Assembly (NCBI GenBank): GCA_021299715.1
Contig: JAJTEL010000001.1
Span: 3,397 to 67,396 of the forward strand
Reading direction: 5' to 3'
Source: Ilumatobacteraceae bacterium
Lineage (GTDB): Bacteria; Actinomycetota; Acidimicrobiia; Acidimicrobiales; Ilumatobacteraceae
Length of the DNA: 64,000 nucleotides
Position 1 is the first letter of the stretch; each line of letters begins with the position of its first letter. Made by a program: the position numbers and the translations under genes. The notes under the pieces were generated by a model. The model was not told where the DNA came from. It was given only the letters and a program-made list of their open reading frames with translations, and searched no databases. Positions 1 to 64,000 of the stretch are shown piece after piece.

Positions 1-540
1 GGTAGGGGTGTTCCCGGATTCGGTGATCCGAACGCCACAGTGTGGGTAATGGGGTTAGCTCCCGCAGCACACGGTGCCAATAGAACAGGACGAATGTTTA
101 CGGGCGATCGCAGTGGCGATTGGTTGTATCGCGCCATGCACAAAGCGGGTCTTGCCACGCAAGCAGAAAGCGTGAACGCACACGACGGACTGAAACTAGT
201 GAAGGCGTGGGTGTCGTCTGCTGTTCGATGTGCGCCACCAGATAACAAGCCGTTGCCTAGCGAACGCGATGCATGCATTGGGTACGTACAACGCGAACGT
301 GCATTGCTTACGAAGGTACGTGTTGTTGTGTGTTTGGGAAGTTTTGCGTACGAAGCGGTATGTAAAGAGTGGGCAGTGAAGCCTCGCCCGAAATTCGGAC
401 ACGGAGTGGAGGCCACCGCACCCGATGGCACGGTGATTATCTGTTCATTTCACCCGAGTCAGCAGAATACGTTCACAGGCAAGCTAACGGAACCTATGTT
501 GGATGCCATCTTCTCCCGTGCCGCCCGCTTAGGCGCCTAA
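1..540 (+). CDS. Uracil-DNA glycosylase family 5 (UdgB-like), 5'-truncated by window edge
   Basis: DNA repair enzyme that removes uracil (and often hypoxanthine) from DNA. The frame is open from base 1, so the true start lies upstream; 179 residues are visible. The motif GLAPAAHGANRTGRMFTGD close to the visible start is the active-site/water-activating motif of UDG family 5, and the C-terminal HPSQQNTFTG is the second conserved family motif that closes on the DNA. A GTG at position 40 is in frame but would remove residues preceding motif 1, so I do not use it as the start. The gene ends four bases before the convergent esterase gene. No Cys cluster is visible in the part present; the usual Fe-S ligands may be upstream. 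Family assignment is firm; the exact substrate range is not known. Confidence 0.85.
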   Translation, partial: GRGVPGFGDPNATVWVMGLAPAAHGANRTGRMFTGDRSGDWLYRAMHKAGLATQAESVNAHDGLKLVKAWVSSAVRCAPPDNKPLPSERDACIGYVQRERALLTKVRVVVCLGSFAYEAVCKEWAVKPRPKFGHGVEATAPDGTVIICSFHPSQQNTFTGKLTEPMLDAIFSRAARLGA

Positions 541-543
541 GGG

Positions 544-1452
544 TTATGCGTTAAACGCTTTGGCCAACATTGCGGCCGATACGTCGTGTGCCGTGTTTGC
601 GTCGTCCATCAATTGATGCATGCTGAAGAAACTGTGGAACATTCCGTAGTAACGAATGATGCTGGCCGGAACGCCGTTCTCAATCAACTTGCGTCCGTAC
701 GCTTCACCTTCGTCACGCAGTGGATCGTGTTCGGCAGTGATAACAAGAGCGGGTGGCGCACCCACAAACAGCGAGTCGGGTGAGAACAGTGGTGATGCCA
801 GAGAGTCTTTCTTGTCTGCAGTAGCAGGCATGTAGTGGCCAATGAACCATTCCATTGCTTGCTTGGTGAGTACAGGTCCTGCTTCGTTCTCAATGTGTGA
901 CCCAAACGACTGTGTCATGTCTGTTGCGGGGTAGATGAGAAGTTGGAACACCAGTGGCACTGGGCGTTGCTGGGCAACAACCGCTGCGAGGTTTCCGCCT
1001 GCACTGTCGCCGCCCACCGCAATGCGGTCGGGGTTCACACCGAGTTCGCTTGCGTTTTCATACGCCCAGCGCAATGAACACAATGCGTCCTCTGCGGCTG
1101 CAGGAAATGGGTGTTCAGGCGCCATGCGGTAGTCAACAGACAACACAGCATGGCCAGAGCGCTTCGCAAGTGAACGACAAATTCCATCGTGCGAATCAAG
1201 CCCGCCAATGACCCAACCGCCACCGTGGTAGTACACCAGCAAGCCTGCATCGGTGCGATCTGTGGGGCGATACAAACGTGCAGGAACTCCACCCGCACTG
1301 AGGTCGCGAATTTCGTGCATGACTTCGGGGCCAGGCACTGAACGTGAGTTGTAATACGCGCGGAATTCTTCAGGAGTTGATTCGTGAATGACCGGGCCGC
1401 CCAGTGCTGCCATCATTTCCAGAATTGCTGCAGCTTGTGGATGTAACGCCAT
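544..1452 (-). CDS. Alpha/beta hydrolase, hormone-sensitive-lipase (HSL/type IV esterase) family
   Basis: Likely cytosolic carboxylesterase acting on short acyl esters. The 302-residue protein has the family's HGGG oxyanion-hole motif (YYHGGGWVIGG, around residue 75), the nucleophile elbow GDSAGG (around residue 148), an Asp in EHDPLRDEG and a catalytic His in GMFHSFF near the C-terminus, so the triad is complete. Length is typical of the family (300-320 residues). It ends tail to tail with the uracil-DNA glycosylase gene, and about 56 bp separate its start from the next minus-strand gene upstream. Physiological substrate cannot be told from sequence. Confidence 0.88.
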   Translation of the reverse strand: MALHPQAAAILEMMAALGGPVIHESTPEEFRAYYNSRSVPGPEVMHEIRDLSAGGVPARLYRPTDRTDAGLLVYYHGGGWVIGGLDSHDGICRSLAKRSGHAVLSVDYRMAPEHPFPAAAEDALCSLRWAYENASELGVNPDRIAVGGDSAGGNLAAVVAQQRPVPLVFQLLIYPATDMTQSFGSHIENEAGPVLTKQAMEWFIGHYMPATADKKDSLASPLFSPDSLFVGAPPALVITAEHDPLRDEGEAYGRKLIENGVPASIIRYYGMFHSFFSMHQLMDDANTAHDVSAAMLAKAFNA

Positions 1453-1508
1453 GATGCCCCCTCATGTAAACGGTGAGCACACAGTACTCCCGAACGCGGT
1501 GCGCGTTG

Positions 1509-2744
1509 TTAGGCGGAAGGCGGTGCCTCTGGTGTTGGCGCATCGCCAGCGGGTGCTGCATCGGCGGCTGGCTCTGGTGCAGGAGCCTTCTTCTTCAGTG
1601 CAGGTGTTCCCACCTTTACTGTTGTCTCGGCCCAATCTGGCCAACGACGACGGCTGACAATAGACAACGTGCGCAACAACTTCATTGCTACTTCGTCATC
1701 TTGTGCGGGGCGAGATTCAATAACGCCTTCTTTGATCATTCGCTCAATGACTTCAACACCCAACTTCGTTCGAACAATGGTGAGTGTCCAGTCGTTGTCT
1801 TTGCCAATACCACCGGTGGAGATGTCGGCGTGCTCTGCGGCGAAGTCTGGACAGTTCTTGCAGCCTTCGCGTGTCCACTGATGGCATTCCTTCAAATCGA
1901 TTTCGTGGAATGAACCATCTTTCATCCAGATTTGGAACGCGCCCTTGATGTTCATCTTCACCATGTCTTCTTTTTTCAAGCCGTACTTTGGCTCGAAGAG
2001 TTCAGAAAAGATTGCGTCGTCGAATGTTTTGCTGCAGAGAAGTCCAATGTTGAACTGGAATGGCTTCGAGACTTTGCCTGCTTTGCGATCCCACATCACA
2101 GGAGGCGACGACACTTGGCAACCCATACCAACGAGGGCCAATTTGGTGAGTCCTTTTTCTTTCGCTTCAGGAAGTGCCAGCGGATTTGCACAGTAGGTGT
2201 AGCGCGAACCGGCAGTAGCCAGCACTTCTTCTTTGGTTTGAACAAGAACGGGCTTTGCTTTCCACTTGTCATCGTCTTCTACTCCGCTGACGAGTGCGCC
2301 TTCGATGTAGTTGTTGTCAAGCAACCACGACAACATGGCCGTCACGAATCCACCGTCTTGACCCTTTTCATGCTGTGTCTTGTCGGTGGCGCGTGTGAGA
2401 AGAAGCTGTTCCCAAATGCCAGCCATCTCATCGTCTTCGCGATCACGACCAAAGAGGTGCTTGTTGGCAGCGGACTCCCACGTGCGGAATCGGGGGCACG
2501 CGCGCGTACACGTGGTGCACCCCTTTTCGCCATGGATGCAGTTGTCTAAGCCAAGCTCTTCCTCTAAGTGGAAGGGCTTGTACTTGCCTTCTTCGTGCTC
2601 ATACCCAATGACATCGTGTGGGCAGGTAACAACGCAACCTGCACACCCCGTGCACAAACCAGTGTTAATGACCTCTTCGTAGAGTTCTTTCCACTGCGCT
2701 GTCCAGCGCTCGGCCTTTGCGGGGGCATCGGGTGTCATCGTCAT
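1509..2744 (-). CDS. Coenzyme F420 hydrogenase/dehydrogenase beta subunit (FrhB/FdhB) family protein
   Basis: Predicted iron-sulfur flavoprotein of the FrhB family, whose members pass electrons between Fe-S clusters, FAD and often F420. The 411 residues hold an N-terminal ferredoxin motif CTGCAGCVVTC followed by CP (around residue 35) and a second cysteine cluster in CIHGEKGCTTCTRACP, enough for two 4Fe-4S clusters. FrhB N- and C-terminal domains follow (ATAGSRYTYCANPLALPEA; GLLCSKTF; CKNCPDF). The last 30 residues are an Ala/Pro/Lys-rich tail, unusual for the family. It starts 16 bp after the stop of glnK1 on the same strand, so it probably shares the amtB1-glnK1 transcript. Whether it uses F420, ferredoxin or another donor is unknown; a nitrogen-linked role is only inferred from position. 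Confidence 0.82.
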   Translation of the reverse strand: MTMTPDAPAKAERWTAQWKELYEEVINTGLCTGCAGCVVTCPHDVIGYEHEEGKYKPFHLEEELGLDNCIHGEKGCTTCTRACPRFRTWESAANKHLFGRDREDDEMAGIWEQLLLTRATDKTQHEKGQDGGFVTAMLSWLLDNNYIEGALVSGVEDDDKWKAKPVLVQTKEEVLATAGSRYTYCANPLALPEAKEKGLTKLALVGMGCQVSSPPVMWDRKAGKVSKPFQFNIGLLCSKTFDDAIFSELFEPKYGLKKEDMVKMNIKGAFQIWMKDGSFHEIDLKECHQWTREGCKNCPDFAAEHADISTGGIGKDNDWTLTIVRTKLGVEVIERMIKEGVIESRPAQDDEVAMKLLRTLSIVSRRRWPDWAETTVKVGTPALKKKAPAPEPAADAAPAGDAPTPEAPPSA

Positions 2745-2760
2745 ATGACGAGACTAGGGC

Positions 2761-3117
<357 letters not shown>

Positions 3118-3134
3118 TTATTGCTGGACGTGTG

Positions 3135-4385
3135 TCACTGGTATGCAGATTCTGCATGCTGGCTTTGGTCGAGGCCGACGAGTTCATCTTCTGAACTGAC
3201 GCGCAGGCCAATTGTTGCATCGATTGCCTTGGCGATGATCCAGGTCACGATGAACGAGAACGCAATGGTGGCACCCAGTGCAACAAGCTGATCAATCAGC
3301 AAATCGGCGCCGCCACCAAAGAAGATTCCGTCAAATCCCAAGGCGTTCACCTTGGTGTCTGCGAAGAAACCAAGAAGGACGGCGCCAAGGATTCCACCAA
3401 CAAGGTGAACCGCGATGACATCCAAGCTGTCATCGAAACCGAACTTGGTCTTCAACGACAGAGCGAGGTAGCACACCACGCCAGCGATGAGCCCGATGAT
3501 GACCGGAGCAAATCCGCCGACGAAACCAGCACATGGTGTGATGGCGACAAGACCAGCAACAGCACCAGATGCTGCGCCCAACGTTGTTGCGTGACCTGCA
3601 CGCAACTTCTCAACCACGAGCCATCCGCACATTGCAGCGGCTGCAGCGAGGTGAGTGTTGACAAGTGCTTGTGCAGCAAGACCATTTGCACCAAGTGCTG
3701 ATCCGGCGTTGAATCCGAACCAACCGAACCACAAGATGCCTGTACCAAGAACAGTGAACGGCAAGTTATGTGGTGGCATTGCTTCGCGTGGCCAGCCCTT
3801 GCGATTACCAAGAACAAGAATGACTGCGAGTGCTGCTACACCGGCGTTGACGTGAATAACAGCGCCACCGGCAAAGTCGAGTGCACCACGCTTGAACAAC
3901 CATCCGTTCGGGCTAAACACCCAGTGCGCAACCGTGGGGTACACAACGACACCCCACACACCAATGAGAACTGCATACGCCGAGAACTTCAAACGGTCTG
4001 CAGTTGCACCAGTAATAAGCGCTGGTGTGATGACCGCGAACATCATTTGAAACGCGAAGAACACCATGATGGGAACAACCAGACCAAAGTCGCCGGTGTA
4101 ACCGGGAAGTTCAGCAATGGTTCCCAAATCTTTGAGGAAGAGGAAGTCGAAGTTGCCGATGTAGGCGCCGTCTCCACCGAATGCGAGTGAGAACCCAATG
4201 GCTGCCCACAACACACTGATAAGGCCCATGGCGAAGATGTTTTGCATCAACATTCCAAGAACGTTCTTCGAACGAACCATTCCTCCGTAGAAGAAGGCAA
4301 GGCCAGGGGTCATAAACGCCACAAGTGCGGTAGATACCAGAACCCACGCTGTGGCTCCGGAATCGATGGTTGCTGCTGACAGCAT
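3135..4385 (-). CDS. amtB: Ammonium transporter, AmtB family (copy 1)
   Basis: Inner-membrane ammonium channel that takes up NH4+/NH3 when nitrogen is scarce. The 416-residue protein begins with an 11-TM-type Amt core directly (AWVLVSTALVAFMTPGLAFF). It keeps the pore residues: Asp in LDFAGGAVIHV together with the first pore His, and the second pore His in DVIAVHLVGG. The ATG is preceded by an AGGAGA site. It is followed by glnK1. The 150 bp upstream carry a hairpin terminator for the preceding amtB2 and a GlnR-like box, so this gene seems to start its own nitrogen-controlled transcript. Confidence 0.95.
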   Translation of the reverse strand: MLSAATIDSGATAWVLVSTALVAFMTPGLAFFYGGMVRSKNVLGMLMQNIFAMGLISVLWAAIGFSLAFGGDGAYIGNFDFLFLKDLGTIAELPGYTGDFGLVVPIMVFFAFQMMFAVITPALITGATADRLKFSAYAVLIGVWGVVVYPTVAHWVFSPNGWLFKRGALDFAGGAVIHVNAGVAALAVILVLGNRKGWPREAMPPHNLPFTVLGTGILWFGWFGFNAGSALGANGLAAQALVNTHLAAAAAMCGWLVVEKLRAGHATTLGAASGAVAGLVAITPCAGFVGGFAPVIIGLIAGVVCYLALSLKTKFGFDDSLDVIAVHLVGGILGAVLLGFFADTKVNALGFDGIFFGGGADLLIDQLVALGATIAFSFIVTWIIAKAIDATIGLRVSSEDELVGLDQSQHAESAYQ

Positions 4386-4436
4386 CTGAATCTCCTATGG
4401 GATGGGGGATAGTGACTCAGACGCTAGAAAAGAACT

Positions 4437-4463
4437 GTTTCCGTTCTGTTTCCGAACGGTGAA
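4437..4463 (-). promoter_or_regulatory. GlnR-like box upstream of amtB1
   Basis: Read on the minus strand the stretch is TTCAC-n6-GAAAC-n6-GAAAC, with 11-bp spacing between pentamers. The actinobacterial GlnR consensus, as I know it, is gTnAC-n6-GAAAC repeats, so the first two pentamers match with one mismatch. It lies about 52-78 bp upstream of the amtB1 start codon, a plausible operator/activator position. Binding by a GlnR homologue is inferred; no glnR gene is in this window. The overlapping CCGTTC/GAACGG inverted repeat (4441-4459) may be part of the same site. Confidence 0.45.
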
Positions 4464-4479
4464 TGGTCGCACAACGCAA

Positions 4480-4520
4480 ACAACCCGCGCCGACCACTTC
4501 GTTGTGGTGACGCGGGTTGT
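4480..4520 (-). terminator. Hairpin terminator after amtB2
   Basis: A perfect 10-bp outer stem (ACAACCCGCG pairing with CGCGGGTTGT) encloses an inner ACCAC/GTGGT stem with a TTCGTT loop. It starts 17 bp past the amtB2 stop codon. On the minus strand the hairpin is followed by a modest T-rich stretch (TTTGCGTTGT). It separates the glnK2-amtB2 unit from the amtB1-glnK1 unit. Confidence 0.65.
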
Positions 4521-4536
4521 CGCGAAAGGGGACCTC

Positions 4537-6350
<1,814 letters not shown>

Positions 6351-6362
6351 GAGTTGGTAGGT

Positions 6363-6383
6363 GTGTGAACGCTGTGTAAACCG
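6363..6383. promoter_or_regulatory. Direct-repeat element, site 2 (GTGAAC-n5-GTAAAC)
   Basis: Two hexamers GTGAAC (6365-6370) and GTAAAC (6376-6381) are spaced 11 bp start to start, the geometry of OmpR/PhoB-family half-sites. The 21-bp block matches the block at 9371-9391 at 17 of 21 positions. It sits directly behind the antiporter-GlnD stop codon and upstream of glnK2. I infer a shared site for the winged-helix protein encoded at 9044-9328. Confidence 0.45.
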
Positions 6384-9047
6384 CTACGACAAAAGTGCAT
6401 TCACACGGGCAAGTGCGCTGTCGCTGATCTTTCGCCCATGACGCGTCGATACTTCAAACCTGTCAGCGACAGCACCATCAGATGTGGTGATTCGCGCGTG
6501 ATGAACACTGATTTTTGATCGTGCAAACGCGGCTGCAACTGCTTGGATGAGCCCAGGCTGGTCTGTGCCCGTCACAGTCACCACGCTGTGCCACGGATGG
6601 GCGTCGTTGTCAAGAGTGAACGAGAGCGTGTTATGCGCACCACGCATTAAACGGCGCGGGTCGTCAATTCTCTTGCGGAGTCGTCGCTCTAGTTCATACG
6701 ACAATTGAGGTGCTTGAGGTCGTTGCTCACTACGCGCAATGAATGAGTCGAGCACGGCGCCGTCGGGCCATGTTGCAAGATCGGCATTCATAATTTCCAA
6801 GCCGCGTTCTGCCAAGACCGCGCAGATACGTGCAAGCAATCCGCGCATGTCGCGCGTAGCAATGTCTATTTCCCATTCGTTTGGAACGGAAGTGGGGTAC
6901 ACGCCAACGCGAACTTGGCGCGGCCGAGGCGCAGGCTCGACCAATGTTGCATGTCGAACGAGTACTTCTGGTTCGTGTGCCAGTAGATACACAGCAGCCG
7001 CGTGACGGAGACGTTCAATGACGAGCGGATCTGTCGTGAGGGCAATTGCATCACGGCGACGAACTTCAACCAGTGAGTTTTCGGCGCCTTCAATAAGTTC
7101 AGGGTGCGCCAGAAGGCCCTGCACGCTTGTGGTGATGTCAATAAGCACGGAGAATTGCCAGTCCTGAAGATTTCCTCGCGCTTCGGTCAGCATTCTGCAG
7201 CGTTCCACCATGAGTGGGGTTTCAAGAAAACCTGCAAGTTGCGCCAATACTCGGTTATTGGGTTCGTACGGTTCAGTTGTACACGCAGCATGCAATAAAG
7301 CAGACGCAGAGAGAAGCGCTCGTGTCTCGTTACGGACCGAGTCATCGAGAGTTAGTCGATCAAGAACTGGTGTGGCATCGCCGGCATCGGAGAAATCGCT
7401 AATGAATGCAGCAAGGATGAGAGAAGCATCAGATGGCGCAAGTCTGCTCGTTGACTTTCGTAAGGCTTCTACTACGGGTGTCTGTGCAAGATGAGTTGGG
7501 TCTAGTTCGGTGGCATCTCCGCGTCGTGCATGAAGAGCGTGTGCAACTTCTGGAAGAGCACGGTCTAAAACATTGGTGACATCAAGGAAGCGCCACGAGC
7601 GGCCGTTTCCACGTGCAAGGAGATCGAGCAACAATTCAGTGGAGTGTTCATTCCATGAAAGTGGCATGTTTCTCTGTGCATGCATCCAGTCGAGAAGTGC
7701 AGCGTTTGGCTGTGCGTTCCCTGCATGTATTGCTGATTCAAGCGCAAGCGGAAGTATGAGTTCTGCTGGTGGGACTCCATGAAGTTGCACTTCGTTGTTG
7801 ATCACGCGAATCCAGCCGCCGACTGGTTCATCGGTGACGTTGAGAACAGGCTCGTTGTCGGCTGAAATGTCGTTTCGCTGAATTCGCCAGCGCAGTAACG
7901 GCGGTGTCACCACCGTGGTGACCAGCACCATCAGTAGTACCACTGCGTACAGGTCGTCTTTAAAGACTCCGACAGACACTCCAATAGAAGCGAAAATAAG
8001 ACCTACTTCGCCACGCGGAACCATTCCGATACCAATGACCAACTTGTCGGTGTTGGTGCCTATGGCGCCAACCGCTGCCAACATTTTTCCGGCAATGGCA
8101 ATCGCAGACAAAATGCCGGCGACAATCAACACGTGACCATCGAAGAATTTTGTGACATCGGTGTCGATACCGATTTGCATGAAGAAGACCGGGATAAAGA
8201 TGCTTCCCAGTACTGCAAAATCACGCGCGATGCGATCGTGGTGTTCCGTGCGTGCCAACGCCGTGCCAGCAACGAATGCGCCGATGATTGGTGCAAGCTT
8301 TGCGCCACTGGCAGCGGCGGAGAATGCAAACGTGATTCCGGCGGCGACAACGCCCACCGTTGCTGGCGATGTTGCTCGGACACCTACCCATTTCAGAATT
8401 CGTGGAAGAACAATCAGGCCAATTCCGCCAGCGATAACAAGGAAGCCAACAGCAAGACCGATGGTGCTGATGAGGCCTGCAACATCAATCGAACCTTGTT
8501 CTACAACGCGAGTGACAACGGTGAGAATGATGAGCCCCAGCACATCGTCGGCAACGGCTGCTCCAAGAACAATGCGGGCTTCGGTGGACGCCAACGCTTT
8601 CAGGTCTCCGAACACGCGTGCTGTGATTCCAACGCTGGTGGCGGCAAGCGCGGCGCCCAAGAACAACGACGCGTTGAGTGACTCACCCAACAAAGAGCCT
8701 GCGGCAATTCCCGTTGACATGGGTAAAGCCACACCAAGAATGGCCACAATCATGGATGCGCGACCTACTCGACGAAGTTCGTTGAGGTCCATTTCCAAGC
8801 CAACTTCGGCAAGAAGAACGATGACACCTACTTCGGCAAGGATTCGCAATGCATCGCTTGGTTCAACAAGGCCAAGTGCAGATGGACCAATGAGAATGCC
8901 CGCAACAATTTCGCCCAGAACAGCCGGAATGCGAACTCGTTCACACAGCTCTGATGCAATCTTTGCAACAACGAGGACGAGAGCAAGCGTGGTGAAGATC
9001 TGACCGAAGTCCACCCCTTGCGCGGCGGCGATAACCACGGAACTCAC
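6384..9047 (-). CDS. CPA2 cation/proton antiporter fused to GlnD C-terminal module (degenerate HD + two ACT domains)
   Basis: An 887-residue fusion. Residues about 15-390 form a CPA2 (Kef/NapA-type) antiporter with the ion-binding pair AVADDVLG (Asp167-Asp168) and the GMVPRGEVGL signature (341-350). Residues about 400-700 align in pattern with the region of GlnD after its nucleotidyltransferase domain, but the HD motif has become ISDFSDAGD (549-557), so the metal-binding HDIGK residues are lost. Two ACT domains follow (about 713-771, NEWEIDIATRDMRGLLARI; and 819-867, TGTDQPGLIQAV), typical of the glutamine-sensing end of GlnD. The GlnD nucleotidyltransferase is absent. Start GTG 9047 overlaps the stop of the winged-helix gene (GTGA). 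The adjacent glnK2-amtB2 places it where glnD often lies. I infer an antiporter gated by glutamine; it should not modify PII itself. Confidence 0.8.
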   Translation of the reverse strand: MSSVVIAAAQGVDFGQIFTTLALVLVVAKIASELCERVRIPAVLGEIVAGILIGPSALGLVEPSDALRILAEVGVIVLLAEVGLEMDLNELRRVGRASMIVAILGVALPMSTGIAAGSLLGESLNASLFLGAALAATSVGITARVFGDLKALASTEARIVLGAAVADDVLGLIILTVVTRVVEQGSIDVAGLISTIGLAVGFLVIAGGIGLIVLPRILKWVGVRATSPATVGVVAAGITFAFSAAASGAKLAPIIGAFVAGTALARTEHHDRIARDFAVLGSIFIPVFFMQIGIDTDVTKFFDGHVLIVAGILSAIAIAGKMLAAVGAIGTNTDKLVIGIGMVPRGEVGLIFASIGVSVGVFKDDLYAVVLLMVLVTTVVTPPLLRWRIQRNDISADNEPVLNVTDEPVGGWIRVINNEVQLHGVPPAELILPLALESAIHAGNAQPNAALLDWMHAQRNMPLSWNEHSTELLLDLLARGNGRSWRFLDVTNVLDRALPEVAHALHARRGDATELDPTHLAQTPVVEALRKSTSRLAPSDASLILAAFISDFSDAGDATPVLDRLTLDDSVRNETRALLSASALLHAACTTEPYEPNNRVLAQLAGFLETPLMVERCRMLTEARGNLQDWQFSVLIDITTSVQGLLAHPELIEGAENSLVEVRRRDAIALTTDPLVIERLRHAAAVYLLAHEPEVLVRHATLVEPAPRPRQVRVGVYPTSVPNEWEIDIATRDMRGLLARICAVLAERGLEIMNADLATWPDGAVLDSFIARSEQRPQAPQLSYELERRLRKRIDDPRRLMRGAHNTLSFTLDNDAHPWHSVVTVTGTDQPGLIQAVAAAFARSKISVHHARITTSDGAVADRFEVSTRHGRKISDSALARVNALLS

Positions 9048-9328
9048 GGCTGTATGTCTACCTGAAGACCTAAGAGTTCTTTCGCTGAAATAAGCCCACT
9101 GTCTGTGAGAATCCACCCGCGTTGGCGCACCGTGCGGACGGAGTCTTTGCCAAGTGCACGACGCAATATGACTATGGATACGTCGGCGCGTCGAGGGGTG
9201 GTGCTTTCCAGTCCTGTCTTTCGCATGAGAGTGTCTCGGCTGCACACTCGTCCCGCGTGCTCTATCAGTACCTGCAAGATGCGTAGATCTGCCGAACCTG
9301 GTTCGAGGGGGCTGGGACGCTCTGCCAT
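9044..9328 (-). CDS. Orphan winged-helix DNA-binding protein (OmpR/PhoB C-terminal type)
   Basis: A 94-residue protein made almost only of the trans_reg_C winged-helix fold: ILQVLIEHAGRVCSRDTLMR near residue 20, then DVSIVILRRALG and VRTVRQRGWIL, the recognition helix and wing. There is no receiver domain. I start at ATG 9328 because it opens just before the fold; the frame extends to 9403 without similarity. Its stop overlaps the GTG of the antiporter-GlnD gene by 4 bp (GTGA), so both are made together. A perfect 8-bp inverted repeat and an 11-bp-phased direct repeat lie upstream. It likely controls its own operon and perhaps glnK2-amtB2; ligand or trigger is unknown. Confidence 0.72.
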   Translation of the reverse strand: MAERPSPLEPGSADLRILQVLIEHAGRVCSRDTLMRKTGLESTTPRRADVSIVILRRALGKDSVRTVRQRGWILTDSGLISAKELLGLQVDIQP

Positions 9329-9370
9329 GGACCCACCGTACGGTGGCAATTTTTCAGGCCTGTTCGCCCC

Positions 9371-9399
9371 CTGTGAACGGTGTGTGAACGGACACACCG
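9371..9399. promoter_or_regulatory. Direct repeat GTGAACGG x2 with overlapping inverted repeat between winged-helix gene and acyl-CoA dehydrogenase
   Basis: GTGAACGG occurs at 9373-9380 and 9384-9391, 11 bp apart. CGGTGTGT (9378-9385) and ACACACCG (9392-9399) form a perfect inverted repeat with a 6-bp spacer. The block 9371-9391 is nearly the same as 6363-6383 upstream of glnK2. Its place between divergent genes and its OmpR-like 11-bp phasing suggest an operator for the adjacent winged-helix protein. Confidence 0.5.
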
Positions 9400-9444
9400 C
9401 CACAATGCGTGGAATCTGCCAGAAACCCGACAGAATCGGAAGCC

Positions 9445-10680
9445 ATGGAACTCACCTATGCCCCCGAAGACGAACAGTTCCGCGCGGAGATTCGCGCCTG
9501 GCTGACAGACAACCTCCCAAAGGGTTGGTTCGACAAGGATTTTGAAATGTCGAACGAAGAGCGCAAGAAGTTCAACGATGAATGGCCGAGCAAGTTGTTT
9601 GCAGGCGGTTGGATTTGTGCAACATGGCCAAAGGAATACGGCGGCAAGGGCCTCACCACAATGCAGGGCGTTGTTCTGTCCGAAGAATTCGCAAATGCAA
9701 AAGCACCAATGCGTGCCGACTTCTTCGGCGACACACTTGTTGGTCCAACGTTGTTGCAGTGGGGCACCGAAGAGCAGAAGAAGGAATTCCTTCCGCAAAT
9801 CTTGAATGGTTCAATGCGTTGGTGTCAGGGATTCTCCGAGCCCAACTCAGGTTCCGACCTTGCAAGCTTGAAGACATCTGCTGTTCTTGACGGTGACGAG
9901 TGGGTCATTAACGGCCAGAAGGTGTGGACCACTCAAGGTCACCACGCCGACTATTGCTTCTTGCTCACACGCACCGATCCCGACGCACCAAAGCACAAGG
10001 GAATCTCGTACTTGCTTGTTCCTATGAAGCAACCAGGTGTTGAAGTACGTGGAATTGTTCAGCCAGACGGAACTGCAGAATTCTGTGAGGTCTTCTTTAC
10101 CAATGCACGTTGTCCGAAAGACAATGTTGTTGGTGGCGTGAACAACGGATGGGTTGTCACTAACTCAACACTTGCATTCGAACGCGGAATGAGCGCAACC
10201 ACCGGTTACCGCCGTTTCGAGTCTGAATACAAGGCCATGGTTCGTGGTGCAAAAGAAAACGGCGCAATCAACGATCCGAAAATTCGTCAGCGTCTCATGA
10301 ACTACTACACGAAGATTCAGATTCTCAAGATCAACGGTCTCCGTTCGCTGTCCACCACACTGATGGGCAAGAAAGACCCAAGCATGGCTGCACTTGGTGC
10401 AACCAACAAGATGTTCTGGACCGAAATGCACAAGGAAGCAATGGAACTTGCCCTCGACATTTCAGGTGCAAACGCCATGTTGGTCGACTACGCAATGGGT
10501 GATGGCAACTGGCCAGGAACCGCACGCGAAAAGCGTCGTGAGGGTTATCCAGTCAGCAGCATGATGTCTGCGTTCTTCTTCTCTCGTTCAGAAACCATTT
10601 GGGGCGGAACAAGCCAAATCCAGCGCAACATCGTTGGTGAGCGTGTTCTTGGTCTTCCAAAGGAACCAAGCAGCAAGTAG
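9445..10680 (+). CDS. Acyl-CoA dehydrogenase family protein (FadE-like)
   Basis: FAD enzyme that oxidises an acyl-CoA to the 2,3-enoyl-CoA. The 411-residue protein has the substrate/FAD loop CQGFSEPNSGSDLASL, VWTTQGHHADYCFLLTRTDP, and the C-terminal IWGGTSQIQRNIVGERVLGL. In medium-chain enzymes the catalytic Glu lies in the sequence YEGTSQ; here that Glu is Gly, as in many actinobacterial FadE proteins, so the catalytic base must lie elsewhere or the enzyme belongs to an atypical subgroup. Start ATG 9445 gives the usual N-terminus; upstream in-frame codons are not conserved in type. It is divergent from the winged-helix gene and followed 8 bp later by ogt. Confidence 0.9.
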   Translation: MELTYAPEDEQFRAEIRAWLTDNLPKGWFDKDFEMSNEERKKFNDEWPSKLFAGGWICATWPKEYGGKGLTTMQGVVLSEEFANAKAPMRADFFGDTLVGPTLLQWGTEEQKKEFLPQILNGSMRWCQGFSEPNSGSDLASLKTSAVLDGDEWVINGQKVWTTQGHHADYCFLLTRTDPDAPKHKGISYLLVPMKQPGVEVRGIVQPDGTAEFCEVFFTNARCPKDNVVGGVNNGWVVTNSTLAFERGMSATTGYRRFESEYKAMVRGAKENGAINDPKIRQRLMNYYTKIQILKINGLRSLSTTLMGKKDPSMAALGATNKMFWTEMHKEAMELALDISGANAMLVDYAMGDGNWPGTAREKRREGYPVSSMMSAFFFSRSETIWGGTSQIQRNIVGERVLGLPKEPSSK

Positions 10681-10688
10681 TTCACTGC

Positions 10689-11213
10689 GTGTCTGTCGAA
10701 GTCATCTTCGCGCGGGCACGACTGCGTGTTCCTTTTGGGGAACTTACTGTGGTGGCGTCTGACAAAGGCGTTCGTTACATCACGTTTGACAACGACGCTC
10801 ATCCGAAGTCGTATCAAAACATGGCTGTGATTGATGATGCGTCGCACCCCGTTGTTGCTCGAACGGTGGCACAACTAGACGAGTTCGTAAAGGGGACACG
10901 TCGTTCATTTGATGTTCCGCTCGACCTCGTCGGTACCGAGTTTCAGGTGCAGGCGTGGAATGCGTTGGCCACAGTTCCTTACGGTTCGACTGCGTCGTAT
11001 GCACAACAAGCAGCATCCATCGGCCGCCCCACGGCGACTCGTGCAATTGGTGCCGCAAACGGACGTAACCCTGTGGTCATTGTGCTTCCGTGTCACCGCA
11101 TTGTTGGTGCCGATGGTTCTCTCACCGGATTCGGTGGTGGATTACATGTCAAGAAATGGCTTCTTGACCACGAAGCATCGTGTGTCGCCAACGCCGTTCA
11201 GCGTCATGCCTAG
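10689..11213 (+). CDS. ogt: Methylated-DNA--protein-cysteine S-methyltransferase
   Basis: Suicide DNA repair protein that transfers the methyl group from O6-methylguanine to its own cysteine. The 174 residues carry the acceptor motif VLPCHRIVGADGSLTGFGGG with the active Cys and the upstream helix-turn-helix region (VPYGSTASYAQQAASIGRPTATRAIGAANGRNP, split here: VPYGSTASYAQ and RAIGAANGRNP). Length and layout match Ogt/AGT without the Ada N-terminal domain. GTG 10689 is the start, 8 bp after the dehydrogenase stop. The next gene begins within 10 bp of its stop. Confidence 0.93.
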   Translation: MSVEVIFARARLRVPFGELTVVASDKGVRYITFDNDAHPKSYQNMAVIDDASHPVVARTVAQLDEFVKGTRRSFDVPLDLVGTEFQVQAWNALATVPYGSTASYAQQAASIGRPTATRAIGAANGRNPVVIVLPCHRIVGADGSLTGFGGGLHVKKWLLDHEASCVANAVQRHA

Positions 11214-11222
11214 GGTGTGTAC

Positions 11223-11573
11223 ATGACGTTTGTGTCTCACACCCTTGCCATCGTTCTCATTGTTCTGTGCTCACTGTCAGCCCTTATGGACTTTGTGCGA
11301 CCGCCACAAATCGTGCAGACCATGAGTCGCTTAAAGATTCCGGCACAAGCACTACCGGTGCTCGGCGCAATCAAACTTGTTTTGTGTATCGGTCTTGCCA
11401 TTGGCATCAGCAACATTCGCGTAGGTCAACTCGCCGGACTAGGGCTGTGCGTGTATTTCGCGGTGGCAACCACAACGCACACACGTGTGAAGGACTCATT
11501 CAAAGACACACTGCCAGCCTTTACACACCTTGTGTTGGCCGTGTTGTATGTGTTGGTGACCGTCGCTCGTTAG
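11223..11573 (+). CDS. DoxX-like small membrane protein
   Basis: Hydrophobic 116-residue protein with four predicted membrane segments (HTLAIVLIVLCSLSALMDF; LPVLGAIKLVLCIGLAIGI; LAGLGLCVYFAVATTT; THLVLAVLYVLVTV), the profile of DoxX_2-type proteins. Such proteins are of poorly defined function, sometimes tied to redox or sulfur metabolism. ATG 11223 is taken as start; a GTG two codons earlier (11217) is equally possible. It closely follows ogt and is convergent with the DUF2889 gene. Confidence 0.65.
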   Translation: MTFVSHTLAIVLIVLCSLSALMDFVRPPQIVQTMSRLKIPAQALPVLGAIKLVLCIGLAIGISNIRVGQLAGLGLCVYFAVATTTHTRVKDSFKDTLPAFTHLVLAVLYVLVTVAR

Positions 11574-11586
11574 GCGATTGCGGCAC

Positions 11587-12303
11587 TTAACTGCGGAACT
11601 TGTCCCATTCAGAATCGTCTAGGCCGAGTTTTTTATATCGCTTCGAGATCCACAAGGGAACTTCCATTGGTTCGCCAGTTTCAATTCCCCGAACCATGTC
11701 GCCATTTTCGTCCCACATGTGGCACGTGTTGAGGTTCATTGCATAGGAACGTCGGCGCATTTCAGCGGTGATTTCACCAGACGGTGGGCGAATGCCGCCA
11801 CTTGTTGACGCGCGCATAGACCACGTGCTTTGAATTGCAACAGGAGCCATTGCAGAGAGCAAAGCTCCAATGTGTGTGCAGCCGCGAGGGCCGCCAAAGA
11901 GTTCCTTCACCTTTGCATTAAAGCCGCGCGCAATGGAGAGCCCCACCAGTTTTTGGTAGTCGGGTTCAATGTCGGTGCAGTGGGTATGTGGACGTTCGTG
12001 GAAGGTGACTGTTGCTTTATCGATGAGTAACTCTGGGAACTTCAGTTCCAGATCGACAACCATGTGGTGCACCCACAACACCTCAGGGTCGGTTGCCACA
12101 TAAAGGCCAGCAGGCTTTTCGTCAATTACAACTCCGCGCAACATGAAGCGGTCGTCGTTCAACTTGTAGGCGCGAACTTCATATCGACGGGTGTGGATAA
12201 GAGTGCTGCCGTCAGGCGCTGGAGGAAAAGGATCTGGTGTAGACACAGGAAACACTGTTGCAGAGCCGTCGTACGTAATGCGAACCGAGAGACCTACGAA
12301 CAC
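11587..12303 (-). CDS. DUF2889 family protein
   Basis: Uncharacterised 238-residue protein. The order of motifs fits DUF2889: an N-terminal HTRRYEVRAYKLNDDRF strand region, VHHMVVDLELKFPELLIDKA in the middle, then the diagnostic GCTHIGALLSAM and a C-terminal NLNTCHMW. The conserved His/Cys positions (GCTH, TCHMW) suggest metal or ligand binding but no function is known to me. It uses a GTG start at 12303 and is divergent from yqeY. In other actinobacteria such genes often sit near fatty-acid metabolism genes; here neighbours include a thioesterase and acyl-CoA dehydrogenase. Confidence 0.7.
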   Translation of the reverse strand: MFVGLSVRITYDGSATVFPVSTPDPFPPAPDGSTLIHTRRYEVRAYKLNDDRFMLRGVVIDEKPAGLYVATDPEVLWVHHMVVDLELKFPELLIDKATVTFHERPHTHCTDIEPDYQKLVGLSIARGFNAKVKELFGGPRGCTHIGALLSAMAPVAIQSTWSMRASTSGGIRPPSGEITAEMRRRSYAMNLNTCHMWDENGDMVRGIETGEPMEVPLWISKRYKKLGLDDSEWDKFRS

Positions 12304-12356
12304 GGTTCACATAGGTGAATCAACGAACAAAGCATGCATGGGCATCAGATATGCCC
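12304..12356. repeat. Two small inverted repeats in the DUF2889/yqeY divergent gap
   Basis: GGTTCAC-ATAG-GTGAATC (12304-12321, one mismatch) and GGGCAT-CAGAT-ATGCCC (12340-12356, perfect 6-bp arms) fill most of the 75-bp divergent intergenic region. They could be operators or a leader hairpin before yqeY. Short length makes chance occurrence possible. Confidence 0.3.
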
Positions 12357-12378
12357 CTCAATCAGGCAGAATTGAAGC

Positions 12379-12840
12379 GTGACATCTTTAAAAGACACCC
12401 TAAAGAACGATCTGACTGCAGCAATGAAGGCAGGCAATGAGGTTGCCAAGTCAACATTGCGAATGGCCCTCTCTGCAATTACAAATGCAGAAGTTGCTGG
12501 TGATGCTGCTGTGGAATTGTCTGACGACCAAGTCATCAAAGTGCTGCAGGCCGAGTCCAAGAAGCGTGCAGAATCTGCTGAACTGTACGACCAAGCAGGA
12601 CGCGCCGATGCCGCTGCTAAAGAGCGAGCAGAGGCAGAAATTCTGGCTACCTACCTTCCCGCTGCAATGTCCGACGATGAACTTGCACAAATTGTTAGTG
12701 ATGAAGTTGCGAAAGCTGCAGCTGCAGGAAATGCGGGTATGAAGGCCATGGGCATGGTGGTGAAAGCCGTTCGCGAGCGAGTGGGGTCATCTGCCGACGG
12801 TTCCAAAATTGCCGACCTCGTCAAATCAGCACTTGCATAA
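12379..12840 (+). CDS. yqeY: GatB/YqeY domain-containing protein
   Basis: 153-residue YqeY-type protein, related to the tail domain of GatB, the amidotransferase subunit that binds tRNA. Stand-alone YqeY is thought to help tRNA-dependent amidation, but its role is not settled. Evidence is the N-terminal MTSLKDTLKNDLTAAMKAGN and KSTLRMALSAITNAEV, the middle YLPAAMSDDELAQIV, and the C-terminal GMVVKAVRERVG plus DGSKIADLVKSAL, all in family order. It begins with GTG 12379 and ends in a TAATG overlap with the thioesterase gene, so the two are coupled. Confidence 0.88.
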   Translation: MTSLKDTLKNDLTAAMKAGNEVAKSTLRMALSAITNAEVAGDAAVELSDDQVIKVLQAESKKRAESAELYDQAGRADAAAKERAEAEILATYLPAAMSDDELAQIVSDEVAKAAAAGNAGMKAMGMVVKAVRERVGSSADGSKIADLVKSALA

Positions 12841-13466
12841 TGACAACTCCCGGTCCTGACCTTCTTCCGCTGTCACCGCACATGCAACGTATGGCCACCG
12901 CGTTGCGTCGCGCATTGAAGGCCGTGTATCACGTTCATCCATCATTAGAAGACGAAACCATTGCGTCAACCTCGGAACAGTTAGCCGACGCTTTAGAGCA
13001 GGCCGGCACTCTTGGCCTTGGTCAAGAGTCGGCCATTCGTTACACACGTAGTCCACTGTCTGGCGACATGAATCCCATTGCGCCGCCTGTTACGTACGAA
13101 TACGGAGACATGAAGATCACTGCGAAAGCGCGATTCCACGAGGGTTATCAAGGTCCACCAGCGTGTGTTCACGGCGGAATTGTGGCGGCTCTTCTCGATG
13201 ACGCTTTAGGTCGCACTCGCCATCTCACTGGCCGCAATTGCGTCACGGGAAGTCTCGATATTTCCTACAAGCGCCCAACTCCGCTGAACGCTGACCTTGT
13301 GGTGGAGGCTCGAATCGACGAAGTCCATGACCGTAAATTCCTGGTGACAGGCGAGATTCTTCATGAAGGTCAGGTCACAGCGTCTGCAAAGGCTGTCTTT
13401 GTGTTCTTGAACGAGGAAAAATTCAATGCACTCGTTTCGGGTGCACGGGATGCTTCCAAGAAGTAG
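12840..13466 (+). CDS. PaaI-type thioesterase (hotdog fold)
   Basis: Probable acyl-CoA thioesterase of 208 residues. The hotdog core is in the second half: VHGGIVAALLDDALG (the HGG...D active-site helix of PaaI proteins), then GSLDISYKRPTPLNADL and EILHEGQVTASAKAVFVFLN. The N-terminal 90 residues are a family-variable extension. The ATG shares one base with the yqeY stop codon (TAATG). It lies near the acyl-CoA dehydrogenase and may recycle CoA, but the acyl substrate is unknown. Confidence 0.82.
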   Translation: MTTPGPDLLPLSPHMQRMATALRRALKAVYHVHPSLEDETIASTSEQLADALEQAGTLGLGQESAIRYTRSPLSGDMNPIAPPVTYEYGDMKITAKARFHEGYQGPPACVHGGIVAALLDDALGRTRHLTGRNCVTGSLDISYKRPTPLNADLVVEARIDEVHDRKFLVTGEILHEGQVTASAKAVFVFLNEEKFNALVSGARDASKK

Positions 13467-13506
13467 CAAACTAGACCCACAACGTCACATTGCCGTGGGG
13501 GTCATT

Positions 13507-14076
13507 ATGTCGAACGAACTAATTCTCGATTCATTGCGTCGGCGCATGCGCGCTTTGTTCTCGTTATATGAAGATGCAACATCCACGATGACCCTTGATC
13601 AGGTAAATCATCGTGAGAAGCCACGCGTAATGCCCATTGCATTCTCGTTGTTCCATTACGTCAACATGATTGATGCGTCACTGATGATGTTGAATGGTCA
13701 ACCATTCCTCTGCAACGACGAGATTCTCGATGCCATTAATCCAGAAGTGCGAGACCACGGGAAACACCGCACTGTCGATGAGATGGATGTTCAGCAAATT
13801 GGCAACTACGAAGCGTTTCTGGACTACATGAATCAAGTGTTTGCACGCATTGAAACATGGCTGGCAAATTTGGATCCTGCAGAACTTGAGCGATTGGTTG
13901 TTTCGCGACCCTTCGGCCCTGCTGTCGCCAACACATTTTCTGCACGCGTGGCTGGCCCAGAAGGAATCAAAGTTCTCGATGGCGTGGAGTGCTGGATTTA
14001 TCAACACGGACTTCGCCACATGGGTGAAATTGAACTGGCCCGCTCGTTTGTGGGCCTTCAAGGAATGACCAGCTAG
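13507..14076 (+). CDS. DinB-superfamily protein
   Basis: 189-residue helical protein resembling the DinB/YfiT four-helix bundle: an N-terminal helix LILDSLRRRMRALFSLYEDA, a His-containing helix LFHYVNMIDASLMML, and a C-terminal helix YQHGLRHMGEIELAR with two His. DinB-type proteins bind a metal through three His and many use mycothiol or bacillithiol as cofactor. ATG 13507 is preferred; an in-frame ATG at 13426 lies inside the preceding gene. It stands between the thioesterase and the tRNA-Arg gene. Family placement is by motif pattern, so moderate. Confidence 0.6.
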   Translation: MSNELILDSLRRRMRALFSLYEDATSTMTLDQVNHREKPRVMPIAFSLFHYVNMIDASLMMLNGQPFLCNDEILDAINPEVRDHGKHRTVDEMDVQQIGNYEAFLDYMNQVFARIETWLANLDPAELERLVVSRPFGPAVANTFSARVAGPEGIKVLDGVECWIYQHGLRHMGEIELARSFVGLQGMTS

Positions 14077-14102
14077 CCACATTGATAGTGGGTGGCACAC
14101 AA

Positions 14103-14178
14103 TGGCGCCCACGGCAGGAATTGAACCTGCGACCCCTTGCTCCGGAGGCAAGTGCTCTATCCGCTGAGCTACGTGAGC
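14103..14178 (-). tRNA. tRNA-Arg (anticodon CCG)
   Basis: The minus strand folds into a 76-nt cloverleaf: acceptor arms GCTCACG and CGTGGGC (one G-U pair), anticodon stem CTTGC/GCAAG around the loop CTCCGGA, T-arm with GGTTCAATTCC, and an encoded CCA end after a discriminator G. The anticodon CCG reads CGG. It lies between a DinB-like gene and argS, which makes the cognate arginyl-tRNA synthetase. Confidence 0.95.
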
Positions 14179-14268
14179 GTGACGTGAAGGTTCACGCGTG
14201 CTTGCAGTCTAGGTCCGTTCAAATTGGAACACCGTCGGCGGGTGAGTTCGGGGCAGAATAGAGCACTC

Positions 14269-16002
14269 ATGGCCGATCCCATTGTTTCCGTTGCCCGTCG
14301 ACTTGAGGGTGCTTTTGCCGCAGTGGCCGGTGGCCCGTGCGACCCTGTGGTGCGCCCCAGTGACCGCGCCGATGCACAGGCCAACGGTGCATTGGCGTTG
14401 GCAAAGACCTTGGGGTTGCCGCCACGCGATGTTGCACAAAAAGCACTTGATGCCGCTGGTGACTTGTCGGACATGGTGGAGTCCACCGAAATTGCTGGTC
14501 CAGGTTTTGTCAACGTTGTGTTTTCAACGTCGTTCATCGCGTCAGAACTGTCTGTTGCTATGGGTGATGCTCGTCTGGGAGTTCGCGCCGCAGACGATGC
14601 GCACACCATCGTGGTGGACTATTCCGCACCAAACGTTGCAAAAGAAATGCACGTAGGTCACCTACGTTCAACTGTTATTGGCGATGCTTTGGTGCGTGCG
14701 CTGCAGTACGTGGGCAACACGGTGATTCGTGAAAATCACATTGGTGACTGGGGCACCCCATTTGGAATGCTCATTGAACATCTCATCGACTTGGGAGAAG
14801 AGAACGCAGCACACGAACTTGGTGTTGGGGATCTTGATGGTTTCTACAAAGAAGCTCGGCGAAAGTTCGAAGCAGACGATGCGTTCAAAGGTCGTGCACG
14901 AAACCGAGTAGTCATGTTGCAGAGTGGCGATGCGGACACCCTGCGTCTGTGGCAAACACTGGTCAATGAAAGCACTCGATATTTCAACAAGGTGTACACA
15001 CAGTTAGATGTGTTGCTCACCGACGATGACTTAATGGGTGAAAGTGCGTACAACCCACTTTTGGCTGAAGTGGTGGAACGACTTCGCACCAAGGGGTTAT
15101 TAGAAGAGAGCGATGGGGCAGAGGTGGTCTTCCCCGAAGGTTTCACTAATCGCGACAACGAACCATTGCCTCTCATCATTCGAAAAGGTGACGGCGGATA
15201 CAACTACGCCACATCTGACTTGGCATGCGTGATTGACCGTGTTGAGCGTCTTGGCGCACAGTCAATGTTGTATGTGGTGGGTGCGCCACAAGCGCAACAC
15301 TTGCAAATGGTAGAGAGCGTTGCGCGTATGGCCGGCTGGTTGCCAGAAAAGTACGTCATGAACCATGTGTCTTTCGGCAGTGTCTTGGGCTCCGATAAGA
15401 AGATTCTGAAGAGCCGTGCGGGCGACACTGTGAAGCTTGCTACATTGTTGGACGAAGCAGTGGAACGTGCAGCGTCTGCTGTTGCCGAGAAAAACCCAGA
15501 TATGTCCGAATCTGACCGCGCACACATTGCGCAAATGATTGGAATTGGTGCAGTGAAGTACTCAGACCTGTGTACCGATCGGGTGAAGGATTACGTCTTC
15601 GATTGGGATCGCATGTTGTCATTCGAAGGAAACACGGCACCGTATCTTCAGTATGCGCATGCGCGTATCTGCAGTATTTTCCGCCGAGCCGGTATTGAAC
15701 GCTCATCAATTCGTGGCGGTCAACCACTTCTTAATGACCCTCGCGAGAGAGCATTGGCATTACGTATTTTGCGTTTCGACTCTGCGGTGTGGGAAATGAT
15801 TGACACGCTGAGCCCACATAAGTTGTGCACCTACTTGTTTGATTTGGCTACCGACTTCACCTCGTTCTATGAACACTGTTCTGTCTTAAAGGCAGAAAGC
15901 GACAGCATTCGAGATTCGCGATTGACGTTGTGTGACTCCACGGCTCGTACCATGGAACAAGGGCTTGCGCTATTGGGTATTCGAGCACCGGAGCAAATGT
16001 GA
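14269..16002 (+). CDS. argS: Arginyl-tRNA synthetase
   Basis: Charges tRNA-Arg with arginine; class Ia synthetase, 577 residues. The HIGH-type motif appears as HVGHLRSTVIGD after the canonical YSAPNVAKEMHVGHLRS stretch, and the KMSKS region as SVLGSDKKILKSRAGDTVKL. The N-terminal additional domain and the C-terminal DALR anticodon-binding domain (YLQYAHARICSIFR onward) are present. ATG 14269 starts the family N-terminus. It overlaps lysA by 4 bp, and a tRNA-Arg gene lies just upstream on the other strand. argS-lysA-hom-thrC order is standard in actinobacteria. Confidence 0.97.
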   Translation: MADPIVSVARRLEGAFAAVAGGPCDPVVRPSDRADAQANGALALAKTLGLPPRDVAQKALDAAGDLSDMVESTEIAGPGFVNVVFSTSFIASELSVAMGDARLGVRAADDAHTIVVDYSAPNVAKEMHVGHLRSTVIGDALVRALQYVGNTVIRENHIGDWGTPFGMLIEHLIDLGEENAAHELGVGDLDGFYKEARRKFEADDAFKGRARNRVVMLQSGDADTLRLWQTLVNESTRYFNKVYTQLDVLLTDDDLMGESAYNPLLAEVVERLRTKGLLEESDGAEVVFPEGFTNRDNEPLPLIIRKGDGGYNYATSDLACVIDRVERLGAQSMLYVVGAPQAQHLQMVESVARMAGWLPEKYVMNHVSFGSVLGSDKKILKSRAGDTVKLATLLDEAVERAASAVAEKNPDMSESDRAHIAQMIGIGAVKYSDLCTDRVKDYVFDWDRMLSFEGNTAPYLQYAHARICSIFRRAGIERSSIRGGQPLLNDPRERALALRILRFDSAVWEMIDTLSPHKLCTYLFDLATDFTSFYEHCSVLKAESDSIRDSRLTLCDSTARTMEQGLALLGIRAPEQM

Positions 16003-17270
16003 CTGCCGTTGAGCTGCGCCTGTTGCCGAAAACGTCGGCAGTGTCCGCCGATGGTGTGTTGTCTATTGGCGGAATTGCCATCCCAGAGTTAGCAAAAGAA
16101 TTCGGAACTCCACTGTTTGTGTACGACGAAGAACATTTGCGTACAACATGTCAAGAGGCGGTGAAGGCCTTCGGAGTTGACAGTGTCATTTACGCCACGA
16201 AGGCATTTCTGTGCACTGCGTTGGCGCGACTAGTGCATGAAGAAGGAGTGTTGTTAGACGTGGCAACTGGCGGCGAGTTGTTTGTCGCATTAAACGCGGG
16301 TGTTCCAGCCAATCGTTGCGTATTGCACGGAAACAACAAATCAAAAGATGAACTTCGCGTAGCCATGACGTCTGGTGTTCGCCACATCGTTGTTGACAGC
16401 TTTGACGAGATAGATCGGATAGAAGCGCTACATGCAGAAGGTGCGCCAGCACCACGCGTGCAACTGCGCATTACACCCGGTGTTCATGTGGAGACACATG
16501 CGTATATATCTACGGGTCAAGACGACAGCAAGTTCGGTTTTAACTTAAACAACGGCGATGCACACAAAGCAATTGCGCGCGCACAGGCATCTTCTGCTCT
16601 CACGTTGGTCGGAATTCATTGTCACATTGGTTCGAATGTTGTTGCCGTTGAAAACTTCCGCGATGCATGGCGTGTCATGGTGAACATGTTTGCGCCACTT
16701 GGACTACCTGAAATTACGTTGGGTGGCGGGCTTGGTGTTGCGTACACCGCAGCAGATACAGCTCCAACAATGAGCGAGTGGGCGGCAGTGCTTCGCGACG
16801 TGACAACAGAGTTGCCAGCAGGAACACACGTGTATGTAGAACCAGGTCGCAGCATTGTGGCGTCAGCTGCTGTCACTGTGTACACGGTGGGCACTGTGAA
16901 GAACATTGACGGTATTCGCACCTACATCGCTGTTGACGGCGGCATGAGCGATAACCCCCGACCCATGATGTACGACAGCGTGTACGAAGTGTTCGATCCG
17001 CAACGGTGTGGAGCAGCGCGAACTAGTCGCGCACGCATTGTGGGCAAGCACTGCGAAAGCGGCGACATTCTTGTGAATGATGCACCCGTGCCAGACGGTG
17101 TGGCAGTGGACGATCTGTTGGTCATGCCCGTTACAGGTGCATATGGTTACGCCATGGCGAGCAACTACAACAAAGTGCTGCGCCCAGCGGTGGTGTTTGT
17201 ACGTAATGGTTCGGCCCGCCTAGTAATTCGACGCGAAACTCCCGACGATTTAGTACGTCTTGATGTTTAA
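15999..17270 (+). CDS. lysA: Diaminopimelate decarboxylase
   Basis: PLP enzyme for the last step of lysine synthesis (meso-diaminopimelate to L-lysine). 423 residues with the PLP lysine in VIYATKAFL, HCHIGSN, the glycine-rich GGGLGVAYT, VEPGRSIVA and the C-terminal GAYGYAMASNYN that carries the substrate-binding Tyr. The GTG start overlaps the argS stop codon. It is followed 49 bp later by a small zinc-ribbon gene with a strong ribosome site. Confidence 0.97.
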   Translation: MTAVELRLLPKTSAVSADGVLSIGGIAIPELAKEFGTPLFVYDEEHLRTTCQEAVKAFGVDSVIYATKAFLCTALARLVHEEGVLLDVATGGELFVALNAGVPANRCVLHGNNKSKDELRVAMTSGVRHIVVDSFDEIDRIEALHAEGAPAPRVQLRITPGVHVETHAYISTGQDDSKFGFNLNNGDAHKAIARAQASSALTLVGIHCHIGSNVVAVENFRDAWRVMVNMFAPLGLPEITLGGGLGVAYTAADTAPTMSEWAAVLRDVTTELPAGTHVYVEPGRSIVASAAVTVYTVGTVKNIDGIRTYIAVDGGMSDNPRPMMYDSVYEVFDPQRCGAARTSRARIVGKHCESGDILVNDAPVPDGVAVDDLLVMPVTGAYGYAMASNYNKVLRPAVVFVRNGSARLVIRRETPDDLVRLDV

Positions 17271-17319
17271 AGTCGCCACACCTTCTCCTTACTGTTACTC
17301 GTAACTAAAGGAGGCCACT

Positions 17320-17502
17320 GTGGACGAATTGACGGAATGCCCGAATTGCGGGGGACCCCTTGTCGGCACGGGCGCAGACCTGCGGTGTGTTGAGTGCGGC
17401 TTCACCCGAGACGACTTCGACGACATTGACGATGTGGAAGACCTCTACGACAGTGACGACCATGACGACGTAGAGGACTACGACACGGAAGACATCGACT
17501 GA
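17320..17502 (+). CDS. Small acidic zinc-ribbon protein
   Basis: A 60-residue protein: N-terminal zinc ribbon with two pairs CPNCGGPL and CVECGF, then a tail that is almost all Asp, Glu, Tyr and Val (DDFDDIDDVEDLYDSDDHDD). Its GTG start has one of the best ribosome sites of the window (AAAGGAGG, 7 nt upstream). It lies alone between lysA and hom. Similar zinc ribbon plus acidic tail proteins may contact RNA polymerase or ribosomes, but I know no function for this one. An inverted repeat GTTAC-TC-GTAAC stands at 17294-17305 just upstream. Confidence 0.75.
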   Translation: MDELTECPNCGGPLVGTGADLRCVECGFTRDDFDDIDDVEDLYDSDDHDDVEDYDTEDID

Positions 17503-17554
17503 ACGTGCGGTCTTCCAAGGGCTGCCCTGTAAGGGATACAGGAAAACCCTTTCG

Positions 17555-17563
17555 TTATCCACA
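17555..17563 (+). promoter_or_regulatory. Perfect DnaA-box sequence TTATCCACA upstream of hom
   Basis: The 9-mer is the consensus DnaA-binding sequence and lies 25 bp before the hom start codon. It is single; no cluster or AT-rich region is near, so it is not an origin. It might let DnaA modulate the hom-thrC transcript, or be chance. Confidence 0.3.
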
Positions 17564-17588
17564 GGGTGAGCCGTAGGCTTGAACACCT

Positions 17589-18893
17589 ATGGCTCAAGCC
17601 CCTCAGCCCAATTCTGTCGTGCGCATCGGAGTTCTCGGATGCGGCAACGTTGGTGCGGCCCTCGTTCAACTCATTGAGCGTCAAGCTGCCGTCATTACCG
17701 AACGCACCGGCATCACGTTGCAGGTGGCAAATGTGGCCGTCCGCAACATCAGCCGAGATCGTGAAGTCAGGCTGGCAGATGGGGTGCTCACGCGTGATGC
17801 ATTCGCCGTAGTCAACGACCCCAATATCGATGTCATCGTCGAAGTCATTGGTGGAATTGAGCCCGCGCGTGAACTCATTTCCACAGCACTCACAAATGGC
17901 AAGCCGGTCATCACCGCAAACAAAGAGTTGTTGGCCAACGTTGGTCACGATCTGTGGGCACAATCAGATGCCGCTGGCGTCGACCTCTTGTTTGAAGCAG
18001 CAGTTGCCGGCGGTATTCCACTCATTCGTGCATTGCGCGAATCTCTACGCGGTGAACCCGTGACTCGCGTAATGGGAATTGTGAATGGCACCACCAATTT
18101 CATTCTCACAAAGATGACGGAAGACGGTGCTGACTACTCCGCAGCACTCAGCGAAGCACAACGTCTTGGGTTTGCTGAACGTGACCCAACTGCTGATGTT
18201 GAAGGTTTCGATGCGGGTGCAAAGGCTGCCATTATCGCCAGCATTGCATTTGGTGCACGAGTTGTTGCAGGTGATGTGTATCACGAAGGAATCAGTGGTG
18301 TTACCGCTGCAGACATTTCTATTGCGCGTCGTCTCGGATATGTCGTCAAGCTTCTTGCTATTGCAGAACAAGTGGGGGATTCACCCACGGTCGCAGTTCG
18401 CGTTCACCCAGCAATGGTGCCACTGTCGCACCCATTGGCCAGCGTGCGAGATTCATACAACGCAGTTTTCGTAGAAGGTGATGCGGTTGGCTCCCTTATG
18501 TTCTACGGCCGTGGAGCCGGCGGGTTCCCAACAGCGTCGGCAGTACTAGGTGATGTCATTGACGCAGCAGTCAACCTTCGCAAGGGAACACACGGAACAA
18601 TCGGCGCATTCAAGCGTGTTCCGGTGATGCCAATCGACGAGACGTCATCGCAATATCTCATTGGTTTAGATGTAGAAGACAAGCCTGGAGTGTTGCATGC
18701 AATCACCGGCGTCTTTGCGAATCATGGCGTTAGCATTCGCGCTGCCGAACAAGAGGGAATCGGTGTCGATGCCCGTTTGGTTTTCATCACGCACCTTGCT
18801 CGCGAAGCCGACGTCCAGGCATGTCTGAGTGAATTCAAGAAGTCTCCAGCGGTGAAGCGCACCTCTGGCCTTCTGCGCGTTATCGGCGAATAA
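17589..18893 (+). CDS. hom: Homoserine dehydrogenase
   Basis: Reduces aspartate semialdehyde to homoserine, the branch point to threonine and methionine. 434 residues: N-terminal Rossmann motif GVLGCGNVGAALV, catalytic region with VNGTTNFILTKM and FAERDPTADVEGFDAGAKAA, and a C-terminal ACT domain (DVEDKPGVLHAITGVFANHG) that usually gives threonine feedback. ATG 17589 is the natural start. thrC follows after 3 bp. The usual third gene, thrB (homoserine kinase), does not follow. Confidence 0.97.
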   Translation: MAQAPQPNSVVRIGVLGCGNVGAALVQLIERQAAVITERTGITLQVANVAVRNISRDREVRLADGVLTRDAFAVVNDPNIDVIVEVIGGIEPARELISTALTNGKPVITANKELLANVGHDLWAQSDAAGVDLLFEAAVAGGIPLIRALRESLRGEPVTRVMGIVNGTTNFILTKMTEDGADYSAALSEAQRLGFAERDPTADVEGFDAGAKAAIIASIAFGARVVAGDVYHEGISGVTAADISIARRLGYVVKLLAIAEQVGDSPTVAVRVHPAMVPLSHPLASVRDSYNAVFVEGDAVGSLMFYGRGAGGFPTASAVLGDVIDAAVNLRKGTHGTIGAFKRVPVMPIDETSSQYLIGLDVEDKPGVLHAITGVFANHGVSIRAAEQEGIGVDARLVFITHLAREADVQACLSEFKKSPAVKRTSGLLRVIGE

Positions 18894-18896
18894 CTC

Positions 18897-20258
18897 ATGC
18901 AGTACGTCTCCACCCGTGGCGCGGCGCCCATTCTCGGATTTTCCGACGTGGTGTTGGCTGGTTTAGCAACAGATGGTGGCCTGTATGTTCCCGAAACATG
19001 GCCAACGGTCTCGTCTGTGCCTAACGGTTCGTACGCCGATCTTGCTACTTCTATTTTCTTGCCGTATTTAGGTGGAGACATTTCTCCCGAAACGATGAGC
19101 GCGTTGTGCGCAGATGCGTATTCCACATTTCGTCACCCCGATGTTGTTCCATTGGTGAATCTTGAGCCAGGTCATCAACTCATGGAGTTGTTCCACGGGC
19201 CTACGTTGGCGTTCAAAGATGTGGCGTTGCAATTGTTGGGTCGACTGTTCGACCACATCCTCACTGAACGCAATGAAAAAGTCACCATTGTTGGTGCCAC
19301 AAGTGGGGACACTGGAAGTGCCGCAATTGATGGCGTAAAGAATTGCGACAACGTCAACATTGTCATCTTGTATCCAAAGGGGCGCGTCAGCGATGTTCAG
19401 CGTCGTCAAATGACAACAGTGGACTCACCAAATGTTCGCACGGTCGCCATTGACGGAACTTTTGACGATTGCCAAGACCTCGTGAAGGCCATGTTTAACG
19501 ATGCGCCGTTCCGTGAGCGCAACAACTTGTCTGCGGTCAACAGCATCAACTGGGCGCGTGTAATGGCCCAGGTGGTGTACTACTTCGAGATTTCCCGTCG
19601 AGTATCGGGCCCGTTCGATGTCACTGTCCCCACCGGCAACTTTGGCAATGTTCTCAGTGGATGGATTGCACAGCAGATGGGTGCACCCGTTCGTCATTTG
19701 GTTGTGGCGTCGAATGAGAACGACATCCTCACTCGATTCTTCGAGTCCCTGGCCATGAACGTCACTGGCGTTCACCCCACTTTGAGTCCCAGCATGGACA
19801 TTCAAGTCTCATCAAACTTTGAACGTTTGTTGTTTGAGATGAATGGTCGCGATGGTGGACTTACCGCTGAACAACTTCGAGTTTTCCGAGACAAAGGAAC
19901 GCTGTCGGTTGAATCGGATCAGTACGACCAGTGGATTGCTCCCACATTCCGAGCTGGACGTGCAAACAATCACGACACCTTGGCCACTATTCGGTCGGTG
20001 TACGAAGACTCAGGAATGTTGATTGACCCGCATACGGCTGTTGGTGTGAAGGCTGCTCGCGAATTCGCTGAAGACGGCGTGCCAATGATTACGTTGGCAA
20101 CCGCTCATCCGGCCAAGTTTCCCGACGCGGTGGAACGCGCAACGGGTATTCGTCCCGAATTACCAGAACACCTCAGCAACTTGTTTGATCTTCCGGAGAA
20201 GACGCACGATCTTCCGAACGACCTCGCTGCAGTCGAGGCCTTCGTCGAGCGCAACTAG
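18897..20258 (+). CDS. thrC: Threonine synthase
   Basis: PLP enzyme converting O-phosphohomoserine to threonine. 453 residues, with the N-terminal YVSTRGAAPILGFSDVVLAG, the PLP lysine in FHGPTLAFKDVALQLLG, the SGDTGSAA phosphate loop and IVILYPKGRVSDVQRRQM. Motifs and length fit the E. coli/yeast-like class. It starts 3 bp after hom and is followed tail to tail by a minus-strand phosphatase-like gene. Confidence 0.96.
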   Translation: MQYVSTRGAAPILGFSDVVLAGLATDGGLYVPETWPTVSSVPNGSYADLATSIFLPYLGGDISPETMSALCADAYSTFRHPDVVPLVNLEPGHQLMELFHGPTLAFKDVALQLLGRLFDHILTERNEKVTIVGATSGDTGSAAIDGVKNCDNVNIVILYPKGRVSDVQRRQMTTVDSPNVRTVAIDGTFDDCQDLVKAMFNDAPFRERNNLSAVNSINWARVMAQVVYYFEISRRVSGPFDVTVPTGNFGNVLSGWIAQQMGAPVRHLVVASNENDILTRFFESLAMNVTGVHPTLSPSMDIQVSSNFERLLFEMNGRDGGLTAEQLRVFRDKGTLSVESDQYDQWIAPTFRAGRANNHDTLATIRSVYEDSGMLIDPHTAVGVKAAREFAEDGVPMITLATAHPAKFPDAVERATGIRPELPEHLSNLFDLPEKTHDLPNDLAAVEAFVERN

Positions 20259-20261
20259 CGA

Positions 20262-20891
20262 TTACCAGCCGTTAATAGAGCCGATGACCCAGTGTGCATC
20301 GAGCGGATTGCGTCGGAACCAACTACGTACTTCATCAACTGCGAGTTGCATGTCGTTGTAGTCGCCTCCATTGCGAGCCACCCACCATGCAGCAGCGTCT
20401 GGTGCGTAGATGGTTGCTGCAATTGGACGTGCTTCGCGAATTGCTCGAAGTGCGGGGAGTGAATCCCATCCACGAGTTCTCAGAATTGCGTATGTTGCAG
20501 AAGGACCGCGATTGCAACCGACCCAGCAGGTCACCATAAGAACTGCATTGGGGTCCAGATGAATTTCGTTTGCCTGCTCTGCAATTGCATCGAACCAACG
20601 TGGGTCACGACGACCAAGATCGTCGTCGACACCAATGTGATGAACTCGAATGTTTGAATTCGCCTCAATGAATTCCTGTTCGTTGAACTCGATGTGCACC
20701 GGCATGTAGTCGGTAATGCCAGCTTCTTCCCAACGAGCAAGCTGTTCACGCGCGATGTCGTGATTGCGGGAGATGCCACCGCTCATAGCGAGGGTAGGAG
20801 TAACAAAGCAGACTTCGCGCCACCAGAACTGAGGGTCGAGCGGCCGCTGGGGAAGGTCGAGAGAGAAGAGGGGGAAGTTGGGAGTGGTCAT
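20262..20891 (-). CDS. Dual-specificity-type protein phosphatase-like protein
   Basis: 209 residues with a cysteine-phosphatase P-loop VTCWVGCNRGPSATYAILR (CX5R: Cys, then Arg five residues on, then Gly-Pro-Ser) near residue 130. Most dual-specificity phosphatases have His before the catalytic Cys; here it is Thr, which may change Cys reactivity. A general-acid Asp could be in VDDDLGRRD upstream. The C-terminal AAWWVARNGGDYNDMQLAVD is not typical. It is the first of a minus-strand accessory block. AAGG stands just before the ATG at 20891. Substrate unknown; a phosphoprotein or phosphoinositide-like target is only a guess. Confidence 0.6.
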   Translation of the reverse strand: MTTPNFPLFSLDLPQRPLDPQFWWREVCFVTPTLAMSGGISRNHDIAREQLARWEEAGITDYMPVHIEFNEQEFIEANSNIRVHHIGVDDDLGRRDPRWFDAIAEQANEIHLDPNAVLMVTCWVGCNRGPSATYAILRTRGWDSLPALRAIREARPIAATIYAPDAAAWWVARNGGDYNDMQLAVDEVRSWFRRNPLDAHWVIGSINGW

Positions 20892-20900
20892 AGCTGCCTT

Positions 20901-20915
20901 TCAATTAAGGTATTT
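20901..20915 (-). promoter_or_regulatory. Motif TCAATTAAGGTATTT upstream of phosphatase gene
   Basis: This 15-mer differs at one base from TCAATAAAGGTATTT at 25119-25133 upstream of the HDAC-like gene. Both stand in front of minus-strand genes that bound the accessory block, though at different distances (10 and 48 bp) from the start codon. It may be a shared regulatory site or promoter part. Confidence 0.3.
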
Positions 20916-20969
20916 GTGACCATTATGGACCAGGGGTGTGTCGTGGTTTATGGACGTGGCTATTCCGCC

Positions 20970-21638
20970 CTAGTAGGAGTCTTCGCTGATGAAGTCATGA
21001 GTCGCCGAACATGGCGTGAGACCCCTGGCCTGAAGGTCTGCCCAAATACGTGCAGTGTGCTCAAACTGGAGCCCTTCGTAGATTCCTTCGTACATCGTGG
21101 CTACCTCGCCAAACAACGTGATGGATGAAATGAATTTGATTCGGTCAATCTCTGAACCAAACAAAGTGTCCAATGATTCAACAATCGGTCGATCCGAATC
21201 TGAGATGAATTTGGCTACTTCCAACAGGCACTCTAAGTAGGCGGGCCCAAGATTGCGATGCCGCAGATACGCCGCGGCCTCATCCGCAGAATTAATGGCA
21301 AAACGTCGTGCCTGCGGAGATGTACCGAGACCAATCTGCGGAAAGATGTACCAGATCCAATGTGATGTCTTTGCGCCTTCTGACAGCTGTTTAAGCGCTG
21401 TTGCGAGTCCGTCACGCTTTTGCGACTGAGCTTCAATGAAATGGTCAAAGTTATATCTGTTGTTCCATCCACATGACGTGCACGCAAGAGTGGGATTGTC
21501 AAAGTCAACAATGCAGCCGCCAAGAGCAATTTCACCGCGACGTGCGCTTTCAAATGCTTCCTCAGTGGGGAGGCCGTAGATCACCGGTACGACGGAGGTC
21601 CCTCCGCACGCATCACATTGATTGTTATGGGATTTCAT
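20970..21638 (-). CDS. Zinc-ribbon protein fused to DUF1810
   Basis: 222-residue fusion. Residues 1-58 are a small zinc-binding unit (CDACGGTSVVPVIYGLP ... GGCIVDFDNPTLACTSCGW) that I know as a free-standing hypothetical protein in many bacteria. Residues about 65-205 are DUF1810 (FIEAQSQKRDGLATALKQL, SHWIWYIFPQIGLG, RRFAINSADEAAAYL, DTLFGSEIDRIKFISS), an uncharacterised all-helical family. The start ATG overlaps the stop of the HD-domain gene (ATGA), so the two are coupled. No function is known; the coupling to an alarmone-hydrolase-like protein hints at stress or nucleotide metabolism. Confidence 0.75.
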   Translation of the reverse strand: MKSHNNQCDACGGTSVVPVIYGLPTEEAFESARRGEIALGGCIVDFDNPTLACTSCGWNNRYNFDHFIEAQSQKRDGLATALKQLSEGAKTSHWIWYIFPQIGLGTSPQARRFAINSADEAAAYLRHRNLGPAYLECLLEVAKFISDSDRPIVESLDTLFGSEIDRIKFISSITLFGEVATMYEGIYEGLQFEHTARIWADLQARGLTPCSATHDFISEDSY

Positions 21639-22312
21639 TGATTTCCTCTCGCATGAGTGGGGAACATTTCGTTGACGGCCTTTTCGAACCGGTTGAACAG
21701 GTCTTGCATGCCTGGTGAGAATCTGTTTTTTCTGAATGCTTCAAGTAGTCCGCAGTACCACTGACGCTGGTATTCGTATCCGACGTTGAACTTGCCCCAC
21801 ACGGTGTGCTTCTCGGATTCAGAACACTTGCGAAGATCTGCCACAGTGTTTTCAGCGTTGTACGTCTTGTCTGCAAGTGACACAAGAAGCGACGAATCGT
21901 CTGCGAGTTTTGCGGTCACCTCGTTGATGTATGGCTCTTTTCGCTCTTCCCACCAGAACTTGTCTTTTCGTTCCTTTTCCCAATCTGTCTGTTCTTCCTT
22001 AATCTCTTGCTTTCGCGCATACGTGGTGTCGGTACATCCTTGAACGATGTCGGCGATGGGTTTTCCAATCAATTTGACCAGCTGCTCATACGTCGTCGGC
22101 GTGTCCTCGAGCAGGTCGTGAAGAAGAGCGCCAGAAGCTTGCTCTTCGGAACCGCCAGCTTCAATGACAATTGATGCAACACCTAATAAATGTCCGAGAT
22201 AAGGGATTTCGCTTCCTTTTCGAACTTCGTCCTCGTGTCCTAGTCCTGCGAGGGTCATTGCAAAGTAGAAATTCCCTGAAGGTTTCCACCGAGGTTTTTT
22301 ATCTGACGCCAT
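21635..22312 (-). CDS. HD-domain hydrolase related to RelA/SpoT hydrolase (SAH/MESH1-like)
   Basis: 225 residues. The HD core reads IPYLGHLLGVASIVIEAG, ALLHDLLEDTPTTYEQL and LLVSLADKTYNAENTVADLR, keeping the metal His, the HD pair, the ED motif and the ADK...N pattern of the ppGpp hydrolase half of SpoT. The synthetase half is absent. A Lys/Glu/Trp-rich insert follows (EIKEEQTDWEKERKDKFWWE) that is unlike standard small alarmone hydrolases. ATG 22312 is chosen because AAAGGAG lies 6 nt upstream. It is coupled to the zinc-ribbon/DUF1810 gene. It may degrade (p)ppGpp or a related nucleotide. Confidence 0.72.
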   Translation of the reverse strand: MASDKKPRWKPSGNFYFAMTLAGLGHEDEVRKGSEIPYLGHLLGVASIVIEAGGSEEQASGALLHDLLEDTPTTYEQLVKLIGKPIADIVQGCTDTTYARKQEIKEEQTDWEKERKDKFWWEERKEPYINEVTAKLADDSSLLVSLADKTYNAENTVADLRKCSESEKHTVWGKFNVGYEYQRQWYCGLLEAFRKNRFSPGMQDLFNRFEKAVNEMFPTHARGNQ

Positions 22313-22354
22313 GTCGGCTCCTTTCGTTAAAAGAATCAAAGCCGAAAGGGGAGA

Positions 22355-22519
22355 TCAAGCGCCTCCACCTCCGGCGGCTGCAAGGACTGCGCCAATGATG
22401 ATGACCCATCCGATGATGACGATGGGAAAAACAACAGTGAGACCAACGAGCACGATGCCCCAGAAGAACAACGCAAAGGTCCACCCGATGCATCCGCCGC
22501 CAAATCGACTTGGTGTCAT
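22355..22519 (-). CDS. Small membrane protein (54 residues)
   Basis: A short gene with a strong ribosome site (AAAGGAG, 6 nt before ATG 22519). The product has a Gly-rich N-terminus (MTPSRFGGGCIGW), two hydrophobic segments (TFALFFWGIVLVGLTVVF and IVIIGWVIIIGAVLAAA) and a Gly end. It lies between the lipoprotein gene and the HD gene, all minus strand. I know no family; co-location suggests an accessory membrane part of this block. Confidence 0.6.
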   Translation of the reverse strand: MTPSRFGGGCIGWTFALFFWGIVLVGLTVVFPIVIIGWVIIIGAVLAAAGGGGA

Positions 22520-22573
22520 GTGGGTCTCCTTTCGTTTCCTCTCTCAACTACAACGTATGAAATGGGTGTGTCT

Positions 22574-23005
22574 CTAGGACACTGCGCAGTTTTTCTCCAT
22601 GAACGTGTTGTACCGCTGTGATGCATCGGCAACACCCTCTCGCGAACTAATGGCATCAACCTCTTTGCGTATCTTTTCGTCTTTTGCCATCGCCACAAGG
22701 TCGTACTTGTTCTTTTTGAAAATGGCGTCCATGTCCAGAATTGAAGTAACCATCAGTGCGACATCTTCTTTTATGGGCTCCGGCGCGTTATCTCGCAGTT
22801 CCTTGGCTGCGGCGGTGGCCTTTTCCCATGTATCGGCTATTAGTTTTGGATCGGTTGATGACGCCGGATCTTCACCGTGTGTGCCACTAGCCGCATTCAT
22901 TTTCTCGGCAAGCCCACAAAACTCCGTGTAGTCGACTGCCGATTCAGTTGAGCCACACCCAGCAAGGGTGAGCGTTACAAGAGCGAGAAGAATTCGCTTT
23001 GTCAC
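22574..23005 (-). CDS. Putative lipoprotein, unknown function
   Basis: 143 residues from GTG 23005. The N-terminus is a lipoprotein signal (KRILLALVTLTLAGCGS) with the lipobox LAGC, so the mature protein is anchored on the outer face of the cytoplasmic membrane. The rest is helical and charged (TWEKATAAAKELRDNAPEP; MDAIFKKNKYDLVAMAK) and ends with a Cys (EKNCAVS) that can pair with the Cys in FCGLAEK. The start overlaps the stop of the 48-residue basic gene upstream (GTGA). No family recognised. Confidence 0.72.
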   Translation of the reverse strand: MTKRILLALVTLTLAGCGSTESAVDYTEFCGLAEKMNAASGTHGEDPASSTDPKLIADTWEKATAAAKELRDNAPEPIKEDVALMVTSILDMDAIFKKNKYDLVAMAKDEKIRKEVDAISSREGVADASQRYNTFMEKNCAVS

Positions 23006-23148
23006 TTCATTCCCAGAATCTTGCCTAGCTTGCTCCGTCTGCCGCTTCGCGTAAGTGGGATGCCAGTTTTGCGGGAGATCTTGCGTTTTGCTGCCGTGAT
23101 GCCGAGAGCGCGCTTCCAAGAGAATGTGAGGCCAGGACCGAGTTTCAT
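23002..23148 (-). CDS. Small basic protein (48 residues), coupled to the lipoprotein gene
   Basis: A tiny, strongly basic product: MKLGPGLTFSWKRALGIT, then AAKRKISRKTGIPLTRSGR and KLGKILGMK. The pattern of a GLTFSWKRALGI motif followed by KTGIPLTRSGR recalls short hypothetical proteins I have seen in diverse bacteria, but I cannot name a function. ATG 23148 gives the full pattern. Its TGA overlaps the GTG of the lipoprotein gene by 4 bp, strong evidence that it is translated. It faces the zinc-ribbon gene at 23237 across an 88-bp divergent promoter. Confidence 0.6.
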   Translation of the reverse strand: MKLGPGLTFSWKRALGITAAKRKISRKTGIPLTRSGRRSKLGKILGMK

Positions 23149-23200
23149 GGTGTGACCGTAGCAGTCGCTTTTTTCATTGGGACGCGCCTCCTAATAGGGT

Positions 23201-23210
23201 AGTATATACT
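23201..23210. promoter_or_regulatory. Palindromic divergent promoter element AGTATATACT
   Basis: The perfect 10-bp palindrome holds a TATACT -10-type hexamer on both strands and lies in the 88-bp gap between the divergent genes at 23148 (minus) and 23237 (plus). I see no convincing -35 for either side. One RNA polymerase site might serve both directions. Confidence 0.35.
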
Positions 23211-23236
23211 CTTATTCAACGAAGGGGCGTCTATAC

Positions 23237-23440
23237 GTGGGAATTCTGAAGTGGTATGTGGTGTACCGGGTGGCCACGCGTGGCCGGCGCCGCCGAAAGG
23301 CCGATGCACGAGCCAAAGCCAGTCTTCCCACGGTGTTCGAAATGGCCGACGGCGAAGACGAATTGTTCGATGTATGCGACGAATGTGGCGAGATTTTGGG
23401 AGACCACCTGGTGGACGACGACGAACTGGTGTGTCCGTAA
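23237..23440 (+). CDS. Small basic/acidic protein with one CxxC pair
   Basis: 67 residues with a hydrophobic start (MGILKWYVVYRVATRG), a run of Arg/Lys (RGRRRRKADARAK), then an acidic end containing CDECGEILGDHLVDDDELVCP, i.e. CxxC plus a late Cys. The layout recalls a mini zinc ribbon. GTG 23237 has GAAGGGG upstream. It ends before a hairpin (TAGTTG-CTTCAAA-CAACTA, 23455-23473). No family recognised; the second small acidic CxxC protein in the window. Confidence 0.55.
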   Translation: MGILKWYVVYRVATRGRRRRKADARAKASLPTVFEMADGEDELFDVCDECGEILGDHLVDDDELVCP

Positions 23441-23454
23441 CTCTAGCTGTGTCT

Positions 23455-23473
23455 GTAGTTGCTTCAAACAACT
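23455..23473 (+). terminator. Short hairpin after the 67-residue gene
   Basis: TAGTTG pairs with CAACTA around a CTTCAAA loop, followed by A-rich DNA rather than a T run. It separates the small gene from a -10-like TATACT (23503-23508) that may drive the next gene. Weak as a terminator. Confidence 0.35.
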
Positions 23474-23534
23474 AGCCGTCAAAACGAAAAAATTGAAATT
23501 TCTATACTGCCGAACCCAACCACCAGGAGGATCC

Positions 23535-24194
23535 ATGACACCAACCATTCACCCAACTCTTGCCGCAGATAAGTGGGGCCGGGCTCGAGCCTTGTCCTGT
23601 GCTCTCGATGAGGGGTTTGAGCCACTAATGGTTCAGGTGATGGGATTGCCCAATTTGAATGGCATGAGCCACAACTTCCACATGGCATTGGGTGCACTTG
23701 GCTTGGTGAAGCCGTTCGATTGGATGAAGTGGGATGTACCTGCGTTGACCAAAGAAATGGTGCCCACCTTGGACGACGACACCGCATGGCGCCATGTGAC
23801 ACGAGTGGTGCGAAGCGAACGTTTCTTTGAAGGAAATTTTGATGCACACATTCGCAACGGTTCTCTCACTGCTTTGTTGCGCCACCTCTACATCCTTCGC
23901 TGTACCGAGAATGGTCGACCACTGAATTTTCCAATGTTCAGCGACGGTTCTGTAGAGCCGGGCCTTCGTCTAGTTGGGTTCAGTCAGGGAACAATCGGCC
24001 ACACCACCGGTCGCCACGAAGTATGTGCTCAACCCGACTGTTCGCGCTGGTCGGTTGAACTTGAGGTTCATAATGGCTTGCGGCAGTACTGGTGCTCTGA
24101 CAATTGGCATTATGTGCAGGGCGCTGAAGAGTTATTCATCTTGCAAAGCTGGAGTCACCGAAAGTCGCGCCGCACTAGGCCCACGCGGAAATAG
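23535..24194 (+). CDS. DUF6508-like protein
   Basis: 219-residue uncharacterised protein. The part FDWMKWDVPALTKEMVP followed by HVTRVVRSERFFEGNFDAHIRNGSLTALLRHL (given here in parts: RVVRSERFFEGNF and NGSLTALLRHL) matches the pattern I know for DUF6508: a region of high radius then ...RFxEGxLxxxIxxGxxxxLLRxL. A C-terminal segment has Cys and Trp residues (VCAQPDCSRW, YWCSDNWHYV). AGGAGG stands 6 nt before ATG 23535. Its last 20 bp overlap the convergent HDAC-like gene. Function unknown. Confidence 0.55.
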   Translation: MTPTIHPTLAADKWGRARALSCALDEGFEPLMVQVMGLPNLNGMSHNFHMALGALGLVKPFDWMKWDVPALTKEMVPTLDDDTAWRHVTRVVRSERFFEGNFDAHIRNGSLTALLRHLYILRCTENGRPLNFPMFSDGSVEPGLRLVGFSQGTIGHTTGRHEVCAQPDCSRWSVELEVHNGLRQYWCSDNWHYVQGAEELFILQSWSHRKSRRTRPTRK

Positions 24195-25071
24195 TGAGCC
24201 TGTGCCATGCCACAACGTCATCGATGTTGTAGCGACCCCACGTATAGCCACCGGCAAGACCAAAGATTGCTGGAGTGGAACCCACGAAATTCGCCACCAT
24301 TCTTTCTCGAGCTCGGAGATCATTTTCAGATACGCCGCTGTTTCGGATATCGACGCCTGCGTTGTAAATGATGAAGTCGAAAGGTTCGAGAGACGCCGCG
24401 TAGTCCAGTGATGTGCGGATCGCTTCGCGATAGTCAGATGAGTCGACGATGTCGAGACGACTTTCGCCCGATGGAGTCCATGTGTCGAACGGAGACACAG
24501 TGACATCGACTTGGACAACGTTGTCGTCAAATAGCTTCTGCATGATGTTCCATGTGCCGCCGCCAGCGTGTGCGTCGTAGTCAAGAACAAGGATGCGAAG
24601 TGCGCCAAGTTCGCGCGCGGTTTGAATAGCAGCGACTAAACCGTTGAAAGTGCAAAAGCCTGCGCCAGAACCAAACGACGCATGGTGCATGCCGGAACTG
24701 AGACTTGCTGCGCGAACCGAATTCTCTAGTGCACATCGGGTTGCTGCAATCATGCCTGCCGTGTGTGCGCGAGCCATGGGAAAGATGCCCTTATCCCAAA
24801 CGAACGATGACGACTGAGCAAGTTCACGTGGTTTGCCGGTTTTGACAGCTTTCACATATTCGGGGGAATGAATGAGTGAAATGACTCGTTCCGCTTCTTG
24901 ATAAAAGAAAGTCGGATCTACTAGTTCCACGTTTGCAATGGGGTTCGCAATGAGGGACTCCGCAATATCGATTGCCTTACGGGTTGTGTCGAACTCGTAT
25001 TCGCTTGCTGCAAAGTGCGGGTTGAAGAAGACCTTCAGGGTTGATGTGAGTGGGGAAGTGGGCGTAGTCAT
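24175..25071 (-). CDS. Histone-deacetylase / acetoin-utilisation-type deacetylase
   Basis: Zn-dependent deacetylase of 298 residues (arginase/HDAC fold). Active-site signatures: SSGMHHASFGSGAGFCTFN with the tandem His, LVLDYDAHAGGGTWN with the zinc Asp and His, YNAGVDIRNSG with the third zinc ligand, and GGYTW with the transition-state Tyr. Bacterial members act on acetylpolyamines, acetyl-lysine or acetoin-linked substrates. ATG 25071 has AAAGGAG six bases upstream; the frame's earlier ATG (25122) lacks one. It closes the accessory block before rho. Confidence 0.82.
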   Translation of the reverse strand: MTTPTSPLTSTLKVFFNPHFAASEYEFDTTRKAIDIAESLIANPIANVELVDPTFFYQEAERVISLIHSPEYVKAVKTGKPRELAQSSSFVWDKGIFPMARAHTAGMIAATRCALENSVRAASLSSGMHHASFGSGAGFCTFNGLVAAIQTARELGALRILVLDYDAHAGGGTWNIMQKLFDDNVVQVDVTVSPFDTWTPSGESRLDIVDSSDYREAIRTSLDYAASLEPFDFIIYNAGVDIRNSGVSENDLRARERMVANFVGSTPAIFGLAGGYTWGRYNIDDVVAWHRLTISAWA

Positions 25072-25118
25072 GACATGTCTCCTTTGGGTGAATGGAGACA
25101 GTGTGACAGGACGGTGTG

Positions 25119-25133
25119 TCAATAAAGGTATTT
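25119..25133 (-). promoter_or_regulatory. Motif TCAATAAAGGTATTT upstream of HDAC-like gene
   Basis: One base different from the motif at 20901-20915. On the minus strand it includes TTGACA just downstream (25117-25122), a possible -35, but no good -10 follows at the right distance. A shared regulator is possible, not shown. Confidence 0.3.
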
Positions 25134-25219
25134 ACTACTTAAAACGAAATCCAAGACTGATTGGTGGCGCGGGAGCGATCGGGTCTCTCGGATTGCACGG
25201 ACGGGGCCCTTCCAGGTTG

Positions 25220-25248
25220 TTGCGGTTCCCACATCGGACGGCTATGGT
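25220..25248 (+). promoter_or_regulatory. rho: Candidate rho promoter (TTGCGG-17-TATGGT)
   Basis: In the 312-bp gap between the HDAC-like gene and rho, TTGCGG (25220-25225) and TATGGT (25243-25248) are separated by 17 bp. This would give a leader of about 130 nt before the rho ATG, in keeping with known autoregulation of rho through its leader in other bacteria. No other gene-like frame or RNA gene is evident in the gap. Confidence 0.4.
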
Positions 25249-25383
25249 GAAGGTCGCTCGGTTGTCCGAGCTCTCCCCGCCCTCGTAGAGGGGGGTCGAG
25301 AAACCTCAGTGCGTCACGCGCCTCGGTGCATGTACGCAAGCCCCTCATTTGGTCACGAAAAGGCCGTAGGAAAGCAGGAAATC

Positions 25384-27165
25384 ATGGCTGCAGAAGCCCT
25401 TGAGAAGTCCGCACTTGAATCCAAGGACAAGGACCAGTTAATGGCCATCGCCGATGCTCTCGGCGTCAAGGCACCCGCACGTGCGTCAAAGGCCGTGCTC
25501 GTAGAAAAGATCCTCGAAAAGACAGGCGTTGGTGCCACTCCGGCTCCCGCCAAAGCCAAGGCGGCAAAGCCGGCCAAGGCCGATGAGGCCGACGAAAAGC
25601 CAACGCGTGAGCCACGCCAGCGTTCGAATGACGAAGACGGTGACAAGCCTCAGAAGCAGAACAGCGAACCCACCGTGTATCTCGGTGACGACGGTGAGCC
25701 ACTTGCCGAATGGGAAATTGAATTGGCTCAACACGAAGGTCGTCTTGACCAGCTGAAAACTGCTGGTGGCGGTCAGCGAAACGATCGCGGTGATCGTGGA
25801 GATCGTGGAGACAGAAACGATCGCGGAGATCGTGGACCACGTCAACAAGGTCAAGGGCAGAACCAACAGCGCAACCAAAACCAAAATCAAAACCGTCAAG
25901 GTGGCGACTGGGAAGAAGGTGGACGTAACAGCCGTCGCCGTCGCCGTCGTGGACGCAACGGTCGCGACGAAGGCCCACAAGGTGATGACCGTTTTGAATT
26001 AGACGGTGACTCAAATGAAGTCATCAACAACGACCCGGTGAAAGTAGAGGGTTACCTTGATCTTCGCGACGAGGGTTATGGCTTCCTTCGTGTTGGCGGT
26101 TATCAGCCAACTCGAAACGATGCGTACATTCCTGTGAAGCTCACGCGTCAATTTGGTTTGCGCAAGGGTGACCATGTCACTGGCTTGTCACGTCCTGCTG
26201 GTCGTAACGAAAAGAACCCAGCAATGCTGGAGATTTACACCGTGAATGGTCAAGAGCCAGAAAAGGCAAAGAATCGTCCGCGTTTCGAAGACCTCACGCC
26301 GCTGTTCCCCGACCACAAGTTGCGCATGGAAGATCCGCGTGATCCCACCAACATGACTGCGCGAATTATCGACCTCATTGCACCAATTGGTAAGGGTCAG
26401 CGCGGACTTATTGTGTCGCCACCGAAGGCCGGTAAGACAACAGTCATGAAGACAATTGCATCGTCGATTGAAAAGAACAATCCTGAAGTGAAATTAATTG
26501 TTCTTCTCATTGACGAACGTCCTGAAGAAGTAACCGACATGCGTCGCACGGTTCGTGGCGAAGTCATTGCATCAACATTCGACCGTCCATCCGACGAACA
26601 CACTCACATTGCAGAAATGACAATTGAGAAGGCAAAGCGCATGGTGGAAATGGGTGAGGACGTGGTCATCATTCTCGACGGCATCACTCGTTTGTCTCGT
26701 GCGTACAACCTTGCAGCTCCTGCAAGTGGTCGAATCATGTCAGGCGGTATCGACGCAGGTGCTCTTTACCCACCAAAGAAGTTCTTCGGTGCGGCGCGAA
26801 ATGTTGAAGAAGGTGGCTCACTTACCATCTTGGCAACCGCGCTGGTGGAAACGAACAGCCGTATGGACGAAGCCATCTTTGAAGAGTTCAAGGGAACGGG
26901 CAACATGGAATTGCGTCTCGATCGTCGCATTGCAGAGCGCCGCGTTTTCCCCGCTATCGACGTCGACGCCTCCAGCACACGCCACGAAGAACTGCTGTTT
27001 GAGCGCAAGCAACTTCAGCTGGTCTGGAAGCTTCGCCGGGTGCTCAGCGGCCTTGCCCAGGACGGAAATCCCGCTCCGGGCTTGGAAATGCTGATGGATC
27101 GCCTGAAGACCTTTGGCACCAACGACGAGTTCTTGTCCGAAATCGCCAAGACGCCCGGCGCCTAG
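25384..27165 (+). CDS. rho: Transcription termination factor Rho, with actinobacterial low-complexity insert
   Basis: Hexameric RNA helicase that ends transcription. 593 residues from ATG 25384 (AGGAA upstream). N-terminal Rho_N-like helices (1-45), then an Ala/Lys/Pro linker, an insert at about 130-195 with RGD/RND repeats ([19 protein letters not shown]), a Gln/Asn stretch ([14 protein letters not shown]) and an Arg block ([11 protein letters not shown]), then the cold-shock-like RNA-binding domain ([19 protein letters not shown]) and the RecA-type ATPase with Walker [10 protein letters not shown] near 345, [14 protein letters not shown] and [14 protein letters not shown]. The insert is typical for actinobacterial Rho and adds RNA affinity; the charged, repetitive make-up could also favour condensates (inference). 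Confidence 0.97.
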
Positions 27166-27208
27166 TCCCGATACACTTCACCGTCCGTTTCGAGGAGATG
27201 CCAGAGAC

Positions 27209-27436
27209 ATGAAGACCGATACACATCCCGAGTACACCGAAGTCAACGTCAAGTGCTCCTGCGGCAATTCGTTTACTACTCGCAGCAGCAAGGGTCAGCC
27301 AATTTCGTTGGAACTTTGCAACGAGTGCCACCCGTTCTACACAGGTAAGCAAAAGCTTGTCGACACTGGTGGCCGTGTTGAGCGCTTCAACAAGCGTTAC
27401 GGCGCTCGTAAGAACGCTCCAGCAAAGAAGGACTAA
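27209..27436 (+). CDS. rpmE: Ribosomal protein L31 (zinc-binding type)
   Basis: 75-residue large-subunit ribosomal protein bL31. Four Cys in KCSCGN and [13 protein letters not shown] mark the zinc-containing form, as opposed to the zinc-free paralogue used under zinc starvation. ATG 27209 has GAGGAG upstream. It sits between rho and a conserved unknown gene, the normal actinobacterial position. Confidence 0.97.
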
Positions 27437-28426
27437 TTGTCCGCCGACGCCGAGCGTCGGTCACGACTTCTCTCCCTGAAGTTGCGTGCCTTGGTGCGCG
27501 AACATTTGGGACTGACGTCTGATCCACAGGGAACGCCAGAAGTCTTTTCTCCTGGCGCTGCTTTTCTCACAGACGAAGACGTCTGGGTTCTTATTGACGG
27601 CGATGCCACGCGTTCGCTTGGTGCAACTCTTGCGTGGGCCACCCGTCTCGAACGCCCTATTCAGTTGTTGGTGGAGCGCGACTCAGGCGTTGTCGCCCGC
27701 CGGGCACAATTCTTTTCTGCATCTCTCACGGTGTGGCATGTTGATGAAAAAACTTTGTTGCCCGCTGTGCCAGAGCCACATCTTCCAGCAGTAGAGCCAG
27801 CTGCGTCTCATGTTGCGCTCATGCCACTCATTTCATCGTCGGGTGCAGACGCAGTAGTGGAGCACGGAATTGTTGTTGGCGAAGTACGTGGTCTTGAAAT
27901 GTGTCGCGTTGTTGACGATGCCACAACTGGTGAAGCGCGCCTTGAAGTAGGAATGGGCGTCAATGATCGCGAAGCGTTCGCCATGGTGCATGGCGAGATG
28001 CCCACCGAACAGGCGTTACGCACAGTGATTGATGCCGTAGCAATTCACAGAGAACCTGGCGCAATGGTGCATCCCTTTAATCAATTCGGTGCCGAACGCC
28101 TACATCGCTGGCGTGCGCTGCAGAATCCGCAATCGGTGGGGTTTGCATTTCTTCAGCCCGCAAACCCACCGGTGAAACGAACCAATCTCAAAGATCCCGT
28201 TCCCTGTGTTGCTGTTGGCAAGACAATTGATGGGCAGAACGCTGTTGCTGTTTTTGTGAATGGTGTCGATCTCGACGTTGTTCCCTTCGCGGTCGACGCA
28301 GCAGATTTGCACAATGTGGAACGAAGTGTTGTCGTTGCTCGCGACCAAGACGTCACGCCGTCTCTTCGTCGCACTGCAGACCTTTCAACGGTTGCCGTTT
28401 CATTTGTGTCTATTACGAACAACTAG
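27437..28426 (+). CDS. Conserved hypothetical protein between rpmE and prfA
   Basis: 329 residues starting with TTG directly after the rpmE stop codon (no gap), so translational coupling is likely. The first 100 residues include a stretch LTDEDVWVLIDGDATRSLGATLAWATRLERP; later parts are VVVGEVRGLEMCRVVD-like (GIVVGEVRGLEMCRVVDD) and a C-terminal VFVNGVDLDVVPFAVDAADL. I recognise no domain or catalytic motif. It has no signal peptide or membrane segment and is therefore cytosolic. Position suggests a translation-related or housekeeping job, but that is only context. Confidence 0.7.
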   Translation: MSADAERRSRLLSLKLRALVREHLGLTSDPQGTPEVFSPGAAFLTDEDVWVLIDGDATRSLGATLAWATRLERPIQLLVERDSGVVARRAQFFSASLTVWHVDEKTLLPAVPEPHLPAVEPAASHVALMPLISSSGADAVVEHGIVVGEVRGLEMCRVVDDATTGEARLEVGMGVNDREAFAMVHGEMPTEQALRTVIDAVAIHREPGAMVHPFNQFGAERLHRWRALQNPQSVGFAFLQPANPPVKRTNLKDPVPCVAVGKTIDGQNAVAVFVNGVDLDVVPFAVDAADLHNVERSVVVARDQDVTPSLRRTADLSTVAVSFVSITNN

Positions 28427-28480
28427 CGCACGGACTATTCCCACACCACTTGCAGTGGGTGACCTAACTTTGTAAACGCC

Positions 28481-29134
28481 ATGAAGCGTTTACTCCCTCT
28501 CGCGTTCGCGTGTGTTTCTCTTCTGTCTGCGTGCTCATCTGGTTCATCAGATGTTGTTGTCACAACATCAACTATCGCGCCAGCCACGTCTACCTCCGTG
28601 CCATGGGTGACGGGAACTGCGGCAAAAGAATGGAAGAAATTCATTCAGTCTTTTGAAGTGAAAGATGTATCTGCAATTTCAAAAGGTGTCTGTGGAGTTC
28701 GCGCCATGTTGATTACCGAAGGAAGTCTGACTTTTTATTGGTGGGATGGGTTGAAGTGGAACGACGATTCACAGAAGTTGTTAGGTGGCAAAGGTCGGCT
28801 TCCAGCGAAGGTGTATTCGCACGATTTCACGAACGACGGAGTTGTTGATTACTTCGTCACGTATGAAGACCGCAGAGCGTCAGGTGGCAAGACCTATGGC
28901 GCGTTCTTTGCACATCGATGGAGTGGCGCAAATATGTGTGAATGGGAATGGGTCGACATTGATGACGGACAGAACTTGACAAAGACCATTGAGTCGCCCG
29001 AAGTAGACCAACGAAAAGGTGTGGTGTACGGCGATGGATATAAAGGTGGCCGTTGGCGAACATTCGGAATGGTGGATTACTTGTCATCAAGTGGCTCGTT
29101 TATCTTCCAAGAGGTCTACAAAGACAAGAAATAG
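28481..29134 (+). CDS. Putative lipoprotein, unknown function
   Basis: 217 residues with a lipoprotein signal (MKRLLPLAFACVSLLSACSS, lipobox LSAC), followed by a Ser/Thr/Ala/Val-rich linker (SDVVVTTSTIAPATSTSVP) typical of actinobacterial surface lipoproteins. The mature part (VCGVRAMLITEGSLTFYWWD; YSHDFTNDGVVDYFVTYED) resembles the calcium-binding-like DFTNDGVVDYF pattern seen in FG-GAP/VCBS repeats, single here. It lies between the unknown gene and prfA with its own ATG. Function unknown. Confidence 0.7.
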   Translation: MKRLLPLAFACVSLLSACSSGSSDVVVTTSTIAPATSTSVPWVTGTAAKEWKKFIQSFEVKDVSAISKGVCGVRAMLITEGSLTFYWWDGLKWNDDSQKLLGGKGRLPAKVYSHDFTNDGVVDYFVTYEDRRASGGKTYGAFFAHRWSGANMCEWEWVDIDDGQNLTKTIESPEVDQRKGVVYGDGYKGGRWRTFGMVDYLSSSGSFIFQEVYKDKK

Positions 29135-29163
29135 ATGGTGTTACAGCCGTAGCCTTAGTACCC

Positions 29164-30228
29164 ATGAATGACCGGCTTGCCTCCATAGAGCGCGATTACA
29201 CCGAATTAGAGGTGAGCCTGGGTAGCCCAGAAGTTCTTGGTGATCAGAATCGACTTCGTGAAGCGTCGCGTAAGTACAAACAGCTCACACCTCTCATTCA
29301 ATGTATTCGTGACTTGCGCGATGCTAAGGGTGACGCGGAAGCCGCCAAAGAACTCATGGCTGAAACGTCTGGCGAAGAGCGCGAAGCATTTCGTGCCGAG
29401 GCAACAGCTGCAGAAGCCAAAGTGCAAGAACTTGAAGAACTACTAAAAGTGTTATTGCTTCCACCCGATCCAAATGACGGCAAGAACGTCATTATGGAAA
29501 TTCGTGGTGCTGAAGGTGGGGAAGAGGCCAACCTCTTCGCACGAGACCTTATGGAGATGTACGTCTCTTATGCGGCCAAGAAAGGCTGGCAAGTAGAAAC
29601 CATTCAGGTGGACGACTCTGAGATGGGCGGAGTGAATCAGGCAACGCTCATGTTTAAAGGTGACGACGCGTGGAGTCACTTGCGTTTTGAAGGCGGTCCA
29701 CACCGTGTGCAGCGTGTTCCTGCCACCGAAGCTCAGGGGCGAATTCACACATCATCGGCCACTGTTGCAGTCATGACCGAAGCCGAAGAAGTCGATATTG
29801 AAATTGACAACAACGACCTTCAAATTGACGTGTATCGAGCATCGGGCGCTGGTGGTCAGCACGTGAACACCACCGACTCTGCTGTACGAATCACCCACAA
29901 ACCCACAGGGTTGGTTGTGGCCATGCAAGATGAACGAAGCCAGTTGCAGAACCGCGCCCGCGCCATGACCGTTCTGCGCTCGCGCTTGTTGAAGCTGCGC
30001 CAAGAAGAGCAAGAAGCGGCCGCATCAGCTGAGCGTCGCGCACAAATTGGTGGTGGTGGCCGTGGTGAGAAAATTCGCACATACAACTACAAAGAAAATC
30101 GCATCACCGATCACCGTATTGGTTTTACGCTGTATCAATTGCAGGCCGCACTTGGTGGTGAACTCGATCCGGTTATCGACGCGCTGTCTGCAGACTTGCG
30201 TGCGCGTCAATTAGCCGATCATGGCTAA
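29164..30228 (+). CDS. prfA: Peptide chain release factor 1
   Basis: Reads UAA and UAG stop codons and releases the peptide. 354 residues with the PAT tripeptide (VPATEAQGRIHTSSATVAVM) specific to RF1 and the GGQ motif SGAGGQHVNTTDSAVRITH near residue 230, whose Gln is methylated by PrmC, the next gene. ATG 29164 fits the family N-terminus (MNDRLASIERDY); an in-frame ATG at 29053 lies inside the preceding gene. It overlaps prmC by 8 bp. Confidence 0.97.
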   Translation: MNDRLASIERDYTELEVSLGSPEVLGDQNRLREASRKYKQLTPLIQCIRDLRDAKGDAEAAKELMAETSGEEREAFRAEATAAEAKVQELEELLKVLLLPPDPNDGKNVIMEIRGAEGGEEANLFARDLMEMYVSYAAKKGWQVETIQVDDSEMGGVNQATLMFKGDDAWSHLRFEGGPHRVQRVPATEAQGRIHTSSATVAVMTEAEEVDIEIDNNDLQIDVYRASGAGGQHVNTTDSAVRITHKPTGLVVAMQDERSQLQNRARAMTVLRSRLLKLRQEEQEAAASAERRAQIGGGGRGEKIRTYNYKENRITDHRIGFTLYQLQAALGGELDPVIDALSADLRARQLADHG

Positions 30229-31090
30229 TGCATCTGGCCACATCACGTGGCGAGAGTTGTGGAGTAACACAACCGAGATTGTCGGCGATCGCTCTGTTGC
30301 TCGATGGTTGTGCGAAACAGCAAGCGGATGTAATTCGACTGAATTCAATGCCGAACTTTCTGAGTTGGTAAGTGCACGTTCCGGATTACATCTCGATTCC
30401 ATGGTGCGTCGTGTGCTTGATGGTGAACCTGTGCAATACGTCATGGGTCGTTGGGGGTTTCGACATCTCGATCTCGTGGTCGACCCGCGGGTACTTATTC
30501 CGCGACCCGAGACCGAACTCATTGTTGACCATGTCATTCGCCATGTTGCAGGTCGACCCGCACCGCATGTAATTGCCGATCTTGGTACGGGCTCTGGGGC
30601 TATTGGGCTTTCGCTTTTACAAGAACTTCCACTTGGTTCAGCTGAAGTGTGGATGACCGATCTTTCATCCGATGCACTCGATGTGGCACGCGCTAACGCT
30701 GCAGGAATTGGTCGACCAGCAGTGGGCGCTCGCTTTGGACATGGTTCGTGGTGTGCTGGATTACCGAATGAAATGCGCGGTTCATTTGATGTTGTGGTGA
30801 GTAACCCGCCGTATATCGCAGTCGATGATTCCGAGATTGATGACTCGGTTCGTTTGTACGAACCGCATACTGCGTTGTTCTCAGGGAGCGACGGATTACG
30901 TGACATCCGTGTTTTGGCTAATGAAATACCGAAGTGGCTGTCACCGGGCGGAATGTTCATTGTGGAGATGGGGTACAACCAATCCGAACAGGTACGCGAC
31001 ATCTTCGTTGACGCCGGATTTGTCGGCGTGGTCACACACTCTGATCTTGCAGAGAAGCCACGCTTTACTGCGGGATTCTTGCCCCGTTAG
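30221..31090 (+). CDS. prmC: Release-factor glutamine methyltransferase
   Basis: Methylates the GGQ glutamine of RF1 and RF2. 289 residues with the SAM-binding motif IADLGTGSGAIGLSLL and the N5-glutamine methyltransferase signature VVSNPPYIA. The start ATG lies inside prfA (8-bp overlap), so enzyme and substrate are made together. It meets the S9 peptidase gene tail to tail with a 4-bp overlap. Confidence 0.96.
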   Translation: MANASGHITWRELWSNTTEIVGDRSVARWLCETASGCNSTEFNAELSELVSARSGLHLDSMVRRVLDGEPVQYVMGRWGFRHLDLVVDPRVLIPRPETELIVDHVIRHVAGRPAPHVIADLGTGSGAIGLSLLQELPLGSAEVWMTDLSSDALDVARANAAGIGRPAVGARFGHGSWCAGLPNEMRGSFDVVVSNPPYIAVDDSEIDDSVRLYEPHTALFSGSDGLRDIRVLANEIPKWLSPGGMFIVEMGYNQSEQVRDIFVDAGFVGVVTHSDLAEKPRFTAGFLPR

Positions 31091-33147
31091 CTCAGCGCAC
31101 GCTGTAAGAACTCAAGTTGGTGGAGCAATAAATTTTCTGCCACCACTTCCTGCGGCGTCATGTGTGTGACGCCAGATAGTGGTAGCACTTCATGTGGTTT
31201 ACCTGCTTCAAGAAGTGCCGACGACAACTGAAGCGTGTGTGCGGCAACAACATTGTCGTCGGCCAGGCCATGAATAATGAGAAGCGGTCGTTCAAGTAGG
31301 TGTGCATCAGTGAGCAATGATGTGGTCTTGTAGTAGGTGTCATCAATGGTTGGATTTCCCACGTACCGCTCTGTGTAGTGAGTGTCGTACAAACGCCAGT
31401 CAGTAACCGGAGCACCAGCCACGCCAGCATGAAACACATCACCACGCCGCAGAACTGCAAGTGCTGCAAGGTAGCCGCCAAAACTCCAGCCTCTAATTCC
31501 CACGCGCGTGGTGTCTGCGCGAGGTTCGAGGTCTTCAAGTGCACGAACAATCTCCACTTGGTCATCCAGCACCACTTGTGCAAGGTCATTGAGAACATCG
31601 CGTTCCCATTCACTGCCTTTTCCGGGCGTTCCGACACCATCGGCAATAACAACGACAAAGCCTTGGTCGGCAAACCATTGTGAAGACAGATAGGCATTGC
31701 GTGATGCCACTACACGTTGGGCGTGCGGGCCTCCATATGGGTCGAACAACACGGGTAGTTGTGTCGTGGCGCCATCATTCGGAAGAACAATGGCCACTGG
31801 AATTCCGCGCGGACCAACCGCTTGAATTCGAACATTCGGTTGAACCAATGCCGTTTCTGCATGTGACTGAATGCGATACGGAGAGTTGAGAACGCGAAAT
31901 TCAGCACTCTCGGTCGTCAAAGTAGACACACGAACGACTAGATGTTCGGCGTGTCCCGATGCGGAAACGACTCCTTGTTCATTGGTGAGTTGAGCCAGTG
32001 TTGAGTTTGTTGTGTTGTACGACCAAATGTCCTGAACCCATGGTGTGTCTCGAAGATTTGCAACAAACACAATGGTGTCGCTCACATTCACTATGTGACG
32101 CACTTGCAGGTGAGTAGGTGAGACCGCATTGCCGTCTACTATTAGACGTCGGGCGCCGTCACGATCGGCTGCAGTGACGACGACTCCCGACGACAATGTG
32201 CTGGGAACACCGGGAACAAGTTCTACCCACGCGTTGTCGGTGTCGCTGAAAACGATGGTGCTGGAACCTGTCGATGAATCAATTTTATGGATGTCGACTC
32301 GGCGTTGATTTCGGGTTTGCGTTTGCGCAATGAGACCACCAGATGTCCACGACACAGAGTTGAGGTATTCCCATTCGCCCTGGAGCGAAACATCTACACG
32401 CTGACCAGTTGTTACGTGAAGTACATGGAGCGAAACAATCGCATTCGGTGAGCCAGCGGCGGGATAGCGGTGTTCAGTCGCTGGCCTTTCAGGATGAGCC
32501 GGATCTGCAATGTGCCAAATGGGAATAGGCGAAACATCGACTCGGCATGCAGCAATGAATTGTGAGTCGGGTGACCACCAATAGCCACGCATACGCCCCA
32601 TCTCCTCGGCCGCAATGAATTCGGCGCTTCCCCAGGAGACCGTGTGCGCATCCTCGCTTGCAATGATGCGTTCGTTTCCCTCAAGGTCACTGACGCACAA
32701 TGACGTTCCCCGCACATACGAGATGGTGTTTCCATCGGGGGAGAGTCGAGCATCAAATGCACCGGGTGCCAGATTCGGAATGGTGATGTTTCCCGATGCA
32801 AGGTCGACAACAACAATGAGACCACCCAAGATAGTGACGGCGCGAGTCACTGCTGCATCGGTTGCATAGGTAACGACACCGCCAGCGCCTTCACGTGCAC
32901 GTTCGCGACGGCGAAGTTCTTCTGGGGTGAGCGTTGCAATATCGGCGGGCAATGTTCGCGGGTTCAGCACTTCGCGTTCGTCGCCCATATTGGTATTCAA
33001 CACCCACAGTGAATTCACCGAGTCGGAACCAGAGTGCGATCGAGCAAAAACAACGGACTCACCGTTTGGTGACACCGTGAAGTTTCGCGGCTCGCCCAGA
33101 CTGAGGCGCTGGGTGCGCGCGTATTGACGAGGAAAGGTATCGCTCAC
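31087..33147 (-). CDS. S9 family peptidase, DPP-IV-like (prolyl oligopeptidase clan)
   Basis: Serine peptidase of 686 residues that should cut short peptides, likely after proline or alanine. N-terminal beta-propeller of the DPPIV_N type (MRGYWWSPDSQFIAACRVD; IPIWHIADPAHPERP), C-terminal hydrolase with the nucleophile GIRGWSFGGYLAALAVL, Asp in IIHGLADDNV and His in LSGVTHM. No signal peptide, hence cytosolic. GTG 33147 overlaps the stop of the thiolase-like gene by 4 bp (GTGA). A second S9 peptidase lies at 49794-51584. Confidence 0.88.
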   Translation of the reverse strand: MSDTFPRQYARTQRLSLGEPRNFTVSPNGESVVFARSHSGSDSVNSLWVLNTNMGDEREVLNPRTLPADIATLTPEELRRRERAREGAGGVVTYATDAAVTRAVTILGGLIVVVDLASGNITIPNLAPGAFDARLSPDGNTISYVRGTSLCVSDLEGNERIIASEDAHTVSWGSAEFIAAEEMGRMRGYWWSPDSQFIAACRVDVSPIPIWHIADPAHPERPATEHRYPAAGSPNAIVSLHVLHVTTGQRVDVSLQGEWEYLNSVSWTSGGLIAQTQTRNQRRVDIHKIDSSTGSSTIVFSDTDNAWVELVPGVPSTLSSGVVVTAADRDGARRLIVDGNAVSPTHLQVRHIVNVSDTIVFVANLRDTPWVQDIWSYNTTNSTLAQLTNEQGVVSASGHAEHLVVRVSTLTTESAEFRVLNSPYRIQSHAETALVQPNVRIQAVGPRGIPVAIVLPNDGATTQLPVLFDPYGGPHAQRVVASRNAYLSSQWFADQGFVVVIADGVGTPGKGSEWERDVLNDLAQVVLDDQVEIVRALEDLEPRADTTRVGIRGWSFGGYLAALAVLRRGDVFHAGVAGAPVTDWRLYDTHYTERYVGNPTIDDTYYKTTSLLTDAHLLERPLLIIHGLADDNVVAAHTLQLSSALLEAGKPHEVLPLSGVTHMTPQEVVAENLLLHQLEFLQRALS

Positions 33148-34619
33148 GCGAGAAGAGTACCTGAGGCGTCAAGACGAACCTTTGTGCCGACCCATTCGTT
33201 GGCGCACATGTCTCTACCGAGTGCAACATCGGTGGTGTCGGCCCACGCGCGTCGACCATCTGCGAGAAGACACGAGAGTATTGATCGTTCCGGATTTCCA
33301 TCGCGGTCGTGCATGACGGAATAGGCCTCAACAGTTGCCTCGCCAGCAGCGTCGGCGGGAGGGGCAAGTGTTCGGCTTGGCAATGCGTCAATCTGAGATT
33401 GTGGGTAGTCGTATTGGAAGTCATGCGTGGGTGGCCGCGTTGAGTACACGCCGAATGCATGCTTCGTGGTGTATCCACCGTTGGCCCATACCAGTCCGGT
33501 GGTGCCCACACCATTGCGTAACTCGGAAGCCACCGTTGCGATGGCATGCATTACATAGTTATTCCACGGGCCGCCGGCAAATGGCAAACCACCTGTGCGT
33601 GTGAGTTGAGAATTGATGTCCAATCCCAGCGACTTAGCTCCAAGTTGCACCGCGGCGGGGAAGCATGAATAGAGATCAACAATGTCAATGTCGTTAATGG
33701 ACAGTCCAGCAAGCTCAAGCACTCGTCGCCCCGCAAGTTCAATTGCAGGAGTGTCGTAGAAATGATTGCGGTGAGATACAAAAGCATGTTCGTGTGCGTC
33801 ACTTCCCGAATGAGGGAAGATCCATCTATCTCGTGGAACGCCTAGTGCTTCTGCTTTTTCAGCGGAACACAAAATAAGTGCGGCCGACATATCGACATCG
33901 TTGTTCGAGTTCATGAACTTCGTGTACGGGAACCCAATCATGCGGTTGTTGGCCGAAGGAGTGCGAATCTCTTCTGGTGTGTAGGCCTTTTGTGACCATG
34001 CGTATGGGTTCTTCGCAGCAACATGACTAAATCGCGACCACAGTTCGCTGATGTGCTTTTGATGTTCATCTATGGAGCGCCCTGCTTGTGCGCGTAACGC
34101 AGTTTCAAACATGGGGTAAATCTGAATAGGCATCACAATCTTGCGGTCTATTTCTTCCTGCATGTTCATCTGCAGATCTTCAGAGACCAGAACGGGAACC
34201 GAGTCATGAGTGCGCCAGTTCGGTTCACTTCCTGCTTTGCGATATCGCGCACGTGTGCGGGTGGTTTCGCCACCAGTCAAGATCACAAGATCTATTTCGC
34301 CATTTTGAATTTGGCGTGATGCCGCATTCACCAGAGTTTGTGGTGTGTTACCGCCCATCGCCGAATAACCGGTCTCTCGCGGTGAGAGACCCAGGTCATC
34401 GGCAATCAATTGCGCGGGGTTGCCGTACTTCCAGGACAACAGGCTGACCACGCGAATGGAATCTGGCTGCGGAACAGAGGAGAGCCCGGCATCTTGTGCG
34501 GCCAAGCGAATGGCATCAACCATGAGTGCCACTGGGTCTCGAGCGTCGTCTAGACCTTCGGCTCGCTGGACAAATTGTCCCGTCCCGACGAGGACGGGGG
34601 TGCGTGGGTCAAGTGTCAT
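33144..34619 (-). CDS. Thiolase-superfamily acetyl-CoA acetyltransferase-like protein (no N-terminal Cys nucleophile)
   Basis: 491 residues of the thiolase fold: VGTGQFVQRAEGLDDARDPV start, DLVILTGGETTRTRARYRKA, CSAEKAEALGVPRDRWI, NDIDIVDLYSCFPAAVQLGA and GGLPFAGGPWNNYVMHAIA. At the place where thiolases have the acyl-accepting Cys the protein reads AMGGNTPQTLVN, so it is a SCP2-like or acetyl-transferase-like member without the classic nucleophile; this is a known actinobacterial subgroup. An additional C-terminal part (from about residue 400) is typical of that subgroup. Coupled to the S9 peptidase gene and divergent from rpiB. Reaction unknown. Confidence 0.8.
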   Translation of the reverse strand: MTLDPRTPVLVGTGQFVQRAEGLDDARDPVALMVDAIRLAAQDAGLSSVPQPDSIRVVSLLSWKYGNPAQLIADDLGLSPRETGYSAMGGNTPQTLVNAASRQIQNGEIDLVILTGGETTRTRARYRKAGSEPNWRTHDSVPVLVSEDLQMNMQEEIDRKIVMPIQIYPMFETALRAQAGRSIDEHQKHISELWSRFSHVAAKNPYAWSQKAYTPEEIRTPSANNRMIGFPYTKFMNSNNDVDMSAALILCSAEKAEALGVPRDRWIFPHSGSDAHEHAFVSHRNHFYDTPAIELAGRRVLELAGLSINDIDIVDLYSCFPAAVQLGAKSLGLDINSQLTRTGGLPFAGGPWNNYVMHAIATVASELRNGVGTTGLVWANGGYTTKHAFGVYSTRPPTHDFQYDYPQSQIDALPSRTLAPPADAAGEATVEAYSVMHDRDGNPERSILSCLLADGRRAWADTTDVALGRDMCANEWVGTKVRLDASGTLLA

Positions 34620-34668
34620 GTGTCAGACGCTAGGTCGTATGAGGGTTGCCCCTACTACTCTGAACGGA

Positions 34669-35124
34669 ATGTCACGCATTGCCATTGGCGCCGACCACGC
34701 CGGATTCACGCTGAAACAGCACCTTATTGAGGTGTTGACAAATCAGGGCCACGACGTCGACGACTTGGGCACCCATTCCACCGAGAGTTGCGATTATCCA
34801 CCCATTTGTGCCGCAGTAGGTCGCCATGTGCGTGACGGAAAAGCAGATCTTGGAATTGTGTTGGGCGGAAGCGGCCAAGGCGAACAACTTGCCGCAAACA
34901 AGGTGCACGGAGTTCGCGCTGCACTGTGCAACGACCTGTACACAGCACGTATGGCGCGCTCACATAACAACGCAAATGTTTTGTCTATGGGCGCGCGCGT
35001 TGTTGGCGAAGGTCTCGCCGAAGAAATTCTTTCAACTTTCTTATCAACCCCCTTCGAAGGAGGCCGACACGAGCGTCGCGTGGCGCAGTTGGCTGAAATC
35101 GAGCAACAAGAAGCGAGCAACTAA
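34669..35124 (+). CDS. rpiB: Ribose-5-phosphate isomerase B
   Basis: Interconverts ribose 5-phosphate and ribulose 5-phosphate in the pentose phosphate pathway. 151 residues: [24 protein letters not shown], and [22 protein letters not shown]. The last motif is the mycobacterial form, in which the E. coli catalytic Cys is missing and a Glu (GEQ) acts as base. Shares one base with glyA (TAATG). ATG 34669 is the natural start. Confidence 0.95.
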
Positions 35125-36380
35125 TGCCGTTCCCTTCCGACACAAATCCCGATACTGAGGTATTTGCGCTTCTAGAAGAAGAGCGAATTCGCCAAACAAC
35201 CGGGCTGCAACTGATTGCCAGTGAAAACTTCACGTCGCCTGCAGTCATGAAGGCAACGGGTTCAATTCTGACCAACAAGTACAGCGAGGGGTACCCCGGA
35301 AAGCGCTACTACGGTGGCAACGTCAATGTTGACGTCATTGAAGCACTTGCAATTTCGCGAGTGAAGGAATTGTTCGGAGCAGAGCATGCAAACGTGCAAC
35401 CACACTCTGGTGCAAGCGCAAACATGTCGGTGTACTTGGGGTTATTGAATCCAGGCGACACCATCCTTGGTCTCAGCCTTGACCACGGCGGTCACCTCAC
35501 ACATGGTTCGCCAGTGAACGCAAGTGGCATTTTGTACGACTTCAAGTCCTATGGCGTCACTCCAGGTGACGAACGAATTGATTTTGACAATGTTCGTGAA
35601 TTGGCGTTGAAGCACCGTCCAAAGATGATCGTTGCTGGTACCACTAGTTACCCACGTCGACTCGATCCAGAACCGTTCAAAGCGATTGCCGACGAAGTGG
35701 GCGCCTTGCTCATGTTTGACATTGCTCACCTCGCTGGTCTTGTTGCTGGTGGTGCGCATCCAAACCCTGTGCCATATGCAGATGTCGTCACGTTCACCAC
35801 ACACAAAACTTTGCGTGGTCCACGTGGCGGTTGCATTTTGTCGAAGGCAGAACACGCACAAGCAATTGACAAAGCAGTGTTTCCTGGAAGCCAAGGCGGA
35901 CCGCTTGAACATGTAGTGGCAGCGAAGGCGGTCGCATTCCGTGAAGCATTGGACCCGTCGTTCAAGGCCTACGCCCAACAAATTGTGAAGAACGCAGCTG
36001 CACTTGCAGGCGCACTAGCAAATGAAGGTTTCCGCCTTGTGAGTGGCGGCACCGACAATCACCTCATGGTTGTCGATCTTCGTCCGTTCGACGCAGAGTG
36101 CACAGGCAAAGTGGCACAACTTGTTTTGGATGAAGCGGGAATTACTCTGAACAAGAACACTGTTCCTGATGATCCGCGCAGTCCATTCGTGACGTCGGGT
36201 GTTCGCATTGGAACCCCCAGCGTGACAACACAGGGCATGAAAGAAGCAGAGATGCCTGTGATTGCATCGCTCATCGCTGAAGCTCTCCGTCACCGCGACA
36301 ATCCATCTGCAGTGGCAGCAGTTCGAGCAAAGGTTGCAGACCTGTGCTCACGATTCCCTGTGTATCCCGAGCCTTTCTAG
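35124..36380 (+). CDS. glyA: Serine hydroxymethyltransferase
   Basis: PLP enzyme making glycine and methylene-tetrahydrofolate from serine. 418 residues with [28 protein letters not shown], the PLP lysine in [15 protein letters not shown] and [15 protein letters not shown]. Full length. It is coupled to rpiB (one-base overlap) and followed 39 bp later by the WecA/TagO-type transferase, the usual actinobacterial neighbour. Confidence 0.97.
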
Positions 36381-36419
36381 GTCCGGCAGGCACTCTTCAA
36401 CTCTCCTAGGCTCTCCACC

Positions 36420-37559
36420 ATGGGGGACACCGCCGGATATCTCATCATTGGCGCTTGCGCCATGTTGGTGACGTTCATCACCACGCCCCTTGTTCGCGCA
36501 TTTGCTCGCGCAAAAAACTGGGTTGCCATTCCTGGCGAGCGCAAAGTGCATACGGTGCCCACGCCCGATGTTGGTGGCATTGCAATGTTTGCCGGAGTGG
36601 TGGTGGCGTTTGCGCTTGCGTGGCGAATGGACCGCTTCAGTGGATTATTCGAAGGCAACAGCGAGTCGGTCGGTGTGCTTCTTGGTGCCGCGCTCATTCT
36701 GGTTGTTGGCGTTGTTGACGATGTGCGCGAAATCTCAGCGCCAGCTCGTGTAGTTGCCACCATTGCCACGGGAATGATTCTGGTGTGGTTTGGCGTCACC
36801 ATGTTCTATTTCCGTATTCCATTTCTTGGGGTACTTCAACTATCAAATGACTGGGTCCCTATTGTCACGGTGGTGTGGTTGTTGGCCATGACTCAGGCGG
36901 TGAACCTCATTGATGGTCTCGATGGATTAGCTGCAGGAATTGTCGCCATCGGTTCAATTGCGTTCTTCATTTACTCACGACATTTGTCTGGACTTGGGTT
37001 GTTGTCGGAACCCAACATCGGACCGCTCGTCGCCATCATCACCGTCGGTGTGTGTATCGGATTTCTTCCATTCAATTTCAACGGCGCGAGCATCTTCATG
37101 GGTGATGGCGGAGCGTATTTGTTGGGGTTCCTCGTGGCTGTGTCAACAAGCGTGGTGGGTGGCCGTGCAGACCCAACGACGCAAGCATTCAGCGGTCAGA
37201 CATATTTCTTTTTGGCACCCATCGCAATTCCGCTCATCATTCTGGGCGTACCTGTGTTTGACGTGTTGTTTGCAATTGTGCGTCGTGTTAGTAAACGTCA
37301 GGGCTTTGCTACTGCAGACAAAGGACACTTGCATCATCGACTTATAAATCTTGGTCACGGTCCGCGTCGTGCCGTAGCGATTCTGTGGTTATGGACAGCG
37401 TTGTTGTCGGCATTTGTTTTGTATCCGGCGTTTAATCGCACCACAACGAATTACGCACCATTTGGCTTACTTGGACTCGTGTTGTTCTTGTACACAGTTT
37501 TACATCCCGATCTTGAACGAAAAAGAGAGGACGAAAGTACGCGTCATTCAGCTGAGTAG
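36420..37559 (+). CDS. Undecaprenyl-phosphate sugar-1-phosphate transferase (WecA/TagO/MraY family)
   Basis: Polytopic membrane enzyme (379 residues, about 11 segments) that links a GlcNAc-1-phosphate-type sugar to the C50 lipid carrier for cell-envelope polymers. Signatures: HTVPTPDVGGIAMFAG, VGVVDDVREISAPAR (the DD magnesium site), AVNLIDGLDGLAAG (NLIDG..DG) and MGDGGAYLLGF, then the HLHHRLINLG His-rich loop of WecA-type rather than MraY. Sits between glyA and the atp operon as in most actinobacteria. Confidence 0.92.
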   Translation: MGDTAGYLIIGACAMLVTFITTPLVRAFARAKNWVAIPGERKVHTVPTPDVGGIAMFAGVVVAFALAWRMDRFSGLFEGNSESVGVLLGAALILVVGVVDDVREISAPARVVATIATGMILVWFGVTMFYFRIPFLGVLQLSNDWVPIVTVVWLLAMTQAVNLIDGLDGLAAGIVAIGSIAFFIYSRHLSGLGLLSEPNIGPLVAIITVGVCIGFLPFNFNGASIFMGDGGAYLLGFLVAVSTSVVGGRADPTTQAFSGQTYFFLAPIAIPLIILGVPVFDVLFAIVRRVSKRQGFATADKGHLHHRLINLGHGPRRAVAILWLWTALLSAFVLYPAFNRTTTNYAPFGLLGLVLFLYTVLHPDLERKREDESTRHSAE

Positions 37560-37597
37560 GTACTTTCGTTCATCACAATGGTCGTTATGTTCACTGC

Positions 37598-38662
37598 ATG
37601 GCCAACAATGAACAATCGCGAGAGGCTTTCGCGGAGATAACAACAGAGCAACTTGCATCTGTCCTCTACGGCCTCGGCGATCACATTGGCGTTCATCGGC
37701 CAGTTCTTGATGAGTTTGGAACCGTGGTTGACGGTGAACTCGTATGGTGGAATCAGGCGTATCAAGACATTCGTCGATATGACGTTCATGCGGGACAACT
37801 CATTAGTCAGACCTACGTTGACCCCGCTATTGCGGTTGCACACCTTTCTGCGGCGTGGCAAGCAGGAAAATCTCTTCAGATCTTTGAGATCACCCCTCGT
37901 TTATTGGGACATTTTCGTTATGAAGGCAATGAAGAGGGGACGTGGATTCATTGGCAGCGAGTAGGGAATTTGGTTATTGAAGTCAGTTCTGAGGTCTCAG
38001 AGGTACTCGCTCTGCGAAAAATGATTGGCGACCAGAAGTCACTTTTAGCTATCGCATCGCGTAAACGAGCCATGGCCGTGGAAAGAGAACGCATCGCTCG
38101 GAATCTCCACGACACAGTCATTCAGAATTTGTATGCCACGTCTTTGTCGCTGTCTATTGCGGGCCGACGTGCACATCGTGAAGTGGGGCGCGCGATCAAC
38201 GTGGCCATTGACTCATTAGCCGATGTTATTTCTGAAATACGCCGCGAGATTTTGGATGTTGAAATGCGGCGCGCATCTCCGTTACGACTTCAACTTGAAG
38301 ATGCGCTTATTCCCATCCTGCTTCCGTCAGATGCACAACTTGATTTACGAATAGATGCACCGGATCTGAATGATGAAGTCGCACGTCACGTGAGAGCAGT
38401 TTGTGTTGAGGGAACATCAAATGCAGTACGACACGGTGGCGCAAGTCTGGTGTCCATCGGAATTGTCATGAAAGACAAGACGCTCACCGTTCTCATCTCG
38501 GACGACGGATCAGGAATTTCCGAAGAATCTAGAACACAAAACGGTCTCCACAACATGCGCGAACGCGCCGAATCATTAGGAGGAAATATGGAGATTACGT
38601 CAGGAAAGCATCAAGGAACCACCATTGAGTGGTCCATACCGTGCACGGGGTGGTGCGCATGA
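37598..38662 (+). CDS. Sensor histidine kinase, NarL-type (HisKA_3) with PAS-like sensor
   Basis: 354 residues with no membrane segment, so a cytosolic sensor. Residues about 20-140 look like a PAS domain (YGLGDHIGVHRPVLDEFGTV; ELVWWNQAYQDIRRYDVHAG). The phospho-acceptor region is ERERIARNLHDTVIQNLYA with the His after LH, and the ATPase has EGTSNAVRHGG, ISDDGSGI and GLHNMRERAESLGG. It overlaps the response-regulator gene by 4 bp (ATGA), so the two form one two-component pair. Trigger unknown; its position upstream of the ATP synthase operon may be chance or may point to energy state. Confidence 0.9.
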   Translation: MANNEQSREAFAEITTEQLASVLYGLGDHIGVHRPVLDEFGTVVDGELVWWNQAYQDIRRYDVHAGQLISQTYVDPAIAVAHLSAAWQAGKSLQIFEITPRLLGHFRYEGNEEGTWIHWQRVGNLVIEVSSEVSEVLALRKMIGDQKSLLAIASRKRAMAVERERIARNLHDTVIQNLYATSLSLSIAGRRAHREVGRAINVAIDSLADVISEIRREILDVEMRRASPLRLQLEDALIPILLPSDAQLDLRIDAPDLNDEVARHVRAVCVEGTSNAVRHGGASLVSIGIVMKDKTLTVLISDDGSGISEESRTQNGLHNMRERAESLGGNMEITSGKHQGTTIEWSIPCTGWCA

Positions 38663-39297
38663 TTCGCGTTGCAATTTGTGACGATCACGTCATGGTGCGA
38701 GAAGCACTTGCATCAGTTATCGAACACGAAGATGGCGTCCATATTGTTGGTATCGCCGATTCGCTTGCATCTACGAATGCACTCATTGAAACTGAAGTGC
38801 CAGAGGTTCTAGTGATGGACGTTCGCTTGGACGGTGAATCCGGATTGGATGTTGCACGATCAGTCGTTGCGAATTATCCAGATGTAAAGATTGTCATGCT
38901 GACATCGTTTAACTCTGATGAAGCTTTGGTCTCGGCCTACGAGCTTGGCGCTAGCGCATTTGTCTTGAAGTCCGGTAGCTCCGATGCATTGGTACAAACC
39001 ATTCGCGATGTTGCATCGGGAATGCGGCTGATTAATCCAGCCGAAGTGCGGGTTGCATCGGAGACACTTGAGAAGCGTGGAATGGGAATTCTTCGCAAGC
39101 TCGATGCAAACGATCGACACATTGCTCGACTTATTGCATTGGGATATTCCGACAAGCAAATTGCCGAGACGGTGTACCTCGGTTTGCAGACGGTTCGTAA
39201 TCGCGTCTCACGAATGTTGTCGCGCTTTAACAAGGACAATCGGACTCAACTGGCTTTGTTCTTTTCGGAATACCAATCGGAACTGGCAGAAATGTAA
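38659..39297 (+). CDS. Response regulator, NarL/FixJ family
   Basis: 212 residues: receiver domain with acidic pocket ICDDHVMVRE, phosphorylated Asp in LVMDVRLDG, Thr in VMLTSF and Lys in FVLKSGSS, then a LuxR-type HTH at about 148-205 (IARLIALGYSDKQIAETVY; LQTVRNRVSRMLSRF). ATG 38659 overlaps the kinase stop codon. A strong hairpin follows 6 bp after the stop, so the pair seems to be transcribed apart from the atp operon. Confidence 0.92.
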   Translation: MIRVAICDDHVMVREALASVIEHEDGVHIVGIADSLASTNALIETEVPEVLVMDVRLDGESGLDVARSVVANYPDVKIVMLTSFNSDEALVSAYELGASAFVLKSGSSDALVQTIRDVASGMRLINPAEVRVASETLEKRGMGILRKLDANDRHIARLIALGYSDKQIAETVYLGLQTVRNRVSRMLSRFNKDNRTQLALFFSEYQSELAEM

Positions 39298-39302
39298 GAA
39301 GA

Positions 39303-39327
39303 GGCGGGGAGTGACGAGCTCCCCGCC
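39303..39327 (+). terminator. Hairpin after the two-component pair
   Basis: GGCGGGGAG pairs perfectly with CTCCCCGCC across a 7-nt loop, starting 6 bp after the response-regulator stop. No T run follows, so it may be a Rho-assisted or mRNA-stabilising hairpin rather than a classic intrinsic terminator. Confidence 0.55.
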
Positions 39328-39363
39328 ACGGGGGCCACAGGGATGTCGTGTGACATTGTTGGT

Positions 39364-39393
39364 TTGACCCTGCACTCGTGCCCTGTCTAGATT
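39364..39393 (+). promoter_or_regulatory. Candidate promoter of the ATP synthase operon (TTGACC-18-TAGATT)
   Basis: TTGACC at 39364-39369 and TAGATT at 39388-39393 are 18 bp apart, close to the sigma-70-type consensus. Transcription would start near 39400, about 50 nt before the first GTG of the operon. Two palindromes cover the region just downstream of the -10. Confidence 0.55.
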
Positions 39394-39428
39394 GTGGATA
39401 TATTCACAAAGTCCTGGTACGTACCAGG
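39393..39428. promoter_or_regulatory. Two palindromic operator-like sites at the atp promoter
   Basis: TGTGGATATATTCACA (39393-39408) is palindromic at 14 of 16 positions, and CCTGGTACGTACCAGG (39413-39428) is a perfect 16-bp palindrome. They directly follow the -10 hexamer and thus cover the predicted start of transcription, the position of repressor operators. Their binding proteins are unknown. Confidence 0.5.
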
Positions 39429-39448
39429 CTGCGAGAAGGTATTCCCCC

Positions 39449-39709
39449 GTGAAATTCATTCCGAAGCCAAAGCCTGCTGCGCTTGATTCTGGTGTGTCTC
39501 AGGGCGCGGAACTTGCTGTCAGCATTGCGGTTTTCTTCTTAATTGGATTCGCTCTTGATGCCTGGTTAAACACCACTCCGGCATTCATGATCGGTCTCAC
39601 CGTTTTTTCCGTCGTTGGCCAATTCATCAAGATGTACTACTCATACTCAAGTGCCATGCGTCACCTCGAAGAAGAACGGTCGTCTTTGGTTCGCGGAGAC
39701 CGACCATGA
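39449..39709 (+). CDS. AtpZ/AtpI-type small membrane protein
   Basis: First gene of the ATP synthase operon; 86 residues with two membrane helices (GAELAVSIAVFFLIGFALDA and AFMIGLTVFSVVGQFIKMYY), the layout of AtpZ, which helps assembly or magnesium supply of the Fo ring. The GTG at 39449 lies close behind the operator-like palindromes. Its stop overlaps the start of the next gene by 4 bp (ATGA). Confidence 0.7.
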   Translation: MKFIPKPKPAALDSGVSQGAELAVSIAVFFLIGFALDAWLNTTPAFMIGLTVFSVVGQFIKMYYSYSSAMRHLEEERSSLVRGDRP

Positions 39710-40182
39710 ATGGCACTCCGTCGCCACTTGCGATGGCTGCTGAGGGTCTTGCTCCAGAGGTCTCGGTATCGCGAGACATCATCAAAAAAGGTCTCTGGGT
39801 TGCTCCCATTGTGATGGGTCTTGGAGCCATCATCTGGGGTGCCAACGGGGCATGGTCGGCAGGTCTCGGACTCGCCATAGTCCTTATAAACTTTGGGCTT
39901 GCGGCCTCTCTTATTGCCTGGTCCGCCCCCATCTCACTCGCTCTCATGATGGGGGTCAGCTTGTTCGGCTACCTCATCAGACTTGGTCTCATCGCGCTCG
40001 GAGTTTTCCTGGTTCGCGATGTGTCATGGGTATCCCTTCCCGCTTTGGGGATCACCATTATCGTCTCCCACCTCGGCCTGCTGTTCTGGGAGATGAAGTT
40101 CATCGCCGCATCGCTTGCATTTCCGGGATTGCGTCCCAATGCGCAAGAATGGAAGCCGTCCGGCCCCGCTGAGAAACCCTGA
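39706..40182 (+). CDS. atpI: ATP synthase protein I (AtpI-like)
   Basis: 158 residues with four membrane helices (GLWVAPIVMGLGAIIWGANG; GLAIVLINFGLAASLIAW; LALMMGVSLFGYLIRLGLIA; LGITIIVSHLGLLFWEMKFI). AtpI-type proteins assist formation of the c-ring and precede atpB. The N-terminal 25 residues are soluble. It is coupled to the gene before it and ends 11 bp before atpB. The assignment rests on topology and place, as the family is poorly conserved. Confidence 0.7.
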   Translation: MNGTPSPLAMAAEGLAPEVSVSRDIIKKGLWVAPIVMGLGAIIWGANGAWSAGLGLAIVLINFGLAASLIAWSAPISLALMMGVSLFGYLIRLGLIALGVFLVRDVSWVSLPALGITIIVSHLGLLFWEMKFIAASLAFPGLRPNAQEWKPSGPAEKP

Positions 40183-40193
40183 AGGACTAGAAC

Positions 40194-40952
40194 GTGATTG
40201 CCCTCGATTTCCCAGAAATCAACTCAATACTCCGATGGAAGGACATCTTCCCTGGGTTTAACAAGATTGCGTTGATTGCTGTTCTTGCTGTTGTGATCAG
40301 CACTCTTATTTTCTTGCTCGCTGTTCGCCAAGATCACAAAGAAGCTCCGCGCGGCATTCGCAACTTTGCAGAGACAATTGTCGAGTTCATTGAGAACGGT
40401 GTTGTCATGCAGACAATGGGCAAAGACGGACTTGCATGGACTCCGTTCTTGTTGACCATGTTCATGTTCATTTATTTGTGCAACGTTCCAGGAATTATTC
40501 CGTTCTTCCAAATGCCTGCAACTGCGCGTATGGCAGTTCCGTTGTTCCTTGCACTCATGGTGTGGGTCATTTACAACGTCACCGGAATTAAGCACCAAGG
40601 TGTTGGCGGTTATTTCAAGAGCACTTTGTTCCCACCAGGTGTACCCAAGGCCCTGTACATCTTGGTGACACCAATCGAGTTCATCTCAGCAATCATTGTG
40701 CGTCCGTTCTCGCTGGCTGTTCGTCTTTTCGCGAACATGATGGCCGGTCACATTCTTCTCGTGACGTTCGCGCTTCTTTCCGAAGCGTTGTTCCAAGCGA
40801 AAGACAAAGTGCTGATTCCAGTCGGAATCTTGCCTTTCTTCATGCTCATCTTCCTCACATCATTTGAGGTGTTGGTGGCATTCCTGCAGGCATACATCTT
40901 CGCGATGCTCACCGCTGTTTACATCGGTGGCGCAACGCATCCAGAGCACTAA
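40194..40952 (+). CDS. atpB: ATP synthase Fo subunit a
   Basis: Membrane stator subunit that forms the two proton half-channels. 252 residues with the essential Arg in PFSLAVRLFANMMAGH and the conserved ISAIIVRPFSLAVR stretch. GTG start. The gap to atpE contains the sequence TAGGAGAAAATAAAA, a strong ribosome site for the abundant c subunit. Confidence 0.96.
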   Translation: MIALDFPEINSILRWKDIFPGFNKIALIAVLAVVISTLIFLLAVRQDHKEAPRGIRNFAETIVEFIENGVVMQTMGKDGLAWTPFLLTMFMFIYLCNVPGIIPFFQMPATARMAVPLFLALMVWVIYNVTGIKHQGVGGYFKSTLFPPGVPKALYILVTPIEFISAIIVRPFSLAVRLFANMMAGHILLVTFALLSEALFQAKDKVLIPVGILPFFMLIFLTSFEVLVAFLQAYIFAMLTAVYIGGATHPEH

Positions 40953-40985
40953 ATCAACACGGTCTCCCAACCAACTACTCACTAG

Positions 40986-41270
<285 letters not shown>

Positions 41271-41301
41271 TTCGCGAACTGAGTCCACGTTCACAATCGA
41301 C

Positions 41302-41317
41302 CTCCGTCTTTACGGAG
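41302..41317 (+). promoter_or_regulatory. Intercistronic hairpin between atpE and atpF
   Basis: CTCCGT-CTTT-ACGGAG is a perfect 6-bp stem with a tetraloop, 31 nt after the atpE stop and just before the atpF ribosome site. It could stabilise the atpE part of the mRNA or damp translation of the b subunit, helping the unequal subunit ratio. Confidence 0.45.
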
Positions 41318-41330
41318 TCCAGGAGCTGAA

Positions 41331-41981
41331 ATGCCGACTGCGATAGTCACTCAATCGAATGGACATGTTGTTCAGATTCGACTGGTGCCTTCCGAATCAA
41401 CGGAAGACACTGTTGTCGAATCTGCCGAAGAAGGCACCCCGATGGCAGCTGCATCATCAGGTGAAGCAACTACCGAGGTGAAGACAGCACCAAACCCCAT
41501 TGCGCCGGAAACAAAAGAATTGGCTTGGGCCGCAGGATCTTTCTTGGTCCTGTTCGTCATCTTGCGCTACTTCTTGTTCCCGAAGCTGAAGAAGGGAATG
41601 GATGCTCGTTATGCCGACATTCGCAGCGATATTGAAGGTGCCGACCAGGTGAAACTGTCTGCACAATCAGATGTTGCTGAATACGAAAAGGCACTCGCGG
41701 CAGCTCGTGCAGAAGCATCTGCACGAATTGACGCAGCACGTCAAACTGTCGACAACGAGCGCACCGCACAATTGGCGCAAGTCAATGCGCGAATCGCAGC
41801 CGCTCGTGCCGAAGCAGATCAGCAAACATCAGCAGCTCGTGCAGCGGCGCAGGGTGAAGTTGCCGCAGCAGTTGCTCAGGTTGCTTCCAAGGCAGCAGAG
41901 CTGGCGTCTGGTCGCACTCCCGATGCTGCAACAGTTCAAGCAGCAGTTGCCGCAGCAATGCAAAGCGCAGGTTCACGATGA
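41331..41981 (+). CDS. atpF: ATP synthase Fo subunit b (first of two), with long N-terminal extension
   Basis: Peripheral stalk subunit. 216 residues: about 65 soluble residues come first (MPTAIVTQSNGHVVQIRLVP ...), then the membrane helix ELAWAAGSFLVLFVILRYFL and a long Ala/Glu/Arg-rich coiled coil. Usual b subunits begin with the membrane helix. The ATG at 41331 has AGGAGCTGAA upstream, so the extension seems real; an in-frame ATG at 41442 would still leave 29 residues. It overlaps the second b gene by 4 bp (ATGA). Confidence 0.88.
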   Translation: MPTAIVTQSNGHVVQIRLVPSESTEDTVVESAEEGTPMAAASSGEATTEVKTAPNPIAPETKELAWAAGSFLVLFVILRYFLFPKLKKGMDARYADIRSDIEGADQVKLSAQSDVAEYEKALAAARAEASARIDAARQTVDNERTAQLAQVNARIAAARAEADQQTSAARAAAQGEVAAAVAQVASKAAELASGRTPDAATVQAAVAAAMQSAGSR

Positions 41982-42529
41982 GCTTCATTACCTCTCTTGT
42001 AGCGGCCGCTGAGGGCGAGCTCACCTACGAGACCCACCACTGGTTACTTCCAGAGACGGCAGAAATCATTTATGGCGGGCTTGCTTCGGTTCTCGTTATT
42101 GGTGCACTCGTAAAGTTCGCTGGTCCAATGGTGAAGAAATCGTTGGCCGATCGAACCGCACGCATCCAAGCCGACATTGACAATGCAAAGTCCACTCGCG
42201 AAACAGCAGAAGTCGAAGCCAGTCGCATTCGTACAGCACTCGGCGACATCACATCTGAGCGCGCTCGCATTCTTGCCGAAGCCGATGCGCAAGCCGCAGC
42301 AGTTATTTCCGACGGTCGTGCACGAATCTCTGCGGAGATGGCTGATATCGAAGCGAAGGCAATGGCAGATATTGCTAATGCTGCTGGTCGTGTTCGCGAA
42401 GAATTGGAATCAGACATTAAGCGCTTGTCGCGAGTTGCCGTAGAGCAAGTCGTTGCAAACGCCGTTAACGATTCAGTTCGTCAAGACCTCATTGAAAACT
42501 TCATTAGCAATGTGGGGGCTGCACGATGA
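41978..42529 (+). CDS. atpF: ATP synthase Fo subunit b' (second b-type subunit)
   Basis: Second stalk subunit, 183 residues: membrane helix AEIIYGGLASVLVIGALVKF, then KSLADRTARIQADIDNAKST and a long coiled coil, ending with the delta-contacting ENFISNVGAAR. Two different b genes imply a heterodimeric stalk, as in cyanobacteria and alphaproteobacteria. In mycobacteria the second one is fused to delta; here it is not. Overlaps atpH by 4 bp (ATGA). Confidence 0.92.
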   Translation: MSFITSLVAAAEGELTYETHHWLLPETAEIIYGGLASVLVIGALVKFAGPMVKKSLADRTARIQADIDNAKSTRETAEVEASRIRTALGDITSERARILAEADAQAAAVISDGRARISAEMADIEAKAMADIANAAGRVREELESDIKRLSRVAVEQVVANAVNDSVRQDLIENFISNVGAAR

Positions 42530-43053
42530 GCACAACAACAGTTGACGCATTTGTTGAATCAATTTTTTCTCTCGCCGAAGCCGAGGGCGTACTTGCGCAG
42601 GTTGAATCAGAATTCTCCAGCGTCGTGCGTGCCATCGACACAAGCGACGACCTTCGCAGCAAGTTGAATGACGAACTTCTTCCTAGTGATGTTCGTCAGC
42701 AAATTGTTGAAAAGTTGCTGGAAGGTAAGGCTCATCGTCTCACCACTCAACTCGTGGCACTTGTTATTGGCGCCGGACATGCACGTAGCTTGCGCACTAT
42801 CGCAGAGCGTGTCAGCAGCAAAGTTGCTCACGGTTCAAATCGCGAAGTCGCAGAAGTGCGCAGCGCAGTTGCTCTTTCTGAAGATCAACAACGCCGTTTG
42901 GCAGAAGCTTTGAAGAAGGCAACTGGTTCCGAAGTGAACTTGAAAGTCATTGTTGACCCGTCCGTTGTTGGTGGTTTGGTTGCCACCGTCGGCGACAAAG
43001 TCATCGATGGTTCCGTCCGCAACCGACTCGACCAGCTGAAGAGCCGGTTGTAA
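42526..43053 (+). CDS. atpH: ATP synthase F1 subunit delta
   Basis: 175 residues connecting the b stalk to the top of F1. Helical N-terminal domain (AFVESIFSLAEAEGVLAQVE) and the C-terminal signature VDPSVVGGLVATVGDKVIDGSV. Free-standing, in contrast to the b-delta fusion of mycobacteria. Coupled to the second b gene. Confidence 0.95.
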   Translation: MSTTTVDAFVESIFSLAEAEGVLAQVESEFSSVVRAIDTSDDLRSKLNDELLPSDVRQQIVEKLLEGKAHRLTTQLVALVIGAGHARSLRTIAERVSSKVAHGSNREVAEVRSAVALSEDQQRRLAEALKKATGSEVNLKVIVDPSVVGGLVATVGDKVIDGSVRNRLDQLKSRL

Positions 43054-43077
43054 AGAATTTCGCGAAAGAAGGAAGAC

Positions 43078-44679
43078 ATGGCAGACATCACACTTTCCGC
43101 CAGTGACATCGCATCGGCGATATCGGGTGGCCTCTCGGGCTACTCGCAGTCACTCGAAGCACGCACCGTTGGTCGCGTTGCAGAAGTAGGCGACGGTATT
43201 GCACGCGTGTCGGGTTTGCCCGACTGTGCAGTAAACGAATTGCTCGAATTTGAAGACGGCACCGTAGGTATTGCACTGAACCTGGACGAAGCACAAATTG
43301 GTGCCGTAGTTCTCGGTGACGCTGACGCAATTGAAGAAGGTCAGCCTGTGAAGGCAACCGGCCGAATCTTGTCGGTTCCAGTTGGCGATGCATTGCTTGG
43401 TCGCGTTGTGAACGCCCTGGGTGAGCCCATCGACGGCAAGGGTGACATCGTTGGCGGTATCGATCGCCGCGTGGAAATTCAGGCGCCAGGCATCATGGGT
43501 CGTAAGCCAGTGCACGAGCCACTGCAAACAGGAATCAAGTCAATTGACGCAATGACTCCAATTGGTCGTGGACAGCGCGAACTCATCATTGGTGACCGTA
43601 AGACCGGTAAGACCACTGTTGCTATCGACACCATCATCAACCAGCGTGGTCTTGGTGTGAAGTGCATTTACGTTGCTATTGGTCAGAAGGGATCAACAGT
43701 TGCACAAACTGTAGAAACCCTCCGCCAGTACGGCGCTCTTGAGTACACCGTTGTGGTGGCAGCTCCTGCATCAGAGCCCGCACCGTTCAAATACCTCGCT
43801 CCATATTCAGGTTGCGCAATTGGTCAGCACTGGATGGAAAACGGTGAGCATGCGCTCATCGTGTACGACGACTTGTCAAAGCAAGCCGAGGCATACCGCC
43901 AGATGTCGTTGTTGCTTCGTCGCCCACCAGGCCGTGAGGCATATCCCGGTGACGTGTTCTATTTGCACAGCCGTCTTCTTGAACGTGCTGCGAAGTTGTC
44001 CGATGAAAATGGTGCAGGTTCACTCACTGCGTTGCCAGTTATCGAAACAAAAGCAGGCGACGTATCGGCATACATTCCAACGAACGTCATCTCCATCACC
44101 GACGGCCAGGTGTACCTCCAGGACAACCTTTTCAAGTCGGGTGTGCGTCCTGCGGTCGACGTAGGTGTTTCGGTGTCCCGCGTAGGTGGTGCTGCACAGA
44201 CCAAGGCAATGAAGAGCGTTTCAGGAACTTTGAAGCTTGACCTTGCACAGTTCCGTGAACTTGAAGCATTCGCCACGTTCGGTTCTGAACTTGACGCCGT
44301 GTCGAAGGCACAGCTTGAGCGCGGCTACCGCTTGGTGGAACTGTTGAAGCAAGGTTTGAACTCGCCAATGCCAGTGGAAGAGCAAGTTGTTTCCATCTTT
44401 GCGGGAACAAAGGGCTACCTCGACGACATTCCAGTCGCAGACGTTCGTCGCTTTGAATCCGAATTGTTGGAGTACACCCGCGCACGCCACGGTGCAATGC
44501 TCGCCGAGCTTCGCACTAATGGCAAGGCCGATGTTCCGTCAGATCTTGGTGACATTGTCACCACGTTTAAGGCACAGTTCAAGGTCACTGGCCCCAAGGC
44601 CGGTTCCGTAGATCCCACTGCAACCAGTGCAGATGCACTTGGTGACGCAGCAAGTGACAAGACCCTCGCGACGGAGTAA
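43078..44679 (+). CDS. atpA: ATP synthase F1 subunit alpha
   Basis: Non-catalytic nucleotide-binding subunit, 533 residues. Walker [28 protein letters not shown], and the alpha signature [17 protein letters not shown]. The C-terminal tail (about 25 residues after the last helix, ending in Asp/Ser/Ala-rich sequence) is longer than in E. coli, as in other actinobacteria where an alpha extension limits ATP hydrolysis. Confidence 0.97.
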
Positions 44680-44683
44680 TTAA

Positions 44684-47032
<2,349 letters not shown>

Positions 47033-47033
<1 letters not shown>

Positions 47034-47455
47034 TGGCTGAGTCCAACGGCGCAATGCGTGTTGAAGTGGTGTCACCTGAGCGGGTGCTTTTCTCCGGAGA
47101 AGCAACCCAGGTCATCACGCGTACCCGCGAAGGTGGCGAAGTTGCATTCCTTCCTGGTCACGCAGCATTCCTCGGTGCACTCACCGAGAATCACACACGC
47201 ATCTACTTGGCCGATGGAACTATTCAAAACCTTGCGGTTCACTTGGGCTTCGTGGAAGTTGGTGCCGACCACGTCACCATCCTCTCCGACGCTGCAGAAC
47301 TTGAACAAGACATCGACGTCGAGCGCGCGCGTGCTGCAAAGGCTCGTGCTGAAGAGCAAATGCGCAGTGAGCATTCCGCTGAAGTAGAAGCCGATCTGCG
47401 CCGTGCGCACGCTCGCTTGTCTGCTGTTGGCGGCCTCGGCGCCGCTTCTCACTAA
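47033..47455 (+). CDS. atpC: ATP synthase F1 subunit epsilon
   Basis: Rotor subunit that regulates ATP hydrolysis, 140 residues: beta-sandwich (MRVEVVSPERVLFSGEATQV; EVAFLPGHAAFLGAL) and a C-terminal helical hairpin rich in Ala and Arg (VERARAAKARAEEQMRSEH). Last gene of the operon; its stop directly abuts the convergent gene at 47456. Confidence 0.95.
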
Positions 47456-47923
47456 CTAGAACTTTTCGGCAGTCAGAAGAATCTGCTCAACGATGTAGTC
47501 CCGCACGTCCTGTGCGGTATCGAAGAGGTAACCACCAAGCTTTGTTTCGTCGTTCCAACTGAACGCCAATGACGTAAAACGGCCAGTTGCCAACAGGGAC
47601 TCAATCTGCTGGAAAGCATCAGCCAAGACATTCATCACGTGCTCGTCGAGGCATGAGTAACCCTTGTGGTGAATTCCGGAGTCATAGGTGCCAGTGGGGA
47701 TTCCAATTGCCTGCGGCGATGGTTGGCACTGGTATCGACGAATTGCGGCATTCCCACCACCAGCTCTGCATGTGTGTGTTCCGCCGTTCACGTGGGCGTA
47801 AAACTCTCCCTCGTTGTCATTGAAGAGGAACAGAGTGCCTTGATGGTGGGGCTGTGTAATCATCCATGAGAAGTCACCTTCTTTGCCTGAACCGTGAAAC
47901 TTGCTTTTGATGACGGTAATCAT
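47456..47923 (-). CDS. Uncharacterised protein, divergent from vWA gene
   Basis: 155 residues, cytosolic. Distinct segments: GDFSWMITQPHHQGTLFLFN, NEGEFYAHVNGGTHTCRAGG, then IGIPTGTYDSGIHHKGYSCL and RFTSLAFSWNDETKLGGYLF. Several Gly-, His- and Cys-rich loops (GGTHTCRAGGGNA; GIHHKGYSCLDEH) suggest ligand or metal binding. I do not recognise the family; similar proteins may occur in phages. ATG 47923 with GAGAG upstream. A perfect inverted repeat GTACACA/TGTGTAC lies in the divergent promoter shared with the vWA gene. Confidence 0.6.
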   Translation of the reverse strand: MITVIKSKFHGSGKEGDFSWMITQPHHQGTLFLFNDNEGEFYAHVNGGTHTCRAGGGNAAIRRYQCQPSPQAIGIPTGTYDSGIHHKGYSCLDEHVMNVLADAFQQIESLLATGRFTSLAFSWNDETKLGGYLFDTAQDVRDYIVEQILLTAEKF

Positions 47924-47971
47924 GTGAATTTCTCTCTTTCGGGACGCCTGACACACCCCTTGGTAATAATG

Positions 47972-47999
47972 GTACACATCACCTTTAACGGGTGTGTAC
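47972..47999. promoter_or_regulatory. Inverted repeat GTACACA-n14-TGTGTAC in a divergent promoter
   Basis: Perfect 7-bp arms at 47972-47978 and 47993-47999 lie between the divergent genes at 47923 (minus) and 48019 (plus). The inner parts continue as CACC/GGGTG with a small shift. The position suits one operator controlling both genes. Confidence 0.45.
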
Positions 48000-48018
48000 A
48001 TAGGCAGAAGGAGAAGCT

Positions 48019-48699
48019 ATGACAAACGCAACCACCAATACCCATCTCTATATCCTCTTAGATCGCTCAGGGTCAATGTCATCTATCGCTCGCGACGTTA
48101 TAGGGGGCTACAACACCTTTATCCGTGAGCAAAAGAAGGAAGGTTCAGACGTCCGTGTCACCTTGGTGCAGTTTGATTCCAGTGACCGACAAGAAATTAT
48201 CGCTGCGGGTGTACCCATTGACGAAGTTGTTGATCTCACTGAAGACACGTTCATTCCTCGTGGTGGTACTCCACTTCTCGATGCAACTGGTTTGCTGATC
48301 GCACGTGCTCGCACAAATCAGGAACTTCGTGTTCAAAATGCGCTTCCCGCTGAAGACATTGTCTTTGTCACGATCACGGATGGTGAGGAGAACGAGAGCT
48401 CCGAATACACCTTGGCGAAAGTGCAAAAGCTCATCGCAGAGTGCGAAAAGCAAGGCTGGACATTCGTATTTCTTTCAGCGGCTCTCGACGCGTATGGCGA
48501 TGCAAGTCGAATGGGTATGAAGCAGGGCAATATTCAGTCGTTTGCGGCAAGTGGAGTGGGCACAAATCTGGCATTTGAAAGTCTCTCGGCGAGTGTCAAG
48601 AAGATGCGCGACATGAAGCGCTCAGGCACCTGGAAAGACGATGCTGATTTCTTTGACGAGAAAATTGCAGAAGAAGATCGCAACAAGAAAGACGATTAG
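48019..48699 (+). CDS. von Willebrand factor A domain protein
   Basis: 226 residues, no signal peptide, so cytosolic. The MIDAS metal site is YILLDRSGSMSS (DxSxS) at about residue 14, with the Thr in PRGGTPLLDATGLLI and Asp in FVTITDGEENESS. Ends with a charged Asp/Lys/Glu tail. Such small cytosolic vWA proteins are often tied to stress or tellurite-resistance-type clusters, but no such genes are near. AGGAG before the ATG. Followed by a clear terminator. Confidence 0.82.
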   Translation: MTNATTNTHLYILLDRSGSMSSIARDVIGGYNTFIREQKKEGSDVRVTLVQFDSSDRQEIIAAGVPIDEVVDLTEDTFIPRGGTPLLDATGLLIARARTNQELRVQNALPAEDIVFVTITDGEENESSEYTLAKVQKLIAECEKQGWTFVFLSAALDAYGDASRMGMKQGNIQSFAASGVGTNLAFESLSASVKKMRDMKRSGTWKDDADFFDEKIAEEDRNKKDD

Positions 48700-48724
48700 T
48701 AGGTTCGTTTTTCTTTGCGGAAGA

Positions 48725-48769
48725 GGGGTCGTGTGTTTAGTAGGTAGCGCACGACCCCTTTTCGTTTAC
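48725..48769 (+). terminator. Intrinsic terminator after the vWA gene
   Basis: GGGGTCGTGTG (48725-48735) pairs with CGCACGACCCC (48748-48758), one mismatch, followed by TTTTCGTTT. It lies between the vWA gene and the convergent glpX and may stop both transcripts. Confidence 0.8.
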
Positions 48770-49759
48770 TCAGCTGTAGTCAACGGCCGAGAATTCGCCA
48801 ATCTTGTCTAGGCGATGCTGTGCGTCGATAAGGCGAACTGTTCCGCTGCGTGAGCGCATGACCAAACTTTGTGTGTGCACAATTCCCGGAGTGAATCGCA
48901 CACCTTGAAGAAGTTCGCCGTCGGTAACACCAGTAGCCGCGAAGAAGCAATTGTCGCCCTTCACCAAATCGTTGGTGGTGAGAATTTGGTCAAGGTTGTA
49001 GCCCTGAGCAATAGCGTCGGCGCGCTCAGCATCGTTACGAGGCCACAAGCGTCCTTGAATCTCTCCACCCATGCACTTCAGTGCAGCGGCCGCAACCACG
49101 CCTTCTGGGGTGCCACCAATGCCAAACATGACGTCTACGCCAGCGTTTGGCCATGCGGTAGCAATCGCCGAGAAAATATCGCCGTCGGAAATCAACTTGA
49201 TGCGCGCACCGCTCTTGCGAACCTCGTCAATGAGGTCGTCGTGTCGTGGGCGTTCGAGGATCATTACGGTGAGATCGCGAACCGATTCGCCCTTTGCTTT
49301 TGCGATCCACTTGAGGTTCTGCGTGGGGGACGCGGTGATGTCAATAGAGCCAACAGCGTCGGGACCAACAGCAATTTTCTCCATGTAGAAACACGGACCT
49401 GGGTCGTACATGGTGCCACGTTCGGACACGGCGATTACCGAAATGGCGTTGCCGCGACCAGATGCGGTGAGTGATGTGCCGTCAATGGGGTCAACCGCAA
49501 CGTCGGTGAGAGGATGAGAGCCGTCGCCCACTTCTTCGCCGTTGAACAACATTGGTGCATCGTCTTTTTCGCCTTCACCAATGACAACGACACCCGACAT
49601 TGGAACAGTGGCGAGAACGGTGCGCATTGCGTCAACTGCTGCGCCGTCGGCGCCAATTTTGTCGCCACGCCCAACCCAACGCGACGCCGCCATTGCGGCT
49701 GATTCAGTAGTGCGGACAAGTTCGAGTGCAAGGTTGCGGTCTGGACGCTCTGTAGGCAT
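48770..49759 (-). CDS. glpX: Fructose-1,6-bisphosphatase class II
   Basis: Gluconeogenic enzyme hydrolysing fructose 1,6-bisphosphate. 329 residues with [40 protein letters not shown] and [17 protein letters not shown]. Class II is the normal actinobacterial form. ATG 49759. Divergent from the second S9 peptidase. Confidence 0.95.
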
Positions 49760-49793
49760 GTCTCCACCGTAGTTCGCTCACTAGCCTTGCAGG

Positions 49794-51584
49794 GTGCCCC
49801 GCATACCCCTCCAGCTGTGTCTTGCGAGCCGCGAGATCACCGATGTGCGCGTGCGTCCTGGGGGTGAATGGGTGTCTGCCGTGGTTTCTGAGCCGGTAGT
49901 GACAGGAACTGTCACACGCTTAGTGATGTGGCCTGTTGGAAAGCCTGAGAGCGACGTGGTGTTACTTCGCGATCCCATGCCGAGCGCTGGTCGCGGGCTG
50001 TCGGGTGGGATTCATGTTTGGGATAACGAAGGACGTCGAGTCTTCGTGGTGACGCGCACAGACGGCATTGTTGAAATTCCGGTGACGGACGACACCCCCG
50101 AACAGATGCGCCGTCTTCCGTTTGATGTGGCGCGATCATGGTCGACACCTGCTTTCGACTACATGAATCGCTCTGTGTACGCCGTTGCCGATTGGAATGA
50201 ACTGTGGGGCTGTCACGCCGACTCAGGAGAGCCCTGGCGCGTGTATCGCGCTGCAGGGTTTGCACTAGATGCTGCAGCTGGCTCTGACGGTATGTGCGTG
50301 ACGTGGGAGAGGCCTCACATGCCGTGGACACAAAGTGCTGTCTATCCAGACACAGGCCGTGCCGATGTTGCGGTTCAACAACCGCGCTTCAGCACTAGTG
50401 GCAACAGTTTTGGGTACATCGACGACAGAGATGGCGTACTGAACGTTCGCATTCTCTCTGATGCACTCGTTGACCGCGATGTTGTCATTGCCGACGAATG
50501 CGAGCACGGAGGGCCTACGTGGGGTCCAGGGCAACGCTCATGGTCTTTCAACACCGATGGCACCAAGGTTGCGTACACACGCAATGAACGTGGCTTTGGT
50601 TCATTGTGGGTGTACGACCGCATCACCGAAGAGCGATTCATGATTGGCCGCGCTGTACACGGATGTGTGTCGTGGGAGAACAACACCATTGCTGCGTTGC
50701 GCACTGGTGCGCGCACACCGCAACAAGTTGTCACATACGACGTTTCACATCTTTCACAACCTGTTCGCACAGTTGTGGCGCAAGGTGGCGATGACATGTG
50801 GTCAACACCAGAGATTGATGCAGAACTCATTGAGCCATCACTGCACGATGTAGACAACAACGGAGTCAGTGTTCCGTATCGCTTGTATCGCTCAACAAAG
50901 CCACCGTATGGGCTCATTGTGTGGGTTCATGGTGGTCCAACTGATCAGTGGCAGGTCACATTCCGCCCACGCATTGCTTTTTGGATGTCACGCGGATGGT
51001 CTGTGGCAGTTGTTGATCATCGTGGAACAACTGGACATGGCCGAGCATTTATGGACGCTCTGCATGGTCATTGGGGTGAGTATGACGCCGACGACACAGT
51101 GGCAGTACTGACGCATGTACAACGAACGTTTGGGTACCGCCCCGAACGAACGGTTCTGATGGGTGGAAGTGCAGGTGGACTGACCGCCTTGAATGTTGCT
51201 GCACGAATTCCCGACGCTGTTGCTGGCATTGTGCTGTCTTATCCGGTGGTAGATCTCCCAGAACTCATGCGTGGCGACGATGCATTCGAAACGCATTACA
51301 TGCCCCAATTGCTTGGCGCATCACATCCCGATGATCCCATTCTTCATGCACTCACACCATTGACCTGGGCGCACTCAATTGCCCGTGTTCCAACACTTAT
51401 CTTTCACGGTGACAAAGACACGTCAGTTCCGTTAATTCACTCGCAACGACTGCAAAATGTTGTTCGTGCCGCGGGCGGCACTGTGCAACTAGAAGTGATG
51501 GACGGAGAAGGGCACGGATTTCGTGAATCCCGAAGCATTATTCGCGAGATGCTTGTGACCGAGTCATTCCTCGGCCGGTTTTAA
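49794..51584 (+). CDS. S9 family peptidase (prolyl oligopeptidase/acylaminoacyl type)
   Basis: 596-residue serine peptidase: N-terminal beta-propeller (ITDVRVRPGGEWVSAVVSEP; RSWSFNTDGTKVAYTRNE) and C-terminal hydrolase with IVWVHGGPTDQW, nucleophile VLMGGSAGGLTALNVAA, Asp in FHGDKDTSVP and His in GEGHGFRES. No export signal. GTG start 34 bp from glpX. Its last 21 bp overlap the convergent gene at 51564. Confidence 0.9.
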   Translation: MPRIPLQLCLASREITDVRVRPGGEWVSAVVSEPVVTGTVTRLVMWPVGKPESDVVLLRDPMPSAGRGLSGGIHVWDNEGRRVFVVTRTDGIVEIPVTDDTPEQMRRLPFDVARSWSTPAFDYMNRSVYAVADWNELWGCHADSGEPWRVYRAAGFALDAAAGSDGMCVTWERPHMPWTQSAVYPDTGRADVAVQQPRFSTSGNSFGYIDDRDGVLNVRILSDALVDRDVVIADECEHGGPTWGPGQRSWSFNTDGTKVAYTRNERGFGSLWVYDRITEERFMIGRAVHGCVSWENNTIAALRTGARTPQQVVTYDVSHLSQPVRTVVAQGGDDMWSTPEIDAELIEPSLHDVDNNGVSVPYRLYRSTKPPYGLIVWVHGGPTDQWQVTFRPRIAFWMSRGWSVAVVDHRGTTGHGRAFMDALHGHWGEYDADDTVAVLTHVQRTFGYRPERTVLMGGSAGGLTALNVAARIPDAVAGIVLSYPVVDLPELMRGDDAFETHYMPQLLGASHPDDPILHALTPLTWAHSIARVPTLIFHGDKDTSVPLIHSQRLQNVVRAAGGTVQLEVMDGEGHGFRESRSIIREMLVTESFLGRF

Positions 51585-51950
51585 GAACTCGCTGACCGGA
51601 ATTAAAAACTGGTAGCCGCCATAAAACTTTCCATCGTCTTCAGTGACATCGGTATCCCATTGCACATAAAAAATTGTGCGACTGCTGTAGTAGAGGTACT
51701 TCAACTTCCAGTGGCATCGTCCACCAACGGAACCACCTCGCAACAGAATCTTTGCTTCCTTAAAGACGGCCATGTACGTCTGTAAGCGACCACCTGGGTA
51801 GTTCTCGTCGAGAAACTTCTGAGTGAGACCTTTCATATTTGGGATGGGATGCGTGTAGTGCAGAATGCGATCTACGTCGTATCTGCTGAGCCGCATACGA
51901 AACTGCTCGATGTTCTCTGGCGGTGTAGTGCCGTAGCGCGGGTCTTTCAT
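51564..51950 (-). CDS. Uncharacterised protein (128 residues)
   Basis: Starts at ATG 51950 with GGAG 9 nt upstream. Aromatic-rich sequence: DVDRILHYTHPIPNMKGLTQ, ENYPGGRLQTYMAVFKEAKI, KLKYLYYSSRTIFYVQWDTD, GKFYGGYQFLIPVSEF. No domain known to me. A heavily base-paired stretch lies 25-140 bp upstream of the start, so it might have a structured leader if transcribed from that side. Confidence 0.6.
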   Translation of the reverse strand: MKDPRYGTTPPENIEQFRMRLSRYDVDRILHYTHPIPNMKGLTQKFLDENYPGGRLQTYMAVFKEAKILLRGGSVGGRCHWKLKYLYYSSRTIFYVQWDTDVTEDDGKFYGGYQFLIPVSEFLKPAEE

Positions 51951-51973
51951 GGTGGTGCTCCTTCTGTATGAAG

Positions 51974-52086
51974 TGACCGACCAGTGCTTGTGCGCAACCG
52001 AGAGCCGGTGGCGCCGCATCCGTCTCGGGGAGTGGGTAGAAAGGTAAAACACCCCACCACCCGAGACGCAAGCACCGTGGCCGGTC
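51974..52086. other. Strongly structured intergenic stretch (possible three-way-junction RNA)
   Basis: In the 262-bp divergent gap, GACCG-A-CCA-GTGCTTG (51976-51990) pairs with CAAGCAC-CG-TGG-C-CGGTC (52069-52086). Inside are two hairpins: GCAACCG/CGGTGGC (51994-52013) and CGTCTCGGG/CCCGAGACG (52021-52068) extended by GTGG/CCAC. Fifteen outer and 13 inner pairs are mostly Watson-Crick. Another hairpin ACCGCG-TTTTAC-CGCGGT follows at 52101-52118 and GGGAC-ATCC-GTCCC near 52177. No open frame is convincing here. It could be a small RNA, a leader or a protein-binding element; strand is undecided. Confidence 0.45.
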
Positions 52087-52212
52087 TGGCTCGGTTGCTG
52101 ACCGCGTTTTACCGCGGTACTCGTGATGCGCTATCAGTGTCTCATAGGGGTGTGGCAGAGAGAACAGAGAGGTCGGGACATCCGTCCCCCATAGGTAGAT
52201 AGCGTCAACAAC

Positions 52213-52911
52213 ATGTTGCTGGCCGAGCTTGAGATCTTCCACTCTCGGCCCATTGCGCCCACCCGCAGAATCTCGCTCGGCCATCTGTATTTGCCTGTTG
52301 ACCCAGCGCCTGGGTTCGGTGGCATTTTGCTTGGCGCCGTTCTTGCTGTGCATGTAAAAGATGTTGATGAAGACCTGCATGTGGACCTTCAACGATTGCT
52401 GTCAGAGATTGAGCGTGGAAGCCGTGTTGTGCAGCCACGGTTACGTCACCGTTTTCAAGTTGATCGTCACGGACTCACGTACAGCACACACCGCATGTTG
52501 GGCGCAGGCGACTCAATTGAGTTTGAAATGAACAGCAGCGGAACACCATTGCAACAAGTTCTTGGTTCTTTGTATGCGCTTGAACGTTTAGACCCCGCTA
52601 TTCGACAATCGCTTATCCCTGTTATGCGCCGGGCATTCACATGGCGTGGGCCAATTGGTCCATCGTTCATCTCGTACTTGGCAGGGTCGAAGTCGTCATC
52701 AGTGTCTGCGTTAGCGGACCCGCGGGCGTGGGCTCTTGACATTCTCGGATTCCCTGGTGGAACTGTGAAACCCAGTAAACGGGAAATTACTGCTCGTTAT
52801 CGTGATCGACTTCGTGCAGTGCACCCCGACCACGGCGGAAACGAGAGGGATGCAAGTAAATCAATTATGGATGTCACAGAAGCGCGACGCATTCTGTTGG
52901 AGGCCATGTGA
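52213..52911 (+). CDS. Protein with C-terminal J-domain
   Basis: 232 residues. The last 60 form a J-domain-like helical hairpin with the invariant HPD (RYRDRLRAVHPDHGGNERDA), the motif that stimulates DnaK ATPase. The first 170 residues (LGHLYLPVDPAPGFGGILLG; LTYSTHRMLGAGDSIEFEMN) are not recognised; C-terminal J-domains are rarer than N-terminal ones. GTGA overlap with the following hydrolase gene. Probably a DnaK co-chaperone for a specific task. Confidence 0.75.
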   Translation: MLLAELEIFHSRPIAPTRRISLGHLYLPVDPAPGFGGILLGAVLAVHVKDVDEDLHVDLQRLLSEIERGSRVVQPRLRHRFQVDRHGLTYSTHRMLGAGDSIEFEMNSSGTPLQQVLGSLYALERLDPAIRQSLIPVMRRAFTWRGPIGPSFISYLAGSKSSSVSALADPRAWALDILGFPGGTVKPSKREITARYRDRLRAVHPDHGGNERDASKSIMDVTEARRILLEAM

Positions 52912-53483
52912 GCCACGTTGCGGGCGTGGTTCTCTTTCCCGGATCGGGTTCGTCGTCAACTCACTCATCATTGCTGGCTATGGAAGATGCGTTGATGCCC
53001 CTTCCTGTCGCGCGTAGTGATTTTCCCTATCGAAAAGCAGGGAAGTCATTTCCCGACAAGGCGCCTGTTTTGGTGCAATGTGTGAAAGATGAAGTGCGTG
53101 CATTTGCCGCTTCGTTAGGAGTGGCAACATCTGCACTAGTTATTGGCGGACGCTCTATGGGCGGGCGCATGTGTTCTATGGCTATTGCCGATATCGAGGA
53201 TCCCTTAGATGTGGCCGGCCTCGTCTTGGTCTCGTATCCGCTGCATCCGCCAAAGAAGCCAGACACGTTGCGCACCGAGCACCTCTCGAACATTCGCGTT
53301 CGCACATTGTGTGTGAGTGGAACAAAAGATGATTTTGGATCGCCACATGAATTGTCCGAGGCATTCGCCGTTGTTCCTGCGGACGTCACGTGGAGCTGGG
53401 TAGAAAACGCACGACATGAACTTGCTCGAAAAGATGAAGTAGTCGCTGAAACGGTTGCGACGTGGGTGAGGTCACTTACGTAA
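52908..53483 (+). CDS. Alpha/beta hydrolase of the KANL3/Tex30 type
   Basis: 191 residues: VVLFPGSGSSSTHSSLLAME (oxyanion region), nucleophile VIGGRSMGGRMCSM, Asp in CVSGTKDDFGS and His in VENARHEL. The fold and short size match KANL3/Tex30-like hydrolases, whose substrates are unknown. GTG start overlaps the J-domain gene stop. Its last 8 bp overlap the convergent MFS gene. Confidence 0.8.
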   Translation: MSHVAGVVLFPGSGSSSTHSSLLAMEDALMPLPVARSDFPYRKAGKSFPDKAPVLVQCVKDEVRAFAASLGVATSALVIGGRSMGGRMCSMAIADIEDPLDVAGLVLVSYPLHPPKKPDTLRTEHLSNIRVRTLCVSGTKDDFGSPHELSEAFAVVPADVTWSWVENARHELARKDEVVAETVATWVRSLT

Positions 53484-54744
53484 GCGCGTCGGTGGGGTTT
53501 ATTTCTTCAAGTTCTTTGTGCGCTGTTTCTGGATAACGGAACCAGACGATGAATGATGCAATCACAGGCCCAAGCACCAACCACAACATGACAGTTCCGT
53601 AGTTCACGCCACCATCTAGAACTTGTCCACCACCAATAAGACCAATACTTCCCCCGATAAGTGCCGACGTCATAATGAGTCCGCCTGCCATGCTGCGAAC
53701 AGTGGTGGGGAATAATTCACCTCGGTACACGGCCATTGCGGGATACGACACGCCAAATGCGAGTCCGCCTGCAATGGCAACAATCCACATTGTGGTGCCC
53801 GATGTATTGAACGACAGTGCCAACAAGAACGCTCCAACAGGCACCATTGTTGCGCCAAGCATGCGGCGGCCGCGTTCGTCAGCAATGCGTCCTCCCACAA
53901 TGAGACCAATTGATGCGGGTGCGCTTGTGGCAACAGTGAATAACGCAACAAGTGCTGCTGAATACCCTCGATCGTCTTTCAAGTATCGGTTCTGAAAGAT
54001 GGATGCTGTGGCGATGTAGAGATTGGTGAGAAACACAACGGTGCAGATGCGTCCGATGTTGTGTCGCAACGCAGCACGAGCTTGTGCGCGAACATCGGCA
54101 TTCACCTCATGGTGTTGTTCAAATCGTTGAGATTCGGGCAGCCACTTCATCAGCGCAACTGCCACAAGCAGCCACACCAATGTGACGAGATAGATGTATC
54201 GCCACGATGTGGTGCTGATATCGGCGAGCGGCAGAGACGCAACGGCAATACCTGCACCCGCTCCACTGAGTACTGCGAGTAATCCCGTTGCATACGCGCG
54301 TGCGTTGCGCGGCATCTCTTCAACGGCGACAACGGCAATCAAGATGTCGAGGGTGAGTCCTAGGGGTCGGCCAATTGTTTGTGTGGCTACCAAAAAGGGA
54401 AACGACGGCGATAGCGCGCCAGCGGCAGAAATGATGGGAGCAGCCCATGCCATAGAAATCATGAGGGGGCGTCGGCCATGACGATCTGCGAGTGCTACGA
54501 GTGGCAGGCAGATGATGATTCCCCAACGAACGACTGCTGCACCAATTCCTTGCCCAGAATTTCCGATACCGAATTCATCTGCGGCATAGGCCACGGTTTG
54601 CGTGAAGAGCGTGTTCACAAATGCTGACGACATTGACGCGAGGGCAATGAGAAGAAGAATTCGCCTCTGTCTGGGCGTGAAGGAATCACTGGGGGAAGCC
54701 CACGTGGGCAAGCGAAATCGGGGAGTACTCCCATTGGAGGGCAC
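53476..54744 (-). CDS. MFS transporter (sugar-porter-like)
   Basis: Twelve-helix facilitator of about 422 residues. MFS motif A occurs twice, ALADRHGRRPLMI after helix 2 and GRIADERGRRML after helix 8, as in the metabolite/proton and sugar symporter subfamilies; LPESQRFEQHHE follows helix 6. I place the start at GTG 54744, which avoids overlap with murA; an ATG at 54786 is in frame but lies past the murA start on the other strand. Substrate unknown. Confidence 0.82.
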   Translation of the reverse strand: MPSNGSTPRFRLPTWASPSDSFTPRQRRILLLIALASMSSAFVNTLFTQTVAYAADEFGIGNSGQGIGAAVVRWGIIICLPLVALADRHGRRPLMISMAWAAPIISAAGALSPSFPFLVATQTIGRPLGLTLDILIAVVAVEEMPRNARAYATGLLAVLSGAGAGIAVASLPLADISTTSWRYIYLVTLVWLLVAVALMKWLPESQRFEQHHEVNADVRAQARAALRHNIGRICTVVFLTNLYIATASIFQNRYLKDDRGYSAALVALFTVATSAPASIGLIVGGRIADERGRRMLGATMVPVGAFLLALSFNTSGTTMWIVAIAGGLAFGVSYPAMAVYRGELFPTTVRSMAGGLIMTSALIGGSIGLIGGGQVLDGGVNYGTVMLWLVLGPVIASFIVWFRYPETAHKELEEINPTDALT

Positions 54745-54765
54745 GGCGGGAGCATACTGATAGCC

Positions 54766-56070
54766 ATGACAGTTGAGTCGAGCCACGAAACCGACGTCAT
54801 TGTCGCAGCCCAGAGTGGCCCGCTATCTGGCGAAGTTGTGGTGCCGGGAGCGAAGAATTCGGTATTGAAGTTGATGGCAGCAACCCTGCTCGCTGACGGG
54901 CAATACGTGCTGACAAACGCCCCCGTTATTGACGATGTGGTCATCATGGCGGACTTGCTGACCGCTGTTGGATTGTCTATTCACACAGAACCGGCGCCAG
55001 CGGGGGAAACCGGACAGCATCTCATCATTCGTAACTCAGGGAACATCACGCCCGTGGCGCCCTTCGAGTTGGCCGACCGTATCCGTGCATCGGTGAATTT
55101 GGTGGGGCCATTACTTGGTCGTTTCGGGGAGATTGATATTGCGTTACCTGGTGGAGACGACTTTGGTGGGCGCCCCATCGATATGCATCTGCGTGGTTTA
55201 GAGGCAATGGGCGCAGTATTCGATGTCACCGCAGACGGAATTGTTGGGCGATGCTCGCAATTACAGGGCGCCGACATTGAATTCGATTTTCCCAGTGTGG
55301 GTGCCACGGAAAACATTGTGATGGCCGCGGTACTCGCACATGGTGTCACAACTCTTCGCAATGCTGCTCGCGAACCAGAAATTGTTGATTTGTGCTCAAT
55401 GTTGAAAAAGATGGGTGCGCGAATTGAGGGAATTGGATCATCAACACTGGTCATCACCGGAGTTCTTCCGTCATCACTTCAAGCAGTGACGCATGAAGTA
55501 GTGACCGACCGAGTGCAGTCGGCAACGTACATTGCTGCTGTTGCCATGTGTGGTGGAACAGTTCGTGTTGCTCGAGCAGTGTCTGAACACATGGGAATGA
55601 TGCTGTCGCGCTTTACCGACATGGGAATTTCATTTCATATAGACACCGACGGAATAACGGCGACTGCTCCCGAACGTTTGCACTCCATCGATGTTGCAAC
55701 GCTTCCGTACCCTGGTGTAGCCACCGACTACAAGCCACTCATTGTTGCCATGTTGTCGGTAGCCGATGGCGTGGGAATTGTGACGGAGAATTTGTATCCG
55801 GGACGATTCCGTTATGTAGAGGAACTACGAAAGCTTGGCGCCGACATCACCATTGATGGCCATCACGCCGTGGTGCGTGGCGTGGAACACCTTCACGGGG
55901 CAACAGTGGTCGCTCCCGATATTCGCGCGGGGGCTGCGCTGGTGGTGGCCGGTCTTGCAGCTCCGGGAATCACAGAGATTGGCGACGTTTTCCACATTGA
56001 CCGTGGCTACGACGACATCGTGGGCCGTCTCGCCTCATTGGGTGCCTCAATTAGTCGGATTCGTCAGTAA
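54766..56070 (+). CDS. murA: UDP-N-acetylglucosamine 1-carboxyvinyltransferase
   Basis: First committed step of peptidoglycan synthesis (enolpyruvyl transfer from PEP). 434 residues with VVPGAKNSVLKLMAATLLAD, RASVNLVGPLLGRFGEIDIA and PLIVAMLSVADG. In the loop where most bacteria have Cys115 the sequence is LPGGDDFGGRPIDMHL: Asp replaces Cys, as in mycobacteria, where it gives natural fosfomycin resistance. ATG 54766, divergent from the MFS gene. Confidence 0.95.
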   Translation: MTVESSHETDVIVAAQSGPLSGEVVVPGAKNSVLKLMAATLLADGQYVLTNAPVIDDVVIMADLLTAVGLSIHTEPAPAGETGQHLIIRNSGNITPVAPFELADRIRASVNLVGPLLGRFGEIDIALPGGDDFGGRPIDMHLRGLEAMGAVFDVTADGIVGRCSQLQGADIEFDFPSVGATENIVMAAVLAHGVTTLRNAAREPEIVDLCSMLKKMGARIEGIGSSTLVITGVLPSSLQAVTHEVVTDRVQSATYIAAVAMCGGTVRVARAVSEHMGMMLSRFTDMGISFHIDTDGITATAPERLHSIDVATLPYPGVATDYKPLIVAMLSVADGVGIVTENLYPGRFRYVEELRKLGADITIDGHHAVVRGVEHLHGATVVAPDIRAGAALVVAGLAAPGITEIGDVFHIDRGYDDIVGRLASLGASISRIRQ

Positions 56071-56200
56071 CGGGCTGGTCGGGGGCAGATGCGGTCTGCT
56101 TTCGTGCGCGCGTTGTCGCCAGCCGCAATAGCCCCGCAATGAGGGCGATGGGAACGGCGGCGTAGAGGAACTCGTCCCATCCACCTTGGTGAGCGAACAT
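56051..56200 (-). CDS. Small membrane protein (49 residues)
   Basis: MFAHQGGWDEFLYAAVPIAL then IAGLLRLATTRARKQT and an acidic end. One membrane helix with a basic inner flank; the HQGGWDE start recalls small actinobacterial membrane proteins I have seen near murA. It starts at ATG 56200 and ends inside murA (20-bp overlap). Divergent from the NifU-like gene. Function unknown. Confidence 0.6.
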   Translation of the reverse strand: MFAHQGGWDEFLYAAVPIALIAGLLRLATTRARKQTASAPDQPVTDESD

Positions 56201-56264
56201 GCTGACGAGCGTAGGCGAGCAGGGCGTGTGGGTGGGTATCGTTCTAGGGGAATTGGAGGACTGC

Positions 56265-56498
56265 ATGTCAATGCGTCAGCAGGTCGAAGAGACAATTGAG
56301 GTCATTAGGCCAGCACTGCAAGCCGATGGTGGAGACATCATCTTGCGTGAGGTCGACGAAGCATCAGGCGTCGTCACAGTCACGTTGACTGGTGCATGCA
56401 CCACATGCCCCGCATCCGATCAAACTTTGAAGGCGGGCATCGAGCGCATTATGCGTGACCGAATTGATGGCGTCACCGAGGTTGTGCAGGTCGCGTAA
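56265..56498 (+). CDS. NifU C-terminal-domain protein (Fe-S scaffold)
   Basis: 77-residue Nfu-type scaffold or carrier of 4Fe-4S clusters. Motifs: TIEVIRPALQADGGDIILRE and LTGACTTCPASDQTLKAGIE with the cluster-binding CxxC. ATG 56265 has TTGGAGGA upstream. It abuts meaB (GTG directly after TAA). A cysteine desulfurase gene is at 61575, also in the window. Confidence 0.92.
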   Translation: MSMRQQVEETIEVIRPALQADGGDIILREVDEASGVVTVTLTGACTTCPASDQTLKAGIERIMRDRIDGVTEVVQVA

Positions 56499-57461
56499 GT
56501 GAGTCGCCGCAACCTAAGTCCTCAGGAACTTTTCGATGCTGCGTGCGAAGGTGACCGCGCCGCGCTTGCGCGAGTTCTCTCATTATTAGAACGTGGTGAT
56601 TCTGTTGCTCGTGAAGTAGGTCGTCTGGCGTATCAGCGCGGCGGCAAGGGCTACACCGTCGGTATCACGGGTGCTCCAGGAGCGGGAAAGAGCACTCTGA
56701 CCAGTGCAGTCATCAAGCACTTGCGCGCCATGCAAATGGAAATTGCTGTCCTTGCTATTGACCCCTCATCGCCGTTTACCGGAGGTGCAATTCTTGGTGA
56801 CCGCGTGCGAATGCAAGATCACGCCACAGACCCCGGAGTCTTCATTCGTTCAATGGCAACGCGCGGACATCTTGGCGGTTTGTCGTTGTCCACGCCCGAA
56901 GCCATTCGCATGTTGGATGCAGTGGGTCGCGACTGGATTCTGGTGGAGACCGTGGGTGTTGGCCAGGTAGAAGTTGAAATTGCGGGCAAAGCCGACACCA
57001 CTGTTGTTGTATTGAATCCTGGTTGGGGTGACTCGGTGCAGGCCAATAAAGCCGGCCTCATGGAGATTGCCGACATCTTCGTCATCAATAAAGCCGACCG
57101 CAAAGGTGTTGAAGAAACGCGTCGGGACATTGAACAAATGTTGGAACTCAGCGATCTGCCACACGAGGCTTGGCGGCCACCCATTGTTGCCACAGTGGGC
57201 AACACGGGCGAAGGTGTTCCGGCTTTGTGGGACGCAATCAAAGAGCATCGTGCAGTTATTGAAAGTTCTGGCGAGCTCACAAAGCGCCGAGAGTTTCGTT
57301 TGCGCGAAGAACTGCGCGAAATTGTGGCACGACGTCTTGAGCAACGTGCACGCGACATTTGCACAGGCGATCGGTGGGATTCACTTCAAAATGGAGTTTT
57401 GAATCGCAGCATCGACCCATGGTCTGCAGCAGACGAAATGTTGAAAGGTGTTGGTGCGTAA
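56499..57461 (+). CDS. meaB: Methylmalonyl-CoA mutase-associated GTPase MeaB (ArgK-like)
   Basis: G-protein chaperone that guards the adenosylcobalamin cofactor of acyl-CoA mutases. 320 residues with P-loop GITGAPGAGKSTLTSAVIKH, DPSSPFTGGAILGDRVRMQD, ETVGVGQVEVEIAGKADTTV and NKADRKG. No mutase gene is in the window. GTG start right after the NifU-like gene; enoyl-CoA hydratase starts at the next base, so the three form one operon. Confidence 0.94.
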   Translation: MSRRNLSPQELFDAACEGDRAALARVLSLLERGDSVAREVGRLAYQRGGKGYTVGITGAPGAGKSTLTSAVIKHLRAMQMEIAVLAIDPSSPFTGGAILGDRVRMQDHATDPGVFIRSMATRGHLGGLSLSTPEAIRMLDAVGRDWILVETVGVGQVEVEIAGKADTTVVVLNPGWGDSVQANKAGLMEIADIFVINKADRKGVEETRRDIEQMLELSDLPHEAWRPPIVATVGNTGEGVPALWDAIKEHRAVIESSGELTKRREFRLREELREIVARRLEQRARDICTGDRWDSLQNGVLNRSIDPWSAADEMLKGVGA

Positions 57462-58241
57462 ATGTCAAACGAAGAATTAGTGCTGGTTGACAGTCCAGTC
57501 AATGGAGTCTTTGTACTCACGTTGAACTCGCCCAAAGTCAACGCATTGTCTACTTCCATGCTCGAACGCCTTCACTACTTGGCAACAGACCTCACGTTGC
57601 TTGGTGCACACGCAGTCATCATCACGGGCGGAGACAGATTGTTTGCTGCGGGCGCCGAAATTTCCGAGTTCGGTGGACCAGAAGAAGCAGCAACTATTGG
57701 TGCAGCATTTCATCGCGCGTTAAATGCGGTGGCAGCACTGCCAGCATTCACTATTGCCGCAGTCAGCGGATACGCGCTTGGTGGTGGGTGCGAACTTGCC
57801 ATGGCGTGTGACTATCGCATTGCATCCACAAAGGCTGTGTTTGGTCAACCAGAAATCTTGTTGGGCATCATTCCTGGTGGTGGTGGAACTCAACGCTTGC
57901 CTCGTCTGGTGGGCTCTAGTCGCGCGAAAGAACTCATGATTACGGGTCGTCAGGTGAAGGCAGACGAAGCAGAACGCATCGGATTAGCGGACGAAGTTGT
58001 AGAGCCCGATCAACTGATGACTCGTGCTCGCGAATTGGCCGACACGGTTGCTGGTGGTGCAGCGCAAGCCTCTCGCATCATCAAGCGAGTAGTCGATGCG
58101 GGAATGAACACCACATTGGAAGAAGGACTCCAACTAGAAATCGACGGTTTTGTTGAGGTGTTCGGAACTCGCGACAGTCAAGTTGGCGTGAAGAGTTTCC
58201 TTGAGAACGGCCCCGGAAAAGCCACCTTCTCTGGTTCATAA
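57462..58241 (+). CDS. Enoyl-CoA hydratase/isomerase family protein
   Basis: 259-residue crotonase-fold enzyme, likely hydrating 2-enoyl-CoA in beta-oxidation. Oxyanion-hole motifs FAAGAEISEFGG and AAVSGYALGGGCELAMACDY, then the catalytic Glu region GQPEILLGIIPGGGGTQRLP. Begins immediately after meaB. A single catalytic Glu pattern (PEILLGIIPGGGG) fits hydratases. Confidence 0.9.
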   Translation: MSNEELVLVDSPVNGVFVLTLNSPKVNALSTSMLERLHYLATDLTLLGAHAVIITGGDRLFAAGAEISEFGGPEEAATIGAAFHRALNAVAALPAFTIAAVSGYALGGGCELAMACDYRIASTKAVFGQPEILLGIIPGGGGTQRLPRLVGSSRAKELMITGRQVKADEAERIGLADEVVEPDQLMTRARELADTVAGGAAQASRIIKRVVDAGMNTTLEEGLQLEIDGFVEVFGTRDSQVGVKSFLENGPGKATFSGS

Positions 58242-58242
58242 C

Positions 58243-58947
58243 ATGCACTACTTCCGTGCGCCTGATGCGCGCCGATTTGTGAATGCTTCGCTCATCATTG
58301 GGGTTGCTTTTGTCGTTTTCGGAATGTCGTTTGGAGTGCTTGCCGTTGCCGCCGGAGCGTCCGTTGCGCAGGCATGTGTGATGTCGTTGTTGGTCTTCAC
58401 AGGTGCATCACAAATGTCTGCTGTGAGTGTTCTTGCATCAGGCGGTAGTGCAGCAAGCGCATTTGGCGGAGCGGTTCTACTTGCAAGTCGTAATGCTGTG
58501 TACGGATTGGCGTTGGCTCCTGTCTTGCGAAGCAGTTCGCTACCAGTGCGTTTACTAGGTGCGCAATGGGTCATCGATGAAACAACGGCGCTCGTTGCAG
58601 CAGAACGCGATGAGACAGTTCGTCGGACCGCATTCTGGGTGTCTGCACCCATCTTGTATGCCAGCTGGAACATTGGAACTCTTGGTGGCGCACTCATTGG
58701 CTCAAACATTGATCCAAGCGATTTTGGTCTAGACGCTGCGTTTCCTGTCATGTTCATGGCCATGTTGGCTCCGCACCTACGTACACCAGCGGGGAAGCGG
58801 GCTGCAGTATTCGGCGCGGTAGCGGCCGTGGCGTTGGCGCCGTTTATGCCTATTGGCCTTCCCATTCTTGTGTCTGCGGTGGGCATGTTCTTTGGAATCT
58901 CGCCATCGAAGCAACTGCCAGCAGAAACAACGGACGGTGCGCCGTGA
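58243..58947 (+). CDS. azlC: AzlC family branched-chain amino acid exporter, large subunit
   Basis: Membrane protein, 234 residues, with the AzlC pattern FGMSFGVLAVAAGASVAQAC, SLLVFTGASQMSAVSVLAS and ASRNAVYGLALAPVLR, followed by WVIDETTALVAAE. Together with AzlD it exports branched-chain amino acids or analogues. ATG 58243, one base after the hydratase stop codon. GTGA overlap with azlD. Confidence 0.9.
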   Translation: MHYFRAPDARRFVNASLIIGVAFVVFGMSFGVLAVAAGASVAQACVMSLLVFTGASQMSAVSVLASGGSAASAFGGAVLLASRNAVYGLALAPVLRSSSLPVRLLGAQWVIDETTALVAAERDETVRRTAFWVSAPILYASWNIGTLGGALIGSNIDPSDFGLDAAFPVMFMAMLAPHLRTPAGKRAAVFGAVAAVALAPFMPIGLPILVSAVGMFFGISPSKQLPAETTDGAP

Positions 58948-59246
58948 GTTGGGCATTGGTTCTTGCGTTGTCGGGTGCTGCCTACGGTTTGAAGTTGCTC
59001 GGTTCGGTCATTGTTGGCCAGCGCACAATGGCTCCCGCAATTGAGCGGTGCTTACTGCTGATTCCTGCAGCACTTCTTGCTGGCCTCATTGCGAAAGACA
59101 CATTTACGGTGGGGCAGACCATAGGAATTGATGCCCGCGCGGTAGGTCTTGCTGTTGCAGCAATTGCAACGTGGAAGAAATTGCCGTTCGCCGTCATCAT
59201 TGTGTTGGGCGTAGGAACAGTTGCTGTTATTCGCTTGTTTGTTTAA
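58944..59246 (+). CDS. azlD: AzlD family protein, small subunit
   Basis: 100 residues with three to four membrane segments (ALVLALSGAAYGLKLLGSVI; LIPAALLAGLIAKDTFTVG; VGLAVAAIATWKKLPFAVII), the size and layout of AzlD. Starts by GTGA overlap with azlC and meets the convergent SRPBCC gene with a 4-bp overlap. Confidence 0.88.
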   Translation: MSWALVLALSGAAYGLKLLGSVIVGQRTMAPAIERCLLLIPAALLAGLIAKDTFTVGQTIGIDARAVGLAVAAIATWKKLPFAVIIVLGVGTVAVIRLFV

Positions 59247-59686
59247 GCGTTTTCAACAAGCTTTTTCAGCTCGCGAAGATTGCGACGCCAAATTGCTTTC
59301 ATAACAATTTGTCCGCCAACGAAAGCGCCAATGGGGCCACCGAGCCACCACGGGAAATCAAGTGATTCGGTCCATGTGAAGCGTGTTCCGTTGGAACCGA
59401 TTGGCTCAAGCGTGAATTCTCCGGTACCAGTGACAACCCCGGTGTGCTTCACGCCCATTACTTTTTCGGGTTCCCAAGCAGTGATAGTCATCACGTCGAC
59501 CAACTTGATAGGCCCTACTTTTGTGTCGCAGAAAAAGCTGGTACCCACACCACGCGTTTGTTCTGTTTGGAAACGAATTGCAACTGCGTCGGCCATCCAG
59601 TCGATGTGTCGTTCAACAGGCTCCACTACTTCCCACACTTTGTGGGGTGTTGCGTTGATGTCGATGGAGACGCGAATACGGCCCAC
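59243..59686 (-). CDS. SRPBCC (polyketide-cyclase/START-like) protein
   Basis: 147 residues, a helix-grip fold for a hydrophobic ligand: RVSIDINATPHKVWEVVEPV, SFFCDTKVGPIKLVDVMTIT, RFTWTESLDFPWWLGGPIGA. The C-terminal LRELKKLVENA helix is the long helix of the fold. Common in actinobacteria with unknown ligands. GTG 59686; galT lies 3 bp upstream on the same strand, so they may be co-transcribed. Confidence 0.8.
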   Translation of the reverse strand: MGRIRVSIDINATPHKVWEVVEPVERHIDWMADAVAIRFQTEQTRGVGTSFFCDTKVGPIKLVDVMTITAWEPEKVMGVKHTGVVTGTGEFTLEPIGSNGTRFTWTESLDFPWWLGGPIGAFVGGQIVMKAIWRRNLRELKKLVENA

Positions 59687-59689
59687 GGT

Positions 59690-60670
59690 CTAGGCCTGAA
59701 CCGTTGCGCTACGAAGTTCTGCCGCGGCAGTTTCTGGAGAGACAATGTTGATCATGACGCCTGTTCCTCGCTCGAAGCCAGCTGCAGTAGTGAGTTTTGG
59801 CCATAAGTGAACATGCCAGTGGTACATACCTTCGTGATGCGATGGCGCAGTGTGGAACACCAAGTTGAACGCAATGTCGCCGAGCGTTTTCACCAAATGC
59901 GCAAGTGAGTCACGAATGGCAATACCTACTGCTGTGAGTGCTTCATCGGATGCATCGGTGAGATGTTGGTGGTGCGCCTTTGGCATGATGAGCAATTCAA
60001 ATGGGCTAGAGCTCCAGAACGGACAGACAGCAACGGCGTGTTCATTGTCGAGAACGAATCGTTCGCTGTCTGCTTCTGCTTCCACGGTGGTGCATACAAT
60101 GCATCCACCCTTAAAGCGTTCGAATGCGCGCTCTTCTTCAAGAATTTCGCCTGGTACAAACGGCAGTCCTAATAACTGGCCATGTGGATGAGCAAGTGAT
60201 GCACCAGCCTCGCGGCCATGGTTGACGATTGCTTGTGTGTAGCGAATGTTTGGTGTGTTGGCGTGCGCGGCAAAACGACTCTTCAGTGCCGACATGAGTT
60301 CGGCGATCTTGTCGTCGGAGAACATGTCGAGACGCACGGTGTGTTCGGGCGAGAACACAAACACTTCGTGAGTGCCACTTGCTTCAGCCATGACGTGAAC
60401 TGGTCCAAGATTTCGAACAGCAAGAGATTCATCGCCTTCAAAGGCGGGGTAACGGTTGGCAACTACGCGCATTTTCCATTCGCCGTTTGCACCCATTTGT
60501 TCGAAGAGCGGAGTGTCGGGTCGAGACGACCCTGGGCAGAACGGACACTCGCTGGTGGTGTCGGTTTCTACCTGTTGTGCGCGCGGAGCGAAGTCGGTGC
60601 TGCGCTTGGCCCTGTTGGGCACCACTGTTACCCAGCGGCCGGTGAGGAGATTGAGGCGTAGTTGACTCAC
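59690..60670 (-). CDS. galT: Galactose-1-phosphate uridylyltransferase
   Basis: Leloir-pathway enzyme exchanging UMP between UDP-glucose and galactose 1-phosphate. 326 residues from GTG 60670: LLTGRWVTVVPNRAKRSTDF, zinc Cys pair ECPFCPGS, the nucleophile motif SLAHPHGQLLGLPFVPG (HPHxQ), and a second His-rich part MYHWHVHLWPKLTT. The frame is open upstream for 57 codons and a strong AAGGAGG lies at about 60697-60703, too far from GTG 60670, so the exact start is uncertain. Confidence 0.9.
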   Translation of the reverse strand: MSQLRLNLLTGRWVTVVPNRAKRSTDFAPRAQQVETDTTSECPFCPGSSRPDTPLFEQMGANGEWKMRVVANRYPAFEGDESLAVRNLGPVHVMAEASGTHEVFVFSPEHTVRLDMFSDDKIAELMSALKSRFAAHANTPNIRYTQAIVNHGREAGASLAHPHGQLLGLPFVPGEILEEERAFERFKGGCIVCTTVEAEADSERFVLDNEHAVAVCPFWSSSPFELLIMPKAHHQHLTDASDEALTAVGIAIRDSLAHLVKTLGDIAFNLVFHTAPSHHEGMYHWHVHLWPKLTTAAGFERGTGVMINIVSPETAAAELRSATVQA

Positions 60671-60734
60671 GGTGCTTTCAGGATAGGTCGGAATCGCCTC
60701 CTTTTTGTGGAGTCTCACCGAGTTCAGGTGTTGT

Positions 60735-61520
60735 TTACCGCAGGATGTATCTACTGATGTGGCGGGACGAGTCGGCAGTGAACTCTGCGCCGTTGCCATC
60801 GGCTGTGCGCTCGACCAAAACCAGCCCGGCACGGTTGGCAAGTTCGTCCAACTGGTGTGGCGTTACAAAGTGAACACGCCATGGCCGTTTCTTGGTTTCT
60901 ACACCGTCCAACAGGTGCGCAAAATAGCCAGAGATGGTGCGCAGAGTTGGATTCAGGTAGCTCACGCTTTTAATTACGTCGCCATTCGGCATGGTGCGAA
61001 GACTGGAATGCTCCATTTCTTCCGTGCTGTTTGGAATAACTAGGTCGGTAAGAAAGAAACCAGTGGGTGAAAGAACTTTTGCCACGTGAGACAAACACGA
61101 AGCAATCGCTGTCTCCGATGGCAGATTGAACAAGGTGTTGTACCCCACAAATACTGCATCGAATGGTCCGGAGGGAAGCGCCTGAGAGAAGTCGCCGCAT
61201 ACCAGCTGTGCCACATTGTGTATGCCACGGTCATGCGCAATTGCCAGCATTTTCTCTGAAGCGTCAATGCCCACAATTTCATCGCCGTGGTCTGGTCTAA
61301 TGGCGCGCAGTTTTTCTACCAATCGACCAGTACCCACCCCAAGTTCCAAGATGCGCGCAGACCTCTCTGGTAATTGCCGAGCGAGAACCTGTATGAAGTC
61401 ATCGTCCTCCAGCGTGGAATACCACTGGTCATAGACATCGGCAAACGCATCTCCGTATGACGACGGGTCATGCAATGGGTCGTCAGCGGCGTGTGAAGCG
61501 GGTGGCGGCTGCGATGTCAC
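60735..61520 (-). CDS. SAM-dependent methyltransferase (class I)
   Basis: 261 residues from GTG 61520. Motif I ARILELGVGTGRLVEKLRA, motif II EIVGIDASEKMLAIAHDRG, then CGDFSQALPSGPFDAVFVGY and KVLSPTGFFLTDLVI. The N-terminal SYGDAFADVYDQWYSTLED is typical of small-molecule methyltransferases. Upstream frame to 61619 would run into the divergent desulfurase gene, so I use the inner start. Substrate unknown. Confidence 0.82.
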   Translation of the reverse strand: MTSQPPPASHAADDPLHDPSSYGDAFADVYDQWYSTLEDDDFIQVLARQLPERSARILELGVGTGRLVEKLRAIRPDHGDEIVGIDASEKMLAIAHDRGIHNVAQLVCGDFSQALPSGPFDAVFVGYNTLFNLPSETAIASCLSHVAKVLSPTGFFLTDLVIPNSTEEMEHSSLRTMPNGDVIKSVSYLNPTLRTISGYFAHLLDGVETKKRPWRVHFVTPHQLDELANRAGLVLVERTADGNGAEFTADSSRHISRYILR

Positions 61521-61574
61521 ATCACTAGTCCACCACGCCCACCCTGAACTGGTGGCATCGGTAGCCTGAAGCCC

Positions 61575-62732
61575 ATGGCAACATCGTCGAGCACAGAGAG
61601 ATACATCTATCTCGATCATGCCGCCACATCTCCGCTTCGGGCTGAAGCGCGAGAGGCAATGGAGCCATTTGGCGACGTCATGTATGCGAATCCGTCGGGC
61701 TCACACAAGTTCGCGCGAGAAGCACGTCGCGCTATTGACGAAGCTCGTGACGTTGTTGCGGCTGCCATTGGGTGTCGACCCGGTGAAGTTGTCTTCACCA
61801 GCGGTGGAACTGAAGGGGCTAACTCTGCAGTGTTGGGCGCTGTTCGGCGTTCGGGCGGACGTGCTGTGTGCACTGCAACAGAACATCATGCGGTGTTGCA
61901 CTGCGTCGAACATGTAAACGGAGTTGTTGTTCCCGTTACTCCCGAAGGGCCCGTACACCCCGATGTTGTGCGCGAACAGTTGGCACAGACAGACAACGTG
62001 TCGGTTGTGTCGGTGATGGCTGTCAACAATGAGACCGGCGCAATCAACAATATGGAATTGGTCTCGCACGCTGTTCGTGGTCGTGCTGAAAATGCAATTC
62101 TGCATACCGATGCGGTGCAGGCTGCATGTTGGATAGATCTTCGCACTGTGTGGCCACATGTAGACGTGTTGACTTTGTCAGCGCACAAGTTCGGCGGCCC
62201 TAAAGGAATGGGTGTCATGGTTGTGCGCGAGGGTGTGAATCTAGAACCGCTCATACTTGGTGGCGGTCAGGAACGTGACCGTCGCAGTGGAACCCACAAC
62301 GTTGCAGGAATTGTGGGAACAGCAACCGCACTTCGTATTACCGATGAAACTCGAGAGCACGAAGTGGAACGTGTCCGTGCTCTTCGCAATCGTTTGCTCA
62401 ACGAACTCACACGCAACATTGATTGCGCTGTGGCTACGTTGCCAGATGGTGAGGGAAGTGTGGGAACTGCTCACGTGTGTTTAGGAGGTCTCGAAAGCGA
62501 ATCGCTGTTGTATTTGCTTGATTCTGCTGGTGTGTGTGTCTCGGCTGCTTCTGCGTGTGCAAGCGGGGCAATGGAGCCATCGCATGTTCTTGCCGCCATG
62601 GGAGTTCCTAAAGCGCGAATCAACGGGTCACTTCGTTTCAGCTTTGGGCATACCACCACAGACGACGACATCTCTCAAGCGGTTGCTGCCACGGTGGCAG
62701 CCGCACAACGACTTATGGCAGTGAAGTCATGA
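61575..62732 (+). CDS. Cysteine desulfurase (NifS/IscS type)
   Basis: PLP enzyme that takes sulfur from cysteine to form a persulfide. 385 residues: YLDHAATSPLRAEAREAMEP, VVFTSGGTEGANSAVLGAV, EHHAVLHC, the PLP lysine in LTLSAHKFGGPKGMGVM and the persulfide Cys in SAASACASGAMEPSHVLAAM. The next gene, mnmA, overlaps by 4 bp (ATGA), so its main role here is to supply sulfur for tRNA 2-thiouridine. Confidence 0.95.
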   Translation: MATSSSTERYIYLDHAATSPLRAEAREAMEPFGDVMYANPSGSHKFAREARRAIDEARDVVAAAIGCRPGEVVFTSGGTEGANSAVLGAVRRSGGRAVCTATEHHAVLHCVEHVNGVVVPVTPEGPVHPDVVREQLAQTDNVSVVSVMAVNNETGAINNMELVSHAVRGRAENAILHTDAVQAACWIDLRTVWPHVDVLTLSAHKFGGPKGMGVMVVREGVNLEPLILGGGQERDRRSGTHNVAGIVGTATALRITDETREHEVERVRALRNRLLNELTRNIDCAVATLPDGEGSVGTAHVCLGGLESESLLYLLDSAGVCVSAASACASGAMEPSHVLAAMGVPKARINGSLRFSFGHTTTDDDISQAVAATVAAAQRLMAVKS

Positions 62733-63784
62733 AAATTCTTGTCGCAATGTCTGGTGGTGTCGATTCGTCTGCTGCAGCGCTCATCTTGCGGGAGCAAGGT
62801 CACGAGGTAGTGGGTGTCACCATGCGTTTGTGGGGCGGCGAAAGCGACACGGGCTGCTGCTCGGTGTCCGATGTTGACGATGCTCGCCGTGTTGCGCAAC
62901 AAGTTGGCGTCGATCATCTTGTCTTTAATTTCTCGGACGACTTCAACGAACATGTTGTCGAGCCATATGTGGCCGCGCATGTCAATGGAACAACACCGAA
63001 TCCGTGCATTGAATGCAACCGTCACTTGAAATTCGACCGCCTTATTGAGCGCGGCAGAACGCTTGGGTTTGATGCAGTTGCCACCGGCCACCATGCGCGT
63101 ATTGAAATGTTCAACGGAAAACCACGTCTTGCGCGCGGAGAAGACGCACAAAAAGATCAGAGTTATGTGGTGCACATGTTGGCGGGTGCAGACCTGAACT
63201 ATGTGTTGTTTCCGGTTGGCAACATGGAGAAGTCCCAGGTGCGTGAAGAGGCCACTCGCGCAGGGTTGCGAACAGCGTCAAAGCCTGACAGCCAAGATGT
63301 GTGTTTTATTGGTTCCACCATTGGTCGAGCAGGTTTCCTCGAACCACGTCTTTCGTTCAACTCTGCCGACGTCGTCGATGCATCGGGATCCAAAGTGGGT
63401 GAAGTTCCAGCGGTAGAACTTGTCACGCTTGGTCAGCGTCGCGGATTAGGTCTTGGCGGTGGAGACAAGCGGTATGTCGTTGCAGTCGATGTTCCTCTTC
63501 GTCGGGTCACCGTTGGCGACGAAGCGCAGTTGTTTGTGAACGAAACATCTGTAGGAAAATTGGTGTGGCCACACGAGGGAGACGAAGAATACGTGTTGTC
63601 TCACGACGTGTTGGTGCAAGGAAGTGCGCACGGGGAAAGATCTTCTGCACGTCTCACCAAAACCGCCGATGGGTATTCGTTGGTCTGGGCGCGACCCACT
63701 CGACGTATCGCGCCAGGGCAAACAGTTGTGTTCTACGACAGCACCGACATGTTTGTGCTGGGTGGCGGAATAGTTACAGCGTAA
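62729..63784 (+). CDS. mnmA: tRNA-specific 2-thiouridylase
   Basis: Thiolates U34 of tRNAs for Lys, Glu and Gln. 351 residues: PP-loop LVAMSGGVDSSAAALIL, GCCSVSDVDDARRVAQQVGV, TPNPCIECNRHLKFDRL with the first catalytic Cys, and SKPDSQDVCFIGSTIGRAGF with the second. C-terminal VEVP-type domains complete. Coupled to the cysteine desulfurase. Ends with an 11-bp overlap with the convergent partial gene. Confidence 0.96.
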   Translation: MKILVAMSGGVDSSAAALILREQGHEVVGVTMRLWGGESDTGCCSVSDVDDARRVAQQVGVDHLVFNFSDDFNEHVVEPYVAAHVNGTTPNPCIECNRHLKFDRLIERGRTLGFDAVATGHHARIEMFNGKPRLARGEDAQKDQSYVVHMLAGADLNYVLFPVGNMEKSQVREEATRAGLRTASKPDSQDVCFIGSTIGRAGFLEPRLSFNSADVVDASGSKVGEVPAVELVTLGQRRGLGLGGGDKRYVVAVDVPLRRVTVGDEAQLFVNETSVGKLVWPHEGDEEYVLSHDVLVQGSAHGERSSARLTKTADGYSLVWARPTRRIAPGQTVVFYDSTDMFVLGGGIVTA

Positions 63785-64000
63785 TTGCGCTTCGTGCGGC
63801 GTTCAGTCGACGCGGTGAAATGCTGAATGCCTTCACGTGAAGTGCTTCAGTTGTACCCAAAATGCGCGCTGTAATTTTTGACAGCACCACTTTGTCTGCT
63901 TCGCGTAATTGAACTGCCAGTCGTTGGCCAGCAACACCACCGGTGAAATCTGCGGTTTCGCCGGGTTCATTCACTGTTGTGATGTGCGAAATTTTGGATC
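63774..64000 (-). CDS. Partial gene of unknown function, running off the window
   Basis: Only the C-terminal 75 residues are visible; the frame stays open to the right edge, so the start is outside. Visible parts: ISHITTVNEPGETADFTGGV, AGQRLAVQLREADKVVLSKI and ALHVKAFSISPRRLNAARS. No known family recognised; mixed beta/alpha make-up. The GTG at 63974 is in frame but not needed as a start. Confidence 0.5.
   Translation of the reverse strand, partial: SKISHITTVNEPGETADFTGGVAGQRLAVQLREADKVVLSKITARILGTTEALHVKAFSISPRRLNAARSAITL

Follow-up and report, generated by a model that had tools for sequence, protein, structure and literature searches.

GlnD is the enzyme that reports glutamine through modification of PII, and the locus described here raises the question of what the sensory half of such an enzyme does when it is joined in one frame to a cation/proton antiporter, beside genes for ammonium transport. 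The window, that is the whole stretch of 64,000 nucleotides that was analysed, comes from an Ilumatobacteraceae bacterium, and the lineage that carries the fusion is one of free-living actinobacteria. The initial annotation had placed at 6384-9047 a frame joining a CPA2 antiporter to a region patterned on GlnD; the coordinates stand, the strand was corrected to minus (9047-6384), and the motifs it had quoted, AVADDVLG, GMVPRGEVGL and ISDFSDAGD, are all found in the translation of this single frame, in which the antiporter occupies residues 1 to about 392. The architecture, the homology, the loss of the HD ligands, the ACT loops, the conservation, the linkage to amt2, the shared promoter box and the unfused antiporters are all read below from sequence. 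The parts of the frame are these:

6384 to 9047, minus strand: fusion of a NapA-type antiporter with a predicted GlnD-derived sensory module (GTG start, 887 residues, full-length in relatives)
7872 to 9047, minus strand: antiporter domain of NapA fold, residues 1-392 (Pfam PF00999, PDB 4bwz, NapA alignment, Foldseek)
6933 to 7862, minus strand: GlnD-like linker and degenerate HD region, residues 396-705 (hhalign against canonical GlnD; metal ligands lost)
6732 to 6911, minus strand: ACT1, residues about 713-772, DxxG loop D733/G736 (Pfam ACT, alignment)
6393 to 6587, minus strand: ACT2, residues about 821-885, DxxG loop D829/G832 (Pfam ACT, alignment)

In Pfam scans two ACT stretches were matched at the C-terminus of the fusion and the ACT family was matched in 19 of 19 modules, whereas the HD and GlnD_UR_UTase models gave no match to the module. 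The NCBIfam model TIGR01693 (UTase_glnD) matched residues 629-884 at E 8.4e-22, with 77.2 bits against a curated cut-off of 519.4 bits, which is below the score of a GlnD equivalog. The profile search proposed with the initial annotation thus came out positive for ACT, positive below the cut-off for GlnD and negative for Pfam HD. An RCK/TrkA tail, the alternative named at that time, is rejected, as neither family was matched in the fusion in the Pfam scan at E <= 1. It is profile-profile comparison, and not the Pfam models, that supports the HD relation. When 19 modules were compared in this way with 17 canonical GlnDs, the two were colinear over 425 columns (probability 100, E 1.9e-39), through the linker, the HD-like region and both ACT domains, and, as had been claimed, the match starts just after the nucleotidyltransferase and runs to the C-terminus; the nucleotidyltransferase domain itself is absent from the fusion, and the antiporter is there instead. 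The part before the ACT domains alone matched canonical GlnD at E 1.2e-15 (hhalign), and with 41 modules at E 8.9e-20, whereas nine controls (eight column shuffles and one reversal) gave 0.033 or worse. Foldseek with the model of the module gave weak matches, all with E above 1e-3 and mainly to ACT proteins; an HD fold was not among them. Judged by these alignments, the C-terminal half of the fusion is GlnD-derived, including the region before the ACT domains.

The decay of the HD metal site, suspected from ISDFSDAGD, proved general: the metal set is intact in 0 of 41 modules, and the GlnD ligands H395, H423, D424, H465 and D506 (numbered as in this genome's own GlnD, L042:7831-10083) are present in 0, 1, 33, 1 and 1 of the 41, compared with 17 of 17 canonical GlnDs. 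The two ACT domains, which the initial annotation had called good, carry the DxxG ligand loop of the C-terminal pair of GlnD, and D733, G736, D829 and G832 are present in 40, 37, 40 and 40 of 41 modules, respectively. The fusion differs from GlnD in having neither nucleotidyltransferase nor HD metal set, in having an antiporter, and in coexisting with a true GlnD in the genome.

In the other half, Na_H_Exchanger (Pfam PF00999) was matched at residues 24-385 (E 8.6e-59; 199.7 bits against a cut-off of 26.2), PDB 4bwz was matched at E 5.5e-62, and the model of the domain superposed on 5bz2 in Foldseek with a TM of 0.89 on the target, which is the NapA fold. In the alignment to NapA, D167, D168, K321, R345 and E347 are invariant in 23 of 23 fusions and the helix break reads ATSV in 22 and ATSI in 1 (V139 and I139, respectively), so that every fusion has the motif of electrogenic NapA-type exchangers, namely two acidic residues with Lys and a nonpolar residue at position 4 of the helix break, and DD where Kef-type proteins have QD. 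In the accessible text of PMC6181914, DD with Lys and a nonpolar helix-break position predict electrogenic Na+ exchange rather than the K+ exchange of the Kef type, and KefC, a K+ exchanger, has QD and a Thr at the helix break (PMC11150392, available part). Since all 23 fusions have the former residues, electrogenic Na+/H+ exchange is predicted for the NapA-type antiporter half, which sharpens toward Na+ the earlier suggestion of Na+/H+ or K+/H+ exchange. The fold, the DD and Lys and the ATSV break are shared with the CPA2 antiporter NapA of Thermus thermophilus (4bwz/5bz2); what NapA lacks is the cytoplasmic tail of about 490 residues, and a tail of GlnD type was not found described. KefC is closer in plan, being a glutathione-gated CPA2 exchanger with a C-terminal cytosolic gating domain (PMC11150392, in part), but that domain is RCK and its motif QD, where the fusion has a GlnD-like tail and DD.

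The full-length fusion was found in 23 of 61 related genomes, own genome included, and fusions occur in 13 families of two classes, in agreement with the recurrence that the initial annotation had proposed to look for. Two of the surveys used 395 and 396 genomes drawn from larger groups, most of the genomes being incomplete, and other phyla were covered by a peptide-pattern scan only, in which the one match outside was a plain antiporter (L014). The weaker module matches that were read in the class (L126-L129, L132-L134, L137-L141) and in the phylum (L162-L164) were GlnDs, L140 being a contig-end piece. No described system of this kind had been known to the initial annotation, and our search of the literature for the fusion gave none, including the accessible portions of PMC10433425 and PMC10710835. 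That two genes were joined by an error of assembly or annotation, which had been named as a possible flaw, is rejected and has a next to negligible probability: the same junction recurs across 13 families, in genomes of which many come from separate studies, and nothing in favour of an error was found for the locus in the window, the nearest to it being a relative (G169) with a stop between the two halves.

In eight genomes of the genus the antiporter is unfused. A tree of the antiporter (35 rows; G024, whose antiporter is cut at a contig end, and other contig-end pieces left out; rooted for drawing only) requires five switches between the fused and the unfused state; its deeper rows are fused, and on these sequences the changes are best read as losses of the module. 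Because the antiporter occurs without the module and the changes are best read in this way, the module looks like a regulatory add-on. The same unfused antiporters and five changes could also speak for a structural or relic tail without sensing, kept by inertia and linked to amt2 by operon hitch-hiking, as could three class members (G227, G144 and G162) in which the antiporter frame stops in the front part of the module, so that the ACT domains are missing. A relic is nevertheless highly unlikely, given that the module is kept in 13 families, that its ACT loops are conserved despite the decay of the HD ligands, and that it shares a promoter box with other genes, as described below.

The genes around the fusion lie in the order winged-helix gene, fusion, glnK2, amt2, amt1, glnK1 and FrhB-like gene:

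9044 to 9403, minus strand: small winged-helix gene, OmpR/PhoB-type DNA-binding domain without receiver (Pfam Trans_reg_C, E 3.4e-8)
5888 to 6301, minus strand: glnK2 (PII), likely start GTG at 6226, T-loop tyrosines present (Pfam P-II, E 2.6e-32)
4537 to 5898, minus strand: amt2, of the type accompanying the fusion in other families (Pfam, E 4.7e-99)
3135 to 4385, minus strand: amt1, of the type accompanying canonical glnD in several related genomes (Pfam, E 3.2e-123)
2761 to 3099, minus strand: glnK1 (PII) (Pfam, E 1.3e-32)
1509 to 2744, minus strand: FrhB/FdhB-like iron-sulfur protein (Pfam FrhB_FdhB_C, E 1.3e-31)

The fusion thus stands beside an amtB-glnK cluster, as first described, but not in the glnD slot: the actinobacterial operon order is amtB-glnK-glnD (PMC4285133, in part), and here the place of glnD is held by the FrhB-like gene, which ends the cluster wherever contigs of the genus extend that far. 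The genome also has, at another place, an intact glnD, a 786-residue frame that scores over the TIGR01693 cut-off, so that replacement of GlnD by the fusion is rejected for this genome. In G036 and G053, two near-complete genomes with the fusion, no protein scores better against TIGR01693 than the fusion.

Of 43 readable module loci in 13 families (48 loci, 5 set aside as unreadable), 35 have an amt gene at most 0.7 kb away; the count is 33 of 40 when G027 and G158, whose contigs are cut before any antiporter, and G169 are dropped. The other 8 of the 43 lack an amt within 6 kb, and these include all 4 readable loci of family f61. The neighbours of eight fusions without an adjoining amt were scanned for 10 proteins, and a hydantoinase/oxoprolinase was found in three. 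Of 27 genomes in which the module is nearly whole, 20 have the amt2 orthologue, compared to 30 of the 368 others (Fisher p 1e-14, with no correction for kinship). From this distribution, the link of the module to ammonium transport is old.

Within the genus, glnK2 adjoins 15 of 16 readable fused loci compared to 2 of the 8 that are unfused (p 0.0013, again uncorrected for kinship). This distribution, together with the fact that the known substrate of GlnD is PII (PMC4285133, in part), would suit a module that is chiefly a docking platform for PII, in which the antiporter is gated not by glutamine but by GlnK2, according to its ATP/ADP/2-oxoglutarate state, much as AmtB is by GlnK. We regard this as unlikely, although it overlaps with the explanation favoured below, which allows both: in other families the fusion adjoins amt2 with no PII gene within 6 kb in the stretch read (e.g., G044, G374, G039, G109 and G114), and a mere docking platform would not need the conserved ACT ligand loops.

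Two copies of a promoter box lie at the locus:

9373 to 9389, minus strand: box GTTCACACACCGTTCAC, upstream of the winged-helix/fusion operon (sequence pattern, relatives)
6365 to 6381, minus strand: box GTTTACACAGCGTTCAC, between the fusion and glnK2 (sequence pattern)

This 17-nt box has the AC-n9-AC form as for GlnR, whose box is given as AC/T-n9-AC (PMC3662644, accessible part). In the assembled genome it occurs, at up to one mismatch, at three places only: ahead of the fusion operon, ahead of glnK2-amt2 and ahead of glutamine synthetase. Such a box upstream of nitrogen genes, as in a GlnR-type regulon, is present in the relatives also. A search of 21 genomes gave 25 sites, spread over 13 of them, and a single site for a control pattern; 24 of the 25 were at the fusion operon, glnK2-amt2 or glutamine synthetase; the form was drawn from this genome's own sites, which makes its own hits partly circular and those of the relatives less so. 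Eight of the 21 genomes had no box at up to one mismatch, and at up to three mismatches the box was no commoner than the control (26 against 30). Outside family f1 it is mostly absent, a box at 0 or 1 mismatch preceding the fusion in G047 only. A looser repeat, GTTCAC-n5-GTTCAC, was dropped for the tighter form for two reasons. At up to one mismatch it occurs 22 times in the genome, little more often than its control (17), and of the three places where it is exact, two are close to genes that we read as pst genes, one for PBP_like_2 and one for a BPD_transp_1 permease. The winged-helix gene, one of four Trans_reg_C matches in the genome, likely starts at an ATG at 9328, and its stop codon shares bases with the GTG at which the fusion begins (GTGA). 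Relatives of it were found upstream of fusions in other genomes, and a profile search with a model built partly from the loci later searched did not find it in 9 fused loci with full upstream sequence.

The box common to the fusion operon and glutamine synthetase suggests that the fusion belongs to the nitrogen regulon in this genus, where the box would function in nitrogen control. It could also be counted, with the old and tight link to amt2, for an exchanger whose substrate is ammonium (or K+/NH4+) and which vents NH4+ for H+ at high glutamine in a safety cycle with Amt2. CPA2 antiporters that move ammonium, such as AmhT of Bacillus, also count for it. This substrate is quite unlikely, as the DD, Lys and ATSV/ATSI of all 23 fusions are those of the Na+-type NapA (PMC6181914, in part) and differ from the QD and Thr of the K+ exchanger KefC (PMC11150392, in part).

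The explanation that we favour, and think somewhat probable, is that a NapA-type antiporter is gated by a pseudo-enzyme module from GlnD and tuned to nitrogen status. The cytoplasmic module, which has lost both the domain that modifies PII (nucleotidyltransferase) and the active site that reverses the modification (HD) but keeps two ACT domains, would gate a probably electrogenic Na+/H+ antiporter; the ACT pair is expected to bind glutamine, and GlnK2 may perhaps also dock on the degenerate HD region. In the genus, a single nitrogen-response box would govern production of the fusion along with that of Amt2-GlnK2 and glutamine synthetase, and ion/proton exchange would follow nitrogen status during the import and assimilation of ammonium. 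The ligand, the sign of the gating, the ion and its direction, and any contact with GlnK2 or Amt2 are what we infer here; the model of the full-length fusion (pTM 0.47) is a monomer and gives no docking information. The fuller proposal, that the regulatory half of GlnD has become a switch for an ion exchanger gated by glutamine and/or PII and forms with Amt2 an ammonium/ion circuit tuned with glutamine synthetase, is put forward tentatively. Against the favoured explanation count the G019 lineage, which is unfused yet keeps glnK2 and amt2, and G003, which is fused yet has neither beside the fusion; also, the acid or charge load of ammonium uptake is not obviously offset by a Na+/2H+ antiporter.

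As in AmtB-GlnK and SbtA-SbtB (PMC10710835, in part), a cytosolic protein of nitrogen or carbon status would control a membrane transporter, but there the regulator is a separate PII and here it is a fused ACT/pseudo-HD module. Likewise, the actinobacterial amtB-glnK-glnD operon under GlnR has amt and glnK behind an AC/T-n9-AC box (PMC3662644 and PMC4285133, in part), whereas here the GlnD-like part is fused to an antiporter and paired with amt2, and the operon has a gene for a winged-helix protein without a receiver.

The regulatory role can be tested on the natural variants, which are fused, unfused or cut short and have or lack glnK2-amt2, and the module by itself would be a simpler subject for how the ACT domains of GlnD read glutamine. 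Because the fusion adjoins an ammonium transporter and shares its box with glutamine synthetase, the data suggest that ion exchange is tied to nitrogen supply in these cells. The sensing half of GlnD has lost both of the enzyme's activities here and appears to signal directly to an ion exchanger; if this is true, a pseudo-enzyme sensor controls membrane energetics instead of modifying PII. This would directly link nitrogen status to ion/proton balance, the question that electrogenic ammonium uptake poses.

The fusion in the window begins at the GTGA that ends a small winged-helix gene and is followed by glnK2, amt2, amt1 and glnK1, where glnK encodes PII and amt an ammonium transporter:

9047-6384, minus strand: fusion of a NapA-type CPA2 antiporter and a GlnD-like tail, single open frame of 887 residues
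9044-9403, minus strand: small winged-helix gene, Trans_reg_C match, no receiver domain

When the C-terminal half of the fusion was compared with the GlnD family model it matched far under the cut-off, and so did all 41 aligned modules (E <= 0.001), the module being the tail made up of linker, degenerate HD region, ACT1 and ACT2. Two ACT domains were found in the tail but the Pfam HD and GlnD linker models had no match in it. In a profile-profile comparison, an alignment of 19 modules was colinear with 17 canonical GlnDs taken from the same order and class over 425 columns (probability 100, E 1.9e-39), from directly after the GlnD nucleotidyltransferase to the C-terminus. The match to GlnD with its ACT domains removed was still E 1.2e-15, and with all 41 modules this ACT-less region gave E 8.9e-20 compared to 0.033 for the best of eight column-shuffled and one reversed controls. 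From this match and its controls we infer that linker and HD region are present in addition to the ACT pair and that the tail, judged by sequence profiles, is GlnD-derived. The GlnD metal ligands H395, H423, D424, H465 and D506 were kept in 0, 1, 33, 1 and 1 of the 41 modules, respectively, and the complete set in none, whereas the loop Asp and Gly were kept in 40 and 37 modules in ACT1 and in 40 and 40 in ACT2. The module thus looks like a pseudo-enzyme whose sensor is preserved. The initial annotation had proposed a GlnD-derived half with a decayed HD metal site and two terminal ACT domains, and all of this stands, although among the family models only ACT and, below cut-off, GlnD were recovered and Pfam HD was not. 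A model of the module alone (pLDDT 86.6, pTM 0.59) gave weak Foldseek matches, mainly to ACT proteins (best E 2.6e-3), so that it is the sequence profiles alone that argue for the HD relation.

The sodium/hydrogen exchanger family was matched at residues 24-385 (E 8.6e-59), and the closest solved structure to the antiporter was NapA of Thermus (E 5.5e-62), with which the predicted structure of the fusion (pLDDT 80, pTM 0.47) shared 381 aligned columns at a TM of 0.89 on the target. All 23 fusions have D167, D168 and K321, which align with the NapA DD and Lys, as well as R345 and E347, and the helix-break stretch was ATSV in 22 and ATSI in one. We take K321 to be the counterpart of the NapA Lys, the numbering of which agrees with PMC6181914. 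By the published motif rule, as excerpted from PMC6181914, DD with Lys marks the electrogenic type and a nonpolar fourth position is as in Na+-selective clades; the fusion antiporter would therefore belong to the electrogenic type, its fourth position (V or I) being nonpolar, and electrogenic Na+/H+ exchange is predicted. KefC, in contrast, has QD and threonine according to an excerpt of PMC11150392.

The full-length fusion was present in 23 of 61 related genomes including its own (17 of the same genus, two of the same family and four of other families), and a near-whole module at E <= 1e-75 in 27 of the 395 class genomes sampled. In the phylum sample of 396 genomes the fusion was found outside the class in two genomes, both from one family. 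A third such genome, G477, has a module-like frame of 535 residues (L161:8533-10137) with no antiporter recognisable within the 18 kb read, possibly a free-standing module. Among the 48 module loci whose context was read, antiporter and module were joined in one frame in 45, from 13 families; the other three were cut by contig ends (G027, G158) or had a stop between the halves (G169). A second, diverged antiporter and module copy in G017 (L057:422-2656), at about 38 to 52 per cent where it matches, also has a stop between its halves. In three further class members, additional to the 27, the frame of the same antiporter kind stops inside the front part of the module and has no ACT domain:

L130 (G227): truncated-module antiporter
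L131 (G162): truncated-module antiporter, adjoining amt2
L135 (G144): truncated-module antiporter

Eight genomes of the genus have an unfused antiporter, a frame of 394 to 435 residues without a following module. The antiporter tree needs five fused/unfused changes, imposed by well-supported branches, and since its deeper rows are all fused, five losses of the module would be the simplest reading.

An amt was found within 6 kb in 35 of 43 readable module loci, always within 0.7 kb; the eight without one include 4 of 4 readable loci of family f61. Outside the genus all 18 adjoining amt genes were nearest to amt2, the match being 63 to 84 per cent in 15 and 42, 53 and 46 per cent in G032, G475 and G461, respectively. 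Within the genus it was mostly amt2 (>= 75 per cent), except for amt1 in G003 and G027 and a third kind, about 42 per cent, in G015, G026 and G029. An amt2 orthologue (E <= 1e-120) occurred in 20 of 27 module genomes compared to 30 of 368 others (Fisher p 1e-14, kinship not corrected), and in the genus 15 of the 16 fused loci that could be read had glnK2 as a neighbour, compared to 2 of 8 unfused (p 0.0013, kinship not corrected). There are exceptions on either side: G019 is unfused and retains glnK2-amt2, G011, also unfused, has glnK2 together with a different amt (43 per cent), and G003 is fused with glnK2-amt2 absent next door. The gene of an FrhB/FdhB-like iron-sulfur protein (window 1509-2744, minus strand) is still beside the fusion or antiporter at L063, L050 and L011, where amt and glnK are gone. 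Hydantoinase/oxoprolinase A genes adjoin three amt-less fusions (L109, L115, L118; families f56 and f61), perhaps another nitrogen link through 5-oxoproline.

Several genomes with the fusion (e.g. G044, G173, G475, G461) have canonical glnD together with amt1 and glnK, and because a canonical glnD is within 4 kb of the fusion in G374, G399 and G173, a glnD duplication at an amt-glnK-glnD locus is suggested as the origin of the fusion. The genome of the window carries an intact glnD at another locus, where the 18 kb read contain neither amt nor glnK, so that here the fusion is an addition to GlnD and no stand-in. The initial placing of the fusion in the glnD slot is thus not upheld, as it is not at the glnD place of the actinobacterial operon order amtB-glnK-glnD outlined in an excerpt of PMC4285133. 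In G036 (L063) and G053 (L059), 98 and 96 per cent complete, the GlnD family model scores best on the fusion itself, and these two may therefore lack a true GlnD.

The initial annotation did not mention regulation. Upstream of the winged-helix gene and the fusion is GTTCACACACCGTTCAC, with a second copy of this box, GTTTACACAGCGTTCAC, before glnK2. At <= 1 mismatch the genome as assembled, which is 93 per cent complete, contains three sites of the tight form GTTYACACASCGTTCAC, before the winged-helix/fusion operon, glnK2-amt2 and glutamine synthetase. In 21 genomes there were 25 tight sites (in 13 genomes) compared to one for the reversed control pattern; 24 precede glutamine synthetase (8, two of them in other families, G039 and G042), glnK2 (6) or the winged-helix or antiporter gene (10), and the remaining one is unreadable at a contig end. 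The GTTCAC repeat (0 or 1 mismatch) precedes the fusion or antiporter in 20 of 44 loci, and as 19 are of family f1 and one is outside it (G047), control by the box would be mostly a trait of that family. The box is of the AC/T-n9-AC form that an excerpt of PMC3662644 reports for GlnR, the nitrogen regulator of Mycobacterium smegmatis. Exact GTTCAC-n5-GTTCAC repeats also occur at L166 and L167 (G000:C13), where the neighbours are a PBP_like_2 gene and a gene for a binding-protein-dependent permease (possibly pst genes), a hint that a similar box may serve a related regulator at these sites.

Of 44 loci, 30 (26 fused and 4 unfused) have a winged-helix relative upstream at E 2.1e-8 or better, reaching other families and one genome outside the class; the gene was not found in 9 fused loci with complete upstream sequence, and one locus (G026) was too short to read:

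L005, L009, L061, L112, L160: relatives of the winged-helix gene

Among the four Trans_reg_C matches in the window's genome, the winged-helix gene of the window alone has a frame (135 residues) too short for a receiver, and its product is possibly the operon's own regulator. G025 and G047 retain the box without this gene, G004 and G022 in a form with two mismatches, so another regulator may be what binds it.

Sensor domains fused to transporters are known as a kind, and our searches of open-licence papers found no description of a GlnD-derived sensor on an antiporter. GlnD responds to glutamine (PMC4285133, in excerpt), and the cytosolic tail of KefC is able to gate an exchanger of such kind (PMC11150392, in excerpt). 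In the genus the antiporter appears to be made together with an ammonium transporter and glutamine synthetase. The GlnD sensor that it carries is expected to have lost PII modification, but the ligand loops are retained. Most simply, ion exchange would be gated by glutamine, perhaps together with GlnK2.
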